DNA of 64,000 nucleotides from Spirochaetota bacterium (GTDB taxonomy: Bacteria; Spirochaetota; Brachyspiria; Brachyspirales; JACRPF01), in contig JACRPF010000015.1 of the NCBI GenBank assembly GCA_016214035.1, positions 186,001-250,000 on the forward strand, read 5' to 3'. Numbering within the stretch: the first letter of the stretch is position 1; each line of letters begins with the position of its first letter. The notes beneath the pieces were generated by a model. That model did no database searches and was not told where the DNA came from. It worked only from the letters and a program-made list of their open reading frames with translations. The translations under genes were made by a program, and so were the position numbers. This document shows positions 1 through 64,000 of the stretch, one piece after another.

Positions 1-493
1 TGGAAAAGATGACGCCGTACTTCGCGCCGCCCGCCATGTAGCGGAGCTGCACCAGATCGCCCGGTTTCACACGCGCATTGTTGGCAAGCTCAACACCGTT
101 TTCGCCGCGCTTCTGTATGATGAATATCTTCGGTTCGCCTTTCACGCGTAATCCGTCCACGGTCATCGACGACGGGTTTCGGTGAGACAGCATTACCGTA
201 CCCACCGGAATAAGTGCTATCACGAGCACCGCGGCGGCCGCGATTGCCGGAACGAAACGCGGGAGCGTAAAGCGCCGCTTCGTCTCTGTCTTTTCAGCCC
301 GCGCATGCATAGCGGCGAGTTCGGTGTTTTCGGGATACTGTGTGAGTATCGCTTTGTTCGACGCCTGCACGGCTTTTACGGCCGATGCATACGCCCGTTC
401 ACCGAGCGCGCGCTTCACACGTGCCGTTGTCTTCGCATCGGCCTCGCCGAGTGCGGTCATCTCGATGGTGAAATCGGTTTCTTTTTTGTTCAT
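1..493 (-). CDS. Membrane-anchored anti-sigma-like protein, C-terminus outside window
   Basis: This open frame starts at an ATG at 493 behind a GAGG ribosome site and runs off the left edge after 164 codons. Residues 1-75 are charged and helical, residues about 80-102 form one hydrophobic membrane segment (VPAIAAAAVLVIALIPVG), and the rest is beta-rich with a stretch (NNARVKPGDLVQLRY) that resembles DUF4384-type domains. It lies 26 bases downstream of the ECF sigma factor gene on the same strand. Position and the single membrane span suggest an anti-sigma partner with a cytoplasmic N-terminus. No zinc-finger HxxxCxxC motif is visible, so the anti-sigma role is inferred from context only. Confidence 0.7.
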   Translation of the reverse strand, partial: MNKKETDFTIEMTALGEADAKTTARVKRALGERAYASAVKAVQASNKAILTQYPENTELAAMHARAEKTETKRRFTLPRFVPAIAAAAVLVIALIPVGTVMLSHRNPSSMTVDGLRVKGEPKIFIIQKRGENGVELANNARVKPGDLVQLRYMAGGAKYGVIFS

Positions 494-519
494 GATATTA
501 CCTCGTTTCGGGCTGTTCA

Positions 520-1005
520 TTACCGTGCGTGTTCCTTTAGTTTCCGCGCACGTTTTGCGAGCATACGCAGCCGTTTGCGTACGCCGGAGACCGATAACCC
601 TGCCGCTTTCGCCGTAGCCTCGAGCGTGAAGCCGTCGCTGTAGTGAAGCGTCGCTATCACCCGCGTGCTCGCGTCCTCATGCTCGAAGATGCGGTTGAGC
701 ATGTCGTTCGCGTCCACCGCATCGGGCCCCGCGTCAGTATCGGCGATAAGCTCGATGCGTTCGGCGTCGGGGCTTTCGGGCTTCCGCCGCCGCGTCCGTA
801 TGACGTTCAGACATACGTTCGTGGCCATACAGTACATAAGCCCGCCCAGATGCGTCTCCGTGAGCATGTCCGCGCGTCTGATGAGACGGACGAACACCTC
901 CTGCATGGCGTCATGCGCGCTTTCTTCATCATACAGCATGGCGCGGCAGCGGCGGAGTACCATCGGCGCATAACGCCGGTAACACGATGCGACATCTACT
1001 CCCAT
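520..1005 (-). CDS. ECF-subfamily RNA polymerase sigma factor
   Basis: The 161-residue protein has the two-domain layout of ECF sigma factors: region 2 at about residues 8-75 (DAMQEVFVRLIRR is the usual acidic-aromatic core) and region 4 at about 108-158 with a helix-turn-helix (LEATAKAAGLSVSGVRKRL). It would direct polymerase to a small envelope or stress regulon. AGGAGAAG lies 11-18 bases before the ATG. The next gene on the same strand is a single-span membrane protein, the usual sigma/anti-sigma arrangement. The family call is secure; the stimulus and target genes are unknown. Confidence 0.9.
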   Translation of the reverse strand: MGVDVASCYRRYAPMVLRRCRAMLYDEESAHDAMQEVFVRLIRRADMLTETHLGGLMYCMATNVCLNVIRTRRRKPESPDAERIELIADTDAGPDAVDANDMLNRIFEHEDASTRVIATLHYSDGFTLEATAKAAGLSVSGVRKRLRMLAKRARKLKEHAR

Positions 1006-1077
1006 AGGCTGGTCATCTTCTCCTATACTGTAATAAACACCGGCGGATGAAAAAGTGTCACCCGCGTTTCACCTTTT

Positions 1078-1902
1078 TTATAACGCCCCGCCGTCACGGC
1101 TCCGGAACACACTGGGTGAAATTCCCTCTTTCCGTATGAATAACCGTGAAAAATATGACGGGTTCATGATACCCACGTTCTCGGCGATGGTCTCCACGGT
1201 CAACGTGCTCTCAAGAAGCATTTTCTTTGCCGCTGACAGCTTTGCCTGAAGCCAGAAATCGTGCGGCGACATACCCGATATCTTTCTGAATTTCTTGCGG
1301 AACGATTCGTACGACATCTTCCGTTTTTCGATGAACGACTCTATCGGCAGCGTTTCGCTGTTCCGGTGGCGCTCCGCGAATTCCATGAAATCATGCACGT
1401 CATCACGGGCCGGCGTTCCCGCAGCGAGGCGTTTCTTACGGAGCGTCTCGATGATAAGTTCGATGAGTACCGCATGCGCTTTGAGCATATTGTCCGGCGT
1501 GCCGGATTTCAACGCGGCGTTTATCCGGGTAAAATAGCTTCGATATCCCGCATCGCCTCCGTCGGAAAAGAGATGCGGTGTAGCGCTGTTATAGCGGGCA
1601 AAAAGCGCCTCCGCCGTCGGCCCGCGGAAGGCCACGCTGCTCGCATCGATAGGATGTCCCGGCAGTGTACGACGCTCCACCTTCATCCCCGGCTCGCTCA
1701 CCGTGATGCTGCCCGGACCGAACGACGCTATCTTCACGCCGTTGCGACAATGACTTCCGCGCCCGCGCGTATAATAGACGATATTGTAATAAGGCGTCAC
1801 TACCGACAGCGGTTCGGTGCGTCCGGTGAACGATCCGGCACTGCATATCTGTATGCCGAGCGGCGTGTCGATGGGCGGCGGTGTGTAATAGATGCTGGTC
1901 AT
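1078..1902 (-). CDS. AraC-family transcriptional regulator
   Basis: This 274-residue protein has an N-terminal cupin-like sensing half (residues about 10-150) and a C-terminal AraC double helix-turn-helix (about 165-268). The second HTH signature is visible in VETIAENVGIMNPSYFSRLF followed by ISPSVFRSR. It is transcribed divergently from the iron-sulfur reductase gene at 2001, with 98 bases between the two starts, so it may control that gene or itself. The ligand cannot be told from sequence. Several AraC regulators occur in this window, which fits an organism with many carbohydrate regulons. Confidence 0.9.
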   Translation of the reverse strand: MTSIYYTPPPIDTPLGIQICSAGSFTGRTEPLSVVTPYYNIVYYTRGRGSHCRNGVKIASFGPGSITVSEPGMKVERRTLPGHPIDASSVAFRGPTAEALFARYNSATPHLFSDGGDAGYRSYFTRINAALKSGTPDNMLKAHAVLIELIIETLRKKRLAAGTPARDDVHDFMEFAERHRNSETLPIESFIEKRKMSYESFRKKFRKISGMSPHDFWLQAKLSAAKKMLLESTLTVETIAENVGIMNPSYFSRLFIRKEGISPSVFRSRDGGAL

Positions 1903-2000
1903 GGTTTACCAAAAAGTGTCAGCGTGCCGGGACGTGCATTCACTTCCGGTCCCGGTACGATGATTATATATACGCACCGGAAAACAACAAGGAGTTCGTT

Positions 2001-2999
2001 ATGCTGACATCGGCCAAGGTTAAAAAGATGGCGCGCGCGCTCGGGGCCGACCTCTGCGGCATCGCGTCGATGGAACGCTTTGAAGGCGCACCGAAGCAGC
2101 AGGACCCGCGATATATATTCCCCGACGCAAAAGCGTGCATTACACTTGCGTTCCGCATCCCGCGAGGATATCTCCGCGGCATCGAGGAGGGCACGTACTT
2201 CAACGCATACACCGCCATGGGCTACGGCGGACTCAACGCCATCTATATGCCCGTGGTTATGCGGGAGATCTGCTGCTTCATCGAGGACAACGGATTCGAG
2301 GCGGCACCGGTGCCCAATTTCTACTCGGGTTCATCCATAAGCTTTGCCACACAGCAATACGACCCTACCCGGAGCCGCGCGGTTTCGCCGGACAAGCCGT
2401 CACCCGACGTGCTCGTGGACTTCCGTGTGGCCGCGTTCGCGTCCGGTCTCGGCGAATTCGGCTGGAGCAAGATGTTCCTCACGCCGGAATTCGGACCCAT
2501 GCAGCGCATCGTCTGCATACTCACCGACGCACCGCTGGCACCGGACCCGATATTCACCGGGAAGGTGTGCGACCGCTGCAAGATATGCGTCGCGCAATGC
2601 ACCGGCTGCGCCATCTCTAAGGATGAGACCGAGTCCATCACCGTTGCGGGGCATAAGGTTGAATGGGGAAAATTCGACTACATCAAGTGTTCAGTAGCTT
2701 ATGTGGGAGGATTACCGGAATATAATCCGTTTTTACAGATAGGTGCTGATCCGGAAAAGTATAAAGATCAATATTCCGGCGGCGCAATGCTCGATAAACA
2801 CATGCCGTACCCGGTGCCCTTCTCGCGTCCCGCGGTAGAAGGCGCACGCGGCTGCATGCGCGCCTGTTACGCGCACCTTGAGGAAAAAGGACTTCTGAAA
2901 AAGCATTTCGTCAACCGGTTCCGCAAACGCGCACCGTGGAAACTCGCCGGCGAGGCCGCCGCGCTCCCGAGCGACCCGTTCAATGTCGGCAAGGAATAG
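2001..2999 (+). CDS. 4Fe-4S reductase-like protein (QueG / reductive dehalogenase related)
   Basis: The start is placed at the ATG at 2001 because AAGGAG lies at 1989-1994; the frame stays open upstream but without a good site. The 332-residue product carries a clear CxxCxxCxxxC ferredoxin motif (CDRCKICVAQC, about residues 194-204) and a later GCMRACYAH that may supply further cluster ligands. The N-terminal part (ALGADLCGIAS) resembles the corrinoid-binding domain shared by epoxyqueuosine reductase and reductive dehalogenases. It is shorter than QueG and lacks the HEAT-repeat tail, so it is probably one of the uncharacterised QueG-like reductases. Cytoplasmic, no signal peptide; substrate unknown. 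Confidence 0.75.
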   Translation: MLTSAKVKKMARALGADLCGIASMERFEGAPKQQDPRYIFPDAKACITLAFRIPRGYLRGIEEGTYFNAYTAMGYGGLNAIYMPVVMREICCFIEDNGFEAAPVPNFYSGSSISFATQQYDPTRSRAVSPDKPSPDVLVDFRVAAFASGLGEFGWSKMFLTPEFGPMQRIVCILTDAPLAPDPIFTGKVCDRCKICVAQCTGCAISKDETESITVAGHKVEWGKFDYIKCSVAYVGGLPEYNPFLQIGADPEKYKDQYSGGAMLDKHMPYPVPFSRPAVEGARGCMRACYAHLEEKGLLKKHFVNRFRKRAPWKLAGEAAALPSDPFNVGKE

Positions 3000-3052
3000 C
3001 CGAAACATAGTAAGTGAAGAACATGTTGTGCTGGATAATGCCCGTGTTATTC

Positions 3053-3081
3053 TTGACAATTTAAGCTGCATCTCATAGAAT
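3053..3081 (+). promoter_or_regulatory. Sigma-70 type promoter
   Basis: TTGACA at 3053-3058, a 17-base spacer and TAGAAT at 3076-3081 form a near-consensus promoter upstream of the flippase-like gene at 3109. A small inverted repeat (TCCCT/AGGGA, 3083-3098) falls at the start of the leader and overlaps the AGGGA ribosome site. Confidence 0.6.
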
Positions 3082-3108
3082 GTCCCTATCAACAGGGAAA
3101 ACCCCATA

Positions 3109-4158
3109 ATGCAGCAAAAAAACAAAAATCGAAACACCATCATACAGCTTGCCGTCGGCATCATCATCAGCGTCGTTTTTATTTACTTTACGTTCCGCAA
3201 GCTCGATCTTGGAAAGATACTTGAGTCCATACGGGCGGTAAACCTCTTCTACGTCATGCTTGCGGTCGTGATAAACACGGGCATTCTGGTGTTGCGCGGT
3301 ATTCGCTGGCGGGAACTCATCCCCACGCAGAAACATATACACACCGGGACGCTTATCTCCGCGACGTATATCGGCTATATGGCTAACAACATCTTCCCCG
3401 CGAAAGTGGGCGAGATAGTGCGCCCGTACATGCTCGGTGCGAAAGAGGGCATCAGCAAGACGTCGGCCTTCGCAAGCGTGGTAATGGAACGGCTCATCGA
3501 CGGTCTCTCCGCGTTCATCATACTCATCATACTCACGTTCACATTCCCCGATCTGAATGAAAATATGCGCCGCGCATTTCCGGCTATGCATATCGACCTG
3601 CGTCAGTTCGCGGTGGCGATATTCGTATTGTTCGCGGCGATGTTCACATTCCTCATGTTCCTCCGTTTCGGCCGTGAGCAGGCGCTCTCCATAGTGCGCT
3701 TTTTCCTCAAACCGTTCCCGAAGGTCTTAGGTGAAAAAGTAATTCAGGTGATACATAAGTTCACGGACGGCATCGGCTTCGCATATTATCCGCGCAGCAT
3801 CATCATCACCGTCATCTATACGCTCGTATACTGGGCGGCATTGGGATTCGGTCTCATGTTCCTCCTCTTCGCCTTCCCGTTCAGCGCATCGCTGCCGGCG
3901 CCCTATCTCACCGCGCTCTGGGTACTCTGCATTTCCGGGCTCGGATTTTCAATCCCGTCGGCGCCTTCGAACATCGGCACATTTGAATTCGCCTGCGTTT
4001 TCGCGCTCGTGCTTTCGGGCGTCAACGCCAATGACGCGGCGTCATACGCGCTCGTGTCGCATGCGGTAAGCGCGATACCGCAGATCATCGTGGGCTTCAT
4101 CTGCCTCCTTACCAGCGGCATTCACCTCAAGGACGCGGCAGCAGCGTCAAAGGAATAG
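3109..4158 (+). CDS. Lysylphosphatidylglycerol synthase TM-domain / YbhN-like membrane protein
   Basis: A 349-residue polytopic inner-membrane protein with about eight hydrophobic helices. It matches the UPF0104/LPG-synthase transmembrane family: the motif GIRWRELIP, then YMANNIFPAKVGEIVRPY and the conserved ASVVMERLID are characteristic. Members are flippase-like proteins or the membrane half of aminoacyl-phosphatidylglycerol synthases; there is no C-terminal aminoacyl-transferase domain here, so lipid or polyprenyl-linked substrate movement is the more likely role. It is the first gene of a close-packed run (YaaR two bases downstream, then TsaB, PurN and a lipoprotein). Confidence 0.85.
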   Translation: MQQKNKNRNTIIQLAVGIIISVVFIYFTFRKLDLGKILESIRAVNLFYVMLAVVINTGILVLRGIRWRELIPTQKHIHTGTLISATYIGYMANNIFPAKVGEIVRPYMLGAKEGISKTSAFASVVMERLIDGLSAFIILIILTFTFPDLNENMRRAFPAMHIDLRQFAVAIFVLFAAMFTFLMFLRFGREQALSIVRFFLKPFPKVLGEKVIQVIHKFTDGIGFAYYPRSIIITVIYTLVYWAALGFGLMFLLFAFPFSASLPAPYLTALWVLCISGLGFSIPSAPSNIGTFEFACVFALVLSGVNANDAASYALVSHAVSAIPQIIVGFICLLTSGIHLKDAAAASKE

Positions 4159-4160
4159 CC

Positions 4161-4616
4161 GTGGACGGGGTAAAGATCGACGACGCGTTCAGTCAGCAGC
4201 GCCGCATCAACGAAAAAAAGAAAACATCGTCCGCCTCGGGTGCGCGCGCGTCGAACCCTCTGTTTCAGAGCGTGCTCAAGCAGCAGGAGATACAGTTCAC
4301 CGATTACGACCTTGAACCCGAAGAACTGAAACAGCAGCTTGAGCAGGCGGGTGACGCGCTCGACAAGGACCCGTCGCTCGAGCAGTTCGTGAAATTCCGC
4401 GACCTTTTCCGGGCGCTCACCCAGAAAGTGTCGAGCGAGGCGTATCGCCTGAAGACTGTGGGCATGTCGCGCAACAAGCGCTATGAGATAGTCAAGATCA
4501 TCAATACGGAACTCGACGCACTCTATCGCCTGGTACGTTCCACGCAGAAAGACCGCATCGCCATCACCAATAAGATCGTCAGACTTAAGGGGTTGGTGGT
4601 GGATGTATTATCCTAG
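4161..4616 (+). CDS. YaaR-family (DUF327) protein
   Basis: The gene starts at a GTG at 4161, two bases after the previous stop, with AAAGGA immediately upstream. The 151-residue soluble protein is highly charged and helical, and its C-terminal half (YEIVKIINTELDALYRLVRS) is the signature of the YaaR/DUF327 family found in Firmicutes and spirochaetes. The molecular role of the family is not established. Its distribution is one of the taxonomic hints for this window. Translation is probably coupled to the flippase-like gene upstream and to tsaB downstream. Confidence 0.8.
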   Translation: MDGVKIDDAFSQQRRINEKKKTSSASGARASNPLFQSVLKQQEIQFTDYDLEPEELKQQLEQAGDALDKDPSLEQFVKFRDLFRALTQKVSSEAYRLKTVGMSRNKRYEIVKIINTELDALYRLVRSTQKDRIAITNKIVRLKGLVVDVLS

Positions 4617-4626
4617 CGCGGGGTTT

Positions 4627-5310
4627 ATGATGACTACTTTCGCCCTCGACGTCTCCTCCTCAATCCTCTGTCTCGGCATATCCGCAAACGGAACGCTCAC
4701 TGAGCGCTACGAGCTCGAAGTAAAAGACCACAACATACGCATCATGCCCGTGCTTGCGGAAGCCTGTGAAGCTGCCGGTGTTACCACGAAGAACTTCGAC
4801 CTTGTCGTTCTCGGCACCGGGCCGGGTTCATTCACGTCGCTGCGTGTGGGATTCGCGTTCACCAAAGCGCTCGCGTATGCGCTCGGCAAACCCATCGTCG
4901 GTGTGTCGTCGCTCACCGCGCTCATGATGAACGGGCCTGAAAGCCCCGCACTTGCAATCATCGATGCCAAGAAAAAAAGCTGCTACGCATCGCTCAGACG
5001 GAACGGAACGCTATCGCACGACCATGAGGATATCGCGCTGCCTGAACTGGCGAACATCTGCACTGAAACCCCGGGAGTGACGCTGTTCGGCGACGGCGCC
5101 GTGCACTATCGGGATTTTTTCAGTGAGCACGCACCGTCGGCGATGATTCCCGACGATATGATCATGCACCGCATCTCCGCGCAGAACCTTATCAAACTCG
5201 GTGCCGAACGCTTTGCCGCAAACGGCGGCGATGATGTGATGACGCTGATACCGGCATATGTGCGTCCGAGCGAAGCGGAGTTCAATCTCAAGAAGGGAGT
5301 CGTTGTATAA
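4627..5310 (+). CDS. tsaB: tRNA threonylcarbamoyladenosine biosynthesis protein TsaB
   Basis: The 227-residue protein has the TsaB hallmarks: N-terminal FALDVSSSILCLGIS (ASKHA-fold phosphate motif) and GPGSFTSLRVGFAFTKALA. TsaB is the scaffold that supports TsaD in making the t6A base at position 37 of ANN-decoding tRNAs in the cytoplasm. Two ATGs lie in tandem at 4627 and 4630, either possible; the frame is open back to 4603 but the family start fits the later sites. Its stop overlaps the purN start by one base (TAATG), so the two genes are coupled. tsaD and tsaE are not in the window. Confidence 0.92.
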   Translation: MMTTFALDVSSSILCLGISANGTLTERYELEVKDHNIRIMPVLAEACEAAGVTTKNFDLVVLGTGPGSFTSLRVGFAFTKALAYALGKPIVGVSSLTALMMNGPESPALAIIDAKKKSCYASLRRNGTLSHDHEDIALPELANICTETPGVTLFGDGAVHYRDFFSEHAPSAMIPDDMIMHRISAQNLIKLGAERFAANGGDDVMTLIPAYVRPSEAEFNLKKGVVV

Positions 5311-5930
5311 TGTTCTTCAACCGTACACCACAGAAAAAACTCACCATCGCTATCTTTATCTCGTCCCGCGGCTCGAATATGGAAGCGATACTCCGCGCGA
5401 TACGCGACCGCAGGCTGAAGAACGTATCTGTTGCGCTTGTCGTTTCCGACAATCCGGACGCGAAAGGCCTCGAGATAGCCCGGAGTTTCGGCGTTGAGAC
5501 GATGTATCTCGATTGCGCGCCGTTCAAGACAAAACTAGAAGGCGCCGCCGAGGAGCGGATCGTCAGTATTCTCCGCGAAAAGAATGTCGATCTTATCTGC
5601 CTCGCCGGATTCATGCGCATGATAAAGCGCGGGCTCATCAGCGCATTCCGCAACAGAATAATCAACATACATCCGTCGCTACTCCCGGCATTTCCGGGTC
5701 TCGATGCCCAGGCGCAGGCCGTTGCCGCCAAAGCGAAGGTAAGCGGATGCACCATACATTTCGTCGATGAGGGCATGGACAGCGGACCGATAATACGGCA
5801 GGCGAAGGTGTCAGTGAAAAAAAACGACACAGAAAAAACACTCGCCATGCGCATCCTGAAAAAAGAGCATTCCCTCTACTGGCGTGTACTCAGAGACATC
5901 GTGCGCGGCGGCGTGCGCATCGGGGCATGA
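5310..5930 (+). CDS. purN: Phosphoribosylglycinamide formyltransferase (PurN)
   Basis: A 206-residue folate-dependent GAR transformylase, which transfers formyl from 10-formyl-THF to GAR in purine synthesis. Diagnostic motifs are SSRGSNMEAIL (phosphate-binding), INIHPSLLPAFPG with the catalytic Asn and His, and DEGMDSGPII with the catalytic Asp. AGAAGGGA at 5291-5298 is the ribosome site inside the end of tsaB. Length and motif order are normal. No other purine gene lies nearby, so its place is set by the tsaB operon rather than a pur cluster. Confidence 0.95.
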   Translation: MFFNRTPQKKLTIAIFISSRGSNMEAILRAIRDRRLKNVSVALVVSDNPDAKGLEIARSFGVETMYLDCAPFKTKLEGAAEERIVSILREKNVDLICLAGFMRMIKRGLISAFRNRIINIHPSLLPAFPGLDAQAQAVAAKAKVSGCTIHFVDEGMDSGPIIRQAKVSVKKNDTEKTLAMRILKKEHSLYWRVLRDIVRGGVRIGA

Positions 5931-5931
5931 C

Positions 5932-7296
5932 ATGAGACTTTCCCCGGCAATACTGCTCGCAGCTCTCGCACTCGCATTCAATGGGTGTTCATCAGCACCG
6001 CGTTCCGTGTATGATTATCTCAACCGGCTTCCCGCACGCGAGGCCGGCGGTGTAACGCCGTACCGGGAATTCAGCTATCTGCAGGAAGGCCGGCGTCAGT
6101 TCCACGCGCATAATTACCGGGCGGCGTTCGAACAGTTTGAGACGCTGCTCACACGCGTACCGGACACCGATTACGAAGCGGAAGCGATGTATCACCTCGT
6201 CATCATCATGCCGAAACTTCTCGAGTCAGGCACGTCGTACTTCAGCAATTATTTCGCCGCGGAATACACTCGCGGAAAATATACCAACACGCGCGAGGCG
6301 TTCATCGCGTCGCGGTTCGCATCGGCGGGGATACGCGTGTCGCCGTCCGGGCCGTCGTACAGCTACACGCATGTGCGCAGCATCGTCGCCGGCGAGTCGT
6401 TCTTTCCGGCCAAAGACGGCGCGTATGCGATGATGCTTTCCAATGATATGTATATTTTCACCGACGGTGAGACGAACAAATTTAAATTCCTTTCCAACAC
6501 TGTCGCGCTTGGAAGATTATCGGAACGCTTCCCCGCAAGTGCCATCGCTCCCGCATGGCTTGCTGACGAAAGGCTTTTCCCCGCACGCGCAGCGCATGAG
6601 CGCCTCTTTTCGGCGCGTGAACGTTATGAATATACGGCTGTCATGCGGGCGGTGATACCGGCATGCGAACACATCAAGCCGGACACGAACATCGATGCCG
6701 TGGTTACCGCGACGACGGTGCGCCTCCGCGACCGCATTACCGGCGGGTACGCCGAGTTCCAGAACGACAAGACGATACTCATGCTCAATGATTACGACTT
6801 CGTGACGATACTGCGCATCGTCTCGCGCCCGGTGCCGATGCATCGGACGAACGAACAGTGGGCGTTCCTCGAGACACAGACACCCTACGGTCCCGCACGC
6901 GGCTGGACGTATCTGCGCTATGTCACGCCGCTCGCTTCCATTTCCGCGGACGCGAAAGTCGTCGCCGATTTCAGAAAAGGACTGCGCAATTACTACGACC
7001 ACGAATATGTGAAAGCAGCCGAAGCGTTTTCGCTCTTTCTGAGCCGTCATGGCACGAACTATTTCACCGACAAGGCGTGTTATCTTCTCTGGCAGGCGAA
7101 CAACATCATCGGCTCGTACATCTCAAGCCGTAATAATGAATACTACCGTTACGCGCGGCGTTATCCGCTCTCGTTCATCTACGACAGGAAGGCGAATACC
7201 CTGCGCGCATCGAATCTCCTCTACCGGTATCTCAACAGCGTGATGAGCAACAGCGAATACCGGTTCAAGATCAATAACGATTTTCTGCTGGAGTAG
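5932..7296 (+). CDS. Lipoprotein with TPR-like and SH3-like regions
   Basis: The ATG at 5932 gives a lipoprotein signal (MRLSPAILLAALALAFNGC), with the lipidated Cys at residue 19; the frame is open upstream to 5884 but overlaps purN. The mature 435 residues contain two short helical repeat segments (about 45-90 and 345-385, with YRAAFEQFETLL and YVKAAEAFSLFL) that look like tetratricopeptide repeats, and between them a beta-rich part near 265-335 (TTVRLRDRITG to GWTYLRYVTPL) like a bacterial SH3 domain. It is probably anchored in the outer or inner membrane, facing the periplasm. The specific role is not recognised. It starts one base after the purN stop and ends the operon. Confidence 0.75.
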   Translation: MRLSPAILLAALALAFNGCSSAPRSVYDYLNRLPAREAGGVTPYREFSYLQEGRRQFHAHNYRAAFEQFETLLTRVPDTDYEAEAMYHLVIIMPKLLESGTSYFSNYFAAEYTRGKYTNTREAFIASRFASAGIRVSPSGPSYSYTHVRSIVAGESFFPAKDGAYAMMLSNDMYIFTDGETNKFKFLSNTVALGRLSERFPASAIAPAWLADERLFPARAAHERLFSARERYEYTAVMRAVIPACEHIKPDTNIDAVVTATTVRLRDRITGGYAEFQNDKTILMLNDYDFVTILRIVSRPVPMHRTNEQWAFLETQTPYGPARGWTYLRYVTPLASISADAKVVADFRKGLRNYYDHEYVKAAEAFSLFLSRHGTNYFTDKACYLLWQANNIIGSYISSRNNEYYRYARRYPLSFIYDRKANTLRASNLLYRYLNSVMSNSEYRFKINNDFLLE

Positions 7297-7321
7297 CGGC
7301 GGAAGTAACGCGTATTCGCTC

Positions 7322-7467
7322 GGGAAGAAATGTATTTTTCGAAATCGTCAAAAAACTCGCCGACATCCGGTCTTTACTATCGCCATTACGCTGACAATTG
7401 GCTTATCCCTGTTATCGATTAACCAGCTCGCACAGTTTTGACGATTTCTCGAAACACATTTCTTCCC
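7322..7467. repeat. MITE-like element with 32-base terminal inverted repeats
   Basis: Bases 7322-7353 begin GGGAAGAAATGT and continue to ATCGTCAAAA; bases 7436-7467 are the reverse complement with four mismatches (ending ACATTTCTTCCC). The hexamer TTCGCT lies at 7315-7320 and again at 7468-7473, one base and zero bases outside the arms, as expected for a target-site duplication. No coding sequence lies inside. The size, arms and flanking repeat fit a non-autonomous transposon or a large hairpin repeat. Confidence 0.6.
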
Positions 7468-7549
7468 TTCGCTATCACACATTGGGATAAATAATAAACA
7501 CAGGGCCATGAACCTCTGAACTGTACGATCCGAGCTCTGAGCCCGGACT

Positions 7550-8980
7550 TTGAAGCTAAAAGCTCCGTCGATCGAGCCTCAAGCTCAAAAAAACGAGCCC
7601 AAAATCGCGTCGCAAGTTGCCATGGCGGTTGATGCCGAGCCGACGGACAGCGCGTATAAGCCTTTTGAGAATATGTCATTTTTCTCCAACACCAACGCCG
7701 GTTCACACCTCCTGTATCTCAAAGTCAAATTCCGCAACGGCGCGGTGAGTGCATCATCTTCGAAAAGCTTCATCGTCACCGACCCCGCGCGCCCCGGTGT
7801 GTTCATCGCTACGAATGGAGACGATACGAACAGCGGATTGTTCGCCTCGGCACCGGTGAGATCGTTTGCGAACGCGTTCGCAATTGCATCAGCCAACAGC
7901 ATTACAAACATTTTTGTCGGCACAGGATCATACCGGACGAATGCGGGGTTGAATTCTGGAGGCATGATCGCCGGCATCTATATCACAAACAACTACCTTC
8001 AACTCAGCGGAGGATGGAATTCCAATTTCACCTCAAATGATTCATACAGCGTCCTTGATATGCAGTCGCAGGGACGTGTCATCTATGCCGATGCAGTGAA
8101 AAGGATCCGGATAGAAGGATTTGTGATACAGCGGGGCGGAATGGCATCGAGTTACAGCAAAGGCGCCGGCATCTATTTCGGGAACGTGTCGGATTCAATG
8201 ATCACCAATGTCATCATCACCAGCAACAGCGCACAGGCGAGCACCGGGCAGGCGAGCACCGGGCAGGCGTTCGGCGGCGGTGTATATATTGAGTACGGGT
8301 CGAACAATACCATCTACGGATTTATAGCGAATAATTCAGTCAGCGGCGGAGACCTCTATCAGCAGTACGGCGGCGGTGTCGCGATAAACAATAGTCACCG
8401 GAATAAGATCTATGCGACGCTGTCAAACAATACATCGCTGTACTACGGCAGCGGATTGGCCATATACAACGGAGACTATAATGAATTTCATGGATATGCC
8501 GTCAGCAATACGAACATCAATCCCGGCAATTGTTACTGTATTGATATCCGGGCGGATAGCGGTTTATCCGCTCGAAGCAATATAATTGGAGGAATCATCG
8601 AACGAACAGCCGGCAAAGGCGGCATATACCTGTCAAACAGCAGCCGCAATACGATTAGCAGTTGGGTGATAAGCAATTACCTTGGTATCACAAGTCACTT
8701 GAACTGTGACGAAAATGTCATAGCGACAAATGCCGTGATAGCATATAACGGCTTGACCGGTATATCCATATATGACGGAATGTCGCACCAGATCTACGGA
8801 CTTGTGCTGAGCAACCAGGGCAACGGGATCGATTTGGTCTATAATGCATCGTATACGGTAGTCAGCAATATTACCGCAGGGAACACGGGCTACGGTATTT
8901 TTACCAACACCAATCCACAGACACTCATTTTCACAAATTACTGGTCCAATAATATTCTGGGCAACATCGGCCCCCCATAA
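7550..8980 (+). CDS. Parallel beta-helix repeat protein, possibly 5'-truncated
   Basis: The 476-residue reading frame is rich in Asn, Ser and Gly and shows repeated short beta strands (NSHRNKIYATLSNNTS, SSRNTISSWVISNY and similar turns) typical of right-handed parallel beta-helix proteins that bind or cut polysaccharide. Before the helix is a DUF1565-like start (GVFIATNGDDTNSGLF). There is no signal peptide at the first Met, although relatives are exported, and the first 60 residues read like the end of another beta-sandwich domain. The frame opens 83 bases after the MITE-like element, so the 5' end may have been lost. A 15-base unit is repeated in tandem at 8234-8263 (ASTGQ twice). Confidence 0.6.
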   Translation: MKLKAPSIEPQAQKNEPKIASQVAMAVDAEPTDSAYKPFENMSFFSNTNAGSHLLYLKVKFRNGAVSASSSKSFIVTDPARPGVFIATNGDDTNSGLFASAPVRSFANAFAIASANSITNIFVGTGSYRTNAGLNSGGMIAGIYITNNYLQLSGGWNSNFTSNDSYSVLDMQSQGRVIYADAVKRIRIEGFVIQRGGMASSYSKGAGIYFGNVSDSMITNVIITSNSAQASTGQASTGQAFGGGVYIEYGSNNTIYGFIANNSVSGGDLYQQYGGGVAINNSHRNKIYATLSNNTSLYYGSGLAIYNGDYNEFHGYAVSNTNINPGNCYCIDIRADSGLSARSNIIGGIIERTAGKGGIYLSNSSRNTISSWVISNYLGITSHLNCDENVIATNAVIAYNGLTGISIYDGMSHQIYGLVLSNQGNGIDLVYNASYTVVSNITAGNTGYGIFTNTNPQTLIFTNYWSNNILGNIGPP

Positions 8981-9181
8981 CGGCCGCCATTGAGACAACG
9001 CAACGCGTGACACAAGTGCATTGTCTTTCCAGCTCATAACACCGAACTGTGCTGCCTGTCATTTCCCGCCCTGCGGAACCGGCGGTGATACGGAACGTGA
9101 TAGAATCCGTTATGCAGGTGCAATTGCTGCTGATCGCACTGAACGATAGACTTTTAGGATTCTTTTTGTAAATTCTTGCGA

Positions 9182-9187
9182 TATAAT
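9182..9187 (+). promoter_or_regulatory. Candidate -10 box (TATAAT) for the amidotransferase gene
   Basis: A consensus TATAAT lies 17 bases before the start at 9205, followed by AGGAG at 9193-9197. No convincing -35 box is visible at the right distance, so the assignment is tentative. The rest of 8981-9204 holds no gene. Confidence 0.35.
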
Positions 9188-9204
9188 ATTCCAGGAGCGT
9201 TCCC

Positions 9205-9894
9205 ATGCGGCTGCATTACCTCCAGCATGTACCGTTTGAAGGTCTCGGCGCCATTGAACCGTGGGCGCTCAAAAACGGTTTCACGATCACAAAGACATCG
9301 TTCTTCGCCGATGAACCGCTTCCGCCCGTGGACGCGATAGACTGGCTCGTCATCATGGGCGGTCCGATGAACATCTACGAACACGGCGAATATCCGTGGC
9401 TTGTCCGTGAAAAGGAATTCATCGGCAGGGCGATAACCGCCGGAAAAAAAACGCTCGGTGTCTGTCTCGGCGCGCAGCTCATCGCCGATGTTCTCGGCGG
9501 ACGCGTGACAAGAAATGCGCATAAGGAAATAGGCTTTTTCTCGGTAACGCTCACCGATGCGGGGAAAAAATCACCGCTGTTCGGCGCTTTGCCGGCGTCG
9601 TTCAACGCATTTCACTGGCACGGCGACACATTCTCCATCCCGCCCGGAGCGATTCACACCGCGTCAAGCGAAGCATGTGTAAACCAGGCATTTACCTTCG
9701 GCAGAAACGTCATCGGGCTTCAGTTTCATATCGAATACCGTCCGGAAGACATCGATGCGATGTACGGGCTTTGCGCCGATGAACTCATACCCGGCGGAAC
9801 CTATATCCGGAATAAAGCTGATACGCGAACGGCAGAAGCAGATGCAATGAATCCGCATCTGTGTGCGCTCATGGACGGACTGAACAGCCGTTAG
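9205..9894 (+). CDS. Class I glutamine amidotransferase (GMP synthase-like)
   Basis: The 229-residue protein is a stand-alone GATase1 domain. The nucleophile elbow GVCLGAQLIADVLGG holds the catalytic Cys, and LQFHIEYRPED holds the His-x-Glu of the triad. The early motif IMGGPMNIYEH is typical of the YfeJ/GMP-synthase-like subgroup that acts without a fused synthetase. It is predicted to release ammonia from glutamine or cleave gamma-glutamyl amides in the cytoplasm; the acceptor is unknown. AGGAG precedes the ATG. The neighbours give no pathway link. Confidence 0.88.
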   Translation: MRLHYLQHVPFEGLGAIEPWALKNGFTITKTSFFADEPLPPVDAIDWLVIMGGPMNIYEHGEYPWLVREKEFIGRAITAGKKTLGVCLGAQLIADVLGGRVTRNAHKEIGFFSVTLTDAGKKSPLFGALPASFNAFHWHGDTFSIPPGAIHTASSEACVNQAFTFGRNVIGLQFHIEYRPEDIDAMYGLCADELIPGGTYIRNKADTRTAEADAMNPHLCALMDGLNSR

Positions 9895-9920
9895 CTCGTT
9901 GGCACTGTGTGTACGACCAG

Positions 9921-9949
9921 TAGACAGACAACACCGGATACGATATAAT
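9921..9949 (+). promoter_or_regulatory. Sigma-70 promoter placed for leaderless transcription
   Basis: TAGACA at 9921-9926, a 17-base spacer and a perfect TATAAT at 9944-9949 end only eight bases before the ATG at 9958. The transcript would start at or next to the initiation codon, and no Shine-Dalgarno sequence is present. Confidence 0.6.
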
Positions 9950-9957
9950 CGGGCCGT

Positions 9958-10308
9958 ATGAAAAAAGTATTGTTACACATCGTACTGTCTCTCTCGTTCC
10001 TGTCGGGCGTATGTGCCGCGACGAATAGCGACCGGTGGAATATCGACTGGAATAAAACGGCGTTCGAGGCGGGCAAACTTGCGGTGATGACGGCGGTGCC
10101 GGTCACCATGTTCGCCGCATCGGCATATGCGCTTCCCGAGCAGCGGTTCACCTACTTTATCGCCGGTATCGTATCGGCCATTCCCGCGGCGGCAGGGATT
10201 ACGTTATTCACCATCGATCTTGTATTCTATGATCCCAATAAGCAGGCGCAGACGACGGGCCATTCCGGCGACATGCGTTTCGTGCTTGCGCATATATCCA
10301 GGTTTTAA
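9958..10308 (+). CDS. Small exported or membrane protein of unknown function
   Basis: A 116-residue protein with a clear signal peptide (MKKVLLHIVLSLSFLSGVCA) and two further hydrophobic segments at about residues 42-58 and 68-90, so it is probably an integral membrane protein. I do not recognise a family. The signal peptide supports the ATG at 9958, yet a consensus promoter sits so close that the mRNA would be leaderless. bioB starts four bases after its stop, so the two are probably co-transcribed. Confidence 0.65.
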   Translation: MKKVLLHIVLSLSFLSGVCAATNSDRWNIDWNKTAFEAGKLAVMTAVPVTMFAASAYALPEQRFTYFIAGIVSAIPAAAGITLFTIDLVFYDPNKQAQTTGHSGDMRFVLAHISRF

Positions 10309-10312
10309 AAAA

Positions 10313-11284
10313 ATGCATACCACAGACGCGATAACGAAAGCATACGCCGTGCTTGACGGCGGAACACTGTCAGAAGCACTTGCGCGCGAACTCATCGAGA
10401 CGCCGCGCGAGTATGCGATGGACCTCTACTCGCTTGCCAATAAGGTGCGGCTCAGCGTTCAGCAGAAATTCGACGCCTGCACCATCATCAACGCGAAGTC
10501 CGGCGGCTGCACCGAGGACTGCGCCTTCTGCGCGCAATCGGCATCGCACCAAGCTGATATCGACACTTATCCGCTGTTAAGCGAAGAGAAGATACTCGAG
10601 AAAGCGCGCGAGGCAAAGGCTTCCGGCGCGAGCGCATTTTCCATCGTCACCAGCGGCAACGGATATAAAACGCCCAACCGCGAGTTTGAGAAAATTATTT
10701 CCGCGATACGCCGCATACGCGCCGAGGTCGGCATCGCCATGCATGTCTCGCTCGGCATACTCGGTGATGAAACGCTGCGCATGCTCAAGGACGCGGACGT
10801 GAGCATGATACATCACAATCTTGAAACGGCGCCGTCGTTCTTCCCGAACATATGCACCACGCACACCATCGGGGAGCGTATCGAAACGGTACGGCGCGCG
10901 AAAGCGCTCGGCATGGCGGTATGCTCCGGCGGCATCATCGGGCTCGGTGAAACACCGGCGCAGCGCGTTGAACTGGCGTTTACGCTGAAAGGACTTGATG
11001 TCGACAGCATTCCCATCAATGTGCTTAACGCCATTGAGGGTACGCGCGTCACCGCGGCGCCCATCAGCATTCGTGAGATCATAAATACGGTCGCGGTGTT
11101 CCGTCTGGTAAATCCGCGCATGACGATAAAGATCGCCGCGGGCAGGGAGACGGCGCTCGGCGACTGGCAGGGGCTGGTGTTCAATGCGGGAGCGAACTCG
11201 ATGCTCATCGGCGGATACCTTACCACCTGCGGACGCAGCATCACGGCGGACCAGGGACTGATCCGCTCATTAACGGGATTTTAA
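10313..11284 (+). CDS. bioB: Biotin synthase BioB
   Basis: A 323-residue radical-SAM enzyme that inserts sulfur into dethiobiotin in the last step of biotin synthesis. The SAM-cluster motif is CTEDCAFC (CxxxCxxC), followed by QSASH. The later ETAPSFFPNICTTHT and SIPINVLNAIEGT blocks carry residues conserved in BioB, and TIKIAAGRE has the Arg that binds the auxiliary [2Fe-2S] cluster. The ATG at 10313 is chosen because it gives the family N-terminus; the frame is open upstream across the previous gene. The ribosome site is weak (AGG then A/T-rich). No other bio genes are in the window. Confidence 0.94.
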   Translation: MHTTDAITKAYAVLDGGTLSEALARELIETPREYAMDLYSLANKVRLSVQQKFDACTIINAKSGGCTEDCAFCAQSASHQADIDTYPLLSEEKILEKAREAKASGASAFSIVTSGNGYKTPNREFEKIISAIRRIRAEVGIAMHVSLGILGDETLRMLKDADVSMIHHNLETAPSFFPNICTTHTIGERIETVRRAKALGMAVCSGGIIGLGETPAQRVELAFTLKGLDVDSIPINVLNAIEGTRVTAAPISIREIINTVAVFRLVNPRMTIKIAAGRETALGDWQGLVFNAGANSMLIGGYLTTCGRSITADQGLIRSLTGF

Positions 11285-11287
11285 GCA

Positions 11288-11770
11288 ATGGCAAAAAAGA
11301 AATTATTCGCAACTCAGGCGCGTGCAGGCGACGTCGCCGGTATCGTTCGCATCATCAAGCGGTTCTCGGGCGTTAACCTGCTTCTGCCGCGAAGCGAGGA
11401 TTCCATCTATCATCACCTCGCGGATTTTTTCGTCATTCGCGAGGGTAAAGAGGTGATTGGCTGCGCGGCCCTCACCATCTATTCGCAGCGCTACGCGGAG
11501 ATCGGCTCGGTGGCGGTGATGGAGGACCACCAGAAGTCGGGAATCGGACGCATGCTCGTGCATGAAGCGTTCAAGCGGGCGAAAAAATATAAGATTGAGA
11601 ACATTTTTCTGCTGACCTATGTGCCGAATTTCTTCAAGCATTTCGGATTCAAGCGCATCGATAAGGATTCGCTGCCGCACAAAATATGGAAGGACTGCCT
11701 GAACTGCAAATATTTTCCGAACTGCAACGAAATAGCGATGATAGTTCCGGTGAAGGACGCGGTTCTGTAA
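11288..11770 (+). CDS. ArgA-type GNAT N-acetyltransferase
   Basis: A 160-residue GNAT protein. The acetyl-CoA loop is HQKSGIGRMLV (Q/RxxGxG/A). The C-terminal LPHKIWKDCLNCKYFPNCNE block, with its paired Cys residues, is characteristic of the short stand-alone N-acetylglutamate synthases found in deltaproteobacteria and other phyla. It would start arginine synthesis by acetylating glutamate. It begins three bases after the bioB stop and so is probably co-transcribed. The argA assignment rests on this motif and is likely but not certain. Confidence 0.8.
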   Translation: MAKKKLFATQARAGDVAGIVRIIKRFSGVNLLLPRSEDSIYHHLADFFVIREGKEVIGCAALTIYSQRYAEIGSVAVMEDHQKSGIGRMLVHEAFKRAKKYKIENIFLLTYVPNFFKHFGFKRIDKDSLPHKIWKDCLNCKYFPNCNEIAMIVPVKDAVL

Positions 11771-11782
11771 CGCCCGCCGTTC

Positions 11783-13306
11783 CTATTTTTTCAGAATACT
11801 GAATTCGACGCGCCGGTTCTGCTGGCGTCCGGCCTCCGTGTCATTCGATGCGACCGGCTTTGCTTTGCCGTATCCTTTCACACTGACCCGGGTTTCAGTG
11901 ATACGCTTCGACGCGATATACGTCTTCACCGCCTGCGCCCGCTCCTGCGATAATTTCTGATTGTACGCCGCGTCGCCGGTGCTGTCCGTATGTCCCGCGA
12001 CTTCGATTTCCATCGTCGCATTCTCCTTCAGGAGCTGCACCACGCGGTCGAGTTCAGGGAATGATTCTGAACGCAGTGACGCCTTGTTGTAATCGAAAAA
12101 GATGCTGTTCAGCACTATCGTCTGTCCCACTTCGATGGGCACGAGCGCGAGGTTCTGAACGATTTCTTTGTACGTTGAAATTTTTGTCAAATCGAGGTTT
12201 TGCGACACGGCGATATACCCGGGTGCATCGGCGAGAAAGCTGTATGTTTTTCCGTACGGAAGCACGATCTTGTATCTGCCGTCACGCGCATCGCTTGCAG
12301 CATTTCCCGCGTTTTCTCCCGCCGGCAGTATCGTATATTTGATGCTCGCTTCGATGGGTTCTTTTGTCGTGGCGTGATGCACGGTGCCGGTTACAAGTAC
12401 CACCGGGTCGGGCATGCTGTCTTCCTGTACCTTGATGCGGACGATGTCGCCCTTTCCTATGGTATTCTTCCACGACACCATGTACGCAAATTCACCTTTC
12501 GCGTCCACGGTGTAATATGCCTCCCATGCTTCCGAATTGATCGGCGCACCGAGGCGTTTGGGCTTCGACCATTTCTTCCATGATTTGTCGAGACGTTTGG
12601 TCATGTAGATATCGGCATTGCCGCTTTTGTCGCTCGAGAAAAAAAGCGTCACACCGTCGGACGCGAGGAACGGCGTGATCTCATTTCCTTCCGAGTTCAC
12701 CGTGACACCGAGGTCCTTCGGCGCCGTCCATACGTCATTGCTTTTAAATGTGACGAAAAGATCGTTCTTCCATTCGGTGTTGTCGCAGTATGAAATTACA
12801 ATCGCTTTACCGTCATTGGCGAGCGAGGCGCTGATCACTTTGCTCTTTTCCGGGTCGATGAACGCGGGCATGTTGATCTGCTCCGGCAATCCCCAGCCTC
12901 CTTTCAGCTTCTGCGCGAAGGAGAAGCCCGGAGCGATATATTCGCCGGCCTTGTAGGCGCCGAGGATGAGCAGTGTCTGCCCGTCAGGCGTTACACTGAA
13001 TACGCTGTTGAAACGGACAGTGTTGAGGGGTGCTTCCATACGAATCGCCGGCATCCATTTTCCGTTGGTGTCCTGCTCCGAATACCATATTGCGAGCGAT
13101 GGCTCCGCACCGAATCCGTTCTCGGGATGGTTCTGCCGGACGAAATAGAGCGTTTTTCCGTCGGGCGATATGACCGGTGCAAGCTCATCAAACGCCGAAT
13201 TGATGTTCGAGCCCAGGTTCTCGACGATATTCTCGCCGCAGAGTGCCGCGGAAAGCAATGCAGTCAATACCGCAATACAGACGATGGTGCATGATTTCAT
13301 ACGCAT
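11783..13306 (-). CDS. PD40 beta-propeller / OmpA-family outer-membrane-associated protein
   Basis: The start at 13306 has AAAGG seven bases upstream. A signal peptide (CTIVCIAVLTALLSAALCG) is followed by WD40-like PD40 repeats (ISPDGKTLYFVRQN, LASDGVTLFFSSDK) over about residues 35-290, a carboxypeptidase-regulatory-like beta domain (about 300-385) and a C-terminal OmpA domain (about 400-507) with EIEVAGHTDSTGDAAYN and the Arg-rich NRRVEF end that bind diaminopimelate peptidoglycan. The protein probably tethers a propeller to the cell wall in the periplasm. The architecture is common in Bacteroidota and spirochaetes. It converges on the acetyltransferase gene. Confidence 0.88.
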   Translation of the reverse strand: MRMKSCTIVCIAVLTALLSAALCGENIVENLGSNINSAFDELAPVISPDGKTLYFVRQNHPENGFGAEPSLAIWYSEQDTNGKWMPAIRMEAPLNTVRFNSVFSVTPDGQTLLILGAYKAGEYIAPGFSFAQKLKGGWGLPEQINMPAFIDPEKSKVISASLANDGKAIVISYCDNTEWKNDLFVTFKSNDVWTAPKDLGVTVNSEGNEITPFLASDGVTLFFSSDKSGNADIYMTKRLDKSWKKWSKPKRLGAPINSEAWEAYYTVDAKGEFAYMVSWKNTIGKGDIVRIKVQEDSMPDPVVLVTGTVHHATTKEPIEASIKYTILPAGENAGNAASDARDGRYKIVLPYGKTYSFLADAPGYIAVSQNLDLTKISTYKEIVQNLALVPIEVGQTIVLNSIFFDYNKASLRSESFPELDRVVQLLKENATMEIEVAGHTDSTGDAAYNQKLSQERAQAVKTYIASKRITETRVSVKGYGKAKPVASNDTEAGRQQNRRVEFSILKK

Positions 13307-13404
13307 TGGTGTGCCTTTGTGCGGTGGTAGAACAACGGATAAGATTCTTCAATAAATGTACCGTCAATCGCGGTAAAAGTCAAACAGAATGCGGTGCCGG
13401 CGGC

Positions 13405-14250
13405 TCAAGGCGTGCGGAATTCCTGCATATACAGGGATGGCGCCACACGAAAGTGTTTTTTAAACGCCTTTGAGAACGTGAACTGGTCCGGGTATCCGAG
13501 CATGGCGGCTACTTCACGTACCGTCCGCTCATTGCCGCTGAGATATTCACGCGCGCGGTGCATGCGTATGCGTTCGATGTAGCGGTGCGGCGTCATGCCG
13601 GTGGCTTTCTTGAATGCGGTGCAGAAATAGTTGAGCGCCATTCCCGCGGTCTCCGCAAGCGTGTCGTTTGACAGCGGCGTATCGATGTGATGCGCGATAT
13701 AATCGAACACGGGTTTCATGCGGGCGAACATGCGCTCCTGAACACCGTTGAACGGTACACCGCCGTGCGCCACGCGGTAGGCAAACATGCGCGCGAGCAG
13801 TACGGTGAGCGCGCCTTTCATCGCGAGTCCCGCCATGGGCGATTTGCCGATGAAGCTGCGGTGCGCTTCCGTGAGCTGCGATGCTTCTTTTGTTATCACC
13901 GCGGCGGGGAATATGCCCGCAATGTCGAGGTCGTGCAGGATGCGCCGGTTTGAACCGAGCATGCAGTCAAAATGCACCAGGATGAACGCGGTACCCGATG
14001 CGCTTTTCGCGGTATAATGCATCTGCGGCGTCATCAAAAATGCGTCGCCGGCGGATACGGTCTCATCACTGCCGCCGAACGAGGCGGTTACCGTTCCCGA
14101 TTCGATGAGCCAGATATCATAATCACTGTGCGCCTTTTCTTCATGCCAGCCCGCGGGATGTTCCGATCTGCCGCTGTAGTGAAAATCGATGGTGATGTGC
14201 TCGGATATATCGCCGATGAGCGATGCGATGCTTGCGGGGCGTTCTTTCAT
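13405..14250 (-). CDS. AraC-family transcriptional regulator
   Basis: The 281-residue protein has an N-terminal cupin sensing domain (HEEKAHSDYDIWLIESG, then a GDAFLMTP turn) and a C-terminal AraC HTH pair at about 180-276 (LAETAGMALNYFCTAFKKA and VREVAAMLGYPDQFTFSKAF). It would bind DNA in response to a sugar or related ligand. A consensus -10 box sits six bases before the ATG, so its mRNA is probably leaderless. It stands 98 bases upstream of the OmpA gene on the same strand and could read through to it, but a functional link is not evident. Confidence 0.9.
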   Translation of the reverse strand: MKERPASIASLIGDISEHITIDFHYSGRSEHPAGWHEEKAHSDYDIWLIESGTVTASFGGSDETVSAGDAFLMTPQMHYTAKSASGTAFILVHFDCMLGSNRRILHDLDIAGIFPAAVITKEASQLTEAHRSFIGKSPMAGLAMKGALTVLLARMFAYRVAHGGVPFNGVQERMFARMKPVFDYIAHHIDTPLSNDTLAETAGMALNYFCTAFKKATGMTPHRYIERIRMHRAREYLSGNERTVREVAAMLGYPDQFTFSKAFKKHFRVAPSLYMQEFRTP

Positions 14251-14256
14251 GGCGGA

Positions 14257-14284
14257 ATTATATCATGCCGGACGGTCACGGCAA
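14257..14284 (-). promoter_or_regulatory. Promoter for leaderless AraC mRNA
   Basis: On the minus strand TTGCCG (14284-14279), a 16-base spacer and TATAAT (14262-14257) are followed after six bases by the ATG at 14250. No Shine-Dalgarno sequence fits between them. Confidence 0.55.
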
Positions 14285-14367
14285 TAGCGCGGGCCTTACT
14301 GCCGGCTATTGAAAAAAGCACCTATGAGTGATATGGTGTGACACACGATACAAACTCGGGAGTCACC

Positions 14368-15861
14368 ATGAAATCCAAACAGCAGTCGATATTCGATCTT
14401 GATCTCCATCACGCGCAGCTGAAACTCCGCCGCACGAAGATTGTCGCGACGGTGGGCCCCGCATCGCAGTCGCTCGCCATGCTCGCGAAGCTCATACGCG
14501 CCGGTGTGGATATTTTTCGCATTAATTTCTCGCACGGCAAAGGCGAGGAGCACGTAAAGCTCGCGAAGCTCATCCGTCAGGTTGCGAAGAAAGCCGGATG
14601 CGAGGTGGGAATTCTCGGCGATCTCTGCGGCCCGAAGGTCCGTGTGGGCATGTTTCAGAACGACGCGGTGACGCTTCGTGACGGTAGTACGGTAACCATC
14701 ACCACGAAAGATATTCTCGGTGCCGCGGATTTGATCCCGTCGCAGTATAAAGGTATCGTGAAAGAAGCGGCGATAGGGGCACGGGTGCTCCTTGACGACG
14801 GCAATCTCGAACTTAAGGTGATGAAAAAAGGAAAGGATACGCTCACCGCTTTGGTGGTGCGCGGCGGGGTGCTGAAAAATAAAAAAGGCATGAATCTCCC
14901 CGATACGGACATGAAGATTCCGGCGCTCACTGAAAAAGACAAGCAGGATGCGCTCTACTGCATCGCCGGCGGCATGGATTTCATCGCACTCAGTTTCGTC
15001 CGTCGTGCCGAGGATGTGCGTGACCTGAAACGCCACCTTGCGAAACACAAGGTGAAAAAAGCGATCATCTCAAAGATAGAGAAACCCGAGGCGCTCGACA
15101 ATATCACCGGCATTCTCGATGAATCGGACGGCATCATGGTCGCGCGCGGCGATCTGGGTGTTGAGCTTCCCGCCACCAAGGTGCCGCACATACAGGAAAA
15201 ACTGATACGTCTCGCCAACCGCTGGAACAAACCCGTCATCGTGGCCACCCAGATGCTAGAAAGCATGATTGATAAGAGCCGGCCCACGCGTGCCGAGGTC
15301 ACCGATGTCGCCGCCGCCTGCCGCGAAGGGGCCGACGCGGTGATGATGAGCGCTGAAACGGCGAGCGGGAAATATCCGCTTGAGGCGGTTATGGAAATGG
15401 ACGGCATCTGCCGCGAAACGGAGGCGCACCGGTTCTATTCCGCATCCGGCGATTTTGCTCCCATGCGCGAGGAAATACCCGGGCTTGCAGTATGCTTCAA
15501 TCTGCAGGATACATTGAGCGACGCCGTCGCATTACTGTCACGCAAGCTCATGGTACGCGCCGTGTTTGCGCTCACCTATTCGGGGCATACCGCCCGCATG
15601 CTTTCCGCCGACAGACCGGAAGCGCCGGTCATCGCGGTGGCGCACGACGAAGCGGTGGTACGTAAGATGAAACTCGTCTGGGGCGTGTATCCGCATCTCG
15701 TCAAACGCAGTCTCAGTATGAAGGAATTCGCCGATTACACCAACCGCATCGTCCATGAGGAGAAGCTTGGGAAAAAAGGCGATTATATCCTGCTCATGTG
15801 GGGCACGTTCGACGGCAAAGGTCTCGGCACGAACGCCATTCATGTGCATCAGGTGTGGTGA
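14368..15861 (+). CDS. pyk: Pyruvate kinase
   Basis: A 497-residue pyruvate kinase, which converts phosphoenolpyruvate and ADP to pyruvate and ATP in the last step of glycolysis. Motifs in order: TKIVATVGPAS, FRINFSHG, GDLCGPKVRVG, the active-site Lys block IISKIEKPEAL, IMVARGDLGVELP and ATQMLESMI. The ATG at 14368 follows CGGGAG; an in-frame ATG at 14338 lacks a site. The C-terminal alpha/beta domain is present to residue 497. It is a single gene facing a GNAT gene. Confidence 0.96.
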   Translation: MKSKQQSIFDLDLHHAQLKLRRTKIVATVGPASQSLAMLAKLIRAGVDIFRINFSHGKGEEHVKLAKLIRQVAKKAGCEVGILGDLCGPKVRVGMFQNDAVTLRDGSTVTITTKDILGAADLIPSQYKGIVKEAAIGARVLLDDGNLELKVMKKGKDTLTALVVRGGVLKNKKGMNLPDTDMKIPALTEKDKQDALYCIAGGMDFIALSFVRRAEDVRDLKRHLAKHKVKKAIISKIEKPEALDNITGILDESDGIMVARGDLGVELPATKVPHIQEKLIRLANRWNKPVIVATQMLESMIDKSRPTRAEVTDVAAACREGADAVMMSAETASGKYPLEAVMEMDGICRETEAHRFYSASGDFAPMREEIPGLAVCFNLQDTLSDAVALLSRKLMVRAVFALTYSGHTARMLSADRPEAPVIAVAHDEAVVRKMKLVWGVYPHLVKRSLSMKEFADYTNRIVHEEKLGKKGDYILLMWGTFDGKGLGTNAIHVHQVW

Positions 15862-15870
15862 CGGGGCTTC

Positions 15871-17160
15871 TCAGCCTTTTTCAGCGCCCGATATCGCCCA
15901 CATGCGGTACTGCAATACATCGCGCTCGTACCGCATGAACGCCTGCGACTCGCTGTGATTATAAACCGCCATACCGAGCATCGTTTCGAATGCGCGGGCG
16001 CGCACACTCGTCTTCGCGATCTTTTCCTTGACGCAATATGCCGCCAGCAGGTTTGACGTGTCCTCATACGTAACGCACTGATACATGCGCGTGAAATTCC
16101 GTATCGGTGTAAGCGATGATATGATCTTATGCTTCGACGGTTTCTGCGGCTGATCGAACGCCGCCGGATCGAATTTTCCCGGGTCCGCGAATGCGCTGTC
16201 CGGTGTGTCGATGAACGAGGCCGCAAAGCCCTTTGCGTGCAATGCATTTCCGACGGCCGCGGCAAGCTGCCGTGCGGTGTCCTTGTCGTTCGCAATGAGC
16301 GGTCCCGTGTGCGGTTTCACCCGTCCCGGACGCGCCATCACATAACCGGTGATATCACCGTTGTCGCTGCGGGCGACAAATGCGGCGATGGCGTCACGGG
16401 CGAGTGCCGCGAGTATCTCATGCCGCTCAAGGAATTTATCTGCGTCGTAACGCGCCACCTCGTCATAGTCCTTTTTTAAAAGCGGTTTGATGTGTTCGGT
16501 GTAGTATGCCGCGTTAGCGAACTCCGCCGTGTCGAACTGCGAGCGCCAGAGACGATATGCGTCTTTGTATCCGAGCGTTCCGTACACGGTGTGCCCGAGC
16601 GGTGTCGCATCGAGCCCGTTGATGATCTTCCCGTCGGCGAGCGCTTTCGTAACACACGCGCGCATTATCTCGTTCGCAATGCCCTGGCGCCGCATCTCGG
16701 GAACCACCGCGACGATACTGATCCACGCATGGTGTTTACCCACCGGCACCGACACACCGCAGCCTACCGGTATCTCCGCTTTTCCCTTCACGACGTTCGC
16801 GAGGAATGCCGCGGCGGGAACGAAACCGGTGATCCGTGAAAAGTCGGCGTCGGTTTGGTTCCATCCGGAGCGAAGCGTTATCATCTGCATCGCGTCGAGA
16901 TGTCTGCCGATGGGCCGCACGCGCAGCAGCGGTGTTCCGGCTATTTTTTTATCGGCCGGGATATCGATGCGCATGCGTTCGGGAACCTGAATGGTAACCG
17001 TCCGCCCCGACCCGGCGACGAGTTCGAGCTGCCGCGATGATGTGAATGGACCGAATGCCGGATTGCATATCCTGAAATGTCCGTAGAGACGGTCGGTGTA
17101 CGCGTCTTTGCCGAGGGCAACCTCAGTAACACGCAATGGATGCGAACGCGTGATGAGCAT
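15871..17160 (-). CDS. Large GNAT-family acetyltransferase with beta-rich N-terminal extension
   Basis: The ATG at 17160 has GGAGG seven bases upstream. The 429-residue protein has a beta-rich N-terminal domain of about 100 residues (RLYGHFRICNPAFGPFTSS), a central GNAT fold with the acetyl-CoA loop VVPEMRRQGIANEIM (about 185-200), and a C-terminal domain (about 280-420) resembling the second GNAT-like domain of YitH-type proteins. The acceptor is unknown. The N-terminal extension is unusual and may bind a ligand or partner. It converges on pyk with a nine-base gap. Confidence 0.7.
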   Translation of the reverse strand: MLITRSHPLRVTEVALGKDAYTDRLYGHFRICNPAFGPFTSSRQLELVAGSGRTVTIQVPERMRIDIPADKKIAGTPLLRVRPIGRHLDAMQMITLRSGWNQTDADFSRITGFVPAAAFLANVVKGKAEIPVGCGVSVPVGKHHAWISIVAVVPEMRRQGIANEIMRACVTKALADGKIINGLDATPLGHTVYGTLGYKDAYRLWRSQFDTAEFANAAYYTEHIKPLLKKDYDEVARYDADKFLERHEILAALARDAIAAFVARSDNGDITGYVMARPGRVKPHTGPLIANDKDTARQLAAAVGNALHAKGFAASFIDTPDSAFADPGKFDPAAFDQPQKPSKHKIISSLTPIRNFTRMYQCVTYEDTSNLLAAYCVKEKIAKTSVRARAFETMLGMAVYNHSESQAFMRYERDVLQYRMWAISGAEKG

Positions 17161-17252
17161 ATACAATCCTCCGTGGAGACAAACGCACTATACCACACCG
17201 GATGATGAATGCAACCGTATTTTCCCGCGGCGGATTTCATACGGAACGCAGT

Positions 17253-17280
17253 TTGACTTTGCCGTTTGCGGTATTATATT
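17253..17280 (+). promoter_or_regulatory. Sigma-70 promoter for heparinase-like gene
   Basis: TTGACT at 17253-17258, 16 bases, then TATATT at 17275-17280. The predicted transcript start near 17287 lies after the in-frame ATG at 17281, which supports the ATG at 17311 as the true start. Confidence 0.55.
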
Positions 17281-17310
17281 ATGCTATCTTTTTCCTCGGG
17301 TGATACCACC

Positions 17311-19164
17311 ATGCTGTCAGAAAAATACGGCGCCGATTCCATCCGTGCAAAGCTTATTTCCCGTGATAATTACCATCCGTTCCCGCGTTACGGTGAAAAA
17401 AAGCCGCTGGACGATGCGGCTGCCGTGAAAGAAGCCGTATGCAACGGCGAGCAGTATCTGGGCAGGGTATGGGGCATACTCCCCGCGATACGCTACGGTG
17501 ATTTTGCACGCGACGGCAACCGCTCACGTTTCGAGGCGCTCTATTTCGAACGGCGCACCGCCATTGCCGCACTCCTCTTCGCCGAATATGCCGAACAGAA
17601 AGGGCGATTCGCCAACGATATCATCAATCTCGTCTGGGCGGTGTGTGAGGAAAGCACGTGGGTGCTTCCGGCGCACAACAATCATTCGGCGAAAGCGCCG
17701 CGCGCGCTTCCCGATGTCGAGGCCGACATCTACATCGACCTTTTTTCGGCGATGACCGGATCGCTTCTGACGTGGGTGCACTATTTCCTTGCGGATATCT
17801 TTGATAAGGAAAGTCCGCTCATCGCGCGGCGCATCGCGTATGAGATCGAGCGGCGCATCATCGTTCCGTATGCGGCGAGTGATTTCCACTGGACAGGGCT
17901 CGCGAACCCCAACGATCATCCGAACAACTGGAATCCGTGGATCAATTCGAACGTGCTGCCCGCGATACTCGTGCTCGATTCGGATGATGAACGCCGCACA
18001 CTCGGTGTTGTCAAATCGATGGCGAGCATAGACCGTTTCCTCGCCGGGTATCATCCGGACGGCGGCTGCGACGAGGGTCCCGGTTACTGGAACGCGGCGG
18101 GCGCGTCACTGTTCGATTATCTCGACATACTGCACACCGCCACGGACGGTGCGGTGAATGTATTTTCCGAACCGCTTATCGGCAACATCGGGCGCTACAT
18201 CATGGGCGTGCATATCGCGGACGATTACTTCGTCAATTTCGCGGACAGTCCGCCTGTCGTAGGCGTATCCGCCGATCTCATACGCCGCTACGGTGAAGCG
18301 GTCGGCGATGCTGCACTCACCGCATTCGGCACGTCGAAACTTGCCGGAGAGAAACCGCCGCACAGTCATGCATGGATGTCGTTCCGGGGCATTCGGGCTC
18401 TTCTCAACCGGCCGGAGAACCGCCGGCGTCATGCAGAGCCGCCGCTGGTAGCCTCCGCATGGATGGAAGGCATTCAGGTGATGACGGCTCGGGAGACAGC
18501 GGGCAGCACGCGGGGGCTGTTTGTCGCGGCCAAGGGCGGACACAACGCGGAGAGCCACAATCACAATGACGTGGGCTCGTTCATCGTCTACGCCGACGGG
18601 AAGCCGGTGATCATCGACGCCGGTGTCGAGACGTACACAAAAAAAACGTTCAGCCGCGAGCGATACGAGATATGGACTATGCGTTCGCCGTATCACAATC
18701 TGCCCGCGTTCAACGGCATCGAGCAGCAGGCGGGACGGCAGTTTGCTGCGCGGGATGTGCGGTATGTATCGGATAAAGACCGCGTATCGCTCTCCATGGA
18801 TATTGCTTCGGCATTTCCGGAAACGGCCGGCATAAGGTCATGCGGACGCACCGTCGCACTCGATCGCGCGCTGCATGCGGTCATCGTCACCGACGAGTTC
18901 GTACTCGCCAAACCCGGGAGTGCGGTGTTTTCGCTCATGACATCGCGCGACGTCGCAATATCGGAGACCGTGATAACGCTTTCTGCAAACGGCGAACGAT
19001 CGGTACGTATCGCACTCAGCGGTCTTTCCTGTGCGGTGTCTGCCGAGCGAATCGCGATACACGACGAACGGCTCGGCTCGTGGGGCGATCACATCACGCG
19101 TATTCTCCTGAACGCGGGTGTCGCGGAGCGCGGATTGCTGAAAATGGAAATAACGCAGCGATAG
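17311..19164 (+). CDS. Heparinase II/III-like polysaccharide lyase family protein
   Basis: A 617-residue protein with an N-terminal alpha-toroid (about 1-340, with NDHPNNWNPWINSNVLPA) and a C-terminal beta-sandwich opening with the heparinase II/III signature GGHNAESHNHNDVGSFIVY, whose His and Asn residues are conserved in these lyases. It is predicted to cleave or process uronic-acid-containing glycans. No signal peptide is visible, so it may act on imported oligosaccharide in the cytoplasm. It has its own promoter and converges on the carbohydrate operon that ends at 19175. Substrate not determinable. Confidence 0.82.
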   Translation: MLSEKYGADSIRAKLISRDNYHPFPRYGEKKPLDDAAAVKEAVCNGEQYLGRVWGILPAIRYGDFARDGNRSRFEALYFERRTAIAALLFAEYAEQKGRFANDIINLVWAVCEESTWVLPAHNNHSAKAPRALPDVEADIYIDLFSAMTGSLLTWVHYFLADIFDKESPLIARRIAYEIERRIIVPYAASDFHWTGLANPNDHPNNWNPWINSNVLPAILVLDSDDERRTLGVVKSMASIDRFLAGYHPDGGCDEGPGYWNAAGASLFDYLDILHTATDGAVNVFSEPLIGNIGRYIMGVHIADDYFVNFADSPPVVGVSADLIRRYGEAVGDAALTAFGTSKLAGEKPPHSHAWMSFRGIRALLNRPENRRRHAEPPLVASAWMEGIQVMTARETAGSTRGLFVAAKGGHNAESHNHNDVGSFIVYADGKPVIIDAGVETYTKKTFSRERYEIWTMRSPYHNLPAFNGIEQQAGRQFAARDVRYVSDKDRVSLSMDIASAFPETAGIRSCGRTVALDRALHAVIVTDEFVLAKPGSAVFSLMTSRDVAISETVITLSANGERSVRIALSGLSCAVSAERIAIHDERLGSWGDHITRILLNAGVAERGLLKMEITQR

Positions 19165-19174
19165 GAAGCTCACG

Positions 19175-19750
19175 TCAGAGATATTTCTCTTTCATGCGTG
19201 ACAGGCATTCTTCGAATGCCGAAAGATCGGTGAACCGCATCGCTTCGGCGATATCGCGGATGATGACGGTTCCGCCGCCGGCAAGAACACCGCCGTCGAG
19301 CATGAGATTATCGGTCATATCGAATTGTTCAATCAACATGCCTGCATTATCGCGCAGCACGCCGGAAACGTCCCTGCCGCCGCACGCGGATGCTGCCGTG
19401 CGCGCGGTGAACGGTTCGGCGCAGTTGGAGTACGCAAACACCGGCAGTCCCAGCGCACGGGCGAATCCCATCTCATATGCGGTGCCCGCGTCGGCGCTTG
19501 GTCCGCGGAATGGCGTCATGTTCGCGATGACAAGATGACATGTTCTCAGGCTGGCCTCGTTCGCGGCGCTGATCAGCTTTCCCTGCTCGCGCGGCGGCAA
19601 GCCGTCGAGTGCGAGCGGATTGTCAAGCGGATACACGCCGATGAAACCGTAGCGTCCGCACAGTTCGCATTTCCGGCGGCCCGCCTCATACGGATCGGAC
19701 AGAAAAACTTCGGGGCCGGCGAGATAGATGCGTTTTCCGGTTCCGTTCAT
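19175..19750 (-). CDS. Nucleoside 2-deoxyribosyltransferase-like protein
   Basis: A 191-residue protein of the nucleoside 2-deoxyribosyltransferase fold: KRIYLAGPEVF at the N-terminus, ANMTPFRGPSADAGTAYEMG in the middle with the acidic residues that form the active site, and a Tyr/Asp-rich loop. The classic family swaps bases on deoxyribose, but many relatives are N-glycoside hydrolases. It is the last gene of the seven-gene operon; its ATG overlaps the GH42-like stop by four bases (ATGA), so translation is coupled. A base-exchange enzyme in a glycan locus is odd and hints at a glycosidase role. Confidence 0.8.
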   Translation of the reverse strand: MNGTGKRIYLAGPEVFLSDPYEAGRRKCELCGRYGFIGVYPLDNPLALDGLPPREQGKLISAANEASLRTCHLVIANMTPFRGPSADAGTAYEMGFARALGLPVFAYSNCAEPFTARTAASACGGRDVSGVLRDNAGMLIEQFDMTDNLMLDGGVLAGGGTVIIRDIAEAMRFTDLSAFEECLSRMKEKYL

Positions 19751-22700
19751 GGATACCGCACGCGGCAGGAGGGTAACTCAATCGACGCGAGCGAATGCGG
19801 ATCGAGCCTGACGGTTATGGTGTCGGCGCGGACAGGAATTGCGGTAGATTTTCCGAATGCCGACGGGTCGATGGTCATGCGCTTTTCAACCGGCGCATCG
19901 GTCGTATTGCAGAGGAGTATGCGTTTCGGCAGCAGCGAGCACCATACGCCGTCATTCACGCCGTCTGCGACCGGCGGTTTCCGTATGCCCGGAACGAGAC
20001 TTCCGTGAACAATGGCGGATGCGGTTTCGACAAATGTGGTGTCTCCGGGCGCATCGGTGACGGGTACAAGCACCGTTGCGCCGTTCCCAGAGGAAGAAAC
20101 ACAGCGTGCGGTAAAGAGCGATGCATCGAAGTTGCGGCGGATGACCGGCAGCGGCGCCGTTTCCGGTTCACCGGTGTCCGCAGGCCGGCATTTTCCCCAA
20201 TCGATGGCGACACCGATTGTTCTGATATCCTTTGACCCTTTGTCGATCTGCGACGGCGTCCATGTTTCGCTGACGACCGCGACATCGACAAGGGCGCTTT
20301 TCATCATGCCGGGCATTATACGCGCCTGAAATATCCCGGTCCGTTCATGCAGCAGTGATCCCGCGGAAACACCGTTGATGATTATCTCGCAGTGCGCGTT
20401 AAGCATTTTCGGATTACGGGCGAATGCGAGCGTGATGATATGCTCGCGGAGAGGATCGGCGGCGAAGTACAGATGCGCGTTCGATCCCGTCCAGCGTTTG
20501 GTGACGCTGTTGGGCTTACCGCCCCACTCGAAATGTCCGCTCTCCGGACCGTGCCAGTCGCCCGTGAGACATGACGCGTCGTTCGATGCGCCGACATCAA
20601 TCATGGATGCGGCGGCTGACGAGGCCGATATCGTCCAAAGTTCATCCGCTTTCGGGAGTTTTTCACGCTGCGCAAAGAGCGATGCGTCCATCGTCCGGTC
20701 GCCCTCCATGCTTTCAAGTTTTCCATTATCGGCGGCGATGAGCACACCGCCGGAACGGACCCATCCTGAGATTACGGTAAGCACATCGCGATCGACGATG
20801 TTTCCGTCGGGCATGATGAGCACACGCAGATTCGTAAGCGCGCCGTCGCGTATGAGCCGTTCATCGACAACGTCATAGTCGAAATAATCCACGGCGGCTG
20901 CACAGACCGTCTTCAGCCGCAGCGGAATATGCTGTCCCGCGCGCAGCCGGTGATCGGTGGTGGGAAAAAAGAATGCCGCGGTGGTAAGCGAATGATCGCC
21001 CTCAAGATACCGTCCGTACCGGGAGAAGAGATCGCTCGCGCGCAGCGTGTTGCCGACGTAATCGAAGAACTCCTTAGTTCCCGATATCGCGTCCTTGTAG
21101 ATGCGCTCCACCTCCTCATCCCGCGACACGTCCGCCGGCGGTTCGGTGACGAGCGGCACGCCGTAGAGTTTCGCCGCCGTTGAGAACCGGCGGTAGAAAT
21201 AGAGCGGAAGTTTGCCGTGCGTCGAGCGTACGCGGAAATTTCCCGTCCGCGAACGGGCGACGAACGCGGTATTGTCCGCGCCGTACATGACGCGCTCATT
21301 GCCGAAGCCGACTTTGATCTCGTGCGGTGTTGACGGGAAATAGGCGCGTGATGTTGCGACGGCTTTCTCGGCGAAGTCGACCATTGAGTTGAGATACCAT
21401 TCGCAGAAATCGAGCCACCGGTGACGAGCCTGTACGCGAGCCGCAGCGGAACACGATGCGAGGAACGATGCCGGCGGACCTTCGGTAGAGAACCACGGCG
21501 GATACGAGATGGATGCGGCATCGGCGAATGACGTACCCCAGGCGTTGTTGAGCGCCTCGACTGAGCGGTAACGGGTAAGCGCGAAGTGCGAGAAATGTGC
21601 GCGGGCATTGGAGTCGCCGCACCAGTAACCGGCGTGCTTGTGCTTCGCCGGCACCACCCAGTCCGCCATGCCGATGGGATATCCCACCTCGCCGTAGTCG
21701 CAGATCATGGATACATTGATCTCGCCGATGCGGCTGCCGAAACGCGCGGCGAGCTTGCCGTAGAAACGATCGAAGAGCGCAATGGTCGCCGGAGACCATA
21801 TCGACGGGGCGAATGTGCTCTCATTATGTTCAATGCACCGGAGCGGATCCCAGTATTCGCTCGTGAGCGCCCACGGCGGCGCGAAATGGAGCCATGGATA
21901 TACCGCATATTTCATGCCGCGCGCTTCGAGCTCGCGGCAGTTGCGCTCGTAGTAATCCCAGCGCATGGCATCGCGCTCCGGTTCGAGCGGGAGCCAGCAG
22001 ATATAATCCTCGGCACTTGTGATGCCTGCAACGTTCTTCCATTGATTGAACTCGGGATGCGCCTGCGGTGCGGGCATCGGTTCGCCGCGCACGGCGGCTT
22101 TGATGAGATTCACCGACAGATTACCCGTTTTTACCGGTATCCCGCATCTGCCGAGTGCGGATATCTTCGGTGCCTGCTGCAGTGTCATGTCGCCCCACGG
22201 CGCGCGGAACGCATCGCCGAGTACGCGTATCTTTTCAGCGGCCGAACGCCACGAATCATCTGTCTGCGTGATATTGGTACGTCTGCCGCGCTCACCGTCA
22301 GCGGAGATCCATGAGATGATGCCGCTCGCAGCAGCCTCCGGCGACAGCGTTACCGTCACGGTGTTTTTTCCGGCACGGAGCATCGGCAATGGAATACCCG
22401 TAATGCGTTCCCATCCCGTTCCGCGTCCGGCGGAAGTGCCGTTCACCGTAATCTCGAACGCGCCGTCTGACGCGCCGGTAAAAAGTGCGCCGTCGGGAGC
22501 GTCATCGAGTGAAAGTTCTGCCGATATTTTTCCCGCGCCGGCGTTCGGTGTCGTTATCCAACGCGCATCGGAACGGGGTGCATCAACACGGCGAAGCGTA
22601 AGTGCATCGATGTACACCAGATAATTGCTGTCACTGCGCCGTTCAGTACAGCGTACAGTGACTGATGCCTCTCCCGCGGCAAGAAAAAAACGGCCGAACG

Positions 22701-23094
22701 GCTGCCAGGCGAAAATCCTGTTGGGCCCGTACTCGCCGTTTGCCAGCGCCGGTACCGGATGACGGGGGCGGTGACCGGTGAGCTCCATCGTGTAATCGCT
22801 GATATGGGGCACGCCCGTTTTGGTGGCGGCGAGAGACAGTTCATAATAGCCGTTTTCGGGAACGGTGAACACATACGCCGCGTGATATCCGCCGGCGGGT
22901 GAGTTTTTAATTGTCTGCAGCTGCAGTATCGCCGATCCGTAGCATTCGCCGAACGTTTTCTCGGTTCCCACCGTGGTAAAATCGTGATGGCGGCTGCTCT
23001 CGCCTTCTATCCATATGTCATGTGCGGGTTTATCCGGAGCCGCAAAGACTGCGCAGACGAACGATGCCATTATCAACAGATTCGCTGGTCTCAT
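19747..23094 (-). CDS. Exported GH42-like glycoside hydrolase with N-terminal carbohydrate-binding domains
   Basis: The 1115-residue protein has a signal peptide (LLIMASFVCAVFAAP), a CBM6/35-like beta-sandwich (about 25-175, GGYHAAYVFTVPENGYYELS), a second beta-sandwich (about 180-285), a TIM barrel (about 350-690) and a beta-galactosidase trimerisation-like domain (about 700-800, SGWVRSGGVLIAADNG). In the barrel, CDYGEVGYP places Glu469 as the likely acid/base of a clan-A glycosidase. It is probably periplasmic or surface-exposed and cuts exo-linked sugars, perhaps galactosides. It sits between the DUF6259 hydrolase and the deoxyribosyltransferase-like gene. The GH42 label is by resemblance; substrate unknown. 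Confidence 0.75.
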   Translation of the reverse strand: MRPANLLIMASFVCAVFAAPDKPAHDIWIEGESSRHHDFTTVGTEKTFGECYGSAILQLQTIKNSPAGGYHAAYVFTVPENGYYELSLAATKTGVPHISDYTMELTGHRPRHPVPALANGEYGPNRIFAWQPFGRFFLAAGEASVTVRCTERRSDSNYLVYIDALTLRRVDAPRSDARWITTPNAGAGKISAELSLDDAPDGALFTGASDGAFEITVNGTSAGRGTGWERITGIPLPMLRAGKNTVTVTLSPEAAASGIISWISADGERGRRTNITQTDDSWRSAAEKIRVLGDAFRAPWGDMTLQQAPKISALGRCGIPVKTGNLSVNLIKAAVRGEPMPAPQAHPEFNQWKNVAGITSAEDYICWLPLEPERDAMRWDYYERNCRELEARGMKYAVYPWLHFAPPWALTSEYWDPLRCIEHNESTFAPSIWSPATIALFDRFYGKLAARFGSRIGEINVSMICDYGEVGYPIGMADWVVPAKHKHAGYWCGDSNARAHFSHFALTRYRSVEALNNAWGTSFADAASISYPPWFSTEGPPASFLASCSAAARVQARHRWLDFCEWYLNSMVDFAEKAVATSRAYFPSTPHEIKVGFGNERVMYGADNTAFVARSRTGNFRVRSTHGKLPLYFYRRFSTAAKLYGVPLVTEPPADVSRDEEVERIYKDAISGTKEFFDYVGNTLRASDLFSRYGRYLEGDHSLTTAAFFFPTTDHRLRAGQHIPLRLKTVCAAAVDYFDYDVVDERLIRDGALTNLRVLIMPDGNIVDRDVLTVISGWVRSGGVLIAADNGKLESMEGDRTMDASLFAQREKLPKADELWTISASSAAASMIDVGASNDASCLTGDWHGPESGHFEWGGKPNSVTKRWTGSNAHLYFAADPLREHIITLAFARNPKMLNAHCEIIINGVSAGSLLHERTGIFQARIMPGMMKSALVDVAVVSETWTPSQIDKGSKDIRTIGVAIDWGKCRPADTGEPETAPLPVIRRNFDASLFTARCVSSSGNGATVLVPVTDAPGDTTFVETASAIVHGSLVPGIRKPPVADGVNDGVWCSLLPKRILLCNTTDAPVEKRMTIDPSAFGKSTAIPVRADTITVRLDPHSLASIELPSCRVRYP

Positions 23095-23122
23095 TTCGTA
23101 ACTCCCGGATACAGTCTATCAT

Positions 23123-25261
23123 TCAGTCGCGGATAAGCAATGCGCCGCCGCGTTCGAGTTCAATGATCCGTTCTTTTCCATTCCATGATACGGTTGCCAT
23201 CTGTTTTTCTTCGCTCGCGTTGACGGCAATGACAGCATCACTCCCGTCAGGTGCGCGGAAGGCGTTGTGCATGACCGCGGGAACTGTTCTTTTTCCGGAC
23301 TGCATCGAAGCGCATGAAAGCTTCGGCGGATGCAGCATGCGGCCGAACAGAAGATACGGCCGTCCCTCGCCGTGATAGAGCTCCACCCAGCGGGTGAGCA
23401 ACGCGTGATACGCAGGCTTTTCACCGAAAAGCGGCTTTGATGACGGTCCGATACGCGGCATCTGTCCGTCGGCAAAACCATGCGCCATCCATACAACATT
23501 GCCGCCGGCACTCGCCTGGAAGGTGGGAAGATATTCGTGGTACAGATAATTGAATACCGACGCCCATTCGTCGGGGAATTCGCAGTCGCGATAATCCTGT
23601 AAACCCGCTATGCCGTTGAACAGTTCATTGGGTTCTTCAAATCCTACGAGCGCATCGCGCTCTACGGCAGCGATGGACGTCCGCATGGAGACGAGCTGCT
23701 TCATGAATACATCGGTCATCCATCTGCCTGGTCCGGGAGGATGCGTATGTCCGCGCGCATAGCAGAATGCGAACCTGCCGCCCACATTCTGATCGATCTC
23801 GACGATCTCGCTGCCCATCCGTGCGAGCGGTGCGGCAACATCGTTGTTCCACCAATCCTGCGTCCACGGTTCACCGGGGCAGAGCGACGCCATCTCTCCG
23901 CCTTTTATCCACGACGGATTCCTGATGCGGACTTCGCCGTTCAGTTCCCGTATCGCATGTGTCTTGATCTGCGCATCGAACCGGTCGCTGCTGTCGTAGT
24001 AAAATCCGCCGCCGGGAAGTTTCTGATACGTAAGCGTCCAGTTGTACCCCGACGGGCGCATCTCGATATGACATCCCATTGCACGCAGATTGGATGTGAG
24101 CGATGCGAAGCGTTCGTCCGACGGGTATACGGGAAAATAATCACCGCCGCCCACCCATGGCGCAACCTTTTCCCAGCCCCAGATGCCGACGATAAGCGGT
24201 ACATCCGGCGGAAAATATCGTTTCCAGTAATTCGATACCCATTGCTCTATTTTTTCCGGCGTCGAAAGCCAGGGACGGTTGCTCGGTCCTCCCATGGTGC
24301 AGTCGAACTGTACGCTCGCGGCACCCGCTTTCATCCATGAAGGAATATCCGTTCGACGTTCATAGGTCACTGCGCACCACGGCTGCGTGAGCGCCCACGA
24401 TTTATATATGTCAGCGGCGTCACGCCAGTCCGTACCGCCGCCGAGCACACCCGTGACTATGTCGTAGGCGAGTGCATAGGAACGGCGCGCATGGCAGAGA
24501 TGTTTGAACGTCATCTCCGCATGATGCGGACGGCGGAACTCAAGCTGTTTGGGATATCCGGCACCGTCGTATGCCGCCATAAAAAAACCTGCAGCATCGT
24601 CGTAATAGTAACCGAACTGCGCCGCGAGCGTTCCCGGCTGCTGGAATTCCCATCGTCCGTTCGTCGCAAGCGATGAGGGTTTTCGAATGCCGCCCTTCGG
24701 CGAGGCGGCAACGAATTTGTCGTCGTCACCTGACGTGCCCACGGGTGAGCGGAGCGCGATGACGGGGAAGCGTACATCGGTGAGTGTGTACGCTCCGTCG
24801 AAGGATGCTGACAATCGCCAGCGTATTAGGCCGTCGTTCGATGCGGCAGATGCGGTGCATGAAACGGTGAGCGGGATATTCGTGAAGACATAGTCGAAAC
24901 GCACCGATGCTTTGCTGTCAATAACCGCGGAAAATGTTATGGCGGCATCGCTTGCGAGTGTTACGGCGATACCGTTGTCATCGAGGAAGGTGAGCGTGAA
25001 AAGCGGTGCCGACGTTCCCGCGGAAAATTCTGCGCCCGACGAATGTCTGAGCGATGACACCGCGCCGTTACGGTTTTTGTCGAGGTCAACCGTAGTCGAT
25101 CCGCCTGAAAGCGTTACTGCCGAAGCGTTTTCCGTGACGGATGCGCACAATACGGGTGATGCGATGCACGGCAGCATCAACAATGCAATAGACAAACACC
25201 GAAAGACCGCGCGTGTGCGTTGTATTCCGGACGATGCGGTCATGTACATAGTATCGATCAT
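23123..25261 (-). CDS. Exported DUF6259-type glycosyl hydrolase
   Basis: The ATG at 25261 follows GTGAGG and leads to a signal peptide (CLSIALLMLPCIASPVLCAS); the frame extends to 25294 but overlaps the upstream gene. The 712-residue product opens with a beta-supersandwich (about 45-270) and continues as a TIM-barrel glycosidase of the DUF6259 kind (WREFQQ-like segment, LTQPWCAVTYERRTDIPSW, then EIVEIDQNVGG, FEEPNEL). Relatives occur in polysaccharide loci of Verrucomicrobia, Lentisphaerae and spirochaetes. Asp/Glu candidates lie in EIDQN and GFEEPNE. It starts seven bases after the LysM-SBP stop. The exact linkage cut is unknown. Confidence 0.75.
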   Translation of the reverse strand: MIDTMYMTASSGIQRTRAVFRCLSIALLMLPCIASPVLCASVTENASAVTLSGGSTTVDLDKNRNGAVSSLRHSSGAEFSAGTSAPLFTLTFLDDNGIAVTLASDAAITFSAVIDSKASVRFDYVFTNIPLTVSCTASAASNDGLIRWRLSASFDGAYTLTDVRFPVIALRSPVGTSGDDDKFVAASPKGGIRKPSSLATNGRWEFQQPGTLAAQFGYYYDDAAGFFMAAYDGAGYPKQLEFRRPHHAEMTFKHLCHARRSYALAYDIVTGVLGGGTDWRDAADIYKSWALTQPWCAVTYERRTDIPSWMKAGAASVQFDCTMGGPSNRPWLSTPEKIEQWVSNYWKRYFPPDVPLIVGIWGWEKVAPWVGGGDYFPVYPSDERFASLTSNLRAMGCHIEMRPSGYNWTLTYQKLPGGGFYYDSSDRFDAQIKTHAIRELNGEVRIRNPSWIKGGEMASLCPGEPWTQDWWNNDVAAPLARMGSEIVEIDQNVGGRFAFCYARGHTHPPGPGRWMTDVFMKQLVSMRTSIAAVERDALVGFEEPNELFNGIAGLQDYRDCEFPDEWASVFNYLYHEYLPTFQASAGGNVVWMAHGFADGQMPRIGPSSKPLFGEKPAYHALLTRWVELYHGEGRPYLLFGRMLHPPKLSCASMQSGKRTVPAVMHNAFRAPDGSDAVIAVNASEEKQMATVSWNGKERIIELERGGALLIRD

Positions 25262-25268
25262 TCCGGCC

Positions 25269-27071
25269 TCACGGATTTCCGCCGGTGTGTTCATATGCTT
25301 TGCGTATCGGAAGGCCTTTTTCCGCGTCGGTTATCATCTTCCGTTCATTGCTCGCATCGATGTTGCGGACGATGGCACGGAGCAGTGTAATGCGATATTT
25401 CGCCAATAGTTCACTGATCCCGGCGCCGCCCAGGAACAGCCGCGCCCGCTGTACGCTTGCTATCTTTTCATCGTTGAGTACGGCACGGCGCTGATTCTGC
25501 GCGAGCGCCAGATAGTCGCGATAACCGCGCGCGAGGTAGAAGGGCGTGAACTCTTTTTTGAACGCTTCGTACGACATCTCTCCGAGCTGCAGGAGCGCGT
25601 AGAGCTGGCTCATTTTTATCGACGATTCGCCGCCGATGTTGAGATTGAGTCCCGGCGTCACTCCGTCCGCGTGCGGCGTGATATCCGCGAGGACACCTTC
25701 GCCTTTTGACCCTTTGATACAGGGTATCCAGCCGGTCATCCTGTTGAGCTTGATATTGTTCTCTTTCGACAGCATGAACATGAGAAAGTCGATGGCCGCG
25801 CGCTTTCGTTCGGGATCGTTTGCAGGAGTGGCGCATCCGAACCAGGTTCCGCTTACGGCGTTTTCGAAACCCGGTCCTTCGCTGACTGCCGCACCGGGAT
25901 CGGCGGGTCCGGGAAGCGGGAAATCACAAACACCAACCTCAAAGCCGTTGTCGCGTCCCTGTTCCACGAGCGTGTTGATGTCACCGGTCCATGAGGGTAT
26001 GAATACCGCGCGTTTCTGAATGAACATGAGCACCGCATCGTCGCGGTTCAGTCCGCTGAATCCCGGAGGGCTGTTGCGCCCTACGGCTGCCACCGTATCG
26101 AACTTCGCACGGTATGACGGATGATCGAGTCCGATGAGCCCGGTCTTCATGCCGATGTACTGTTCAACGGCGCTCACGCTGCAGTCGTGATTGAAGTCGA
26201 TCACATCGCGAGCTTTACTCGTGAGCGGTTGAAACCAGTTGTTCTCGAGTATGTGCGCCATGTGAAAACCGGAATTCGCGAGCGGCGCGGTGTTCGATTT
26301 TTTTATCAGCGCACACACGTTAAGGAATTCGCCGAATGTCGCCGGCGGTATATCGCTGCCGGTTATTTTTTTCAGAAGCGTTTTGTTGTACGCCATTCGC
26401 GTCAGGTGCATCGTTATCCCTACGGTCATGTATTCCTGTATCTCGGGATAGTAACATGCGCGGAGTCCGTCCTTGGTGGTGTCGCGCAGCGGCGTGTCTC
26501 TGAATTCATTTTCGGCGTTGTACGGGTTGGGTTCGTTGATGTATTCGGTGAGCGGCGTGAAATAGCGCATAAAGTAGCCGATGAGCAGGTGATACGGGAC
26601 ATAGCCCACCTGGATAAGGTCCGGCGGCGCCCCGCCTACCATCTGCGTGCTGAACCACTGTCCGTAGGTGTTGAACGGAATGCCGGATTGGATGATACGC
26701 ACATCCGGATGCAGTTTCCGGTACTCTTTCGCGAGAACCTCGATGCCGTCGCGGAATCCCGGTTCAAGCTGCCAGTGCGCGATGCGTATGGTAATCGTAC
26801 GCGTATGTGAGGAGCGCGGCAGGCGCATGCGGAATCCCGGTGTGATATCGCCGCCGGAAAGATCGGGATAGTTTTCGTTGACGAGTGCTTCCGCGGTGGT
26901 CCGGTAATTCGATGCAATGCCCGCGATAGTGTCACCCGGACGTACCGTGTAGATGCGGTCGCCGTCATCATGCTGATTGAGATACACCGCGATTGCCGAC
27001 ACGATGAATACCGCCGCGATGACCACGACGCCCAGTTGTCTCTTCAGAAATACGATAACCTGTTTGAACAT
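25269..27071 (-). CDS. Membrane-anchored LysM domain fused to a family 1 extracellular solute-binding protein
   Basis: This 600-residue protein has an N-terminal membrane anchor (about 13-31, LGVVVIAAVFIVSAIAVYL), a LysM motif (about 40-86, YTVRPGDTIAGIASNYRTT) and then a full SBP_bac_1 sugar-binding domain (about 93-545, IRIAHWQLEPGF, VGGAPPDLIQVGY, FPLPGPADPG). SBPs of this class deliver oligosaccharides to ABC permeases, but no permease or ATPase gene is in the operon. A LysM-SBP fusion is unusual; it could hold the binding domain at the peptidoglycan. Operon partners are two exported hydrolases downstream and an oxidoreductase upstream. Confidence 0.85.
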   Translation of the reverse strand: MFKQVIVFLKRQLGVVVIAAVFIVSAIAVYLNQHDDGDRIYTVRPGDTIAGIASNYRTTAEALVNENYPDLSGGDITPGFRMRLPRSSHTRTITIRIAHWQLEPGFRDGIEVLAKEYRKLHPDVRIIQSGIPFNTYGQWFSTQMVGGAPPDLIQVGYVPYHLLIGYFMRYFTPLTEYINEPNPYNAENEFRDTPLRDTTKDGLRACYYPEIQEYMTVGITMHLTRMAYNKTLLKKITGSDIPPATFGEFLNVCALIKKSNTAPLANSGFHMAHILENNWFQPLTSKARDVIDFNHDCSVSAVEQYIGMKTGLIGLDHPSYRAKFDTVAAVGRNSPPGFSGLNRDDAVLMFIQKRAVFIPSWTGDINTLVEQGRDNGFEVGVCDFPLPGPADPGAAVSEGPGFENAVSGTWFGCATPANDPERKRAAIDFLMFMLSKENNIKLNRMTGWIPCIKGSKGEGVLADITPHADGVTPGLNLNIGGESSIKMSQLYALLQLGEMSYEAFKKEFTPFYLARGYRDYLALAQNQRRAVLNDEKIASVQRARLFLGGAGISELLAKYRITLLRAIVRNIDASNERKMITDAEKGLPIRKAYEHTGGNP

Positions 27072-27100
27072 GGCGAGCTCCTTATGGATATTTCAACGCG

Positions 27101-28462
27101 TCAACGGATAATCGATCCTCCCTTTGCCAAGAGCGAGCGTACGTTCGCCGCGTCGATGCGGTGCACCGGCACATTGGTGCTGACGGCCTGCCATGCGGCA
27201 ACACCCGCGGCCTCGCCGGTCTGATTGCAGTTCACCTGCACACGGAGCGCCCCGTACGCGCCCTTATCCGCGTCGATGATCCTTCCGGCCACGAGAAGGT
27301 TTTCCGCATGCTCGGGGATGAGACAGCGGAGCGGTATCTGAAAATACGGCGGTGTTGCTTCCGTCTCCGGACGCCAGCGTTTCCAAACCGCACCGCCTGC
27401 GGGCGACACGAGCTCTTCGCGTCCGTCGAGATAGAGGAGACTCGTTCCGCCCGGGTGATGAATGTCCACGGGATAGGTGCCGTAGCCGACGGCGTCATCG
27501 AATTTCTTTCCATAGAGGAGGTCATCCTGCGTCATCCGGTAGAGGCATTGCGCATGCCAGGTCTCGCGTACGCCGAGCATCGGTGCCGCCGCTACGAGCA
27601 CCACCTTGGCTGCGGATTCACCGAAACGTTTACGTATCATGTCGAGGAAGGCTCGCGAGATGCGGCGGCCTTCCATGAGCGTACGGGTGAGCACATCGGG
27701 GTCGCTCGCGTCAACACCGTTGAGTCTCGGGCCGAAGATGTTCGATAGTTCCGGGGTATGCGGCACCACGCCGAACCAGGGATTGCTGCCGGGGAATTTG
27801 AATTCATCCGCGAGCGGACGCACGGCGCTCCAGATGTCGACACCGGGATTCTGTTTGCGCACCTCTTCAATGCCGTATGCCAGCGACTGATACGACACCG
27901 GCTGCAGTATGTCGTGCTTCACAGCGGGAAAGCCCGCGCGGCGGACAAGATCGCCGTCACCCGAGGCGTCGATGAACATGCGCGCCCGTATTGCGCGCCG
28001 CCCGCCCTTATCCTCGATGATGACGGCGGCGATGCGGCTGCCGTCCATGACCGGCATCGAGAATTTCGCGGAAAGGAACGGCCGCACGTTATGTTCGAGG
28101 AGGAGAGCGTCGAGTTCCACCGACATCTCGGCCGCGTTGAAATTGTACTGGTCGCGGTGTATCGGGGTGATATCGCGTATCGCATTGCGTGAGCGAAGCC
28201 GCGTTACCACCTCATCGAGAAGCCCGCCGATTATTTTTTCCTTTTTCGCAACGTCAAAAACGGAATGCCAGGCATTCACGAGTGCCGCCGTTGCAGTGCC
28301 GCCAAGCATTGTGTTCTGTTCCACCAGCGCCACGCTTGCTCCGAGGCGCGCTGCACGCACCGCCGCGAATACGCCGGTTACGCTTCCGCCGACGATGCAG
28401 ATATCGCATTCATGCGCCACGGGTACGTCGTGTGACGGGATGTGAACGGTTGCTGTGCTCAT
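27101..28462 (-). CDS. FAD-dependent oxidoreductase (PF12831 type)
   Basis: A 453-residue flavoprotein with the dinucleotide-binding start CDICIVGGSVTGVFAAVRAA, a second Gly-rich motif MFIDASGDGDLVRRAG and the C-terminal GRIIDADKGAYGALRVQ. This FAD_oxidored family is common in glycan-degradation loci of PVC and related bacteria, where it probably oxidises a sugar or prepares a glycoside for cleavage by elimination. No signal peptide, so cytoplasmic. The start overlaps the stop of the LamG gene by four bases (ATGA). The electron acceptor and substrate are unknown. Confidence 0.85.
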   Translation of the reverse strand: MSTATVHIPSHDVPVAHECDICIVGGSVTGVFAAVRAARLGASVALVEQNTMLGGTATAALVNAWHSVFDVAKKEKIIGGLLDEVVTRLRSRNAIRDITPIHRDQYNFNAAEMSVELDALLLEHNVRPFLSAKFSMPVMDGSRIAAVIIEDKGGRRAIRARMFIDASGDGDLVRRAGFPAVKHDILQPVSYQSLAYGIEEVRKQNPGVDIWSAVRPLADEFKFPGSNPWFGVVPHTPELSNIFGPRLNGVDASDPDVLTRTLMEGRRISRAFLDMIRKRFGESAAKVVLVAAAPMLGVRETWHAQCLYRMTQDDLLYGKKFDDAVGYGTYPVDIHHPGGTSLLYLDGREELVSPAGGAVWKRWRPETEATPPYFQIPLRCLIPEHAENLLVAGRIIDADKGAYGALRVQVNCNQTGEAAGVAAWQAVSTNVPVHRIDAANVRSLLAKGGSIIR

Positions 28463-29868
28463 CGTGCATAGTCCTTCTGAAGTATTTCCGTGTGTGCGGC
28501 CCGATGAAGGTCCATCATCTCTTCGTCGCGAAGTCCGCGCCGGAAGAGCGCAACGGCGCCGATGCGTCCGGTGAACTTCGGTCCGGTTGTAGGTCCGGCG
28601 ATGGTGAATGTAGCAGCTGCCGGTCCAGTAACCGCCGGAACACCGTGGACTCGTTTTCCGTTGAGATAATAACGATCACCGTCTGCGGTCCTGCACACCG
28701 CAATCGTCACCCATTCACCCGCGGGCACATCCGTCGCTACCGTAAGCCGCACCGATGCGCCTGCACCGGTATCAACAAGAAGTGCGCCGCGCGAGGTGAT
28801 GTCGTCGAGGCGCACAACCGTGAAGACGGTGACGCCGTCGTTGATCGATAATTCAGGGAACGCTGCGGCAGCTTCCGCGGAGAGACAAAGATCTGCTGTG
28901 CCGTCGAAGCGTCCGGCAAAGCCCGAGAACGGACCGCCGCGCTTGCGTTCGATTGTTCCGCCGGTCTCGTCAAGCGGATACGGTTTGCCGCAGATGATGG
29001 AACGGCGCGGACCTTTCGGTTCGCCGAACGTCCAGAACGCTGCAAGCGACGGATCGCCGACGAAGAGCTCCATGCTGTCCCACATGCGCCAGTACTCGTC
29101 GGGTCCGATGCAATTATTGAACGGGAATTCACAGCGGATGTCTTTCATGATCTCGGTGAACGTGTCGAGTTCCTTGACCGTTGACGGCGGCGATACGATG
29201 GTGACTGCCGGTTGTCCATCGTCGTGCGCCGTTGTTGACTGCGCAACGTTTGCCGGATCAACGCCCGTTACATTGCCGTCATGCACCGCCCACGGGCAGA
29301 GCATATCGTTCTGATTGTAGAAATTCTGGAAACCGTATTGCGCGTCGAACATCCATGCGTTGCGGTCCACATACGGTTCAACGGCGGTGCCCGTCCAGTA
29401 GATATATGACATGAGGTTTTTCACCGGCCCGGCATTCACCACATAACCGCGCTGTCCGTTACCCGCCGGTCCGCACACGGCGGATTGATCGCCGCCGGAG
29501 GGCGAGTAGTAGCCTTTCATTCCCAGATTGACGTAGAACATATACGCAAGCTCCGAGCGCGGACTCACGTTATTATAGCCCTCATCGGTGCTTCCGTCAA
29601 AGCTGAAGCGACCATTGAACATCTTGCCCGATACCGGAGACACGCGCGGAAGCCTCCATCCGGTGATATCCTTATTGCGTACCGGATCGTGATACACAAG
29701 CTGTGCCGCCCATGCGTTCGCGTTTCGCCAGCTCAGCTTGCCGTTCGATTTATAACCGCTCGTCTGTACGTAATTAGCATCCTGAAGCCAGGTAATGTCC
29801 TGTACTTCATCGTACAGAAGTCCTCCGCCCATGTCGTGCAGTGTATTTTTTTTCATCGGTGTCTTCAT
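28459..29868 (-). CDS. DUF1566-type lectin-fold protein with C-terminal LamG-like domain
   Basis: The ATG at 29868 has AAGGAG six bases upstream; the frame extends to 29925 inside the previous gene without a site. Residues 1-215 (LLYDEVQDITWLQDANY, DITGWRLPRVSP, CPWAVHDGNV) form a DUF1566-like domain, a C-type-lectin-like fold, and residues about 290-465 form a concanavalin-like LamG domain (VTVFTVVRLDDI, GEWVTIAVCRT, GRIGAVALFRRGL). There is no signal peptide although both domains usually bind extracellular glycan. It is a tandem paralogue of the gene just upstream in the operon. Confidence 0.75.
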   Translation of the reverse strand: MKTPMKKNTLHDMGGGLLYDEVQDITWLQDANYVQTSGYKSNGKLSWRNANAWAAQLVYHDPVRNKDITGWRLPRVSPVSGKMFNGRFSFDGSTDEGYNNVSPRSELAYMFYVNLGMKGYYSPSGGDQSAVCGPAGNGQRGYVVNAGPVKNLMSYIYWTGTAVEPYVDRNAWMFDAQYGFQNFYNQNDMLCPWAVHDGNVTGVDPANVAQSTTAHDDGQPAVTIVSPPSTVKELDTFTEIMKDIRCEFPFNNCIGPDEYWRMWDSMELFVGDPSLAAFWTFGEPKGPRRSIICGKPYPLDETGGTIERKRGGPFSGFAGRFDGTADLCLSAEAAAAFPELSINDGVTVFTVVRLDDITSRGALLVDTGAGASVRLTVATDVPAGEWVTIAVCRTADGDRYYLNGKRVHGVPAVTGPAAATFTIAGPTTGPKFTGRIGAVALFRRGLRDEEMMDLHRAAHTEILQKDYAR

Positions 29869-29885
29869 AACTGTCTCCTTGCACT

Positions 29886-30488
29886 TCATGCGTTCGCGGC
29901 AACATCGCCGTCGTGTACAGGCCATACAAATCTGCTGTTCGGGCGCGGCATGCCGTCACGCTGATTGCCCTCCGACGTGGTGAACACCCAAACCGCCGGC
30001 GACGGGAACGGGAGCTTCGGCGAACCGCACCAATATCCGTACGACTGCAGATGCTTCACCGGTCCGACATCAGCCTCGCCGCTCCACATCGCCGTCCAGC
30101 TGCCGAGCACGCCGAAGCGCCGCGGCCGTTTGCCGTCAACCGTCCACCAGCCTGTCAGACCGAGATTGACGTAATACATGTACGACATCTCCGCCTTGGG
30201 ACTTCTGATATTGTAGCCCTCATCGCTCGTGCCGTCCATGCGGAATTGATGATTGTAGTCTGCGCCGATGGGTTTTACCGCGGGCAAACGCCACCCGGTG
30301 ATATCCCTGCCGCGTACCGTATCGTGATAGACGAGTGTGTCAAGCCACGCCACTGCATCGGCCCAGGACATCTGACCCGTAGCCGATGCGCCGCTTGTCT
30401 TTGCGTAATTTGCATCCTGAAGCCAGGTTATATCGAGTACCGGGTCATAGAGGAGCCCGCCGCCGCGGTCGATGAGCTTAGTTTCCAT
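29886..30488 (-). CDS. DUF1566-type protein, first gene of the carbohydrate operon
   Basis: A 200-residue single-domain protein. The motifs LLYDPVLDITWLQDANY, DITGWRLPAVKP, DGTSDEGYN and WPVHDGDV repeat almost exactly in the following gene, so the two arose by duplication. AAGGAGA precedes the ATG. No signal peptide or membrane segment is visible. It lies behind a promoter divergent from an AraC gene and heads the operon, which continues through 19175 with gaps of 29 bases or less. The function of cytoplasmic DUF1566 proteins is unknown; a carbohydrate-binding role is inferred from the fold and operon. Confidence 0.75.
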   Translation of the reverse strand: METKLIDRGGGLLYDPVLDITWLQDANYAKTSGASATGQMSWADAVAWLDTLVYHDTVRGRDITGWRLPAVKPIGADYNHQFRMDGTSDEGYNIRSPKAEMSYMYYVNLGLTGWWTVDGKRPRRFGVLGSWTAMWSGEADVGPVKHLQSYGYWCGSPKLPFPSPAVWVFTTSEGNQRDGMPRPNSRFVWPVHDGDVAANA

Positions 30489-30551
30489 ACTGAAGTCTCC
30501 TTTTGTCTTATTGTCGCTTACTGCTCGTGATAATCATCCGATTATGCGTAA

Positions 30552-30594
30552 AATGTAAGCAAATCGCTTGCAAGATACAATGAACGGATATACT
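30552..30594. promoter_or_regulatory. Back-to-back divergent promoters with palindromic operator
   Basis: Minus strand: TTGTAT (30580-30575), 17 bases, TACATT (30557-30552), for the operon starting at 30488. Plus strand: TTGCAA (30568-30573), 15 bases, TATACT (30589-30594), for the AraC gene at 30632; this one is weaker because of its short spacer. The -35 boxes interleave at the perfect palindrome CTTGCAAG (30567-30574), next to AAGC-N5-GCTT (30557-30569). This is a plausible AraC operator for shared control. Confidence 0.5.
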
Positions 30595-30631
30595 ATTTGT
30601 TTGCACAAAGTTACTGCATGGAGTCACCGTC

Positions 30632-31420
30632 ATGAATCCCCGCATGAGTTTCTTTTTTCGGGGCGGTAAAGAAGAGCCCCGTTCGTCGATGAATCCCTGG
30701 CCTTTGCTGAAATATCCCTGGGTTCATATCGAGATACCGGTCGGCGGGGAATGGGATGTGACGATACATGACGCAACACTGCGCGTTCATGACGGTGAGA
30801 TGCTTATTATCAAACCGGGTGTAATGCATCGCCTGCGGAAAGCGACCGACGGCACCATGACGACTTTGTATGCGCTCATGTCGTGGATGCGCCGGGGAAG
30901 CGATGTCATCACATCGTACCGGTTTCCATCGGTGCTGCCGGAAGAGACGGGCATGAAAGTGCTGCCGATACTGCGAAAGCTCATAGCCAATGCTCAACAG
31001 CAGGGACTTGCTTTCTCTGCGCGTGAACAGGAACTCGGCTTTACGCTCCTTGAAGTGTTGAGTGTGCACGCTTCGGCGGATGACGAGAGCAGCGATGAGC
31101 CGCGCATAGCCTCGGCACTCGACCATATCGACATGTATTGGAACACAACGATACGGCGCGAGACGCTTGCGCAGATGACGGGGCTTTCACCGAGCCGGTT
31201 TCACAGCGTGTTTCAGAAAGCCACCGGGTTCGCGCCGCTTGAATATATCACGGCGATACGGCTGCAGCACGCATGCGACATGCTCGCGTCGACGAAGCGC
31301 TCCATCGGCGATATCGCATCCGCCTGCGGATTCACATCAGTGTATTATTTCTCGCGCTGTTTCAGCTCACATAAAAAGATAACGCCGTCCGCGTATCGCG
31401 AGGGGCAGCGGGAAGAATGA
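30632..31420 (+). CDS. AraC-family regulator of the adjacent carbohydrate operon
   Basis: A 262-residue protein with an N-terminal cupin-like domain (IIKPGVMHRLRKATDG) and the AraC DNA-binding domain at about 160-258 (LAQMTGLSPSRFHSVFQKA, GDIASACGFTSVYYFSRCF). TGGAG lies upstream of the ATG. It is divergent from the seven-gene minus-strand operon, with overlapping promoters and palindromes in the 143-base gap, so it is very probably the operon's regulator, likely an activator responding to an imported sugar. That link is inference. Confidence 0.9.
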   Translation: MNPRMSFFFRGGKEEPRSSMNPWPLLKYPWVHIEIPVGGEWDVTIHDATLRVHDGEMLIIKPGVMHRLRKATDGTMTTLYALMSWMRRGSDVITSYRFPSVLPEETGMKVLPILRKLIANAQQQGLAFSAREQELGFTLLEVLSVHASADDESSDEPRIASALDHIDMYWNTTIRRETLAQMTGLSPSRFHSVFQKATGFAPLEYITAIRLQHACDMLASTKRSIGDIASACGFTSVYYFSRCFSSHKKITPSAYREGQREE

Positions 31421-31483
31421 ACGCGCGCGTGTCGCTCGGGGCGGCAGTATATTTTTCTCAAATCGATAAAGAAGTTTCTATAA

Positions 31484-31927
31484 CTACACTTTTGTAAGTT
31501 CAATCCCCGCTTCCTTCAAAAAGGAAAGCGCGAATTCGTCAGGATAACCTTCAACAAAGAATATCCGTTTGATGCCGGCGTTGATGATCATTTTTGCGCA
31601 GAGACTGCACGGCTGATGTGTGCAGTAGAGATCCGACCCGTCGATATCGGTGCCGTGACGGGCGGCCTGTATAATGGCATTCTGTTCGGCGTGCGTGGCG
31701 CGGCATATTTCGTGACGTTCACCCGACGGTATGCCGAGTTTCTGGCGAAGGCACCCGCCGAGTTCCTCGCAGTGTTTCAGCCCTGCAGGCGCGCCGTTGT
31801 AACCGGTTGCGATGATGCGTTTTTCACGGACGATGACCGCGCCGACACTGCGCCGCATGCAGGTGGAGCGTGATGCCACCAGTACGGCGATGTCGATGAA
31901 ATAGCGGTTCCAGTCGGGGCGGTTCAT
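31484..31927 (-). CDS. dCMP deaminase (ComEB-like)
   Basis: A 147-residue zinc-dependent deaminase that converts dCMP to dUMP for thymidylate synthesis. Zinc ligands are His in ATHAEQNAI, with the proton-shuttling Glu, and the two Cys in [11 protein letters not shown]. The N-terminal [18 protein letters not shown] and [14 protein letters not shown] with a large insert holding further Cys and His residues match dCMP deaminases rather than cytidine deaminases. It is the last gene of a four-gene run behind the partner-switching regulators, with a 15-base gap; a functional link is not obvious. Confidence 0.92.
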
Positions 31928-31942
31928 CTGGGGCTCAACGGG

Positions 31943-32281
31943 CTATTTGCCGCACGCTTCAACGGCCTTGTCGTAATTGTCGTGTATCTCGAAGATATCC
32001 TCGAGTTCTACAATCTTGAATATTTTTTTTACCATGGGGGTTACGTTGCAGAGTACGAGCCGGCCTTTCTTTTCCTTGAGCTTGCGCATTGCCGAGATGA
32101 AAATACGCAGTCCGCTTGAACTCAGATACTCCACCTGTTTGAGGTCAAGTACCATACGGGTGACGCCCGCGTCGATCATTTTCTCGAATTCCGACTCAAT
32201 CTCGATTGACAGATTGACATCGAGCTTGCCTTCGAGGTGTACGATCTTCACATTGCCGTGGTCGCTCGTTTTCAGGTTCAT
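31943..32281 (-). CDS. STAS-domain anti-sigma-factor antagonist
   Basis: The ATG at 32281 has GAGG nine bases upstream; the frame also opens at a TTG at 32296. The 112-residue protein is a single STAS domain with the phosphorylation-site motif VEYLSSSGLRIF, whose Ser is the target of RsbW/SpoIIAB-type kinases. In its dephosphorylated state it would bind the anti-sigma kinase encoded just upstream. The gene order (PP2C phosphatase, kinase, antagonist) gives a full partner-switching set. The sigma factor or other output is not in the window. Confidence 0.9.
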   Translation of the reverse strand: MNLKTSDHGNVKIVHLEGKLDVNLSIEIESEFEKMIDAGVTRMVLDLKQVEYLSSSGLRIFISAMRKLKEKKGRLVLCNVTPMVKKIFKIVELEDIFEIHDNYDKAVEACGK

Positions 32282-32297
32282 TGCATGCATCCTCAAG

Positions 32298-32735
32298 TTA
32301 TAGTTTTTTTACCAGTGTCAGACGATTCTCGTCATTAGTCCGTTCGTAACGCACCGAGTCCATGAGCCGACGCATCAGATACACCCCGATACCGAGGTTC
32401 GCCCTGTCGAATACCGCTTTGCCGAGTTTAGGCTTTTTCTTGTTCGGCGTGAAGGCATCCGCCTTGTCGATGAACGTTATCGTGAACGCCTTCTCGTCGA
32501 TGCTCATCAGGACCTCGATAAACCCGTCCTCGCGGTTCTTGTAGCCGTGGAACACGATGTTGGAAAAGGCCTCATCGATGCAGATGAGTATATCGCTCTT
32601 TTTTTCTTCGGATACACCCGCCGTCATGAAAAGCTCACGGGCCTTTTCCTCTACAACGGAGAGGTTCTCGATCTTGCTGTTGACACGTACTGTTGTTTCC
32701 ACGTTCACTGCGTCTCCATCAGTATACAATGCCAT
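32298..32735 (-). CDS. Anti-sigma regulatory factor, RsbW-like HATPase kinase
   Basis: A 145-residue GHKL-type ATPase: ICIDEAFSNIVFHGY is the N-box and RANLGIGVYLMRRLMD the G-box. Such proteins bind a sigma factor and phosphorylate a STAS antagonist. The start is uncertain: a GTG at 32708 fits the usual family N-terminus and has GGAG just upstream, while the ATG at 32735 is inside what looks like a promoter (TTGACT, 16 bases, TATACT at 32726-32721). It lies between the PP2C phosphatase and STAS genes, 25 and 16 bases away. Confidence 0.88.
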   Translation of the reverse strand: MALYTDGDAVNVETTVRVNSKIENLSVVEEKARELFMTAGVSEEKKSDILICIDEAFSNIVFHGYKNREDGFIEVLMSIDEKAFTITFIDKADAFTPNKKKPKLGKAVFDRANLGIGVYLMRRLMDSVRYERTNDENRLTLVKKL

Positions 32736-32760
32736 GTGCGAAAGTCAATATAAAATACGC

Positions 32761-34515
32761 TCATAACCGCACCGCCACGAGCGTAATGTCGTCGAATTGT
32801 ACAGCCGCACCCTGGAAATGTGATACGTCTTTGAGTACCGCGTCGGCTATCTCGCGGGCGCTTTCATGCTTGAAGGAGGTAAGGAGTTTTTCAAGGCGTT
32901 CCTCGCCGTACTGCTGTTCGCGTTCGTTCAGGCACTCGGTGATGCCGTCGGTATAGAGGAGCAGAATGTCGCCTTTTACATAACCGATGCGTTTGTTCAC
33001 ATACCCCGCATCAGGCACGACGCCGAGCGGTTTGTTCGGGGTGTGCAACGGCACCACTTTCCCGCCGCGGCGGATGAGATACTGCTCAAAATGTCCGGCG
33101 CTGGAATAAATAAGCTCTTTCGCCCGGGTGTCGATGCGTACCGCAAACGCGGTGACGAACACGCCGGTTTTGGAATCCCGGAAGATGTGGTTGTTGCTTT
33201 TTTCAAACGAACGGTGCGGGTCGCCCGTTTCGAGGAAATGCACCCGGAGAATGCTTCTCGATATTGCCATGAACAGTCCGGCCGAAACACCCTTGCCGGA
33301 CACATCGGCGATGAGAAGACCGTAGCTCCCGTTGTCGAGCGGCATGTAGTCGTAGAAGTCGCCGCCTACCGTTGTCGCAGGAATGCTCGTCGCTGCGATG
33401 TCCAAAAGGCCGTCAGACGGGAATTCCTTCGGAAGGATGTCGCTCTGCATGCGCGCGGTAACGGAGAGCTCATACTGCATTTTCTGTTTTTCGCGCATTT
33501 CGGCGGAGAGCAGCACCTGATGATAATTTTCCGATATCTCCTGTGTCAGCATTTCAAGCAGGCGCAGATGCGATTCCTGGTACGGGATGTCCGTGTATCG
33601 TTCGGTGACCGATACGAAACCGACGATGGCGCCTTTTACCCTGAGCGGGGCAACGACGAATGACCGGCGGTCATAACGCAGCTTCTTGTTTGCGGGAAAA
33701 CGGTCGTCGTTATTCACGTCCTGGCACACGACGCCGGTATTATGTGCGAGCGCAAACGCCAGCGCATTATCCTGAACAGTCACAACGCCGCTTTTGAGCA
33801 CCTCATCGGCGATGCCGCAGCCCGCTTTGAAGACGAACGCGCCGCGGTCCTTGACGATGATGCTTACCCGTTTCGCCTCAAGCGTTTCGGAGACTACGGA
33901 AAGATTGTCCTTCAGGAGGTCCTCAAGCGAATCGAAGTGATTGATCGACTGCGATATCTGATAGAGGGCCGAGACCTCCATCGCCTTGTCCTGCATGCTC
34001 TTGTACAGTTCGCGGTTGTTGATGGCAAGCGCGGCGAAATCCGCGAACCCGATAAGGAGCGCCATGTCCTCGTCGGAATAGATGCCCTCGAATTTATTGA
34101 GCACCTCAAGCACGCCGAGCGTCTTGTTTTTCGCGATGAGCGGAACGGCGATGAGATTGCGTGTGACGAACTTCGCCTTGTCGTCAACCGCACGATAGAT
34201 GCGCGGGTCCGCTTCGTCGTTGATGATGATGCTTTCACCGGTGGTCGCAACGGCACCCGCAATCCCCACGCTGAGCGGGAAGCGGATTTCCTTGATGATA
34301 TCGCCCTTCTCGCCGGTGGTCGTATTGAAGAAAAGCTCGTTCGTTACGTTGTCGATGAGCATGAGCGAGCTTGCTTCGGACTTCATGATTGCTTTCGCTT
34401 CCGCCATGATGAGGCTGAGCGTTTCGTCGAGGTTTACCGTTGAATTGATGCGCTTGATGATGGTCATCAGCGATGAAAGTTTTTTGTCCGTATCGGAGGC
34501 GAACACGAGTTCCAC
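32761..34515 (-). CDS. GAF-domain PP2C/SpoIIE-type serine phosphatase (RsbU-like)
   Basis: The gene starts at a GTG at 34515 with AAGGA eight bases upstream. Of 584 residues, about 15-160 and 185-330 are GAF sensory domains (LIAVPLIAKNKTLGVLEVLNK; SFVVAPLRVKGAIVGFVSV) and about 375-584 a SpoIIE/PP2C domain with metal-binding VGGDFYDYMPL, LIADVSGKGVSAG, LLYTDGITE and FDDITLVAVRL. It would dephosphorylate the STAS antagonist and so free the kinase's target in response to a small ligand. No membrane segments, so the signal is intracellular. Confidence 0.92.
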   Translation of the reverse strand: MELVFASDTDKKLSSLMTIIKRINSTVNLDETLSLIMAEAKAIMKSEASSLMLIDNVTNELFFNTTTGEKGDIIKEIRFPLSVGIAGAVATTGESIIINDEADPRIYRAVDDKAKFVTRNLIAVPLIAKNKTLGVLEVLNKFEGIYSDEDMALLIGFADFAALAINNRELYKSMQDKAMEVSALYQISQSINHFDSLEDLLKDNLSVVSETLEAKRVSIIVKDRGAFVFKAGCGIADEVLKSGVVTVQDNALAFALAHNTGVVCQDVNNDDRFPANKKLRYDRRSFVVAPLRVKGAIVGFVSVTERYTDIPYQESHLRLLEMLTQEISENYHQVLLSAEMREKQKMQYELSVTARMQSDILPKEFPSDGLLDIAATSIPATTVGGDFYDYMPLDNGSYGLLIADVSGKGVSAGLFMAISRSILRVHFLETGDPHRSFEKSNNHIFRDSKTGVFVTAFAVRIDTRAKELIYSSAGHFEQYLIRRGGKVVPLHTPNKPLGVVPDAGYVNKRIGYVKGDILLLYTDGITECLNEREQQYGEERLEKLLTSFKHESAREIADAVLKDVSHFQGAAVQFDDITLVAVRL

Positions 34516-34605
34516 AGCGCATGTCCTTAGCCGGAGACTTGTTCAACGCGAGGTAGTATATTGTATCATAGCGCCGTTTTTTTTCAACGACGGCACGGGG
34601 AGGCT

Positions 34606-35163
34606 TCAGCAGTATACGATGAGCGCGCGCGCGGCGGCGGTGCCTTTACTCAGGCGCACCGTATGGGGGATGTTTTTCGACAGATACGCGGTGGCGCCGG
34701 CTTTCATCGGCGTGACGTTTGTTTCATCGTACAGCAGAAAATCGACTGCGCCGTCGAGCAGGAGGAAGAATTCATCGTTGTCGTGCGCGAGGAATTCACG
34801 TTTATTCTTCGACGGTGAATAGGTTATGAGAAACGGCTTCATCGCCCGGTCCAGTTTGCGGAATGCGAGGTCGGTATACTGCATGCCGAAACGTCCCGCA
34901 TCATCGCGGTCCACCGCCTCGCCCGTATCGAGCGTGCCGAACACGCACGGCGGCGTCTCTTTCGTCTCGAAAAAATGACTCATCGTTATTCCGAGCGCAT
35001 CGGCGATGGATGAGAGTGTTTTTATCGACGGTGTCACCCGGAAGTTCTCGAGCCGGGAGATGAAACCCTTTGAAACACCTGTTTTCCGCGCCACGGTCTC
35101 GATGGTGAGATCCTGCTTGAGTCTTGTCTCTTTGATTATCCTGGCGATGTTTACAAGGTCCAT
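34606..35163 (-). CDS. XRE-cupin transcriptional regulator
   Basis: A 185-residue regulator with an N-terminal XRE helix-turn-helix (about 8-63, TIETVARKTGVSKGFISRLE) and a C-terminal cupin domain (about 105-185, FLAHDNDEFFLLLDGAVDF, PHTVRL) that should bind a small ligand. It is divergent from the GDPD, glycerol-1-phosphate dehydrogenase and glpD genes. GGTAAAC-type half-sites lie in its own leader and near the opposing start, so it probably represses both itself and the operon until a glycerophosphate-like ligand appears. The ligand is inference from the neighbours. Confidence 0.88.
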   Translation of the reverse strand: MDLVNIARIIKETRLKQDLTIETVARKTGVSKGFISRLENFRVTPSIKTLSSIADALGITMSHFFETKETPPCVFGTLDTGEAVDRDDAGRFGMQYTDLAFRKLDRAMKPFLITYSPSKNKREFLAHDNDEFFLLLDGAVDFLLYDETNVTPMKAGATAYLSKNIPHTVRLSKGTAAARALIVYC

Positions 35164-35166
35164 TTT

Positions 35167-35188
35167 GTTTTACCTATGTGTTTACCTA
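35167..35188. promoter_or_regulatory. Operator half-sites in the XRE-cupin gene leader
   Basis: GTTTTACCTA at 35167-35176 and GTTTACCTA at 35180-35188 are near-identical direct repeats with a 13-base period, between the XRE promoter and its ATG at 35163. The same word, inverted, occurs at 35262-35281 before the GDPD gene. This suggests autoregulation. Confidence 0.6.
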
Positions 35189-35189
35189 A

Positions 35190-35217
35190 AGTATACTAAC
35201 ATAAAATAGTTTGTCAA
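35190..35217 (-). promoter_or_regulatory. Sigma-70 promoter of the XRE-cupin gene
   Basis: On the minus strand a perfect TTGACA (35217-35212), 16 bases and TATACT (35195-35190). Transcription would begin inside the GTTTACC half-sites. Confidence 0.65.
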
Positions 35218-35226
35218 ATGTGACGC

Positions 35227-35281
35227 TTGACTTTATCCGCAGTTTTAGTATATTATACCTATAGTAAACAACAAGGTAAAC
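35227..35281 (+). promoter_or_regulatory. Promoter and operator of the glycerophosphate operon
   Basis: TTGACT at 35227-35232 pairs with TATATT at 35249-35254 (16 bases) or TATTAT at 35251-35256 (18 bases). Downstream, TAGTAAAC (35262-35269) and GGTAAAC (35275-35281) are inverted relative to the half-sites on the XRE side and cover the transcript start and the AAGG ribosome site. A bound repressor would block initiation. Confidence 0.6.
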
Positions 35282-35283
35282 TA

Positions 35284-36015
35284 ATGAAAACGCTCGTCGC
35301 TCATATGGGTTTTTCAAAGCAATACCCGGCAAATACGCTCCATGCATGCAGATCGGTGATAGCAAACGCGCAGGCCAATGTATGCGGCATCGAGGTTGAT
35401 GTGCAGCTGTCAAAGGACGGGCGCATCGTCATCTGGCACGATGACAATCTCAAGCATATCGTCGGTAATCCGGCGGTGATACGCGATACGACGTATGATG
35501 AACTCGCGGCGATAACCAAAGCGCATTCGCATTTTCACGGAGAATCGATCGGTCTCCTGGAAGATCTGCTTGAGATGACCGCGCATAAAACCGCGCTGTA
35601 TATCGAGATAAAAGGTTATCCGTACGATCATGAAAACTTATGCGACCGCATGGCGGCGATGCTCAAAAAATACGGCAGCGGCGATATCATTGTGCACTCC
35701 TTCACCGCCGACATTCTGCGTCTGATGATGAAACGTGTACCGGCGTCTTATGTGCGTTATGGCTTCCTGTTTTCGAATATGCAGGAATATGCCAGGGGCG
35801 GAGATATTGTCAGCGCGGCTGATTATCTGCACCCGCATTTCGGTCTGCTCCTGCATGACGACGGCACCATCGCCCGAGCCGGAAAGCCGATGAATATCTG
35901 GACGGTGAATACGCAGGATGATGTTACGAAACTGATGCAGACACCGCTCTGGAACAGCGTTGAGTCGATAATCACCGATGACAGCACCTTGTTGATACCG
36001 GGAACGAACGCATGA
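35284..36015 (+). CDS. Glycerophosphodiester phosphodiesterase family protein
   Basis: A 243-residue single GDPD domain, a TIM barrel that hydrolyses glycerophosphodiesters to glycerol phosphate and an alcohol. Catalytic elements visible: His in the early AHMGFS, GIEVDVQLSKDG with the metal-binding Glu and Asp, and WHDDNL with the second His; YIEIKGY supplies a further Glu. The usual HRG is HMG and the usual PENT is PANT, so two normally conserved residues differ. No signal peptide, so it acts on imported or internal diesters. The stop overlaps the next ATG by four bases. Confidence 0.85.
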   Translation: MKTLVAHMGFSKQYPANTLHACRSVIANAQANVCGIEVDVQLSKDGRIVIWHDDNLKHIVGNPAVIRDTTYDELAAITKAHSHFHGESIGLLEDLLEMTAHKTALYIEIKGYPYDHENLCDRMAAMLKKYGSGDIIVHSFTADILRLMMKRVPASYVRYGFLFSNMQEYARGGDIVSAADYLHPHFGLLLHDDGTIARAGKPMNIWTVNTQDDVTKLMQTPLWNSVESIITDDSTLLIPGTNA

Positions 36016-37331
36016 ATACAACACCGATAGCATCCATTCTTCGGCCGGAAGCCGCATGCGCCTGCGGGCACAAGCACACTACCATCACTGAAGCGGTGTA
36101 TACAGGCTCCGGGGCGCTCACAAATCTGGCTCCATTTTTAAAACATCTCGGTACTGAATCTGTGTTGTTCGTCTACGATACGAACACCTATGCAGCCGCC
36201 GGAAAAAGTATCGAACGTGTGCTTTCAAGTACTTCTGCAATTGCCTGCAAGAACTTGGTTCTTGACGGGACACCGCATGCGGACGAAACCACGGTAAAGA
36301 TCATTACAGCGGAGATGATAAAAACGCGGGCGACCTGTGCCGCCGCCGTCGGCTCGGGAACGATAAGCGATCTTGTGAAGGTCGCCGCGTTCACCTGCCG
36401 CATTCCCTATGTGGGCATTGCGACTGCGGCATCGATGGACGGGTATCTCTCGGCGAACGCGACCATCATCACTGACGGGAACAAGGTCCCGTTCAGCAAC
36501 ATCAATCCGCCGCGAGCGGTATTTGCCGATCCCGGTATCCTCCGCACGGCGCCGTCCCGCATGACTCTCGCAGGGCTTGGTGATGCGCTCGGGAAGATTA
36601 CCTCGCTTGCCGACTGGAAGCTTAATCATCTCATTCGCGGAGAGACCTACTGTAACGACACGGCAACGATGCTGCGCTGTGAAGTTGCCGCACTGCTTGA
36701 CAACGCACAACGGGCGGACGGCGATGCGGGCGATGACCGCTTTACCGAACAGCTCGTACGCGTGCTCATGCTCACCGGAATCGCCATGCAGCGGATGGGG
36801 AATTCCACCCCCGCATCCGGCGGCGAGCACTGTATCTCACACGCCATGGAAATGAAAGGATACGCGGAACGGCATGAAGCGCCGTCGCTGCATGGACTCC
36901 AGGTCGCATACGGTCTTGGCGTAACAGCGGCGGCATATGCCGCAATTTTTGACGCCTCGCGTGCGATGTCGTTCGCTGCGGATAATACCGCAGGACTTCT
37001 TGAGTCACATCGCACAGACTGGCGCTCACTGAAAATATCCATGGACGATATCATCAGTAAGAAAAAAGACCTCTATTCGACATACTGCAGCGCATTCGCG
37101 TCGATACGCACCCGCAATGACGATGAGGATTTCTCGTTTCTGCTGCATAACAATAAAAGGCTCGGTGAGATTATCGGCATGTATGATCTGCCGAAGCGGG
37201 CATCGCAGATACCGCTTTCAGAACGTGATGCATCGTTTGCAGTAACACACGCCATCGATGTGCGCCCGAGGTTCAATGCGGTCGATCTTATTGCCGCGGC
37301 GGGTATTATCGATGACTATATTTTTCTTTGA
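36012..37331 (+). CDS. sn-glycerol-1-phosphate dehydrogenase (AraM/EgsA type)
   Basis: A 439-residue member of the iron-containing alcohol dehydrogenase superfamily. The motifs AVGSGTISDLVKVAAF (NAD(P) binding), IATAASMDGYLSANATI, GGEHCISHAMEM and SLHGLQVAYG (metal-binding His residues) match bacterial glycerol-1-phosphate dehydrogenases. The enzyme interconverts sn-glycerol-1-phosphate and DHAP. In Bacillus it makes G1P for heptaprenylglyceryl phosphate; here, between GDPD and GlpD, an oxidative role is as likely. Translationally coupled to the GDPD gene (ATGA). Cytoplasmic. Confidence 0.9.
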   Translation: MNTTPIASILRPEAACACGHKHTTITEAVYTGSGALTNLAPFLKHLGTESVLFVYDTNTYAAAGKSIERVLSSTSAIACKNLVLDGTPHADETTVKIITAEMIKTRATCAAAVGSGTISDLVKVAAFTCRIPYVGIATAASMDGYLSANATIITDGNKVPFSNINPPRAVFADPGILRTAPSRMTLAGLGDALGKITSLADWKLNHLIRGETYCNDTATMLRCEVAALLDNAQRADGDAGDDRFTEQLVRVLMLTGIAMQRMGNSTPASGGEHCISHAMEMKGYAERHEAPSLHGLQVAYGLGVTAAAYAAIFDASRAMSFAADNTAGLLESHRTDWRSLKISMDDIISKKKDLYSTYCSAFASIRTRNDDEDFSFLLHNNKRLGEIIGMYDLPKRASQIPLSERDASFAVTHAIDVRPRFNAVDLIAAAGIIDDYIFL

Positions 37332-37355
37332 TCACTGACGCACAAGGAGTACGGC

Positions 37356-38957
37356 ATGAATACACGGCAGGATATTCTCGATCAATTGTCATCGAAAACG
37401 TACGATGTCGTCGTCATCGGCGGCGGCATTGTCGGCGCCGGCATCGCGCGTGAAGCGGCAATGCAGGGGTTGTCAACGCTCCTGCTTGAAAAACGCGATT
37501 TCGGCTGGGGGACATCGTCACGTTCGTCAAAACTCGTGCACGGCGGACTCCGGTATCTGGAGCAGATGCACTTTCATCTTGTTTTTGAGGCGCTTGCCGA
37601 ACGCACCGATCTGCTGCGCATGGCGCCGGTGGACGCGCTGCCGTTTCTGTTTCCCACGTATAAAGGAGACCGTGTCCCGTTCTGGCTGCTCGAAATGGGG
37701 ATGTTCTGCTACGACGCGCTCGCGCTGTTCCGTGCCCCGAAAATGCATCGCTTCCACACGAAAAAAAGCGCCTTGAAACTTGCGCCGAAGATGCGCGCCG
37801 ACGGGCTCATTGCCGCGTCTGAATATTATGACGCGAAGACCGACGACTGCCGGCTTGTCATGGAGACGCTTCGCTCTGCCCGGCGCTACGGCGCCGATGC
37901 GCTCAATTATGCGGAAGTGACGGAGCTCGGCATACGTCAGAAGTCCATCGACCGCATAGCCGTTCGCGACAACGAAAGCGGAAAGACATACACGGCGTCC
38001 GGGCGCATCGTCATCAACGCGGCCGGCCCCTGGATGGAAAAGGTCATCAAATTATTCAAGAGCGATCATCCGCGCGTCATCCGCGCATCCAAGGGTGCAC
38101 ACCTGTTCGTGCGGCGTCGCGAGGGTGATTCAGACCGCGCGGTCGTACTCTCAGACTCGAAGACAAAACGCATACTTTTTTATGTGCCGTGGAAGCCGGG
38201 AATAAATCTCGTCGGCACCACCGATACCGACTACACGGGCGATTTCGATAATGTAGACGCCGATAAAAATGACGTGGCATACATACGCGAGAATTTCGAT
38301 CACTACTTCCCGAACGCTCTTTCGCCGGATGATATTATTTCCTCGAATGCGGGGCTGCGGCCGCTCATATTCGAATCGGGCAAGGATGAACGTACCACGT
38401 CGCGTGAGCACCGTGTCATCGTTCATGAGCCGTACAATTTCATCTCCATCGGCGGCGGAAAACTCACCACGTACCGCGTTATGGCGCGTCAGGCTGTAGA
38501 TACGGCGCTTCGCACGCTTGCGAAACGCGGAACGCCGCTTTCCCGTGTGCCGATGGACAGAAACGCCCCGATCATCAGTAAAAATCCGTTCGACGGTGCG
38601 GCGGGTCTCGATGCGTCATCGAGGTTTGCCATGGAATATTTCGGCTATGCGGATCTCGCGCTCAGGATACACGCACTCGCCGCGGGCGACAAGTCATTGA
38701 CGGCATCCATCGGCGATCCGCGCATATCGCGCGCCATGATTAAATACTTCGTGGATGAAGAAATGGCGATGAGTCTTGAGGATGTCATGGACCGGCGGCT
38801 CAGATTCTCGCTCACGGAGACTGACGGCGGCATGAAAGCGGCAACAGCCGTTGCCGGAGAAATGGGAAAACTGCTCGGATGGAACAGTGCGCGAAAAGCG
38901 AAAGAGATAACACGTTATAAGATGATCGTCACGCGTAATCGTGCGGCGCTCAGGTAA
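37356..38957 (+). CDS. glpD: FAD-dependent glycerol-3-phosphate dehydrogenase
   Basis: A 533-residue aerobic-type GlpD. It has the FAD motif VVIGGGIVGAGIAREAAMQG, the family signature SSRSSKLVHGGLRYLEQ, the IYWPWK-like YVPWKPGINLVGTTDTDY and the C-terminal helical DAO_C domain (about 390-530). It oxidises sn-glycerol-3-phosphate to DHAP and passes electrons to quinone at the inner membrane. AAGGAG precedes the ATG. It is the third gene of the operon controlled by the XRE-cupin regulator; no glpF or glpK is present, which fits feeding by phosphodiesters rather than free glycerol. Confidence 0.94.
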   Translation: MNTRQDILDQLSSKTYDVVVIGGGIVGAGIAREAAMQGLSTLLLEKRDFGWGTSSRSSKLVHGGLRYLEQMHFHLVFEALAERTDLLRMAPVDALPFLFPTYKGDRVPFWLLEMGMFCYDALALFRAPKMHRFHTKKSALKLAPKMRADGLIAASEYYDAKTDDCRLVMETLRSARRYGADALNYAEVTELGIRQKSIDRIAVRDNESGKTYTASGRIVINAAGPWMEKVIKLFKSDHPRVIRASKGAHLFVRRREGDSDRAVVLSDSKTKRILFYVPWKPGINLVGTTDTDYTGDFDNVDADKNDVAYIRENFDHYFPNALSPDDIISSNAGLRPLIFESGKDERTTSREHRVIVHEPYNFISIGGGKLTTYRVMARQAVDTALRTLAKRGTPLSRVPMDRNAPIISKNPFDGAAGLDASSRFAMEYFGYADLALRIHALAAGDKSLTASIGDPRISRAMIKYFVDEEMAMSLEDVMDRRLRFSLTETDGGMKAATAVAGEMGKLLGWNSARKAKEITRYKMIVTRNRAALR

Positions 38958-38971
38958 AGTGCTGCAAAAAC

Positions 38972-39583
38972 CTATTTCGCGCCCTTCTTCTGAACACGGC
39001 ATCGGATTATCGTGTAGTATTTATCCGGATCGCCCTTGCCGAAGATGTCAGGTCCGCGGAGATATTCCTCTTCATGTTCGCCCGTCTGCACATATCCCTG
39101 TGCGGTTATGAACTTGTGCAGTTTATCTACGGTCGGTGTTTCATTTGAATACGGACCGCGATGCAGTATCTCGGCAACCGTGCCGTACTTCCAGTTCGTA
39201 ATCGTCACAGAGTATGGTCCGTCGTTGGTTATGACCGCGGGAACAGCGGCGGGATTAAGCGGAAGCGCAAAAAGGCCTATCCAATCCTTGCGCGGGGTAT
39301 CGTAACTTTTCGGCCATCGCGCCCGGGGTGCGGTGAACTTCGCCCGTAACGCTGGTTTTATCGCATAGTAATGCTTGAACAATAAACCGAATGCCATGCC
39401 GCCCACCTGGTTCGGATCACCTGCCGCGGCGACTTCAACCACCTTGGTGTCGGGGATTTCCGTGATGCGCGGCGTCAAGAGTGAATCATATTTCTTCAGA
39501 TCCGGTCCGCGCATGAATGTGCCGACGACGATAATGAGTACGCACACTATCAGCGCTATGATGCCTATTGTTTTGCTTTTCAT
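38972..39583 (-). CDS. Membrane-anchored GyrI-like ligand-binding protein
   Basis: The ATG at 39583 has a strong AGGAGGTAA site. The 203-residue protein starts with a single membrane helix (about 4-24, TIGIIALIVCVLIIVVGTFM) and continues as a GyrI-like/AraC effector-binding domain (about 50-195, with GDPNQVGGMAFGLLF and ILHRGPYSNETPTVDKLHKF). This domain is usually cytoplasmic and fused to a regulator; here it is tethered, probably facing the periplasm. Ligand unknown. It converges on glpD. Confidence 0.7.
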   Translation of the reverse strand: MKSKTIGIIALIVCVLIIVVGTFMRGPDLKKYDSLLTPRITEIPDTKVVEVAAAGDPNQVGGMAFGLLFKHYYAIKPALRAKFTAPRARWPKSYDTPRKDWIGLFALPLNPAAVPAVITNDGPYSVTITNWKYGTVAEILHRGPYSNETPTVDKLHKFITAQGYVQTGEHEEEYLRGPDIFGKGDPDKYYTIIRCRVQKKGAK

Positions 39584-39711
39584 GGGGATTACCTCCTGCC
39601 TCGCAAGCATTTTATCATAACGTGTTTATTAATTCAATATGACGTGGTGATGAGACGGATGCTGCCGCTGTGGAAGATGATGCGAGGAGAAATATCGCGT
39701 TGCGGCCGTGA

Positions 39712-40074
39712 TTATCGTTTAAAGAAGAGCATATACGCGGCAAGCAGAGCCGCGCATGAAGCAAGAGCGGGTGCGATGCGGTGCAGTGTGATGACAGCAC
39801 CCGGCATCGTTTTATTAAAACTGAGAAAAGCACCGGTGATAAACAGTATGAGAAAACAAATGCCGATGATGATGAGCAGCGCAGGAAGCAGCGGCGATAC
39901 TGCAATGCGTTCGCGAAACGCGATAACCGCAAGGACGGCGAATACCACGGACGCAAGTGCGATGAGTTTGTGAATGGTGAATATAACCGTATTGAGCGGT
40001 TTTCCGGAATTACTCAGCCAAATACCCGAAAGAATGGTAATGAGCAGCAGAATGCCGGTGAGTGCGGGCTTCAT
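39712..40074 (-). CDS. Small four-helix membrane protein
   Basis: A 120-residue hydrophobic protein with four predicted membrane helices at about 4-22, 32-52, 62-84 and 95-117. His residues stand near helix ends (FTIHKLIALAS, ITLHRIAPAL), which would suit haem or metal binding as in small cytochrome b-like proteins, but this is a guess. The family is not recognised. It lies 17 bases downstream of flgL on the same strand and may be carried on the flagellar transcript. Confidence 0.6.
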   Translation of the reverse strand: MKPALTGILLLITILSGIWLSNSGKPLNTVIFTIHKLIALASVVFAVLAVIAFRERIAVSPLLPALLIIIGICFLILFITGAFLSFNKTMPGAVITLHRIAPALASCAALLAAYMLFFKR

Positions 40075-40091
40075 GTTGAACTTTCGCTAGA

Positions 40092-41348
40092 CTATCTCAG
40101 GAAGTCCATCAATGTCGGCTGCAGGAGTTTTGCCGCCGTCATGAGCGACGCCTTGTGCGCGTATTCCCACATGTTGAAATTCACGATTTCTCCGGCGTAG
40201 TCAACGTCTTCGCCTTTGCTCATCGCCTCGCTCACATAGACCTTCTGATCTTCAAGAGCCGATTTCGTGGTGTCGATGTGCGTAACCGTTGCCGACATCT
40301 TCGCCTGATTATGGAGTATGTTCGACAGTCCCTGATCGATGAGGCCGAGCGAGGTGCTGCCCACCTGGGCCTGATCGTCCTTGAGGAAATTGTCACGCAG
40401 GTTCATGAGGGCGTCGTAGATTGATTTTCCGCCGACGCCTGCTGACGGATGATAATTGTTCTCAGGGAAATTACCCATGCCTTCGCGGATGAGGCCGAGG
40501 TCCTGCAGCACTTTGCCGCCTTCGATATCCTCGAGCATTATCTTATGCGGCTCAAAGCTTTCAAGGCGCAGTACCTTTGCCCCGTTCCTGAGTACGGCGA
40601 CATTCGCGCGCACATTCGTACTCGCCGCGTTGATGCGGTCGACGACAGCGTCGATATTGTCGCCCTCGTTCACGCGGATTATCGTATTGTCTATCATGAG
40701 TGCGGTGTTTTTCGGTACGAGATAGGTTGATGCGTCCTTGCTGCTCGTGATCTCGCTGTTGGTGGCCCAGAGCGTATAATTGCCGGGGAGCGTGGCGTTC
40801 GCGTATTGTCCTTCCTCGATTTCGCGGGTCTTCATACGGCCGTCACCCTCATAGTTGACGCCGACGATGATTTCGCGGCCCATCGCCTCGTTCCATTGCG
40901 TGAACGAGCGCAGCGGCTGTGTGGTCGATTTGGTGCCGCCGAAGAGGTATTCGTCTTTATATTTGGTCTGGCCAATCTCGTATGCGCGGGCCAGGAGTTC
41001 GTCGGATTCGGCGGCCATGTTGATGCGGTCCTGTTTGGTATAGGTGCCGTTCGCGCCCATGACGGCGAGTTCACGCGCGCGCTGCATCACTTCGGTGAGC
41101 GATGTCATTGCACTGTCCGCAACCGAAAGACTCCCCTTGGCGTCATCGATGTTGCGCTGGAACTGGTCAATGGATGATAGACGCGTGCGGTGGAATATGC
41201 TGTTCACGGCAGTGTAGACGTCCTGATGGGGATATTGTACACGTTGACCGGTGGACAGACGCCGCTGCGAAGCATCCATTTCGACGAAATTCCGCCGTAT
41301 CGATGAAACGTTTGAGTTCAACAGCGATTGTTCTGTTATTCGCATCAT
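40092..41348 (-). CDS. flgL: Flagellar hook-associated protein 3 (FlgL)
   Basis: A 418-residue flagellin-fold protein. The N-terminus MRITEQSLLNSNVSSIRRN and the segment MQRARELAVMGANGTYTKQDR are typical of FlgL, as is the C-terminal coiled helix ending with TAAKLLQPTLMDFLR; a beta-rich D2/D3 part fills the middle. FlgL joins hook to filament in the periplasm of spirochaetes or outside the cell in others. Two ATGs in tandem (41348, 41345) follow AAGGTG. FlgK, which usually precedes flgL, is not here; a sigma-28-like promoter lies just upstream. Confidence 0.9.
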   Translation of the reverse strand: MMRITEQSLLNSNVSSIRRNFVEMDASQRRLSTGQRVQYPHQDVYTAVNSIFHRTRLSSIDQFQRNIDDAKGSLSVADSAMTSLTEVMQRARELAVMGANGTYTKQDRINMAAESDELLARAYEIGQTKYKDEYLFGGTKSTTQPLRSFTQWNEAMGREIIVGVNYEGDGRMKTREIEEGQYANATLPGNYTLWATNSEITSSKDASTYLVPKNTALMIDNTIIRVNEGDNIDAVVDRINAASTNVRANVAVLRNGAKVLRLESFEPHKIMLEDIEGGKVLQDLGLIREGMGNFPENNYHPSAGVGGKSIYDALMNLRDNFLKDDQAQVGSTSLGLIDQGLSNILHNQAKMSATVTHIDTTKSALEDQKVYVSEAMSKGEDVDYAGEIVNFNMWEYAHKASLMTAAKLLQPTLMDFLR

Positions 41349-41395
41349 AAAGCACCTTCATACGCGTTTTTGCTGCAACGCGGTCGTTACTATTA

Positions 41396-41421
41396 CTATC
41401 GGCATATTCGGGGATGAGTTA
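41396..41421 (-). promoter_or_regulatory. Sigma-28 (FliA)-like promoter of flgL
   Basis: On the minus strand TAACTCAT (41421-41414), a 10-base gap and GCCGATAG (41403-41396). The -10 differs from the FliA consensus GCCGATAA at one position and the TAAC is 14 rather than 15 bases from it. The transcript would start about 40 bases before the flgL ATG. Confidence 0.6.
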
Positions 41422-41500
41422 AGTGCTTTTTCTTCTATAATAAATGCATTTCCGACGTAAATCCTGCTAACCGCGGTGAAAAAAAATGTCATCCGGCCTA

Positions 41501-41529
41501 TTGCCCCGCAGGGAAAAGTACTATATACT
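41501..41529 (+). promoter_or_regulatory. Sigma-70 promoter of the THX gene
   Basis: TTGCCC at 41501-41506, a 17-base spacer and TATACT at 41524-41529, then AAGGAG at 41552-41557 and the ATG at 41565. Confidence 0.6.
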
Positions 41530-41564
41530 GTTTTCCACATTTATTCGATACAAGGAGCTTTCTC

Positions 41565-41666
41565 ATGGGAAAAGGCGATCGCCGTTCACGCCGTGGCAAG
41601 ATATGGCGCCACAGCTTTGGCAAATCACGCCCGCAGCGAAAGAAAAGCGTTCCGGCAAAGCAGTAA
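41565..41666 (+). CDS. 30S ribosomal protein THX (bTHX)
   Basis: A 33-codon gene. Its product begins [20 protein letters not shown] and ends in a basic tail, which matches the short Thx peptides of Thermus, Bacteroidota and others almost residue for residue at the N-terminus (MGKGDRRTRRGKIW in the known forms). Thx sits in a cavity of the 30S head and stabilises the rRNA there. AAGGAG lies seven bases upstream and a near-consensus promoter precedes it. The gene stands alone between flgL and the large activase gene, both of which have their own promoters. Confidence 0.92.
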
Positions 41667-41762
41667 CCCGCCGTCATTACGGTAAGCGATTAGGGTACGA
41701 CTACGGCATGTATATGCCATGTTTCATCGAGCAGACCGTGCTCGTTACATTATAGTGAGTTA

Positions 41763-41790
41763 TTGACTCGGCGTTATTTTTTCTTACATT
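41763..41790 (+). promoter_or_regulatory. Sigma-70 promoter of the activase gene
   Basis: TTGACT at 41763-41768, 16 bases and TACATT at 41785-41790, followed by AAGGAG at 41832-41837 before the ATG at 41847. Confidence 0.5.
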
Positions 41791-41846
41791 TTACGCCCCG
41801 TCAGCATTAGGATATTTTTCCATTTTTTTTAAGGAGTTTCTTCCAC

Positions 41847-44800
41847 ATGAAAACACTTGGTGTATGTCTCGGCGCATCGTCGGTATCGTTCGTTAAAGTT
41901 GAATCTGAAAATGGCACGATACGCATCCTCGACGCAAAAACAATAGCGCATAACGGCAATCCGAAAGGCGTGTTTCTCGATAATCTCAAGGTCATCGATA
42001 AAGAACACCTGCCGGTGGTCGTTACCGGACGGAAATTCCGCGAACTGGTGAAACTGCCGACCATCTCGGAGCCCGAGGCAACCGAGGAAGCGCTCCAGTT
42101 CATCAACCGCGACGGCAAGAAATACAGCGCCATCGCGAGCGTGGGCGGCGAGACGTTCATCGTCTATACGCTTGACGACGAGAACCGCATCAATAATGTC
42201 ATTACCGGCAATAAGTGCGCATCGGGCACCGGCGAATTCTTCATGCAGCAGATCAAGCGCATGAATCTCGATATTACGGATGCCGTTAAAGTGGCGCGCG
42301 GGGTGAAGCCGTTCAAGGTTTCCGGCCGCTGTTCGGTGTTCTGCAAATCCGACTGTACGCATGCGCTCAATAAAGGAACGGACATCGGTGAAGTGGCGAG
42401 CGGCCTCTCGCAGATGATAGCGGAAAAGATCGTCGAGCTTCTGCGCAAAGCGAAACAGGAACGTGTGCTCGTGGTTGGCGGAACATCGCAGAACGACGTT
42501 GTCATGGAATTCCTCCGCGCGCAGGTTCCCACAATTGAAATACCGAAGGAATCGACTTATTTTGAAGCGCTGGGCGCAGCTATCCACGGTGTTAAGAACG
42601 AGATAGACCGCGTTGAATCGTTTGACGATATTTTCATCCACCGCGACAGTTCGTTCGACTTCCTTGAGCCGCTCTCGCGCTATGAGCACAATGTCACGTT
42701 CAAGCATATGGACCGCGGCAATGCAAAAGACGGCGACCGCTGCATCGTGGGCCTCGACGTGGGTTCAACAACGACAAAAGCGGTGCTCCTGCGCACTGAT
42801 GACGACAAGATACTTGCTTCCATATATTTACGCACCAACGGTAATCCCATTCAGGCGTCGCGCGAATGCTACGCGGAACTCCTCAAACAGGTGCCGCAGA
42901 AAGTGAACATCGTCGGGCTCGGCACAACCGGCAGCGGGCGCCACATCGCCGGTCTTCACGCGATGACCGCGGGCATCATCAACGAGATTGTCGCGCATGC
43001 AACCGCGGCAACGCACTTCGACCAGGACGTCGACACGATATTCGAGATCGGCGGCCAGGACGCGAAGTACACCTTTATTGTCAACAAAGTCCCCGCGGAC
43101 TATGCGATGAATGAAGCGTGCTCGGCGGGAACGGGGTCGTTCCTTGAAGAGTCTGCATATGAATCGCTTCGTATTGATGTGAAGGACATCGCCGAGATCG
43201 CGATGAAGGGCAAACGGCCGCCGAATTTCAACGACCAGTGCGCGGCGTTCATCTCAAGCGACATCAAGACCGCGTTTCAGGAAGACATCAGCCGCGAGGA
43301 TGTTGTGGCGGGACTTGTGTATTCGATCTGTCTGAACTACGTCAACCGCGTGAAAGGCACGCGTCAGGTGGGAAAACGGATATTCATGCAGGGCGGCGTT
43401 TGTTACAACAAAGCGGTGCCCATCGCCATGGCGGCGCTCACCGGTTCGCATATCATCGTTCCGCCGGATCCGGGCCTTATGGGCGCGTACGGTGTTGCGC
43501 TCGAAGTAAAGGAGAAAATATCGCTCGGCTTCATCGAAGAAAAGCCGTTTGATCTTGCCGAACTCGCGTCGCGCGAAGTCACCTATAAGAAATCGTTCAT
43601 CTGCATGGGCGGCAGGGAAAAATGCGACCGCAAATGCTCCGTCAACATGATCGAAGTCATGGGGAAGACATTCCCCTTCGGCGGCGCCTGCAACAAATAC
43701 TACAATCAGCTCCTGAAAGTAGAATATGACAATGAAAAATATGATTATGTGAAGAAGCGCGAGTATCTCACGTTCGTGAAGTTCGCGGAAACAACGCCGG
43801 AAACGGCCGCCACGGCGAAGACTATCGGCATCAACGGTTCGTTTCACACGAATACGCTGTATCCGCTCTATCACATGTTCTTCACCAAGCTCGGGTTCAA
43901 TGTGGTCCGTTCCACCGAAGTGAAGGACGCGGGTGTCGAGCGTGAGCTTACGTCGTTCTGCTTCCCGTCACAGCTTTCGCTCGGACTGTTCCAGGACCTT
44001 GTCGATAAAAAACCTGATTTCATATTCCTGCCGAACGTGGTGGAGATGTATGTGAACAAGGCGGAGCATCACCGCGTCGACTATAATGCGACCTGTATTT
44101 TCGTGCAGGGCGAGCCGTATTTCCTCAAACAGTCATACAAGAACGATTACGATTTTGCCAAGGTCGTATCGCCGACGCTCAATTTTGCGTACGGCTATGA
44201 GACGCAGGAAAAGCAGTTCGTCGATACGGCGAAGGAGCTTGGTGTCACCGACGCCGAGAAAGCAAAGGCGGCGTATCATGCCGCGGTTGCGAATCAGAAA
44301 GCGTATATGGCCGAGATGAACCGCACGGCGGAACATTTCATCGTCGAACTTGAGAAGAATCCGCAGGATTTCGGCGTGGTGCTGTTCGGCCGGCCGTACA
44401 ACGCGTTCATCGACATCGCGCACAAGGGTATTCCGCAGAAGTTCGCGTCGCGCGGTATCTATGTGATACCGTACGATATGTTCGACTACCATGAAGAGCA
44501 TGTCGATGAGGACATGTATTTTGAAGTGGGCAAGAAGATACTCAAAGGCGCGCAGATCGTCAAGCGTCATCCGCAGCTTTTCGGGACGTTCATCACGAAT
44601 TTCTCCTGCGCGCCGGACTCGTTCATCGTCAATTATTTCCGTGATATCATGGGCACAAAACCGTCGCTCACGCTTGAGCTTGACGGCCATACCGCCGACG
44701 CGGGTGTCAATACGCGCATCGAAGCGGCGCTCGATATCATCCGCAATTACCGGAAGATCTCCTACAAGATCAAGGACACCGATTACAGCGAGTTCACGCC

Positions 44801-46166
44801 CGCCAAGATTGAGATGCACAATAATGCCGCCGTGTACGTCACCTCGGACGGCGAGAAAGTTCCGCTTACCGATGATCGCGTTGTGGTCATCGTTCCGTCC
44901 ATGGGCGATCTTGCCGCGATGTTTTTCGCCGCGGGGCTCCGCAATCTCGGTATCCATGCCGTGGCGATGCCCGAGGGAAATCCGGAGATACTCAAGCAGG
45001 GCCGCGCCAACGCGACCGGTAAAGAGTGTCTGCCGTATCTCCTCTGTCTGGGTTCGCTCCTTGAATACATCGACAAACAGTGGGACGGTAAAAAATATCT
45101 CGCGTTCTTCGTCAACAAAGCGTCGGGCAACTGCCGCGTGGGTCAGTACCATGTGGCAATGCGCGATGTGGTTCGCCGCCGCCGCATGAAGAATGTCACC
45201 ACGCTTTCACTCGCCAACGACGACGGCTATGCGGGCATGGGCGCCGCATTCGCCATACGCTCGTGGCAGGCCATCACCGCGAGCGACGTGCTCGACGACA
45301 TCAGAAGCGGCATCATGGCGCATGCGCATGATCCGATACTCGGCATGAAGGTGTTCAACGAGGAACTGAAAAAGATCGTGGTTGATTTTGAAAAAGGCAA
45401 CCCGTACCCGGCGCTCCGTTCATTCGTCTCACGCATAAAGAAAGAAGTGCCGGCGCGCGTGGCTATCAAGGACGCGAAATATGTGGCCATGTGCGGCGAG
45501 ATATATGTCCGCCGCGACGGCTTCTCGCACAAATGGCTCAACCGGCGTCTCGCCGCCAAAGGTTTTATCGTTAAAGACGCCTACATCGGCGAATGGATAC
45601 TCTATCTTGAATATCTCCTCAAGAACAAGCTCCTTGAACCCACATTCTCGATATGGGACCGCATCGAGATGTTCGTGCGTAACGTCTATATGCGCTACAC
45701 CGAGCGCAAGATAAAGAAGCTTCTTGCCAAGACGGGTTATTACGAATTCTCATGGACGAAAATAGATCCGCTCATCGATCACAGCGCGCATATCGTGCCC
45801 AATCAGATCAAAGGGGAGCCGGGCCTCACGCTCGGCGTGGGCATGCACGAAACGGTTGAGAAGTACTGCGGCGTGATCAATATCGGACCCTTCGGCTGTA
45901 TGCCGGTGCGTTTTACCGAATCGATCATGATGCCCGAGATGAAGATAGAGAATAAAAAAGCCACCAAGCGCATCCACGACAAGGGATACGATCTGCCGGC
46001 GGCGTTCACCGACAGCATGAGCATACCGTTCCTGACCATCGAGAGCGACGGGAACGTGTATCCGCAGGTCATCGAGGCGCGTCTTGAGACGTTTGCCATG
46101 CAGGCAGACCGCATGGCGCGCATCATGCACGAAGAACGCGAGAAAGGGACTATAACGCGGCATTAG
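41847..46166 (+). CDS. Giant 2-hydroxyacyl-CoA dehydratase activase-type protein (BcrAD/BadFG-DUF2229-HgdB-like)
   Basis: A 1439-residue protein. Residues 1-260 and 295-565 are two ASKHA ATPase domains of the BcrAD/BadFG/HgdC type; the second has GLDVGSTTTKAVLL (about 302), IGGQDAKY (about 401) and cluster-loop Cys in NEACSAGTG (C425) and NDQCAAF (C464), the first has NKCASGTG (C124) and a Cys-rich GRCSVFCKSDC (C162-C170). A Cys-rich DUF2229 part follows (about 580-830) and a dehydratase-subunit-like part (about 1030-1430, GPFGCMPVRFTES). Such fusions couple ATP hydrolysis to low-potential electron transfer in anaerobes; the reaction of the single-chain form is unknown. No CoA-transferase gene lies nearby. 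Confidence 0.85.
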   Translation: MKTLGVCLGASSVSFVKVESENGTIRILDAKTIAHNGNPKGVFLDNLKVIDKEHLPVVVTGRKFRELVKLPTISEPEATEEALQFINRDGKKYSAIASVGGETFIVYTLDDENRINNVITGNKCASGTGEFFMQQIKRMNLDITDAVKVARGVKPFKVSGRCSVFCKSDCTHALNKGTDIGEVASGLSQMIAEKIVELLRKAKQERVLVVGGTSQNDVVMEFLRAQVPTIEIPKESTYFEALGAAIHGVKNEIDRVESFDDIFIHRDSSFDFLEPLSRYEHNVTFKHMDRGNAKDGDRCIVGLDVGSTTTKAVLLRTDDDKILASIYLRTNGNPIQASRECYAELLKQVPQKVNIVGLGTTGSGRHIAGLHAMTAGIINEIVAHATAATHFDQDVDTIFEIGGQDAKYTFIVNKVPADYAMNEACSAGTGSFLEESAYESLRIDVKDIAEIAMKGKRPPNFNDQCAAFISSDIKTAFQEDISREDVVAGLVYSICLNYVNRVKGTRQVGKRIFMQGGVCYNKAVPIAMAALTGSHIIVPPDPGLMGAYGVALEVKEKISLGFIEEKPFDLAELASREVTYKKSFICMGGREKCDRKCSVNMIEVMGKTFPFGGACNKYYNQLLKVEYDNEKYDYVKKREYLTFVKFAETTPETAATAKTIGINGSFHTNTLYPLYHMFFTKLGFNVVRSTEVKDAGVERELTSFCFPSQLSLGLFQDLVDKKPDFIFLPNVVEMYVNKAEHHRVDYNATCIFVQGEPYFLKQSYKNDYDFAKVVSPTLNFAYGYETQEKQFVDTAKELGVTDAEKAKAAYHAAVANQKAYMAEMNRTAEHFIVELEKNPQDFGVVLFGRPYNAFIDIAHKGIPQKFASRGIYVIPYDMFDYHEEHVDEDMYFEVGKKILKGAQIVKRHPQLFGTFITNFSCAPDSFIVNYFRDIMGTKPSLTLELDGHTADAGVNTRIEAALDIIRNYRKISYKIKDTDYSEFTPAKIEMHNNAAVYVTSDGEKVPLTDDRVVVIVPSMGDLAAMFFAAGLRNLGIHAVAMPEGNPEILKQGRANATGKECLPYLLCLGSLLEYIDKQWDGKKYLAFFVNKASGNCRVGQYHVAMRDVVRRRRMKNVTTLSLANDDGYAGMGAAFAIRSWQAITASDVLDDIRSGIMAHAHDPILGMKVFNEELKKIVVDFEKGNPYPALRSFVSRIKKEVPARVAIKDAKYVAMCGEIYVRRDGFSHKWLNRRLAAKGFIVKDAYIGEWILYLEYLLKNKLLEPTFSIWDRIEMFVRNVYMRYTERKIKKLLAKTGYYEFSWTKIDPLIDHSAHIVPNQIKGEPGLTLGVGMHETVEKYCGVINIGPFGCMPVRFTESIMMPEMKIENKKATKRIHDKGYDLPAAFTDSMSIPFLTIESDGNVYPQVIEARLETFAMQADRMARIMHEEREKGTITRH

Positions 46167-46181
46167 TGAGCACCATGCGCG

Positions 46182-47102
46182 TTATTTTTTAGAGTTGTCT
46201 TTTTCCAGATATCTCCGCACATCTTCCGTAAGCGCGGTGTATTCAAAGAGCAGCGGATTGTGTACGAACGGAAAGTATGAGATATTCGCATCATTGAACT
46301 GCTTGAGAAAGTCCTGTATCAGCGCGCGGTCATATACCACGCCGATGCGGAATATCACGGCGTGAATATCCCGGTTGACATGGGCGTAGTTGGTTTTGTA
46401 ATCACAGGATGCTATCGTCGCCAATATTTTTTCCAGTGTCGGATCTGACACCCGTGGATAGAACGCGTTATCCCGGAATGTATAGCATGCGTCAAAATTC
46501 TCGATCGAATACCGATCCCATTTTTTATACTTTGGAAGCCCCAGATAGTCATCCCGTTTCGCCGACGAAAAACGCGCGGTCTGAAAGCTGATAATACCGG
46601 CGATATAATACAGTTCTGCGGGTATTATTTTCACCGCGGGGTCGAGGAATACAATGCGCGAAAAATCGTTCGAATAGGCGCGCAGGTAATGCGTGATGAT
46701 GGCCGCGCCGAGGGAGTGTCCGACCACGGCGGCGTTGGTGAGCCCGAGTTTCACGGTCACCGTCCTCAGTTCTTTCACGAGTGCGGGATAAGAATAATCC
46801 CCGTTGCCGTCAGATGAATTGCCGTGTCCTTTCAGGTCATACATGACCACGCGGTACCGGTTTGAGAATGCGTCCGCTATCGGGCGCCAGATGGTCCGCG
46901 AGTCGTCAAGGCCGTGGATGAAGAGTATGCTGCCGCGGATATTGGTGCCGTAATCCTCATAGGCGATACGAAGACTGCCGTTAGTTATATACTGAACGTG
47001 CGCCGGCGGATACGATACTGCCGCAGCGTTTTTCCCGTATGCCGCACCGATGATGACGAAAGCGAGTATGCAGGTGAAGAAAGTGAACGTGTTCGGTCTC
47101 AT
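46182..47102 (-). CDS. Exported alpha/beta-fold hydrolase
   Basis: A 306-residue protein with a signal peptide (FTCILAFVIIGAAYG) and an alpha/beta-hydrolase core: oxyanion loop SILFIHGLDDS, YDLKGHGNS, the nucleophile elbow AVVGHSLGAAI with the catalytic Ser, and LDPAVK. A late His (FVHNPLLFE) could complete the triad. It is predicted to be a periplasmic esterase or peptidase of unknown substrate. Its ATG overlaps the stop of the gene upstream by four bases (ATGA), so the pair is co-translated. Confidence 0.8.
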   Translation of the reverse strand: MRPNTFTFFTCILAFVIIGAAYGKNAAAVSYPPAHVQYITNGSLRIAYEDYGTNIRGSILFIHGLDDSRTIWRPIADAFSNRYRVVMYDLKGHGNSSDGNGDYSYPALVKELRTVTVKLGLTNAAVVGHSLGAAIITHYLRAYSNDFSRIVFLDPAVKIIPAELYYIAGIISFQTARFSSAKRDDYLGLPKYKKWDRYSIENFDACYTFRDNAFYPRVSDPTLEKILATIASCDYKTNYAHVNRDIHAVIFRIGVVYDRALIQDFLKQFNDANISYFPFVHNPLLFEYTALTEDVRRYLEKDNSKK

Positions 47103-47731
47103 AGGTAATACCTGAGCGAAACAGAAGAGTACGTCGCGATAGATATATTCAGCGCGAGCCGGTCGGTGATCCGTTTTTCAAATGTGACACGACTTTCAGA
47201 AGCAACGGATGATATGGTGATCGTAATGAAATCGCGGGCGGTTTCATCAAACCAGGAGACTGAAAAGGAAATGCCTGCGGGATTATATGTCTGGTCGGGA
47301 CTATAATATCCAGAGGTGCTGTTCCAATGCGTGTGCGGGGAAAACAGCGTGACGGTGTAGTAATAATTGCCGGAGGCGGAAATATATCTCACGTCGATGG
47401 AGGCATCGCTGCCGGATATCAGGATACTGTTCAGTGACGGATTCATATGGAAAGAGAATGTGCCGTCGAGGTGTGACGGCGCATTGATCACCCGGTGGTT
47501 CTCATTCTCGCGCAGTTCGCACCATTGCCGGTACGTGGCATATTTCATTATCGTTCCGCCACTGCCGATGACAACCCACTCATACCGGTTTTCATAGGTT
47601 CCCAGGCTGGTGAGCAGCGTCATATCGCCGATGTAATACGATGCGGTGTCGAAGTTGCGTGAGAAAATGCCGCGCAGCGGCTGCGCAAAGACCGGCGCGA
47701 TGCCGAGTAAGATGATGATAAATACTTTCAT
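47099..47731 (-). CDS. Exported beta-rich protein of unknown function
   Basis: The ATG at 47731 gives a signal peptide (MKVFIIILLGIAPVFAQP); the frame runs back to 47809 but that part has no membrane or SD signal. The 210-residue product is rich in alternating Tyr, Ser and Thr strands and ends in aromatic YSSVSLRYYL, a C-terminal pattern compatible with an outer-membrane beta-barrel, though the length is short for one. I do not recognise the family. It is the first gene of a pair with the exported hydrolase. Confidence 0.6.
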   Translation of the reverse strand: MKVFIIILLGIAPVFAQPLRGIFSRNFDTASYYIGDMTLLTSLGTYENRYEWVVIGSGGTIMKYATYRQWCELRENENHRVINAPSHLDGTFSFHMNPSLNSILISGSDASIDVRYISASGNYYYTVTLFSPHTHWNSTSGYYSPDQTYNPAGISFSVSWFDETARDFITITISSVASESRVTFEKRITDRLALNISIATYSSVSLRYYL

Positions 47732-47839
47732 ATGACACCGCTGTTTATGCTGAGAACTATACCATGCGGTGTCAAAATAGCAAATTGTGCAAAGAAAAAG
47801 GGCGTTCACCTGCGAAAAAAAATCCGGCGATAAGAATAT

Positions 47840-47953
47840 CTACCGTGACGACCATTGCTGCAGCAGGTATTGGAACACCGGGGAAAACTCATACCTTCCG
47901 TTTATGATGCGAAGTCCCTCGGGCATGTAAGGGTTGAGCCCCCATTCGTTTTC
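47840..47953 (-). pseudogene. Coding remnant after the esterase
   Basis: Directly after the esterase stop, in the same frame, 37 sense codons run to a TAG at 47842-47840 with ordinary codon use and a protein-like composition (NEWGLNPYMPEGLRIINGR then FSPVFQYLLQQW). There is no start codon of its own with a ribosome site. It looks like the 3' end of another gene or of a longer esterase, left behind by decay. Confidence 0.4.
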
Positions 47954-48738
47954 TCAGTTCCTTCTCTGCGAAAATAACCATTCCCACATGGCCGGTTCAT
48001 CACATGCCTTCGTCCAACTGTCGTGACCCGTGGCCGGATATTCGGTGTATTTCACAATGCCGCCCGCCTTGATGACAGCCTCCGTGAGATCGCGGGAATA
48101 CTGGACCTTAACATTCGGGTCTTCGGCCCCGTGAAAGACCCACAGGGGCACCCCGGTCATTTTGGGGGCGTCGGCAACGTCCCAGGCGCCGCATATCGGC
48201 ACGGCAGCGGCAAAAAGCTGAGGATACCTCGCGACGGCGCCCCAGGTTCCCACCCCGCCCATGGATTGGCCGGTGATATAGATTCGCGAGGGGTCGATAG
48301 ATTCCTTCTCAATCAAATCCTGCACTGCTTCGATGAGAACGGAAAGTTTCTCCGGCGGATTATCCGGGCGTCCGGGCCGTTTGAGTGATGCCGTGTGGGC
48401 CAAACGAGCGGTCTGTCCGCCTCAGCCGCCAGGACGAACACGGGATATTTTTCACGCATCGGACTGCGCGACAGTATCGTGCATGCGCGCGCTTCCCCCG
48501 GGCCTGACCCGTGCATTGCGATGAGGAGGGGATATTTTTCGCCTTCCGTGACGTGAAGCGGTGCCAGCCAGCCGTATTTCAATTCGCCTTCACCCGCGCC
48601 TTTGAAAACCCTTGGTTCGAAATTCTCGGGATAGTGCTTACTGCGGGCCGTTGCCGCCACACTTCCTTGCCGCGGGTCAACCCCGGCCGCCTGACTCATC
48701 GCGGTTAAGGCGGCATAGAGAATCATTTTTCTTATCAT
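47954..48738 (-). pseudogene. Exported esterase (PHB depolymerase/feruloyl-esterase-like) with frameshift
   Basis: Two overlapping frames encode one protein. The upstream frame (to 48400) gives a signal peptide (MIRKMILYAALTAMSQAAG) and PLLIAMHGSGPGE and ends FVLAAEADRPLVW; the downstream frame continues HTASLKRPGRPDNPPEKLS, YITGQSMGGVGTW with the catalytic Ser and FHGAEDPNVKVQY, ATGHDSW with the His. The join at 48397-48402 is explained by loss of one G in a TGGGCCC context. Either the gene is a recent pseudogene or there is one sequencing error. No translational slippage signal is evident. Confidence 0.8.
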
Positions 48739-48786
48739 AAAAGCTACTATAATATCACCGCGATACCGCGGCAATATACCGCATGA

Positions 48787-49050
48787 TTAATTTAATGTAT
48801 GCGGTGGCACCGCTGGCGCTATGAACTCCTCGCCGCAGCAGTCATTTGCGCACCGTATCCGGGAAAAACCGTATTTCGGTATTCCGCAACGCTGAAATTT
48901 TCTGCTTTCCTTCTCTATTTCGGAACGGAAGCACCCGTAGCTGACGCCGTAGGCATAATTATAGGTAAGACAGAAAAGGGCGTAATTGTCCAGCAGTAAC
49001 TTATAAAGCGGTGTCCGTTCCGGACGGCGTTGTTTGTATATCCCCTGCAC
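48787..49050 (-). mobile_element. IS91-family transposase remnant (N-terminal zinc-binding domain)
   Basis: An 87-codon frame, opening with GTG at 49050, reads GIYKQRRPERTPLYKLLLDN, then YGCFRSEIEKE and CGIPKYGFSRIRC followed by a disturbed Cys motif (ANDCCGEEF). This is the start of the Transposase zinc-binding domain of IS91/IS801-type elements (usual pattern: YxPRxPERTxLYxxL, CGxxxxGFARIRC, CPxCGxE). The frame then degenerates and stops after PHTLN. The catalytic Y2 transposase domain is absent. It is a dead fragment next to a palindrome-rich island. Confidence 0.75.
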
Positions 49051-49106
49051 ATAAATAGAAACAGCTTTTTATGTATGCAATCTGCTTGATAATTGCATAT
49101 TTTCAT

Positions 49107-49660
49107 CGGGCTCCGGGTGGAGGTGTTACGGGCGCCCGGGAATATTGTCCGGGCGCCGGCGGAACGCCGCTATTCACGCGTGAAGATACTTTCTTCGAGC
49201 TCGAAGATGCCGCCGGTGCACGCGCCGGACTCTCCGGAACGTGCGAAGAATACCCGGGCACGCGAAAAGACACCCGGCGCCGGGAGAAGACAGCACGGCG
49301 CGCGTGAAGATACCCCGGGCGCGCCGGAAGATGATGCGGGCGCGCGTTCCGGACACTCCGGTGCGTGTTCCGAAGCCTCCGGAACGCGGGAAGCATGCCC
49401 GGCGCCGTGCGAAATGATATCTTCGAGCTCGAAGAAATTATCTTCTACCGCGGAGAAGTTCCGGGCGCCGGCGCCGGAACCATCTTCCCGCTGGAATAGT
49501 GTTCCGTCACGTGTGAATATGATATCTTCGCGGGTTATTTATGTGTCTTCCGGCGTGAATAGTGTGTCTTCGAAAGCGCCGAAATATCCGTCGACAGGGC
49601 CGGGAACTGCTTCGAACGGGAACAACGTAAAAGCGAATGTGGAAAATATAATAGTCATCA
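49107..49660. repeat. Palindrome-dense noncoding island
   Basis: About 550 bases are built from short, varied, mostly self-complementary words: GGCGCC and CCGGGCGCC, TCCGGA, GCGCGC, GATATC with TCTTC, and the 14-base palindrome CTTCGAGCTCGAAG at both 49193-49206 and 49421-49434. A perfect 9-base stem lies at 49131-49139/49149-49157. Words follow each other at roughly 12-24 base intervals without a strict period. Reading frames are open in several phases on both strands, but their composition is that of the repeats. It lies between the transposase remnant and a strong stem-loop. Function unknown. Confidence 0.6.
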
Positions 49661-49802
49661 TTGTCTATGCATACAAAACGTACCCCGATTTCACAATACC
49701 ACCGAGCAAAATCGGACCATCACACAACAATAACGCGTGCTAGCGAAGAAAGATATTTCTTTCCAAGCCAATACGCGCCTCCTGCTTTCTCCAACAAACA
49801 CC

Positions 49803-49859
49803 GCACCCCGCGACCCGTTCATACTCCTGCGCACCGGAGTAGTACGAATCGCGGGGTGC
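49803..49859. other. Long stem-loop, 57 bases
   Basis: GCACCCCGCGA at 49803-49813 pairs perfectly with TCGCGGGGTGC at 49849-49859, and inside it CATACTCC pairs with GGAGTAGTACG around an eight-base loop. It lies 22 bases beyond the stop of the gene at 49882 on its downstream side. No clear T-run follows on the minus strand, so it may be a processing or stabilising hairpin rather than a classical terminator. Confidence 0.6.
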
Positions 49860-49881
49860 TTCGGACGACACTGAAAGAGCG

Positions 49882-50253
49882 TTATGCTGCATCTTTCACG
49901 GTGTCGTCGGCGTTTTTCCGCGCTTTGCGGGAGATCCTGCTCCGCAGGCGTGCGGCCTGTTTCGCGATCTCGGTGTCGTTCCCGAGTGCGCCCATAGCTC
50001 CGTTGAGCTTAAACGATGCGCTCCGGTATGCGGCATTCATGGCTTCCTGTGTTGCCGCGGTGGTGTCGCGCAGAAGCGCCTTGAGCGCATTATGTGCGGC
50101 CTCCGCTTTTACCGTGTCGGTTGTCCGGTTTTGCAGCTCGGTGATCCAGTTGTCCGCATCAACGCCTTTCACCGCAAGGGCGTCTCTGTTCTTTGCGAGG
50201 AATTCAATCACTCCTTCGCAAAATCCAATCGTCTGAGTCTTTGTGAGTGCCAT
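49882..50253 (-). CDS. Small helical protein of unknown function
   Basis: A 123-residue, Ala- and Lys-rich, almost wholly helical soluble protein (KNRDALAVKGVDADNWITEL, AAHNALKALLRDTTAATQEA, RLRSRISRKARKNADD). AGGAGGTG gives it one of the strongest ribosome sites in the window, which suggests high expression. The basic C-terminal part could bind nucleic acid. No family is recognised. It is isolated: a long stem-loop follows it and repeats lie upstream. Confidence 0.7.
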   Translation of the reverse strand: MALTKTQTIGFCEGVIEFLAKNRDALAVKGVDADNWITELQNRTTDTVKAEAAHNALKALLRDTTAATQEAMNAAYRSASFKLNGAMGALGNDTEIAKQAARLRSRISRKARKNADDTVKDAA

Positions 50254-50567
50254 AAAGCACCTCCTCGTTTTATTTTTGTAATGATCATGAAAAAAATCAT
50301 CACGTGCGCTTGACTTTTCTTCTTGACCTTACGACAATATATACGAAAAGGTGTTGCAGTTACGGATCTTTTTCGATATAGTTCTCTGAATATATACAGT
50401 TTCAACAAACAGCCACTCATTGTCATTGCGAGCCCGCAGGGCGAAGCAATCTGTCTCCATGCTTTGCGGATTGCTTCGTCGCCGAGGTACTGCTCCTCGC
50501 AATGATGCGGGCTGGATTTTGATGCTATATCTCAGGGATGACAGAGATTCTATGAAAGGGGAAAACT
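50254..50567. other. Intergenic region with promoter-like motifs and a dispersed repeat
   Basis: Between divergent genes. It holds A/T-rich promoter-like stretches (two TTGAC boxes at about 50308-50326), then the palindromic repeat at 50419-50507, and a GGGG ribosome site just before 50568. No gene is visible. Confidence 0.5.
50419..50507. repeat. Dispersed palindromic repeat (TCATTGCGAG family)
   Basis: TCATTGCGAG at 50423-50432 is the exact reverse complement of CTCGCAATGA at 50496-50505, and nested inside GCGAAGCAATC (50441-50451) pairs with GATTGCTTCGTCGC (50469-50482). Repeats with these same words are scattered in many unrelated bacterial genomes and behave as MITE- or REP-like elements. 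Confidence 0.75.
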
Positions 50568-51407
50568 ATGGGCGCCACACACATAACGCCGCTTGACGAC
50601 ATCACCCTCATCAACGGCATCCTTCACAACAACATGAAATGCTATCGTCTTTTCCAAAGCCGGTATTTCAACTACATTAAACATCTTTTCAGCCGCTGGA
50701 TAAACGATGCCTCCGACGCCGAAGAACTGTCCTGCGATGTGATGATGAAAGTGATAACCACCATCGACCGGTTCGATGCGGCAAAGGGAAATATGCGCCT
50801 GTGGATCTACGTCATCGCCATCAATACGAGGAACGACTATCTCCGCAAACTCGCCGCCCGTGAGAAAGAAGCGAAAACAGTATCGCTCGATGAACCTGTC
50901 AACACCGGCAGCGATATGCTCCGCATCGATTTTCTTGTGGACACGAGTATGGACAGCTCTGAATCGTCATCATCTTCTGCATATACGTCCGATCCGGCTC
51001 TTCGGGCCGCGCAGGAAGTCATCAAAGGGCTCTCCGCCGACACCCGCTATATACTTCAGATGCATTCCGACGGCTATACCTCGTCTGAAATAGCCGAAAC
51101 CGTTCACAAACCAGAAGGCACCATCCGGAGTATCTGCTCGCGCATCAGGAAAGCAATTCGTGCGGCGTATGAGAACGTTCTGACACGTGATGTTCCGGCT
51201 GCAGAAGATGCCGTGATTACCACGAATAACGAACCGGCGGATGAATGTGACGTACACACCGCGCAGAGAAAGACAATGATGCGGTTGGTGAGCCTGCCGA
51301 TCTACGAGCCAATATTTGTTGAGATGCGAATCAGGCCCGCAGTCACCATCATATGTATACTGCTTTCATATTTCGGAGCGGTGTACAAGCGCACGGCAGC
51401 AGCTTGA
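50568..51407 (+). CDS. ECF-type sigma factor with Ser-rich linker and hydrophobic C-terminal tail
   Basis: A 279-residue protein. Region 2 is at about 25-95 (DASDAEELSCDVMMKVITTI, LWIYVIAINTRNDYLRK) and region 4 at about 145-200 (LSADTRYILQMHSDGYTSSE, HKPEGTIRSICSRIRKAIR). The linker between them is Ser-rich (DSSESSSSSAYTS). A further 75 residues follow region 4 and end with a hydrophobic stretch (VTIICILLSYFGAVY), possibly a membrane anchor or a regulatory tail. GGGG lies seven bases upstream of the ATG. No anti-sigma gene is adjacent, which may fit a self-controlled factor. Confidence 0.8.
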   Translation: MGATHITPLDDITLINGILHNNMKCYRLFQSRYFNYIKHLFSRWINDASDAEELSCDVMMKVITTIDRFDAAKGNMRLWIYVIAINTRNDYLRKLAAREKEAKTVSLDEPVNTGSDMLRIDFLVDTSMDSSESSSSSAYTSDPALRAAQEVIKGLSADTRYILQMHSDGYTSSEIAETVHKPEGTIRSICSRIRKAIRAAYENVLTRDVPAAEDAVITTNNEPADECDVHTAQRKTMMRLVSLPIYEPIFVEMRIRPAVTIICILLSYFGAVYKRTAAA

Positions 51408-51605
51408 AAAAGATACACGGTCGCTTCGACTACGCTCAGCGCGAGTCGCTCAGTGACCGGCAAAGGGTCTCGCACGCGTGGTTTCAGCAAATATCACCAC
51501 CAATGCATTATCCGCATCACGGGCAAGCATAATACGGGGGCTCTTTTCTCCAGGGGGAAGGTGTCGCGCAGCGAACGAGCCAACGCGTATAGTGCGCCGG
51601 GCGCA

Positions 51606-51747
51606 GCGGGGGTGTTTTCTGAACGCGTCTGCGTTGTGCGAGCATAGCCTACGCGGTACCGTGCATTGAACGTATGATGCCGGCAAAGCAATAACGTGGA
51701 AACAAATGCATGCGAGTTACGCTGACGCGTGAAGAAAATACCCCCGC
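51606..51747. repeat. MITE-like inverted repeat with 24-base arms
   Basis: GCGGGGGTGTTTTCTGAACG at the start of the left arm (51606-51629) matches the reverse complement of the right arm (51724-51747, ending AAAATACCCCCGC) with three mismatches in 24 bases; weaker pairing extends inwards by about ten bases. The size (142 bases) is close to the element at 7322 but the sequence differs. No target duplication was found. Confidence 0.55.
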
Positions 51748-51805
51748 AAGCCCGTATGTGCAGTTACGCGTTTCGAGTGAGCGAAGCAGGGTGGGCGTTT
51801 TTTAC

Positions 51806-51834
51806 TTGACATATTCATACCTTTCAAATATCAT
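51806..51834 (+). promoter_or_regulatory. Sigma-70 promoter of the CsgG-like gene
   Basis: Perfect TTGACA at 51806-51811, 17-base spacer, TATCAT at 51829-51834; the ATG follows at 51865 after AAGGTGAGG. Confidence 0.65.
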
Positions 51835-51864
51835 GATTGCATCGTTTGACAAGGTGAGGTTCAT

Positions 51865-52974
51865 ATGAAACAGATAGCAATACTATGCGCTTTATGTACA
51901 TGCATGCTCTCCGCGCAGAACAAGATGCGCATCGGCATACTCGACTTTCAGTCCGGCAGCGGTGTTGCCGCGGGTGACGCGAAGACGATAGCGGATATTT
52001 ACCGCAGCGAAATGGTGGCATCGACAAAATTTGTTGTGCTTGAACGCGGCAAAATGGATCAGATACTCGGCGAACAGGGGTTTCAGAAGACCGGCTGCAC
52101 CGAGACGGAATGCGCGGTACAGATAGGAAAGATGCTCAATATGCAGAAGATGCAGTTCGGGAACGTGAGCAAACTCGGTTCCAAGTTCTATGTCATCGTG
52201 AGCATGGTGAACATAGAGACGTCGCAGGTTGAACAGGTCGTGAAGAAGAGCATTCCTTCATACGATTATATCGAAACGGCATGTAAGGAAATGGTGGAGG
52301 AATTCGAGGGAAAAAAGGTGACGAGCAGCATTCCATCCAGCGTGCCTCAGCAGACCGCATCGCAGACGTACAGCGGCGGATACACACCGAGGCAGTACGG
52401 TTACAGCCCGCCCGAAAAACTCGAGCCGATGAAGAACTTCATTTTCTCGGTTGATATCGGTGACGCGATTACCTTCGGTCCGCGTGTGATGCTTGAGCTC
52501 GGTGCTACGCCGTTTTATATCGCCCCGTATGTGCGGCTTGCCGGCGCGGGGCTTGTCATTCAGACGCTGACTGATTTTGAAGCTCCGCTGGGCGTTGGTT
52601 TTGGTGTTGAAGCACGCTATATGTTTCCCATCGATGACCGCGATGCGTTTTACATCGCCGCAATTACCGAGGTGGGGTGGAATGAAGGTTCCTTCGAAGA
52701 ATATGTATATTCACACGGTGATTTTATTCGCACGAATCATACAGACTTTTTTGTCGTGGGTGCCTCGCTGGGATATCGCTGGCGCTTCGAGGGCGGTTTT
52801 TTCTTCACGCTGGGAGTCTGGGGAGGATATGCGCCGTTCGGCATTTCACCATACAACACCTTCTCATATGAGAATTTCGCCATCAGACATTATGATACTA
52901 ATTTCAATCTGCCGTTCATCGGCGGGGTGAACTTTTCCATGGGTTTCGAGTTCGGCGGAATAAAACGGAAGTAA
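51865..52974 (+). CDS. Exported CsgG-like domain joined to a predicted outer-membrane beta-barrel
   Basis: A 369-residue protein with a signal peptide (MKQIAILCALCTCMLSAQ). Residues about 20-155 resemble the CsgG/FlgT-type periplasmic fold (MRIGILDFQSGSG, FVVLERGKMDQILGEQGFQ, CTETECAVQIGKMLNMQ). A Ser/Gln-rich linker follows (about 155-190), and the rest is strands of alternating aromatic residues (SVDIGDAITFGPRVMLELG, GASLGYRWRFEGGFFFTLGV) typical of an eight-strand barrel, although the last residue is Lys rather than Phe. It is probably an outer-membrane protein with a periplasmic sensing or assembly domain. Own promoter; no curli genes nearby. Confidence 0.75.
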   Translation: MKQIAILCALCTCMLSAQNKMRIGILDFQSGSGVAAGDAKTIADIYRSEMVASTKFVVLERGKMDQILGEQGFQKTGCTETECAVQIGKMLNMQKMQFGNVSKLGSKFYVIVSMVNIETSQVEQVVKKSIPSYDYIETACKEMVEEFEGKKVTSSIPSSVPQQTASQTYSGGYTPRQYGYSPPEKLEPMKNFIFSVDIGDAITFGPRVMLELGATPFYIAPYVRLAGAGLVIQTLTDFEAPLGVGFGVEARYMFPIDDRDAFYIAAITEVGWNEGSFEEYVYSHGDFIRTNHTDFFVVGASLGYRWRFEGGFFFTLGVWGGYAPFGISPYNTFSYENFAIRHYDTNFNLPFIGGVNFSMGFEFGGIKRK

Positions 52975-53167
52975 TCGTAACGCCGAGTTTTCCGCATCAG
53001 AAAATGCGGAGTCTGTGCTGTCGAGGCCGGGGGATGGAAATGATGCTTGTCAGTGCTGCAGGAAAAAGCATCTTTTTTGCGGAAAACGATATCTATCGTG
53101 CCGGTCTTTGAAGTACTGTTGTACTGTCGCATCACTATTTTACAATAGCAGTTATCAGGAGACACAT

Positions 53168-54979
53168 ATGCATTGTTCGCGTCTATCAGTCATAGTATCG
53201 GCCGTCATGATGTTCACTGCTGCTCTGAACGGTATTGAGCGGGATAACATCATATCCTGCGATTCGCCGTCAGGCTGGATGCCGTCCGCGATATGGAATA
53301 CCGGTGCGCCGCATTTCTCCGCCGCGAATGAAAAACGGAGCGATCGCGGCGCGGTCCGCATGGACTACCGCACCGACGCAAAGTCATGGTGCATCGTCAC
53401 GTTCAGCCCGGCAAAACTGCCGGCGGATCTCACTCCTTATGCGGGTATTTCGTTCGATGTGTACAATCCCGACCCTTGGAAAAAGCGGATGTCATTCGTC
53501 GTGAGAAGCGGCGATGAGAAGGATGAGATATCACTCCGGTATGCGACGGAATCAACCGCGCAGGTGTACGGCGATGCATCGTATATCCCCGCAGGTCCCG
53601 GGTGGCATACGGCGGTTTTCTATTTCGACGCGCCGCATGTCAAGAAAACGAAAAAGGCGGTTGACCGTGCCAGACTCGGTGCCGTATCGGCAATCATGAT
53701 AGCACTCGTCGACGGAGGAGAGAATGAAAAAACACCGCGTGAAGGATATTGTATGTTCGGTTCAGCCGCATTCCTGAAAGGAGAGATCCCCGCGGCGCCC
53801 GCCGTTCAGTCTTCGGGACTGAATATTCCCGCAATGCCGGTGCCTCCGCCGTATACGACGAAGATCGCTCCGGCTGACGCCGCGCGCGAGACGCTGAAAC
53901 TTGCCGGCGGCCGCGACCTCCGCGATGTACTCGGCGTCACGCATGTGGGCGGTAAATACGCGCTTACGAAAAAGGACTTTCTCACCGAAGGCGCCGATCA
54001 GATTGAAGCACTCGGCACACGCGTCATCAAGTTGTGGTTCAATCGCGCGGGCGGTTATCCGTTCAATATGCAGTGGCCCGAGAACATGAAATCCGCCGCA
54101 GACCTCGCCAAATCGCCGCCGTACGCGTCCGTGTTCAAACGTCCGTCGTTCAAGCACTATATCCTTGAGACATTCGTCTATGATGAACCGAAATGGCAGG
54201 ACGGTTTTACGGCAGAGGAAGCGGCGATAGTATCGAAACAGATGTATGATCTCACCGCGTATCTTCTCACGGAATACCGGAACACCGGCAAGACCTTTGT
54301 CCTTCAGAACTGGGAAGGCGATAACGCCATCACGCTGAAAAAGAAGACACCCGATGAGCAGAAGACCGCGATACAGGGCATGATAGACTGGCAGAACTGC
54401 CGCCAGGACGCCGTTGCCAAGGCGCGCCGGGACGTCGGCATGCAGGGCGTGAAAGTCGTACACGCCCTCGAGATGAACTGGGTGCCGTCGGCGCATGAGG
54501 CGTTCTCCGTGCCGCTGGTCGTGGACGAGGTGGTGCCGAAAACGCGTTGTGACCTCTACTCGATGTCGAGCTGGGGTACGAAACATGTCGGTACCGAGCA
54601 GGAGCTTGCCGAAAAGCTTGAATACATCGCGCGCCGCGCTCCGGCAAGCGAACTGTACGGCGAGAAGAACGTGATGGTGGGCGAGTATGGTGTTCCGGAA
54701 TACATATTCAAAGAATCAAAGAACAACTACCCCGCATATGTCGGTGACTCGGACGGCGCACAGATGGTATCGGTGAAACGGCAGATCGAAAGCGCGCTTG
54801 CGTGGGGCGCTGTATACATCGCCTATTGGGAGATATACTGCAATGAATTGAGGGACGGCGTGAAGCTTGAACCCGGCTCAATGGCGAAGAACGATGATGT
54901 GCGCGGTTTCTGGCTCATACGTCCCGACGGATCGTTCACACAGACCTGGGATTATATGAAGGCAATATTCACCCGTTAA
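53168..54979 (+). CDS. Exported TIM-barrel glycoside-hydrolase-like protein
   Basis: AGGAG before the ATG at 53168 sets the start; the longer frame from 53015 has no signals. The 603-residue protein has a signal peptide (RLSVIVSAVMMFTAALNG), a beta-sandwich resembling carbohydrate-binding domains (about 25-210, GISFDVYNPDPWKKRMSFVV) and an alpha/beta barrel (about 250-600). Candidate catalytic Glu residues are in LQNWEGDN, HALEMNWVP, MVGEYGVPE and IAYWEIYCNE. It is probably secreted and acts on a polysaccharide; the GH family is not clear to me. A CCGCAT/ATGCGG hairpin precedes it at about 52994-53011. Confidence 0.7.
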   Translation: MHCSRLSVIVSAVMMFTAALNGIERDNIISCDSPSGWMPSAIWNTGAPHFSAANEKRSDRGAVRMDYRTDAKSWCIVTFSPAKLPADLTPYAGISFDVYNPDPWKKRMSFVVRSGDEKDEISLRYATESTAQVYGDASYIPAGPGWHTAVFYFDAPHVKKTKKAVDRARLGAVSAIMIALVDGGENEKTPREGYCMFGSAAFLKGEIPAAPAVQSSGLNIPAMPVPPPYTTKIAPADAARETLKLAGGRDLRDVLGVTHVGGKYALTKKDFLTEGADQIEALGTRVIKLWFNRAGGYPFNMQWPENMKSAADLAKSPPYASVFKRPSFKHYILETFVYDEPKWQDGFTAEEAAIVSKQMYDLTAYLLTEYRNTGKTFVLQNWEGDNAITLKKKTPDEQKTAIQGMIDWQNCRQDAVAKARRDVGMQGVKVVHALEMNWVPSAHEAFSVPLVVDEVVPKTRCDLYSMSSWGTKHVGTEQELAEKLEYIARRAPASELYGEKNVMVGEYGVPEYIFKESKNNYPAYVGDSDGAQMVSVKRQIESALAWGAVYIAYWEIYCNELRDGVKLEPGSMAKNDDVRGFWLIRPDGSFTQTWDYMKAIFTR

Positions 54980-55004
54980 GCAGCTGTGTGCTCCGGCCGT
55001 TTTT

Positions 55005-55910
55005 TTATCGTCCGCCGAGTACGGTGGATAAATACATCTCACGTACCGCCGGCACGTCGATATCGGTCGATACAAAAATGTTTTTCTGATTGCCAATGGG
55101 TATGGTCATGCCGCGGCTGTTCTCGCCGGTAATCTCCACGCGCACCGGCATCTCCTTCATCGTGTAGAGCGTGCGGTTGAATGCCCATATCATCGGGAAG
55201 AGGTCGTACATGACCGGTCCCGGTTTCCAGCTGTGCACGGGATTCCAAACAGCTATTGCTTCGGCGAGCGCCCTGCAGACCGGCTGATCGCTTGCGGCGA
55301 AGAGCGCGCAGTCGTCTTTGAGGAGCACGAATTTCCGCGTGACATCCCAGGTGCCCATATATATCGGTATGCCCGATTGAAGAACGAGATCGGCTGCGAT
55401 ACAATCAAAAGCGATATTGTGTTCGGTGCGGTTCTGCGCCACGTCTCCGCCCATGAGCGCGATCGAGGAGATATTTTTGGCAATACCGGGTTCCCGGCAG
55501 AGCGCACAGGCGATGTTTGTGAGCGGCGCGATGCAGGCGAGCATGATGCCGGGGTTCGCTTGAACGGTGCGTATAATAAGGTCAACGGCATCATCATCTC
55601 CGGGGGCGTCGCGTTCATCGGCGGGTTCGGCGAACGACGCGTGATTCATGGAGTGCCGATCGTCGCGGAGCTGCGCCTGTTCACGTTCGCCCACAACACG
55701 AAGCGGATACTGCATGCCGGCCGCCACCGGTATGTCGGTGCGGTTCAGATACCGCAGCAGACGCTTCACCAGCCGCGCGCGCCGGTCCGACGGATAAGTG
55801 ACGGTGGTGACCGCCTTTACGCAGATCTCCGGACGGCGCAACGCAAAAATGATTGCGAGAAGATCGTCGATATCCTGGCCGGGGTCGGTGTCGATAAGTA
55901 TGTTCCGCAT
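55005..55910 (-). CDS. Inosine-uridine preferring nucleoside hydrolase family protein
   Basis: A 301-residue nucleoside hydrolase. The N-terminal ILIDTDPGQDIDDLLAI holds the calcium-binding Asp cluster (DxDxGxDxD), ACIAPLTNIACAL and IALMGGDV follow, and AEHNI-like TEHNIAFDCIAADLVL is the substrate loop. It would split nucleosides or a ribosyl-like compound into base and sugar in the cytoplasm. TAGGAG precedes the ATG, eight bases after the AraC gene's stop, so both are one operon. Family members also act on non-nucleoside ribosides, and the neighbours suggest sugar catabolism. Confidence 0.9.
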   Translation of the reverse strand: MRNILIDTDPGQDIDDLLAIIFALRRPEICVKAVTTVTYPSDRRARLVKRLLRYLNRTDIPVAAGMQYPLRVVGEREQAQLRDDRHSMNHASFAEPADERDAPGDDDAVDLIIRTVQANPGIMLACIAPLTNIACALCREPGIAKNISSIALMGGDVAQNRTEHNIAFDCIAADLVLQSGIPIYMGTWDVTRKFVLLKDDCALFAASDQPVCRALAEAIAVWNPVHSWKPGPVMYDLFPMIWAFNRTLYTMKEMPVRVEITGENSRGMTIPIGNQKNIFVSTDIDVPAVREMYLSTVLGGR

Positions 55911-55918
55911 GGCGGCTC

Positions 55919-56803
55919 CTATGACGTCAGCTGCGCGTCGCGGTAGGCGGCGGGCGTCATGCCGGCGGCGCGTTTGAAAAACCGGTAAAAATACGGGGTG
56001 TGCTGGTAGTGAAGTGTCTCCGCTATCGACTCGATGCTCATCGTGCCGGTGGAAAGCATCTCTTTCGCCTTCTGCACCTGCGCTTCGGCAATATACTTTT
56101 TGAGCGGAATGCCGGCGATGCGCCGGAAACGTTTCGACAGCGCATGGCGCGGTGTTCGGAAGATGCGGGCGAGACCGTCAACCGTGCAGTCTGCGTACGG
56201 ATGTGCGTGTATATAGGCGATGATATCAGACAGCGGTTCGATACGTATGGCGCGGTCTGTGATCGCGGGCTGTGCCGCAGCCGCAAACCTGAGTACGATA
56301 TCGAACAGAAGTGCATGCCAGCGGAGACGGTTATCCGCGGTACGAAGCATTATCACATCCTCGGCAAGAGCCTGCCCGCAGTCGAGAACCGGAATCCCGT
56401 CAAGGCCGGAAAATATCGGCATGCCGATGCGGTCGGTGACGGCGAGGTGGAAAAAGCAGAGCACGCTGCCCGCCGAATAGGTGACGCGGAATGACTGGTT
56501 CATCGGTACGAGATGTATGCGCTTCGGCGCAAGGCGTATTGCCGAACCGCCGTTGACGGTGATATCGGCATACCCTTTGGCGAAAAGGAAAATCCGGTTG
56601 ATCGCGGGACGCGGATGATTGAATCGTTCCTGCTTCGGGCGATGATGTATCCCGTGCGTAAGGAGCTCAGTCCGCACCGAAATGCCGCCCGAATCCGCGG
56701 CATCATAGGAGAACAATACCGGCGGCGAGGTCTGCGGATGATGCTTCGCGTCGATGACTGTTGGTATCGCTTCGGCTGCCATAGGGGAAGTATATACCGC
56801 CAT
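55919..56803 (-). CDS. AraC-family transcriptional regulator
   Basis: About 294 residues from the ATG at 56803; an alternative ATG at 56782 would shorten it by seven. The N-terminal half is a cupin-type sensor (INRIFLFAKGYADITVNGG, LAPKRIHLVPMNQSF) and the C-terminal half the AraC HTH pair at about 195-288 (VDGLARIFRTPRHALSKRF, IESIAETLHYQHTPYFYRFF). A TATACT box lies eight bases before 56803, which again suggests a leaderless message, or use of the second ATG. It is co-transcribed with the nucleoside hydrolase and divergent from the GH32-like and kinase genes, which it probably controls. Confidence 0.88.
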   Translation of the reverse strand: MAVYTSPMAAEAIPTVIDAKHHPQTSPPVLFSYDAADSGGISVRTELLTHGIHHRPKQERFNHPRPAINRIFLFAKGYADITVNGGSAIRLAPKRIHLVPMNQSFRVTYSAGSVLCFFHLAVTDRIGMPIFSGLDGIPVLDCGQALAEDVIMLRTADNRLRWHALLFDIVLRFAAAAQPAITDRAIRIEPLSDIIAYIHAHPYADCTVDGLARIFRTPRHALSKRFRRIAGIPLKKYIAEAQVQKAKEMLSTGTMSIESIAETLHYQHTPYFYRFFKRAAGMTPAAYRDAQLTS

Positions 56804-56836
56804 GTCGCAAAAGTATAGCCGGGGTGTAAAAGTGCA

Positions 56837-56865
56837 TTGACAGCGGCGCTTTCCCTGCATACATT
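56837..56865 (+). promoter_or_regulatory. Sigma-70 promoter of the GH32-like gene
   Basis: Perfect TTGACA at 56837-56842, a 17-base spacer and TACATT at 56860-56865. The ATG at 56894 follows GGGAG. The region is shared with the divergent AraC promoter. Confidence 0.6.
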
Positions 56866-56893
56866 TACTGCAGCGAACTTACCGGGAGTTTCA

Positions 56894-58564
56894 ATGACAA
56901 CACATACACGGTATAGTCTGTTTTTATATATAGCGGGGTTAGCCATGGCACTTTCCATATACGGCACCGATTCGATTCCGGCCGACGGTCTTGTACTTCA
57001 TTTGAATACCGGGACGATGAGTGCCCCGGCGGGTTCAATGGTCGGGGAATGGGCGGGCGTTTCCGGCGGACCACTGTATTCTCAGAAAGATGAGCAGTTC
57101 AGGCCCGAACTTGTCACGGATGCCGATTCCGGTCAGCACATGCTCCGGTTTGCCGGCCGGCAAATTCTCGACGGACCCGCGGCGCTGCCCGAAGGTGCCG
57201 GCGTGCTCACCATTGCCGCCGTGTGGATAAGCCGCACCCATTCCGGGGCGCAGGTTATTTTTGAACAGTGTTCTTCACGCGTCGGCGGAAGGGCGGCGCT
57301 GCTCCAGGCAGGAAGCCGTTATGGATTCTGCGGGCAGAACAACGACGCGTTTTCCCTGGCTCCGGTGACATCGGGAAAACAGGCGGGCATACTGACGATT
57401 GAGCAGGGCGGCAAACTTCGTCTTACGCATAACGGCGCACTGTTCACCGGTGCAATCGATGCCGGAAAGCAGAAGATGGAATCGACACGATGCCGTATCG
57501 GCGCGAAGGGGACGGGCGGCGAATACCTCAACGGCGATATCGGAGAGATAATAGTCTGGAACCGGGCGCTGGACGCATATGAGGTTGCGCGTGTTGATGA
57601 ATATTTCAGGAATAAATGGAAGTATATTCCCGCCGCCGCGGAGATGTCCGTCATGCCGTTCTATATGCAGCGGGGCGCGGTGAATACGCTTGCTATAGTC
57701 CCCTATCGCTCTCCCGGAAACAATCTCTGGGATTTCTGGTTCGCGCGCAATGATAATACCTATCATGCTTTTTATCTCGAATATCCCGATTCGAAGAGCC
57801 TGCCCGATCAGTCACAGCGGCACGGCCGTCAGTGGGTAGGGCATGCGACGTCCGCCGATCTCGTGCACTGGCAGGAGCAGCCCACGGCGCTTTTTGAAAC
57901 CGGCAAAGGCATCGCCACCGGAAGTGTCGTGCGTCACGAAGGGAAGTGGTACATGCTCGTGACGCATAAAGGGTTCAGTCTTGCGGAGAGTGACGATCTG
58001 CGGACCTGGCTATGGACCGACGGCAATCCGGTGTACCGGAATGAGGTGCTTTCCGGCGATTGGCAGGGCGCAAAGGTGTCATTCCGTCTGCTGGCCGATC
58101 CGTATATCTATCCCGAACAACGCGACGGATTCTGGTATGCCGCGGTGAACGCGCACATTCAGGGCGCGAAGGAAGGTGAACGCGGGGCGCAGGTGCTCAT
58201 ACGCTCGCGTGATCTGCGCGCGTGGGAAGGCTACAAGGTCTGCGCATGGGACCGGAACTACGAGCGCATGGAAACCTCGCAGATTTGGGAACACGCGGGC
58301 AGATGGTACATGTATTTCGGCGCTGTCTATCAGCCTGCCAGAAAAAACGCATCGGTGAATTTGATTTACATGGCAAAGTCATTCGACGGCCCGTATGAGG
58401 CACAGCCGTGGTCGGAGATGAAATTGCCCGTCAAAGGATATATCGGCAAACGGATAGTTGCGCCCGACGGTAACGATGTCTTTCTCATGGGACAGACTTA
58501 CAATGCTCTGTCGAAACCGATATCGATGAAATACGGTGTTGACGGGATGATTGATTTTGAATGA
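56894..58564 (+). CDS. Exported LamG-like plus GH32/GH43-like beta-propeller glycosidase
   Basis: A 556-residue protein with an N-terminal hydrophobic signal (YSLFLYIAGLAMALSIYG), a LamG-type sandwich (about 30-245, GEIIVWNRALDAYEVARVDE) and a five-bladed propeller (about 265-550). The propeller shows blade motifs of clan GH-J/GH-F enzymes: WDFWFARNDNTYHAFYLEYP, GHATSADLVHWQEQPTAL, LLADPYIYPEQRDGFWYAAV and SQIWEHAGRWYMYF. Asp in LADPYI and Glu in SQIWEH are candidate catalytic residues. A sugar kinase gene follows in the same operon, so it may release a monosaccharide (fructose-like) from an exogenous glycan. Confidence 0.75.
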   Translation: MTTHTRYSLFLYIAGLAMALSIYGTDSIPADGLVLHLNTGTMSAPAGSMVGEWAGVSGGPLYSQKDEQFRPELVTDADSGQHMLRFAGRQILDGPAALPEGAGVLTIAAVWISRTHSGAQVIFEQCSSRVGGRAALLQAGSRYGFCGQNNDAFSLAPVTSGKQAGILTIEQGGKLRLTHNGALFTGAIDAGKQKMESTRCRIGAKGTGGEYLNGDIGEIIVWNRALDAYEVARVDEYFRNKWKYIPAAAEMSVMPFYMQRGAVNTLAIVPYRSPGNNLWDFWFARNDNTYHAFYLEYPDSKSLPDQSQRHGRQWVGHATSADLVHWQEQPTALFETGKGIATGSVVRHEGKWYMLVTHKGFSLAESDDLRTWLWTDGNPVYRNEVLSGDWQGAKVSFRLLADPYIYPEQRDGFWYAAVNAHIQGAKEGERGAQVLIRSRDLRAWEGYKVCAWDRNYERMETSQIWEHAGRWYMYFGAVYQPARKNASVNLIYMAKSFDGPYEAQPWSEMKLPVKGYIGKRIVAPDGNDVFLMGQTYNALSKPISMKYGVDGMIDFE

Positions 58565-58577
58565 TGCGGCACGCACC

Positions 58578-59447
58578 ATGCGGATAATTTCGTTCGGCGA
58601 AATGCTCTGGGATCTGTTCCCGGAGGGCCCTCGTTTCGGCGGTGCCCCGGCGAATTTCGCCTGTCATGCGGCGCTCAAGCATGCATCGGTAAGTATGGTG
58701 AGCGCTGTGGGTGCCGATGAACGCGGTGATAATGCCGTGAATATACTGAAACAATTCGGTGTCGATACATCGCTGGTGCAGACAATACCGGATAAGCCGA
58801 CCGGCGCGGTCAATGTGACGCTCGATCATGCCGGCAAGCCGGAGTATGTGATACAGGCGGATGCCGCCTGGGACCATATTGCGCATACGATGGAATTGGA
58901 TGAACGTGTCGCCCGGGCCGATGCGGTTTACTACGGCACACTCGGTCAGCGCGGCGCTGCATCACGGACTACACTCCGATTTCTGCTGTTCGGTGCAAAA
59001 CAGCGGGGTATTCGCAGAATACTCGATGTGAACCTGCGAAAACCGTTCATCGATGACGAATTGATCCGCGAGTCGGTCATGCTGGCGAGCGTGCTGAAGG
59101 TCAGCGATGAAGAGCTGAGTGCTGTCGCAGCTGCGTGCGGAGTCGCTGCCGGCGGTGACCCGGAACCGGTGATGAAGGAACTGCGCGTTCGCTATGATCT
59201 TGAACTGGTCGCTATGACGCGCGGTGCCGATGGCGCGCTGCTCGTGACCGCATCCGGGACGGTACATCAGCCGGGCATTCCGACCGTCGTGCGTGATACG
59301 GTTGGTGCGGGCGATTCGTTCACCGCCGCTATGGCGGTCGGTCTTCTGCACGAAGAACCGGTTGCGGTAATAGCGCGTAACGCCTGCGAAACAGCCGCCG
59401 CGGTCTGTGCCCAGAACGGAGCGGTGCCGGATATCACCGGCGTGTAA
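58578..59447 (+). CDS. PfkB-family carbohydrate kinase (fructokinase-like)
   Basis: A 289-residue sugar kinase. The N-terminal IISFGEMLWDLFPEGPRFGG and GAPANFACHAALKHA match the ScrK-like fructokinase group; the C-terminal DTVGAGDSFTAAMAVGLL holds the catalytic Asp and the anion hole. It would phosphorylate a free hexose or pentose after uptake. The ATG at 58578 gives the family start, though its ribosome site is poor; the frame overlaps the GH32-like stop from 58551. With the divergent nucleoside hydrolase, ribose is a second candidate substrate. Confidence 0.88.
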   Translation: MRIISFGEMLWDLFPEGPRFGGAPANFACHAALKHASVSMVSAVGADERGDNAVNILKQFGVDTSLVQTIPDKPTGAVNVTLDHAGKPEYVIQADAAWDHIAHTMELDERVARADAVYYGTLGQRGAASRTTLRFLLFGAKQRGIRRILDVNLRKPFIDDELIRESVMLASVLKVSDEELSAVAAACGVAAGGDPEPVMKELRVRYDLELVAMTRGADGALLVTASGTVHQPGIPTVVRDTVGAGDSFTAAMAVGLLHEEPVAVIARNACETAAAVCAQNGAVPDITGV

Positions 59448-59457
59448 TGCGGCGGCG

Positions 59458-59492
59458 TGACCGTATTTGCAGCAGCGCGGGGTGTACGGTCA
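59458..59492. terminator. Inverted repeat between convergent genes
   Basis: TGACCGTA (59458-59465) pairs exactly with TACGGTCA (59485-59492) around a 19-base loop, just after the kinase stop and overlapping the end of the Fpg-like gene at 59490. The position fits a bidirectional terminator, but no T-run is present. Confidence 0.4.
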
Positions 59493-60197
59493 GGTAATCT
59501 GTTTGTCGCTTTTTTCACCGGTGGCGATTGTATAGCCGTTGAACGGATTGGGAAAACTTACGCCGATATGCTGCGGACAGCGGTATGCCATCGCCTCGCT
59601 GATTACCTGCTTGATATTGCCGAAGAGGCTTTTCGCTTTTCTTCCGGTGATGCTGCGCGCTTCGGATTGCGGATCGATACGTGTTCTGATAAGAATTGTT
59701 TTCGCGTACCGCGGGCCTATACCGGCGATGATCTTATCCCTGATGAGAAAGTCCTTGATGGTCGATGACGACAGTCTGAGGCAGCGGCGCAGATGCTTTG
59801 CGCTCATCCGCTTCGTCAGCGGATCCACGCCGACATCCGGCACGCAGGTTTGATCCTTAAGGACGAACAATACACGCTGATTTCTTGATGACTGCATGAG
59901 CGAGAGCGTTCCCTGCGATGTGCGGAAGATGACGCATGCCCCGCGTACCCGCTTCGCTTCATTCGGCTGAAAGTGGAACGCGGAGTGCGAGCCGGGCTCG
60001 ATCATGATTGCATCGCGCGAGAGTTGAAAATATACCGCTTTGCCGAAACGGAATATCTCGATGATCTTCTGTCCCTTCGCAAGGCTTAACTCCCTGCCGG
60101 CGGCGGTTTTACGGATGGAGACATCCTCGATGTAGCTGTTGAGCACCATGGTGATAAGGCTGTTTACCATCATCTGCACTTCTGGTAATTCCGGCAT
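59490..60197 (-). CDS. Fpg/Nei-type DNA glycosylase lacking the zinc finger
   Basis: The ATG at 60197, with AAAGGAG upstream, gives the required N-terminus MPELPEVQMM, in which the Pro becomes the catalytic residue and Glu follows; a Met two codons earlier is less likely. At 235 residues it is shorter than Fpg (about 270). The Lys of the beta-barrel loop (FRFGKAVYF) and the H2TH domain (about 130-190, IKDFLIRDKIIAGIGPRYAKTI) are present, but GIGN is GIGP and the C-terminal four-Cys zinc finger is missing, leaving a short tail ending SDKQIT. It probably excises oxidised bases with altered specificity, or is a divergent nuclease-like paralogue. Confidence 0.8.
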   Translation of the reverse strand: MPELPEVQMMVNSLITMVLNSYIEDVSIRKTAAGRELSLAKGQKIIEIFRFGKAVYFQLSRDAIMIEPGSHSAFHFQPNEAKRVRGACVIFRTSQGTLSLMQSSRNQRVLFVLKDQTCVPDVGVDPLTKRMSAKHLRRCLRLSSSTIKDFLIRDKIIAGIGPRYAKTILIRTRIDPQSEARSITGRKAKSLFGNIKQVISEAMAYRCPQHIGVSFPNPFNGYTIATGEKSDKQIT

Positions 60198-60255
60198 AAA
60201 CAACTCCTTTCAGTGTTCTTTTGTGTATCTTTCGTCTCGTATCTCTGCTATGTTT

Positions 60256-60837
60256 TTACTCGCGGGAACACCGGTAAGGGTTTACGCGGCAGCAGCGTGC
60301 GCAGTGTACCGGATGAATCGATAGATGATATTTCGGGGGGATCCCGATACAGATGTTCCCGGGGGGTGTACCGTTCTGAACGGAATTGATGACGGCGCTG
60401 CGGATTGAGTGTATTACCTGTGACCCGGCAAGCACGACGAATACGCCGTCCTCGTTGTAATATCCGAATTCCGCAAAAAAATAATGACCCGGTATGTCAA
60501 GTAATATATGCCAGCTGCCATAGAGGCTGCTCACTTTAATATCGATGTGCGTGGAGCGTATGCTGCAATCCTCATGATCGAGAAAGCGGTAGACGATGAG
60601 GTGCCTCTCGCGGTCACTGAGCTTGTGATTTTTGCGGTCGGCGGCAGAGACTGCCCAACAGGCAAAACACCAGTCGGAGTCATGCCGCAGGAGCGCGATT
60701 ATGGATCTCCCGCTCTGCAAGGGAAACCCCTGTTCGCCATTTAAACACCCGTCCGCCGCACAACAGCCTTTTATTGCACGATCCCTGCCGGCCGGAGGAA
60801 GCATGTGCGATTCGACGTACTTTATTTTTGTCGGCAT
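60256..60837 (-). CDS. DUF4912-type protein
   Basis: The ATG at 60837 follows GAGGA; the open frame extends to 60879. Of 193 residues, about 45-150 match the DUF4912 pattern (DSDWCFACWAVSAAD, YGSWHILLDIPGHYFFAEFG, VVLAGSQVIHS), a small beta-domain found in Firmicutes, cyanobacteria and spirochaetes with no known role. Many Cys residues are scattered through the N- and C-terminal parts (GCCAADGC, HCARCC), which is unusual for the family and suggests metal binding. It lies in the same direction as the small Cys protein ten bases upstream. Confidence 0.7.
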   Translation of the reverse strand: MPTKIKYVESHMLPPAGRDRAIKGCCAADGCLNGEQGFPLQSGRSIIALLRHDSDWCFACWAVSAADRKNHKLSDRERHLIVYRFLDHEDCSIRSTHIDIKVSSLYGSWHILLDIPGHYFFAEFGYYNEDGVFVVLAGSQVIHSIRSAVINSVQNGTPPGNICIGIPPKYHLSIHPVHCARCCRVNPYRCSRE

Positions 60838-60847
60838 TGTATATTCC

Positions 60848-61069
60848 TCAGTGCGCCGGTTGTGTTCCGGAAATATCATAGCTGTTGTGCCGCATTGTCA
60901 GCGGTGATTCCGCTGCAACATCAGTTTCGATATTTGAAGACGTACATTTGGCTAATGCAAGCCTGAGCAGGCAGCCGCCGCAAACATATTGGAATTCGCT
61001 GCTGTATTTTCCTGCACTGAACAGCCTCGATGTCACTTCCTTGCAGCACGCACATTGTTTGTTTCTCAT
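60848..61069 (-). CDS. Small Cys-rich (zinc-ribbon-like) protein
   Basis: A 73-residue protein with Cys pairs near the N-terminus (CACCKEV) and at about 30-33 (CGGCLLRL), the spacing of a zinc ribbon or treble-clef. AGGAAG precedes the ATG. It is probably co-transcribed with the DUF4912 gene that starts ten bases after its stop. Too short for a firm family call; a nucleic-acid or protein-binding accessory role is possible. Confidence 0.6.
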   Translation of the reverse strand: MRNKQCACCKEVTSRLFSAGKYSSEFQYVCGGCLLRLALAKCTSSNIETDVAAESPLTMRHNSYDISGTQPAH

Positions 61070-61484
61070 ATGCTACTTCCTGAAAGCGTTTTACTCGGAC
61101 GCAACATTTTGATACTGGATTATATTGCAAATAGCGTGCCATCCGTCTGACATTCGATTATGCATGTCGCTGTTCATGTCAGTATTCATGCGATTACTAT
61201 TTTTTTCTGTATGCTGTTGCGGGCGTGTCAGTGCCGACAGAATAAACCCCTGTCTGCTATTTTAACAGGGTTAATAATTTTTATCAGATATCCCGGGTGA
61301 GCAGCTGTATTTTCACAAATATAAATATGTTTTATTAGAATTTTACATTTTTACGTGCAGTTCATACTGTTGAGATATTATGTCCGTTGGTATAGAAATT
61401 GCTTTTACACAGGAATATCGCTGTATCGGGAAATAACGCCGCTCACACACCGCAAACGACAGGAACGCGGCAAAGGACGGGGCC
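61070..61484. other. A/T-rich intergenic region before the RND gene
   Basis: No gene is visible in these 415 bases. The sequence is more A/T-rich than its surroundings, has several TATAAT-like words on both strands, and holds the sigma-54-like site at 61388-61404. Confidence 0.5.
61388..61404 (+). promoter_or_regulatory. Sigma-54-like promoter upstream of the RND gene
   Basis: TGGTAT, five bases, then TTGCTT puts GG (61389-61390) and GC (61401-61402) exactly ten bases apart, as in -24/-12 promoters (consensus TGGCAC-N5-TTGCW). The two C positions of the -24 element are T. The ATG lies 80 bases downstream. Confidence 0.4.
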
Positions 61485-64000
61485 ATGACATTATCCGACA
61501 TGTCGATTCGGAATCCGGTATTCGCCTGGATGCTCATGTTCGGACTCATGCTATTCGGCGCGATATGCTTTTCGCGGATGGGCGTGAGCCTCATGCCCGA
61601 CGTCGATTTTCCCGTGGTGAGCGTCTCCGTCGCCTGGCGTAACGCGGCACCAGAAATAATGGAGTCGCAGGTCGCCGATATCGTCGAAGCCGCGGTCAGT
61701 TCGGTCGAGGGGGTGGAGGAGATCGCCTCGACGGTACAGCCGGGGATAGCCAACGTATCGATCCGGTTCAACATCAACAGGAATATCGATCTTGCCATGC
61801 AGGACGTGCAGGCAAAACTGTCGCAGGCTGCACGTATACTTCCGCGCGACATCGACCCGCCGGTGGTGACGAAGACGAATCCGGAGGATCAGCCGATCAT
61901 GTTCGTTTCGCTCTATGGCGACGCCGCGGTAAAAGATATCATGATCTATGCGAATGATTTTCTCAAAGACCGCCTTTCATCGGTGGATGGTGTTGGCGAT
62001 ATATTTCTCGGGGGGCTTGTGCCGCGCGCGCTCCGCGTATGGCTCGATCCGGCGAAGATGGCGGCGAAGGATATAACCGCGCTCGATATCGGTTCGGCGA
62101 TTGTGCGTCAGCATGATGAGGTGCCGGGCGGCCCGATGGAAACCCCGCGCAGTCAGCATAATGTGCGCACGCTGGGAGAGATCGGTGATCCAGCGATGTT
62201 CGGCGATCTGCTGATCATGCAGCGCGGAGCACAGCGCATCTCGGTGCCGATAGCGCTGTCTTCCGTCGCCCGCATCGAGGACGGCCTGTCCGATCTGCAG
62301 CGCATATCGCGCGCCGACGGTCATCGCGCCGTCGGTTTCGGCATACGCAAACAGCGCGGTGCGAACACCGTTGCGGTCGCCGACGGCATCAAAGCCCGTG
62401 TGGCGCAGCTGCGCAAAGGACTTCCCGCCGGCATGATGCTCGACGTCGTGTTCGATTCGTCGGCATACGTGAAACAGGCTACCGCGGAACTGCGCAACAA
62501 TCTCGTCATATCGGCGCTGCTTACGGGCATCGTCTGCTGGCTTTTCCTGGGGACGTTCACCTCAACGCTCAACGTGCTGCTCGCCATGCCTACCTCGGTG
62601 CTCGGTACGTTCATCGTGCTCTATTTTTCGGGGATGACGCTGAACACGTTCACACTGCTCGGTCTCACGCTCGCCATCGGCATCATCGTAGACGATGCGA
62701 TCATGATGCTCGAGAACATCGTTCGTCATCGTGAGCGGGGGGCGAACAGGCTTACCGCGGCCGTCGTGGGGGCGCGTGAGATCACGTTCGCGGCCGTCGC
62801 TGCAACGCTCGCCATTCTGGCGATATTCATCCCCGTTGTTTTCATGCAGGGGATAATCGGTAAGTTTTTCCTTCATTACGGGATCACGGTTTCGGTCGCC
62901 GTTGGTTTTTCGCTGCTCGAAGCGCTCACCCTCACGCCGATGCGCACGTCGCAATTCCTCAGGACGTCGGGTAACAATATCATCGTTCGCGCAAGTGACG
63001 CCGCATTCCATGTGCTCGCCCGGGCATACACCGGGGCTCTTGAGTTCTGCCTCAGGCATCGCCGGGTCGTCATCGGGATTGCATTTGCGGTGTTCGCCAT
63101 ATCGCTCTTCACGGTGCCGGCGCTGCGCAAGGAATACGTGCCCGCACAGGACCAGTCAAGATTTACGGTCCGGTTCTACACGCCGCCGGATTCCTCGCTG
63201 GCGTTCACCGATGAAAAGATCAGGGCCGCGGAAGCGTTCATGACGAATCAGCGGGCGGTGGCGCATATTTTCATCGCTATCGGCGGCTTTCAGGGAGGGC
63301 AGGTGAATCAGGCGACCATGTTCGTTACGATGAAGGACCGCGGCAACCGTCCGCGGGGGAAAGACGGCCGTGAAGTGACGCAGGAACAGTTTATGATGAC
63401 CTGCCGCACGGCGCTGAACCGAATTCCGCAGCTTCGCGCGATCGTGCAGGACCCGTCGACGCAGGGTTTTTCCGCCACCCGGGGATTTCACGTGGAATAT
63501 TCTGTGCGCGGTCCCCATTGGCATACCCTGGTGTCCAATTCACTTTTGTTGAAATCAATCATGCAGGAGTCGGGACTCGTGCTTGATGTCGATTCGGATT
63601 ATCAGGCCGGAGCGCCCGAGATCAATGTCATCCCGGACCGGATCAAGGCGCAATCATACGGTTTATCCATCGACGATATCGGCAATACGGTGCAGGCTGT
63701 CATCGGCGGGTATCGTGTCGCGCAATTCACGGAGAACGGGCACCGGTATGATATCATCATTCGGGCCGAAAGCCGGTATCGTACGGTGGCCGCGGATATC
63801 GCGCGGTCATATGTGCGAAACAACAGCGGTGAAACGATACCGCTCATCGATGTGGTGAGTATAACACAGCGGCCGGCGCTTCTGCAGATCACGCGCGATA
63901 ATCGCGAACGCGCCATCGGTCTTTTCGCGAATATCGCGCCGGGAGAGTCACAGTCGGATGTGCTGGATCGCCTTGATGCTCTCTTTGCCGCACGACTTCC
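61485..64000 (+). CDS. RND-family multidrug efflux transporter (AcrB/HAE1 type), 3' end outside window
   Basis: The frame starts at the ATG at 61485 behind AAAGGA and stays open to the window edge (838 codons). The N-terminus MTLSDMSIRNPVFAWMLMFG is the classic RND entry helix; EGVEEI, the porter domain and then IGIIVDDAIMMLENIVRHRE with the paired Asp of the proton relay in TM4 follow, and a second porter repeat begins after about residue 540. It exports hydrophobic compounds by proton antiport as a trimer in the inner membrane, with an adaptor and a TolC-type channel. No adaptor gene precedes it, which is unusual. Confidence 0.92.
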   Translation, partial: MTLSDMSIRNPVFAWMLMFGLMLFGAICFSRMGVSLMPDVDFPVVSVSVAWRNAAPEIMESQVADIVEAAVSSVEGVEEIASTVQPGIANVSIRFNINRNIDLAMQDVQAKLSQAARILPRDIDPPVVTKTNPEDQPIMFVSLYGDAAVKDIMIYANDFLKDRLSSVDGVGDIFLGGLVPRALRVWLDPAKMAAKDITALDIGSAIVRQHDEVPGGPMETPRSQHNVRTLGEIGDPAMFGDLLIMQRGAQRISVPIALSSVARIEDGLSDLQRISRADGHRAVGFGIRKQRGANTVAVADGIKARVAQLRKGLPAGMMLDVVFDSSAYVKQATAELRNNLVISALLTGIVCWLFLGTFTSTLNVLLAMPTSVLGTFIVLYFSGMTLNTFTLLGLTLAIGIIVDDAIMMLENIVRHRERGANRLTAAVVGAREITFAAVAATLAILAIFIPVVFMQGIIGKFFLHYGITVSVAVGFSLLEALTLTPMRTSQFLRTSGNNIIVRASDAAFHVLARAYTGALEFCLRHRRVVIGIAFAVFAISLFTVPALRKEYVPAQDQSRFTVRFYTPPDSSLAFTDEKIRAAEAFMTNQRAVAHIFIAIGGFQGGQVNQATMFVTMKDRGNRPRGKDGREVTQEQFMMTCRTALNRIPQLRAIVQDPSTQGFSATRGFHVEYSVRGPHWHTLVSNSLLLKSIMQESGLVLDVDSDYQAGAPEINVIPDRIKAQSYGLSIDDIGNTVQAVIGGYRVAQFTENGHRYDIIIRAESRYRTVAADIARSYVRNNSGETIPLIDVVSITQRPALLQITRDNRERAIGLFANIAPGESQSDVLDRLDALFAARL

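Follow-up and report, generated by a model that had tools for sequence, protein, structure and literature searches.

Plasmid iterons and partition arrays of the parS/parC type are tandem repeats of about two helical turns that adjoin the gene for a small protein. REP/BIME elements, which are associated with RAYT transposases, are intergenic palindromic repeats that form several families per genome and are linked to a protein family. In TIGR-Tas systems, an array located up- or downstream of a protein gene is transcribed and processed, and in some clades it contains variable palindromic stem-loops (PMC12045711). Here we analyzed a palindrome-dense island at positions 49107-49660 of the window, i.e. 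the whole 64,000-nucleotide stretch of DNA under study. The island is a non-coding 21-bp dyad array that forms part of a recurrent gene-array pair with a small helical protein of the MALT family (“MALT” being a working name used here, from the protein’s first residues). The features of the locus are:

49114..49650, no strand assigned: diverged tandem array of ~25 units of 21 bp, a few of 19-20 bp, identified by autocorrelation, cyclic profile segmentation, unit listing and grammar search
49803..49859, minus strand: inverted repeat with 16-nt arms, 88% complementary, between the MALT gene and the array
49882..50253, minus strand: MALT gene, encoding a basic, all-helical protein of 123 aa with no Pfam family; 17 paralogs in the genome
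50328..50333, minus strand: CGTAAG, conserved in the upstream alignment of MALT genes
50340..50357, minus strand: promoter-like element GCAACACCTTTTCGTATA, conserved upstream of MALT
50568..51407, plus strand: divergent sigma-70 gene with regions 2 and 4; ~12 paralogs in the genome

Like a TIGR-Tas locus, the MALT locus has a tandem array adjoining one protein gene and a repeat sequence that varies by locus (PMC12045711). However, TIGR-Tas arrays have 36-nt units that include spacers and box C/D motifs, and their partner is a Nop-domain protein, whereas here 21-bp units accompany a protein of 100-130 aa that had no Pfam domain match; Pfam scans of MALT proteins returned no Nop family, and the period of 20-21 bp does not correspond to 36-nt dual-spacer units. 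With REP/BIME elements the arrays share their intergenic palindromic nature, the presence of several families per genome and the link to a protein family, but they have a strict tandem period of 20-21 bp and no shared tag sequence, and no RAYT (Y1 transposase-like) protein was present in Pfam scans of neighbouring genes and MALT proteins. The working principle that we propose below for the MALT array is similar to that of iterons and parS/parC-type arrays; unlike in these, the units are unconserved in sequence, chromosomal and multicopy, and no ParA or replication-initiator neighbour was identified at MALT arrays. CRISPR arrays combine conserved repeats with unrelated spacers of similar size, whereas the units here are continuous, with matches at lag 21 and its multiples. 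In type III toxin-antitoxin (ToxIN) systems the repeat RNA shares the transcript of a ToxN-type toxin; MALT, in contrast, is all-helical without a Pfam match, and its array appears, by sequence, to lie outside the gene’s transcript. No single open frame conserved across copies, such as a protein-coding tandem repeat would have, was found. A known RNA family was likewise rejected, as the arrays had no Rfam match. The original remark that no known named class looks like the island comes close, in that the array fits none of the named classes tested here.

The enrichment in palindromes that had first drawn attention to the island was borne out. Between 49107 and 49660 we counted 32 six-base palindromes, compared to a mean of 14 and a maximum of 24 in 500 dinucleotide shuffles, the highest count among the 554-bp segments sampled in the window, as well as seven palindromic 10-mers where 1.0 was expected. 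A palindrome described earlier as a repeated 14-mer does occur twice, at 49192 and 49420, but is 16 bp long (TCTTCGAGCTCGAAGA). The claim that these words follow no strict period, however, did not hold: autocorrelation gave a self-match of 48% at lag 21 (z 11.4) with further peaks at lags 42, 63, 84, 105 and 126, and segmentation with a cyclic 21-state profile resolved ~25 back-to-back units at 49114-49650, with just a few of 19-20 bp. At a threshold of 0.50, 21-bp periodicity within the window was confined to the island, and scanning control periods across the window found no stretch. Each unit contains an inner dyad and follows the grammar TTC-N6-GAA-N9 or GG/CC variants of it, and the array is non-coding. 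The suggestion of a decayed hairpin array comes close, in that this is a diverged array of dyad units, but the array is periodic, and the sharp difference in composition proved to be a real but mild one, with a GC content of 0.55-0.59 in the island and ~0.51-0.52 nearby. The proposed RNA-folding check gave a fold stronger than that of shuffled sequences on both strands (z -5.2 and -6.9), and the 216-codon frame of the island, for which a protein-family match had been raised as the counter-case, had none. A cruciform or a structured RNA is a possible nature of the island, while a recombination or packaging site is unsupported, phage or viral relatives of the MALT family not having been found. 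The most informative fact about the island is its partnership with the gene at 49882-50253, which lies outside the coordinates originally considered.

A search for similar islands, also suggested at the outset, was positive both in this genome (5.2 Mb, 22 contigs) and in its relatives, where further arrays were found. Two diverged copies of the island are present in the genome, at C1:218574 (81%) and C21:225234 (75%). Searching for three consecutive TTC-N6-GAA-N9 units with at most 2 mismatches gave 42 matches, compared to 2 for the reversed pattern, and also revealed arrays of other sequence. There are 17 MALT genes in the genome, and a 21-bp array was located within ~0.6 kb, upstream or downstream, in 15 of the 17 loci; at the two remaining ones, C22:187118 retains a single unit, GGGGGCAGTCGTGCATCCCC, and at C6 the contig start interrupts the gene. 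Of the MALT genes themselves, two (C19 and C12:132697) are damaged or truncated. Array sequences vary by locus, e.g. GGGGCGGTCACGCATCCCCGT, GTCCGCACGACCTTGCGGGAA and AACGAGACAGCTCGGCAAGGC, with a constant period and usually an inner dyad. Some arrays consist of near-identical units, and sequence varies among units even inside one array. In one case, sister arrays that are otherwise nearly identical differ by exactly one 20-bp unit. Furthermore, a sample of 400 kb, chosen arbitrarily from this genome, contained ~4 non-coding arrays besides coding heptad genes; arrays without MALT (orphan arrays) are common, and we estimate that there are perhaps 30-50 of them in the genome. Several contigs terminate inside arrays. 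Near-identical 21-bp arrays were observed at the contig ends C1:1-482 and C12:326139-326320, and at C15:96676-96836 and C16:1-241, which indicates that the assembly broke within long arrays and that these ends may adjoin.

We also analyzed MALT and its arrays in other genomes. Relatives found by a MALT profile search came from G001, a different genus of the same family, and from a second family of the phylum, and a divergent MALT member used as query found Treponema saccharophilum pTS2 (WP_002705223.1), Riemerella and further genomes of the phylum, which is taken from these matches to be Spirochaetota. The family is patchy: depending on the query, 11-13 of the 393 genomes of the phylum have it. 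About ten other genomes of the phylum, Treponema saccharophilum among them, repeat the gene-array pairing: at a strict threshold, 16 of the 22 MALT loci in other genomes have an array of period 20-21 within 1 kb, at a looser one 18 do, and one more locus is cut by a contig end. Random DNA of the same genomes (~346 kb) contained one comparable array once CRISPR, coding and masked stretches had been set aside by inspection; a CRISPR array (lag 63) in this control scan, at L191:277-548 (G190), was set aside. In G001, the closest relative of the window MALT (73% identity) is followed by an inverted repeat, then TTC-N6-GAA units and then the contig end, as read by eye. Another MALT of this genome, at C1:277026, is 75% identical to that on G001:C45, and their arrays are related too. 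Riemerella has a MALT-type gene with an unconvincing array, and no clear array was found at the weak relative G174:C139. Over loci of unrelated sequence, the period was maintained at 20 to 21. Plasmid matches to MALT were restricted to Riemerella and T. saccharophilum. A phage or viral origin was rejected, since a search for MALT relatives in phages and viral contigs found none.

For MALT proteins AlphaFold predicted long hairpins of helices (pLDDT 87.6 and 92.3), with no matches in the PDB and no known DNA-binding fold, and Pfam scans gave nothing convincing. Most MALT proteins are basic; some Treponema-type ones are near neutral. The family is apparently related to the NCBIfam PQLLE family protein (PQLLE_fam, NF052641), which was matched by 9 of 11 Treponema-type relatives with a best E of 2e-9. 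However, NCBIfam gave no other match for MALT proteins, and all of these fall short of the curated cut-off, which is 80 bits (one Treponema-type member reached 28.6 bits); only 1 of the 17 members of A3 matches at all, and the window MALT does not match. The sole true PQLLE_fam protein of this genome, found by family at C13:119521 with a score of 192, also has an array, of period 20.75 bp and 280 bp downstream of it, and this is the most independent test of the pairing. PQLLE_fam has no recorded function, and no relevant paper on it was found.

The window array is ~230 bp from the MALT gene, with the inverted repeat between the two. This inverted repeat is probably the transcription terminator of MALT, and several other loci have a similar hairpin plus T-run downstream of their MALT gene. 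On the other side of the gene, the element GCAACACCTTTTCGTATA...CGTAAG, which precedes many MALT genes, had 13 matches in the genome, most of them at MALT loci, and 0 in the control. We infer that CGTAAG is a candidate ECF-type -10, with GCAACA as the -35 and an 18-nt spacer. Nine of the sigma-70 paralogs form divergent pairs with MALT genes. Downstream arrays are generally located beyond the terminator-like hairpin of MALT and upstream arrays before its promoter-like element, a placement suggesting that the array is probably outside the MALT transcript.

Within units, the agreement between dyad arms exceeded that of permuted units, with a Stouffer z of 5.9 for 28 arrays and of 4.4 for 13 arrays, three arrays being common to both sets and non-independent homologous arrays inflating the pooled z; the null was unit permutation with phase and drift re-optimised each time. 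Dyad covariation was non-significant in many single arrays. Dyad mismatches had no clear strand bias after composition correction, and what looked like an excess of G-T in relatives (59 vs 25) was mostly gone once composition was corrected. Some arrays, at L178:1810-2090 (G064) and L184:1900-2200 (G382), have a higher order of 42 bp, where every second unit bears the dyad or pairs with the one after it.

Our best explanation, which we put forward tentatively, is that the array serves the neighbouring protein as a DNA platform with a two-helical-turn spacing. The array would function as DNA, with a unit spacing of two helical turns that places all dyads on the same side of the helix, and the protein, directly or via a partner, would build a repeated nucleoprotein complex on it. 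Every MALT paralog would keep its own array, growing and shrinking by whole units; in this genome the divergent sigma factor would probably switch MALT on via the shared promoter element (ECF-type control), and the gene-array pair would have multiplied to 17 loci plus orphan arrays. Consistent with this are the linkage in 15/17 own and 16/22 foreign loci, the PQLLE_fam array, the constant period, the dyad agreement without clear strand bias, the array’s probable position outside the transcript, the one-unit difference between sister arrays, the orthologous grammar beside the closest relative in another genus and the mostly basic proteins. Against it stand the variation of unit sequence inside arrays, which disfavours sequence-specific binding, as well as the common orphan arrays, the dyad covariation that is non-significant in many single arrays and pooled to a z inflated by homologous arrays, a model without a known DNA-binding fold and some near-neutral proteins. 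The main rival, which we regard as unlikely, holds that the array is transcribed from its own promoter into a hairpin-array RNA that is bound by MALT or cut into units (guide-like or sponge-like). The strong folding of the island and the variable yet complementary arms would fit such an RNA, as would the precedent of TIGR-Tas arrays, which are transcribed and processed beside a protein gene, some with variable palindromic stem-loops (PMC12045711); but G-U asymmetry is not clear after composition correction, the arrays have no Rfam family and are separated from MALT by terminators or promoters, and an RNA offers no reason for the 20-21 period.

Copy change by unit, arrays of near-identical units, orphan arrays and whole array blocks in diverged copies (e.g. 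C1:218574 and C21:225234) could also arise if the arrays were functionless minisatellites expanding by slippage, their proximity to MALT reflecting the insertion or duplication history of a MALT-sigma cassette. We consider this improbable: unit length is fixed at 20-21 despite unrelated sequence, the array persists next to the gene family in different genera and families of the phylum, and the dyads are preserved. It is scarcely credible that the array encodes or formerly encoded a heptad-repeat protein with 7 codons per unit, even though 21 is divisible by 3 and several arrays have open frames. Units of 19-20 bp shift the frame, TAA stops interrupt the F-x-x-E frame of the C21:36.6k array, there is no family match, heptads vary between loci, 20-bp arrays occur and the genuine coding heptad genes of this genome look unlike the arrays; a protein-coding heptad repeat was rejected on the shifted or stopped frames. 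Returning to the locus as a whole, we think it probable that it belongs to a class of bacterial loci not yet described, where a small helical protein has its own non-coding two-helical-turn dyad array and the layout, not the sequence, is conserved across spirochaete genera, be it a nucleoprotein platform or a new RNA-array system. The novelty lies in the gene-array pairing, the protein family itself having a distant named relative in PQLLE_fam; we found no paper on this pairing, in a literature coverage that was incomplete, and an earlier description may exist. A repeat with constant unit length and free sequence, found beside one gene family in one genome after another, is outside the repeat classes tested here, and through the pairing a small protein family of unknown function acquires a concrete partner in DNA.

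Several further observations were made. Between the MALT and sigma genes, the window has an inverted repeat at 50424-50510, of the type TCATTGCGAGCCCGCAGGGCGAAGCAATC...GATTGCTTCG...CTCGCAATGA, which looks like a dispersed palindromic element; similar sequence was found upstream of MALT at C19 and C1:557. At 47954-48774 there are two overlapping minus-strand ORFs of 149 and 153 aa, the downstream one matching an alpha/beta-hydrolase (Peptidase_S9), and the pair looks like a single gene that a frameshift has divided. The element GCAACAC...CGTATA was also present ahead of genes for proteins beginning like “LRGRIGNIVFCKWKG” at L169 (C14:109314), L170 (C16:201922) and L110 (C1:519325), and these proteins are a possible second target family of the same sigma factor. 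Finally, a ZMP/ZTP riboswitch (RF01750, 49.7 bits) lies downstream of the MALT gene at C2:83989, a few hundred bases away, at L098:4676-4757.
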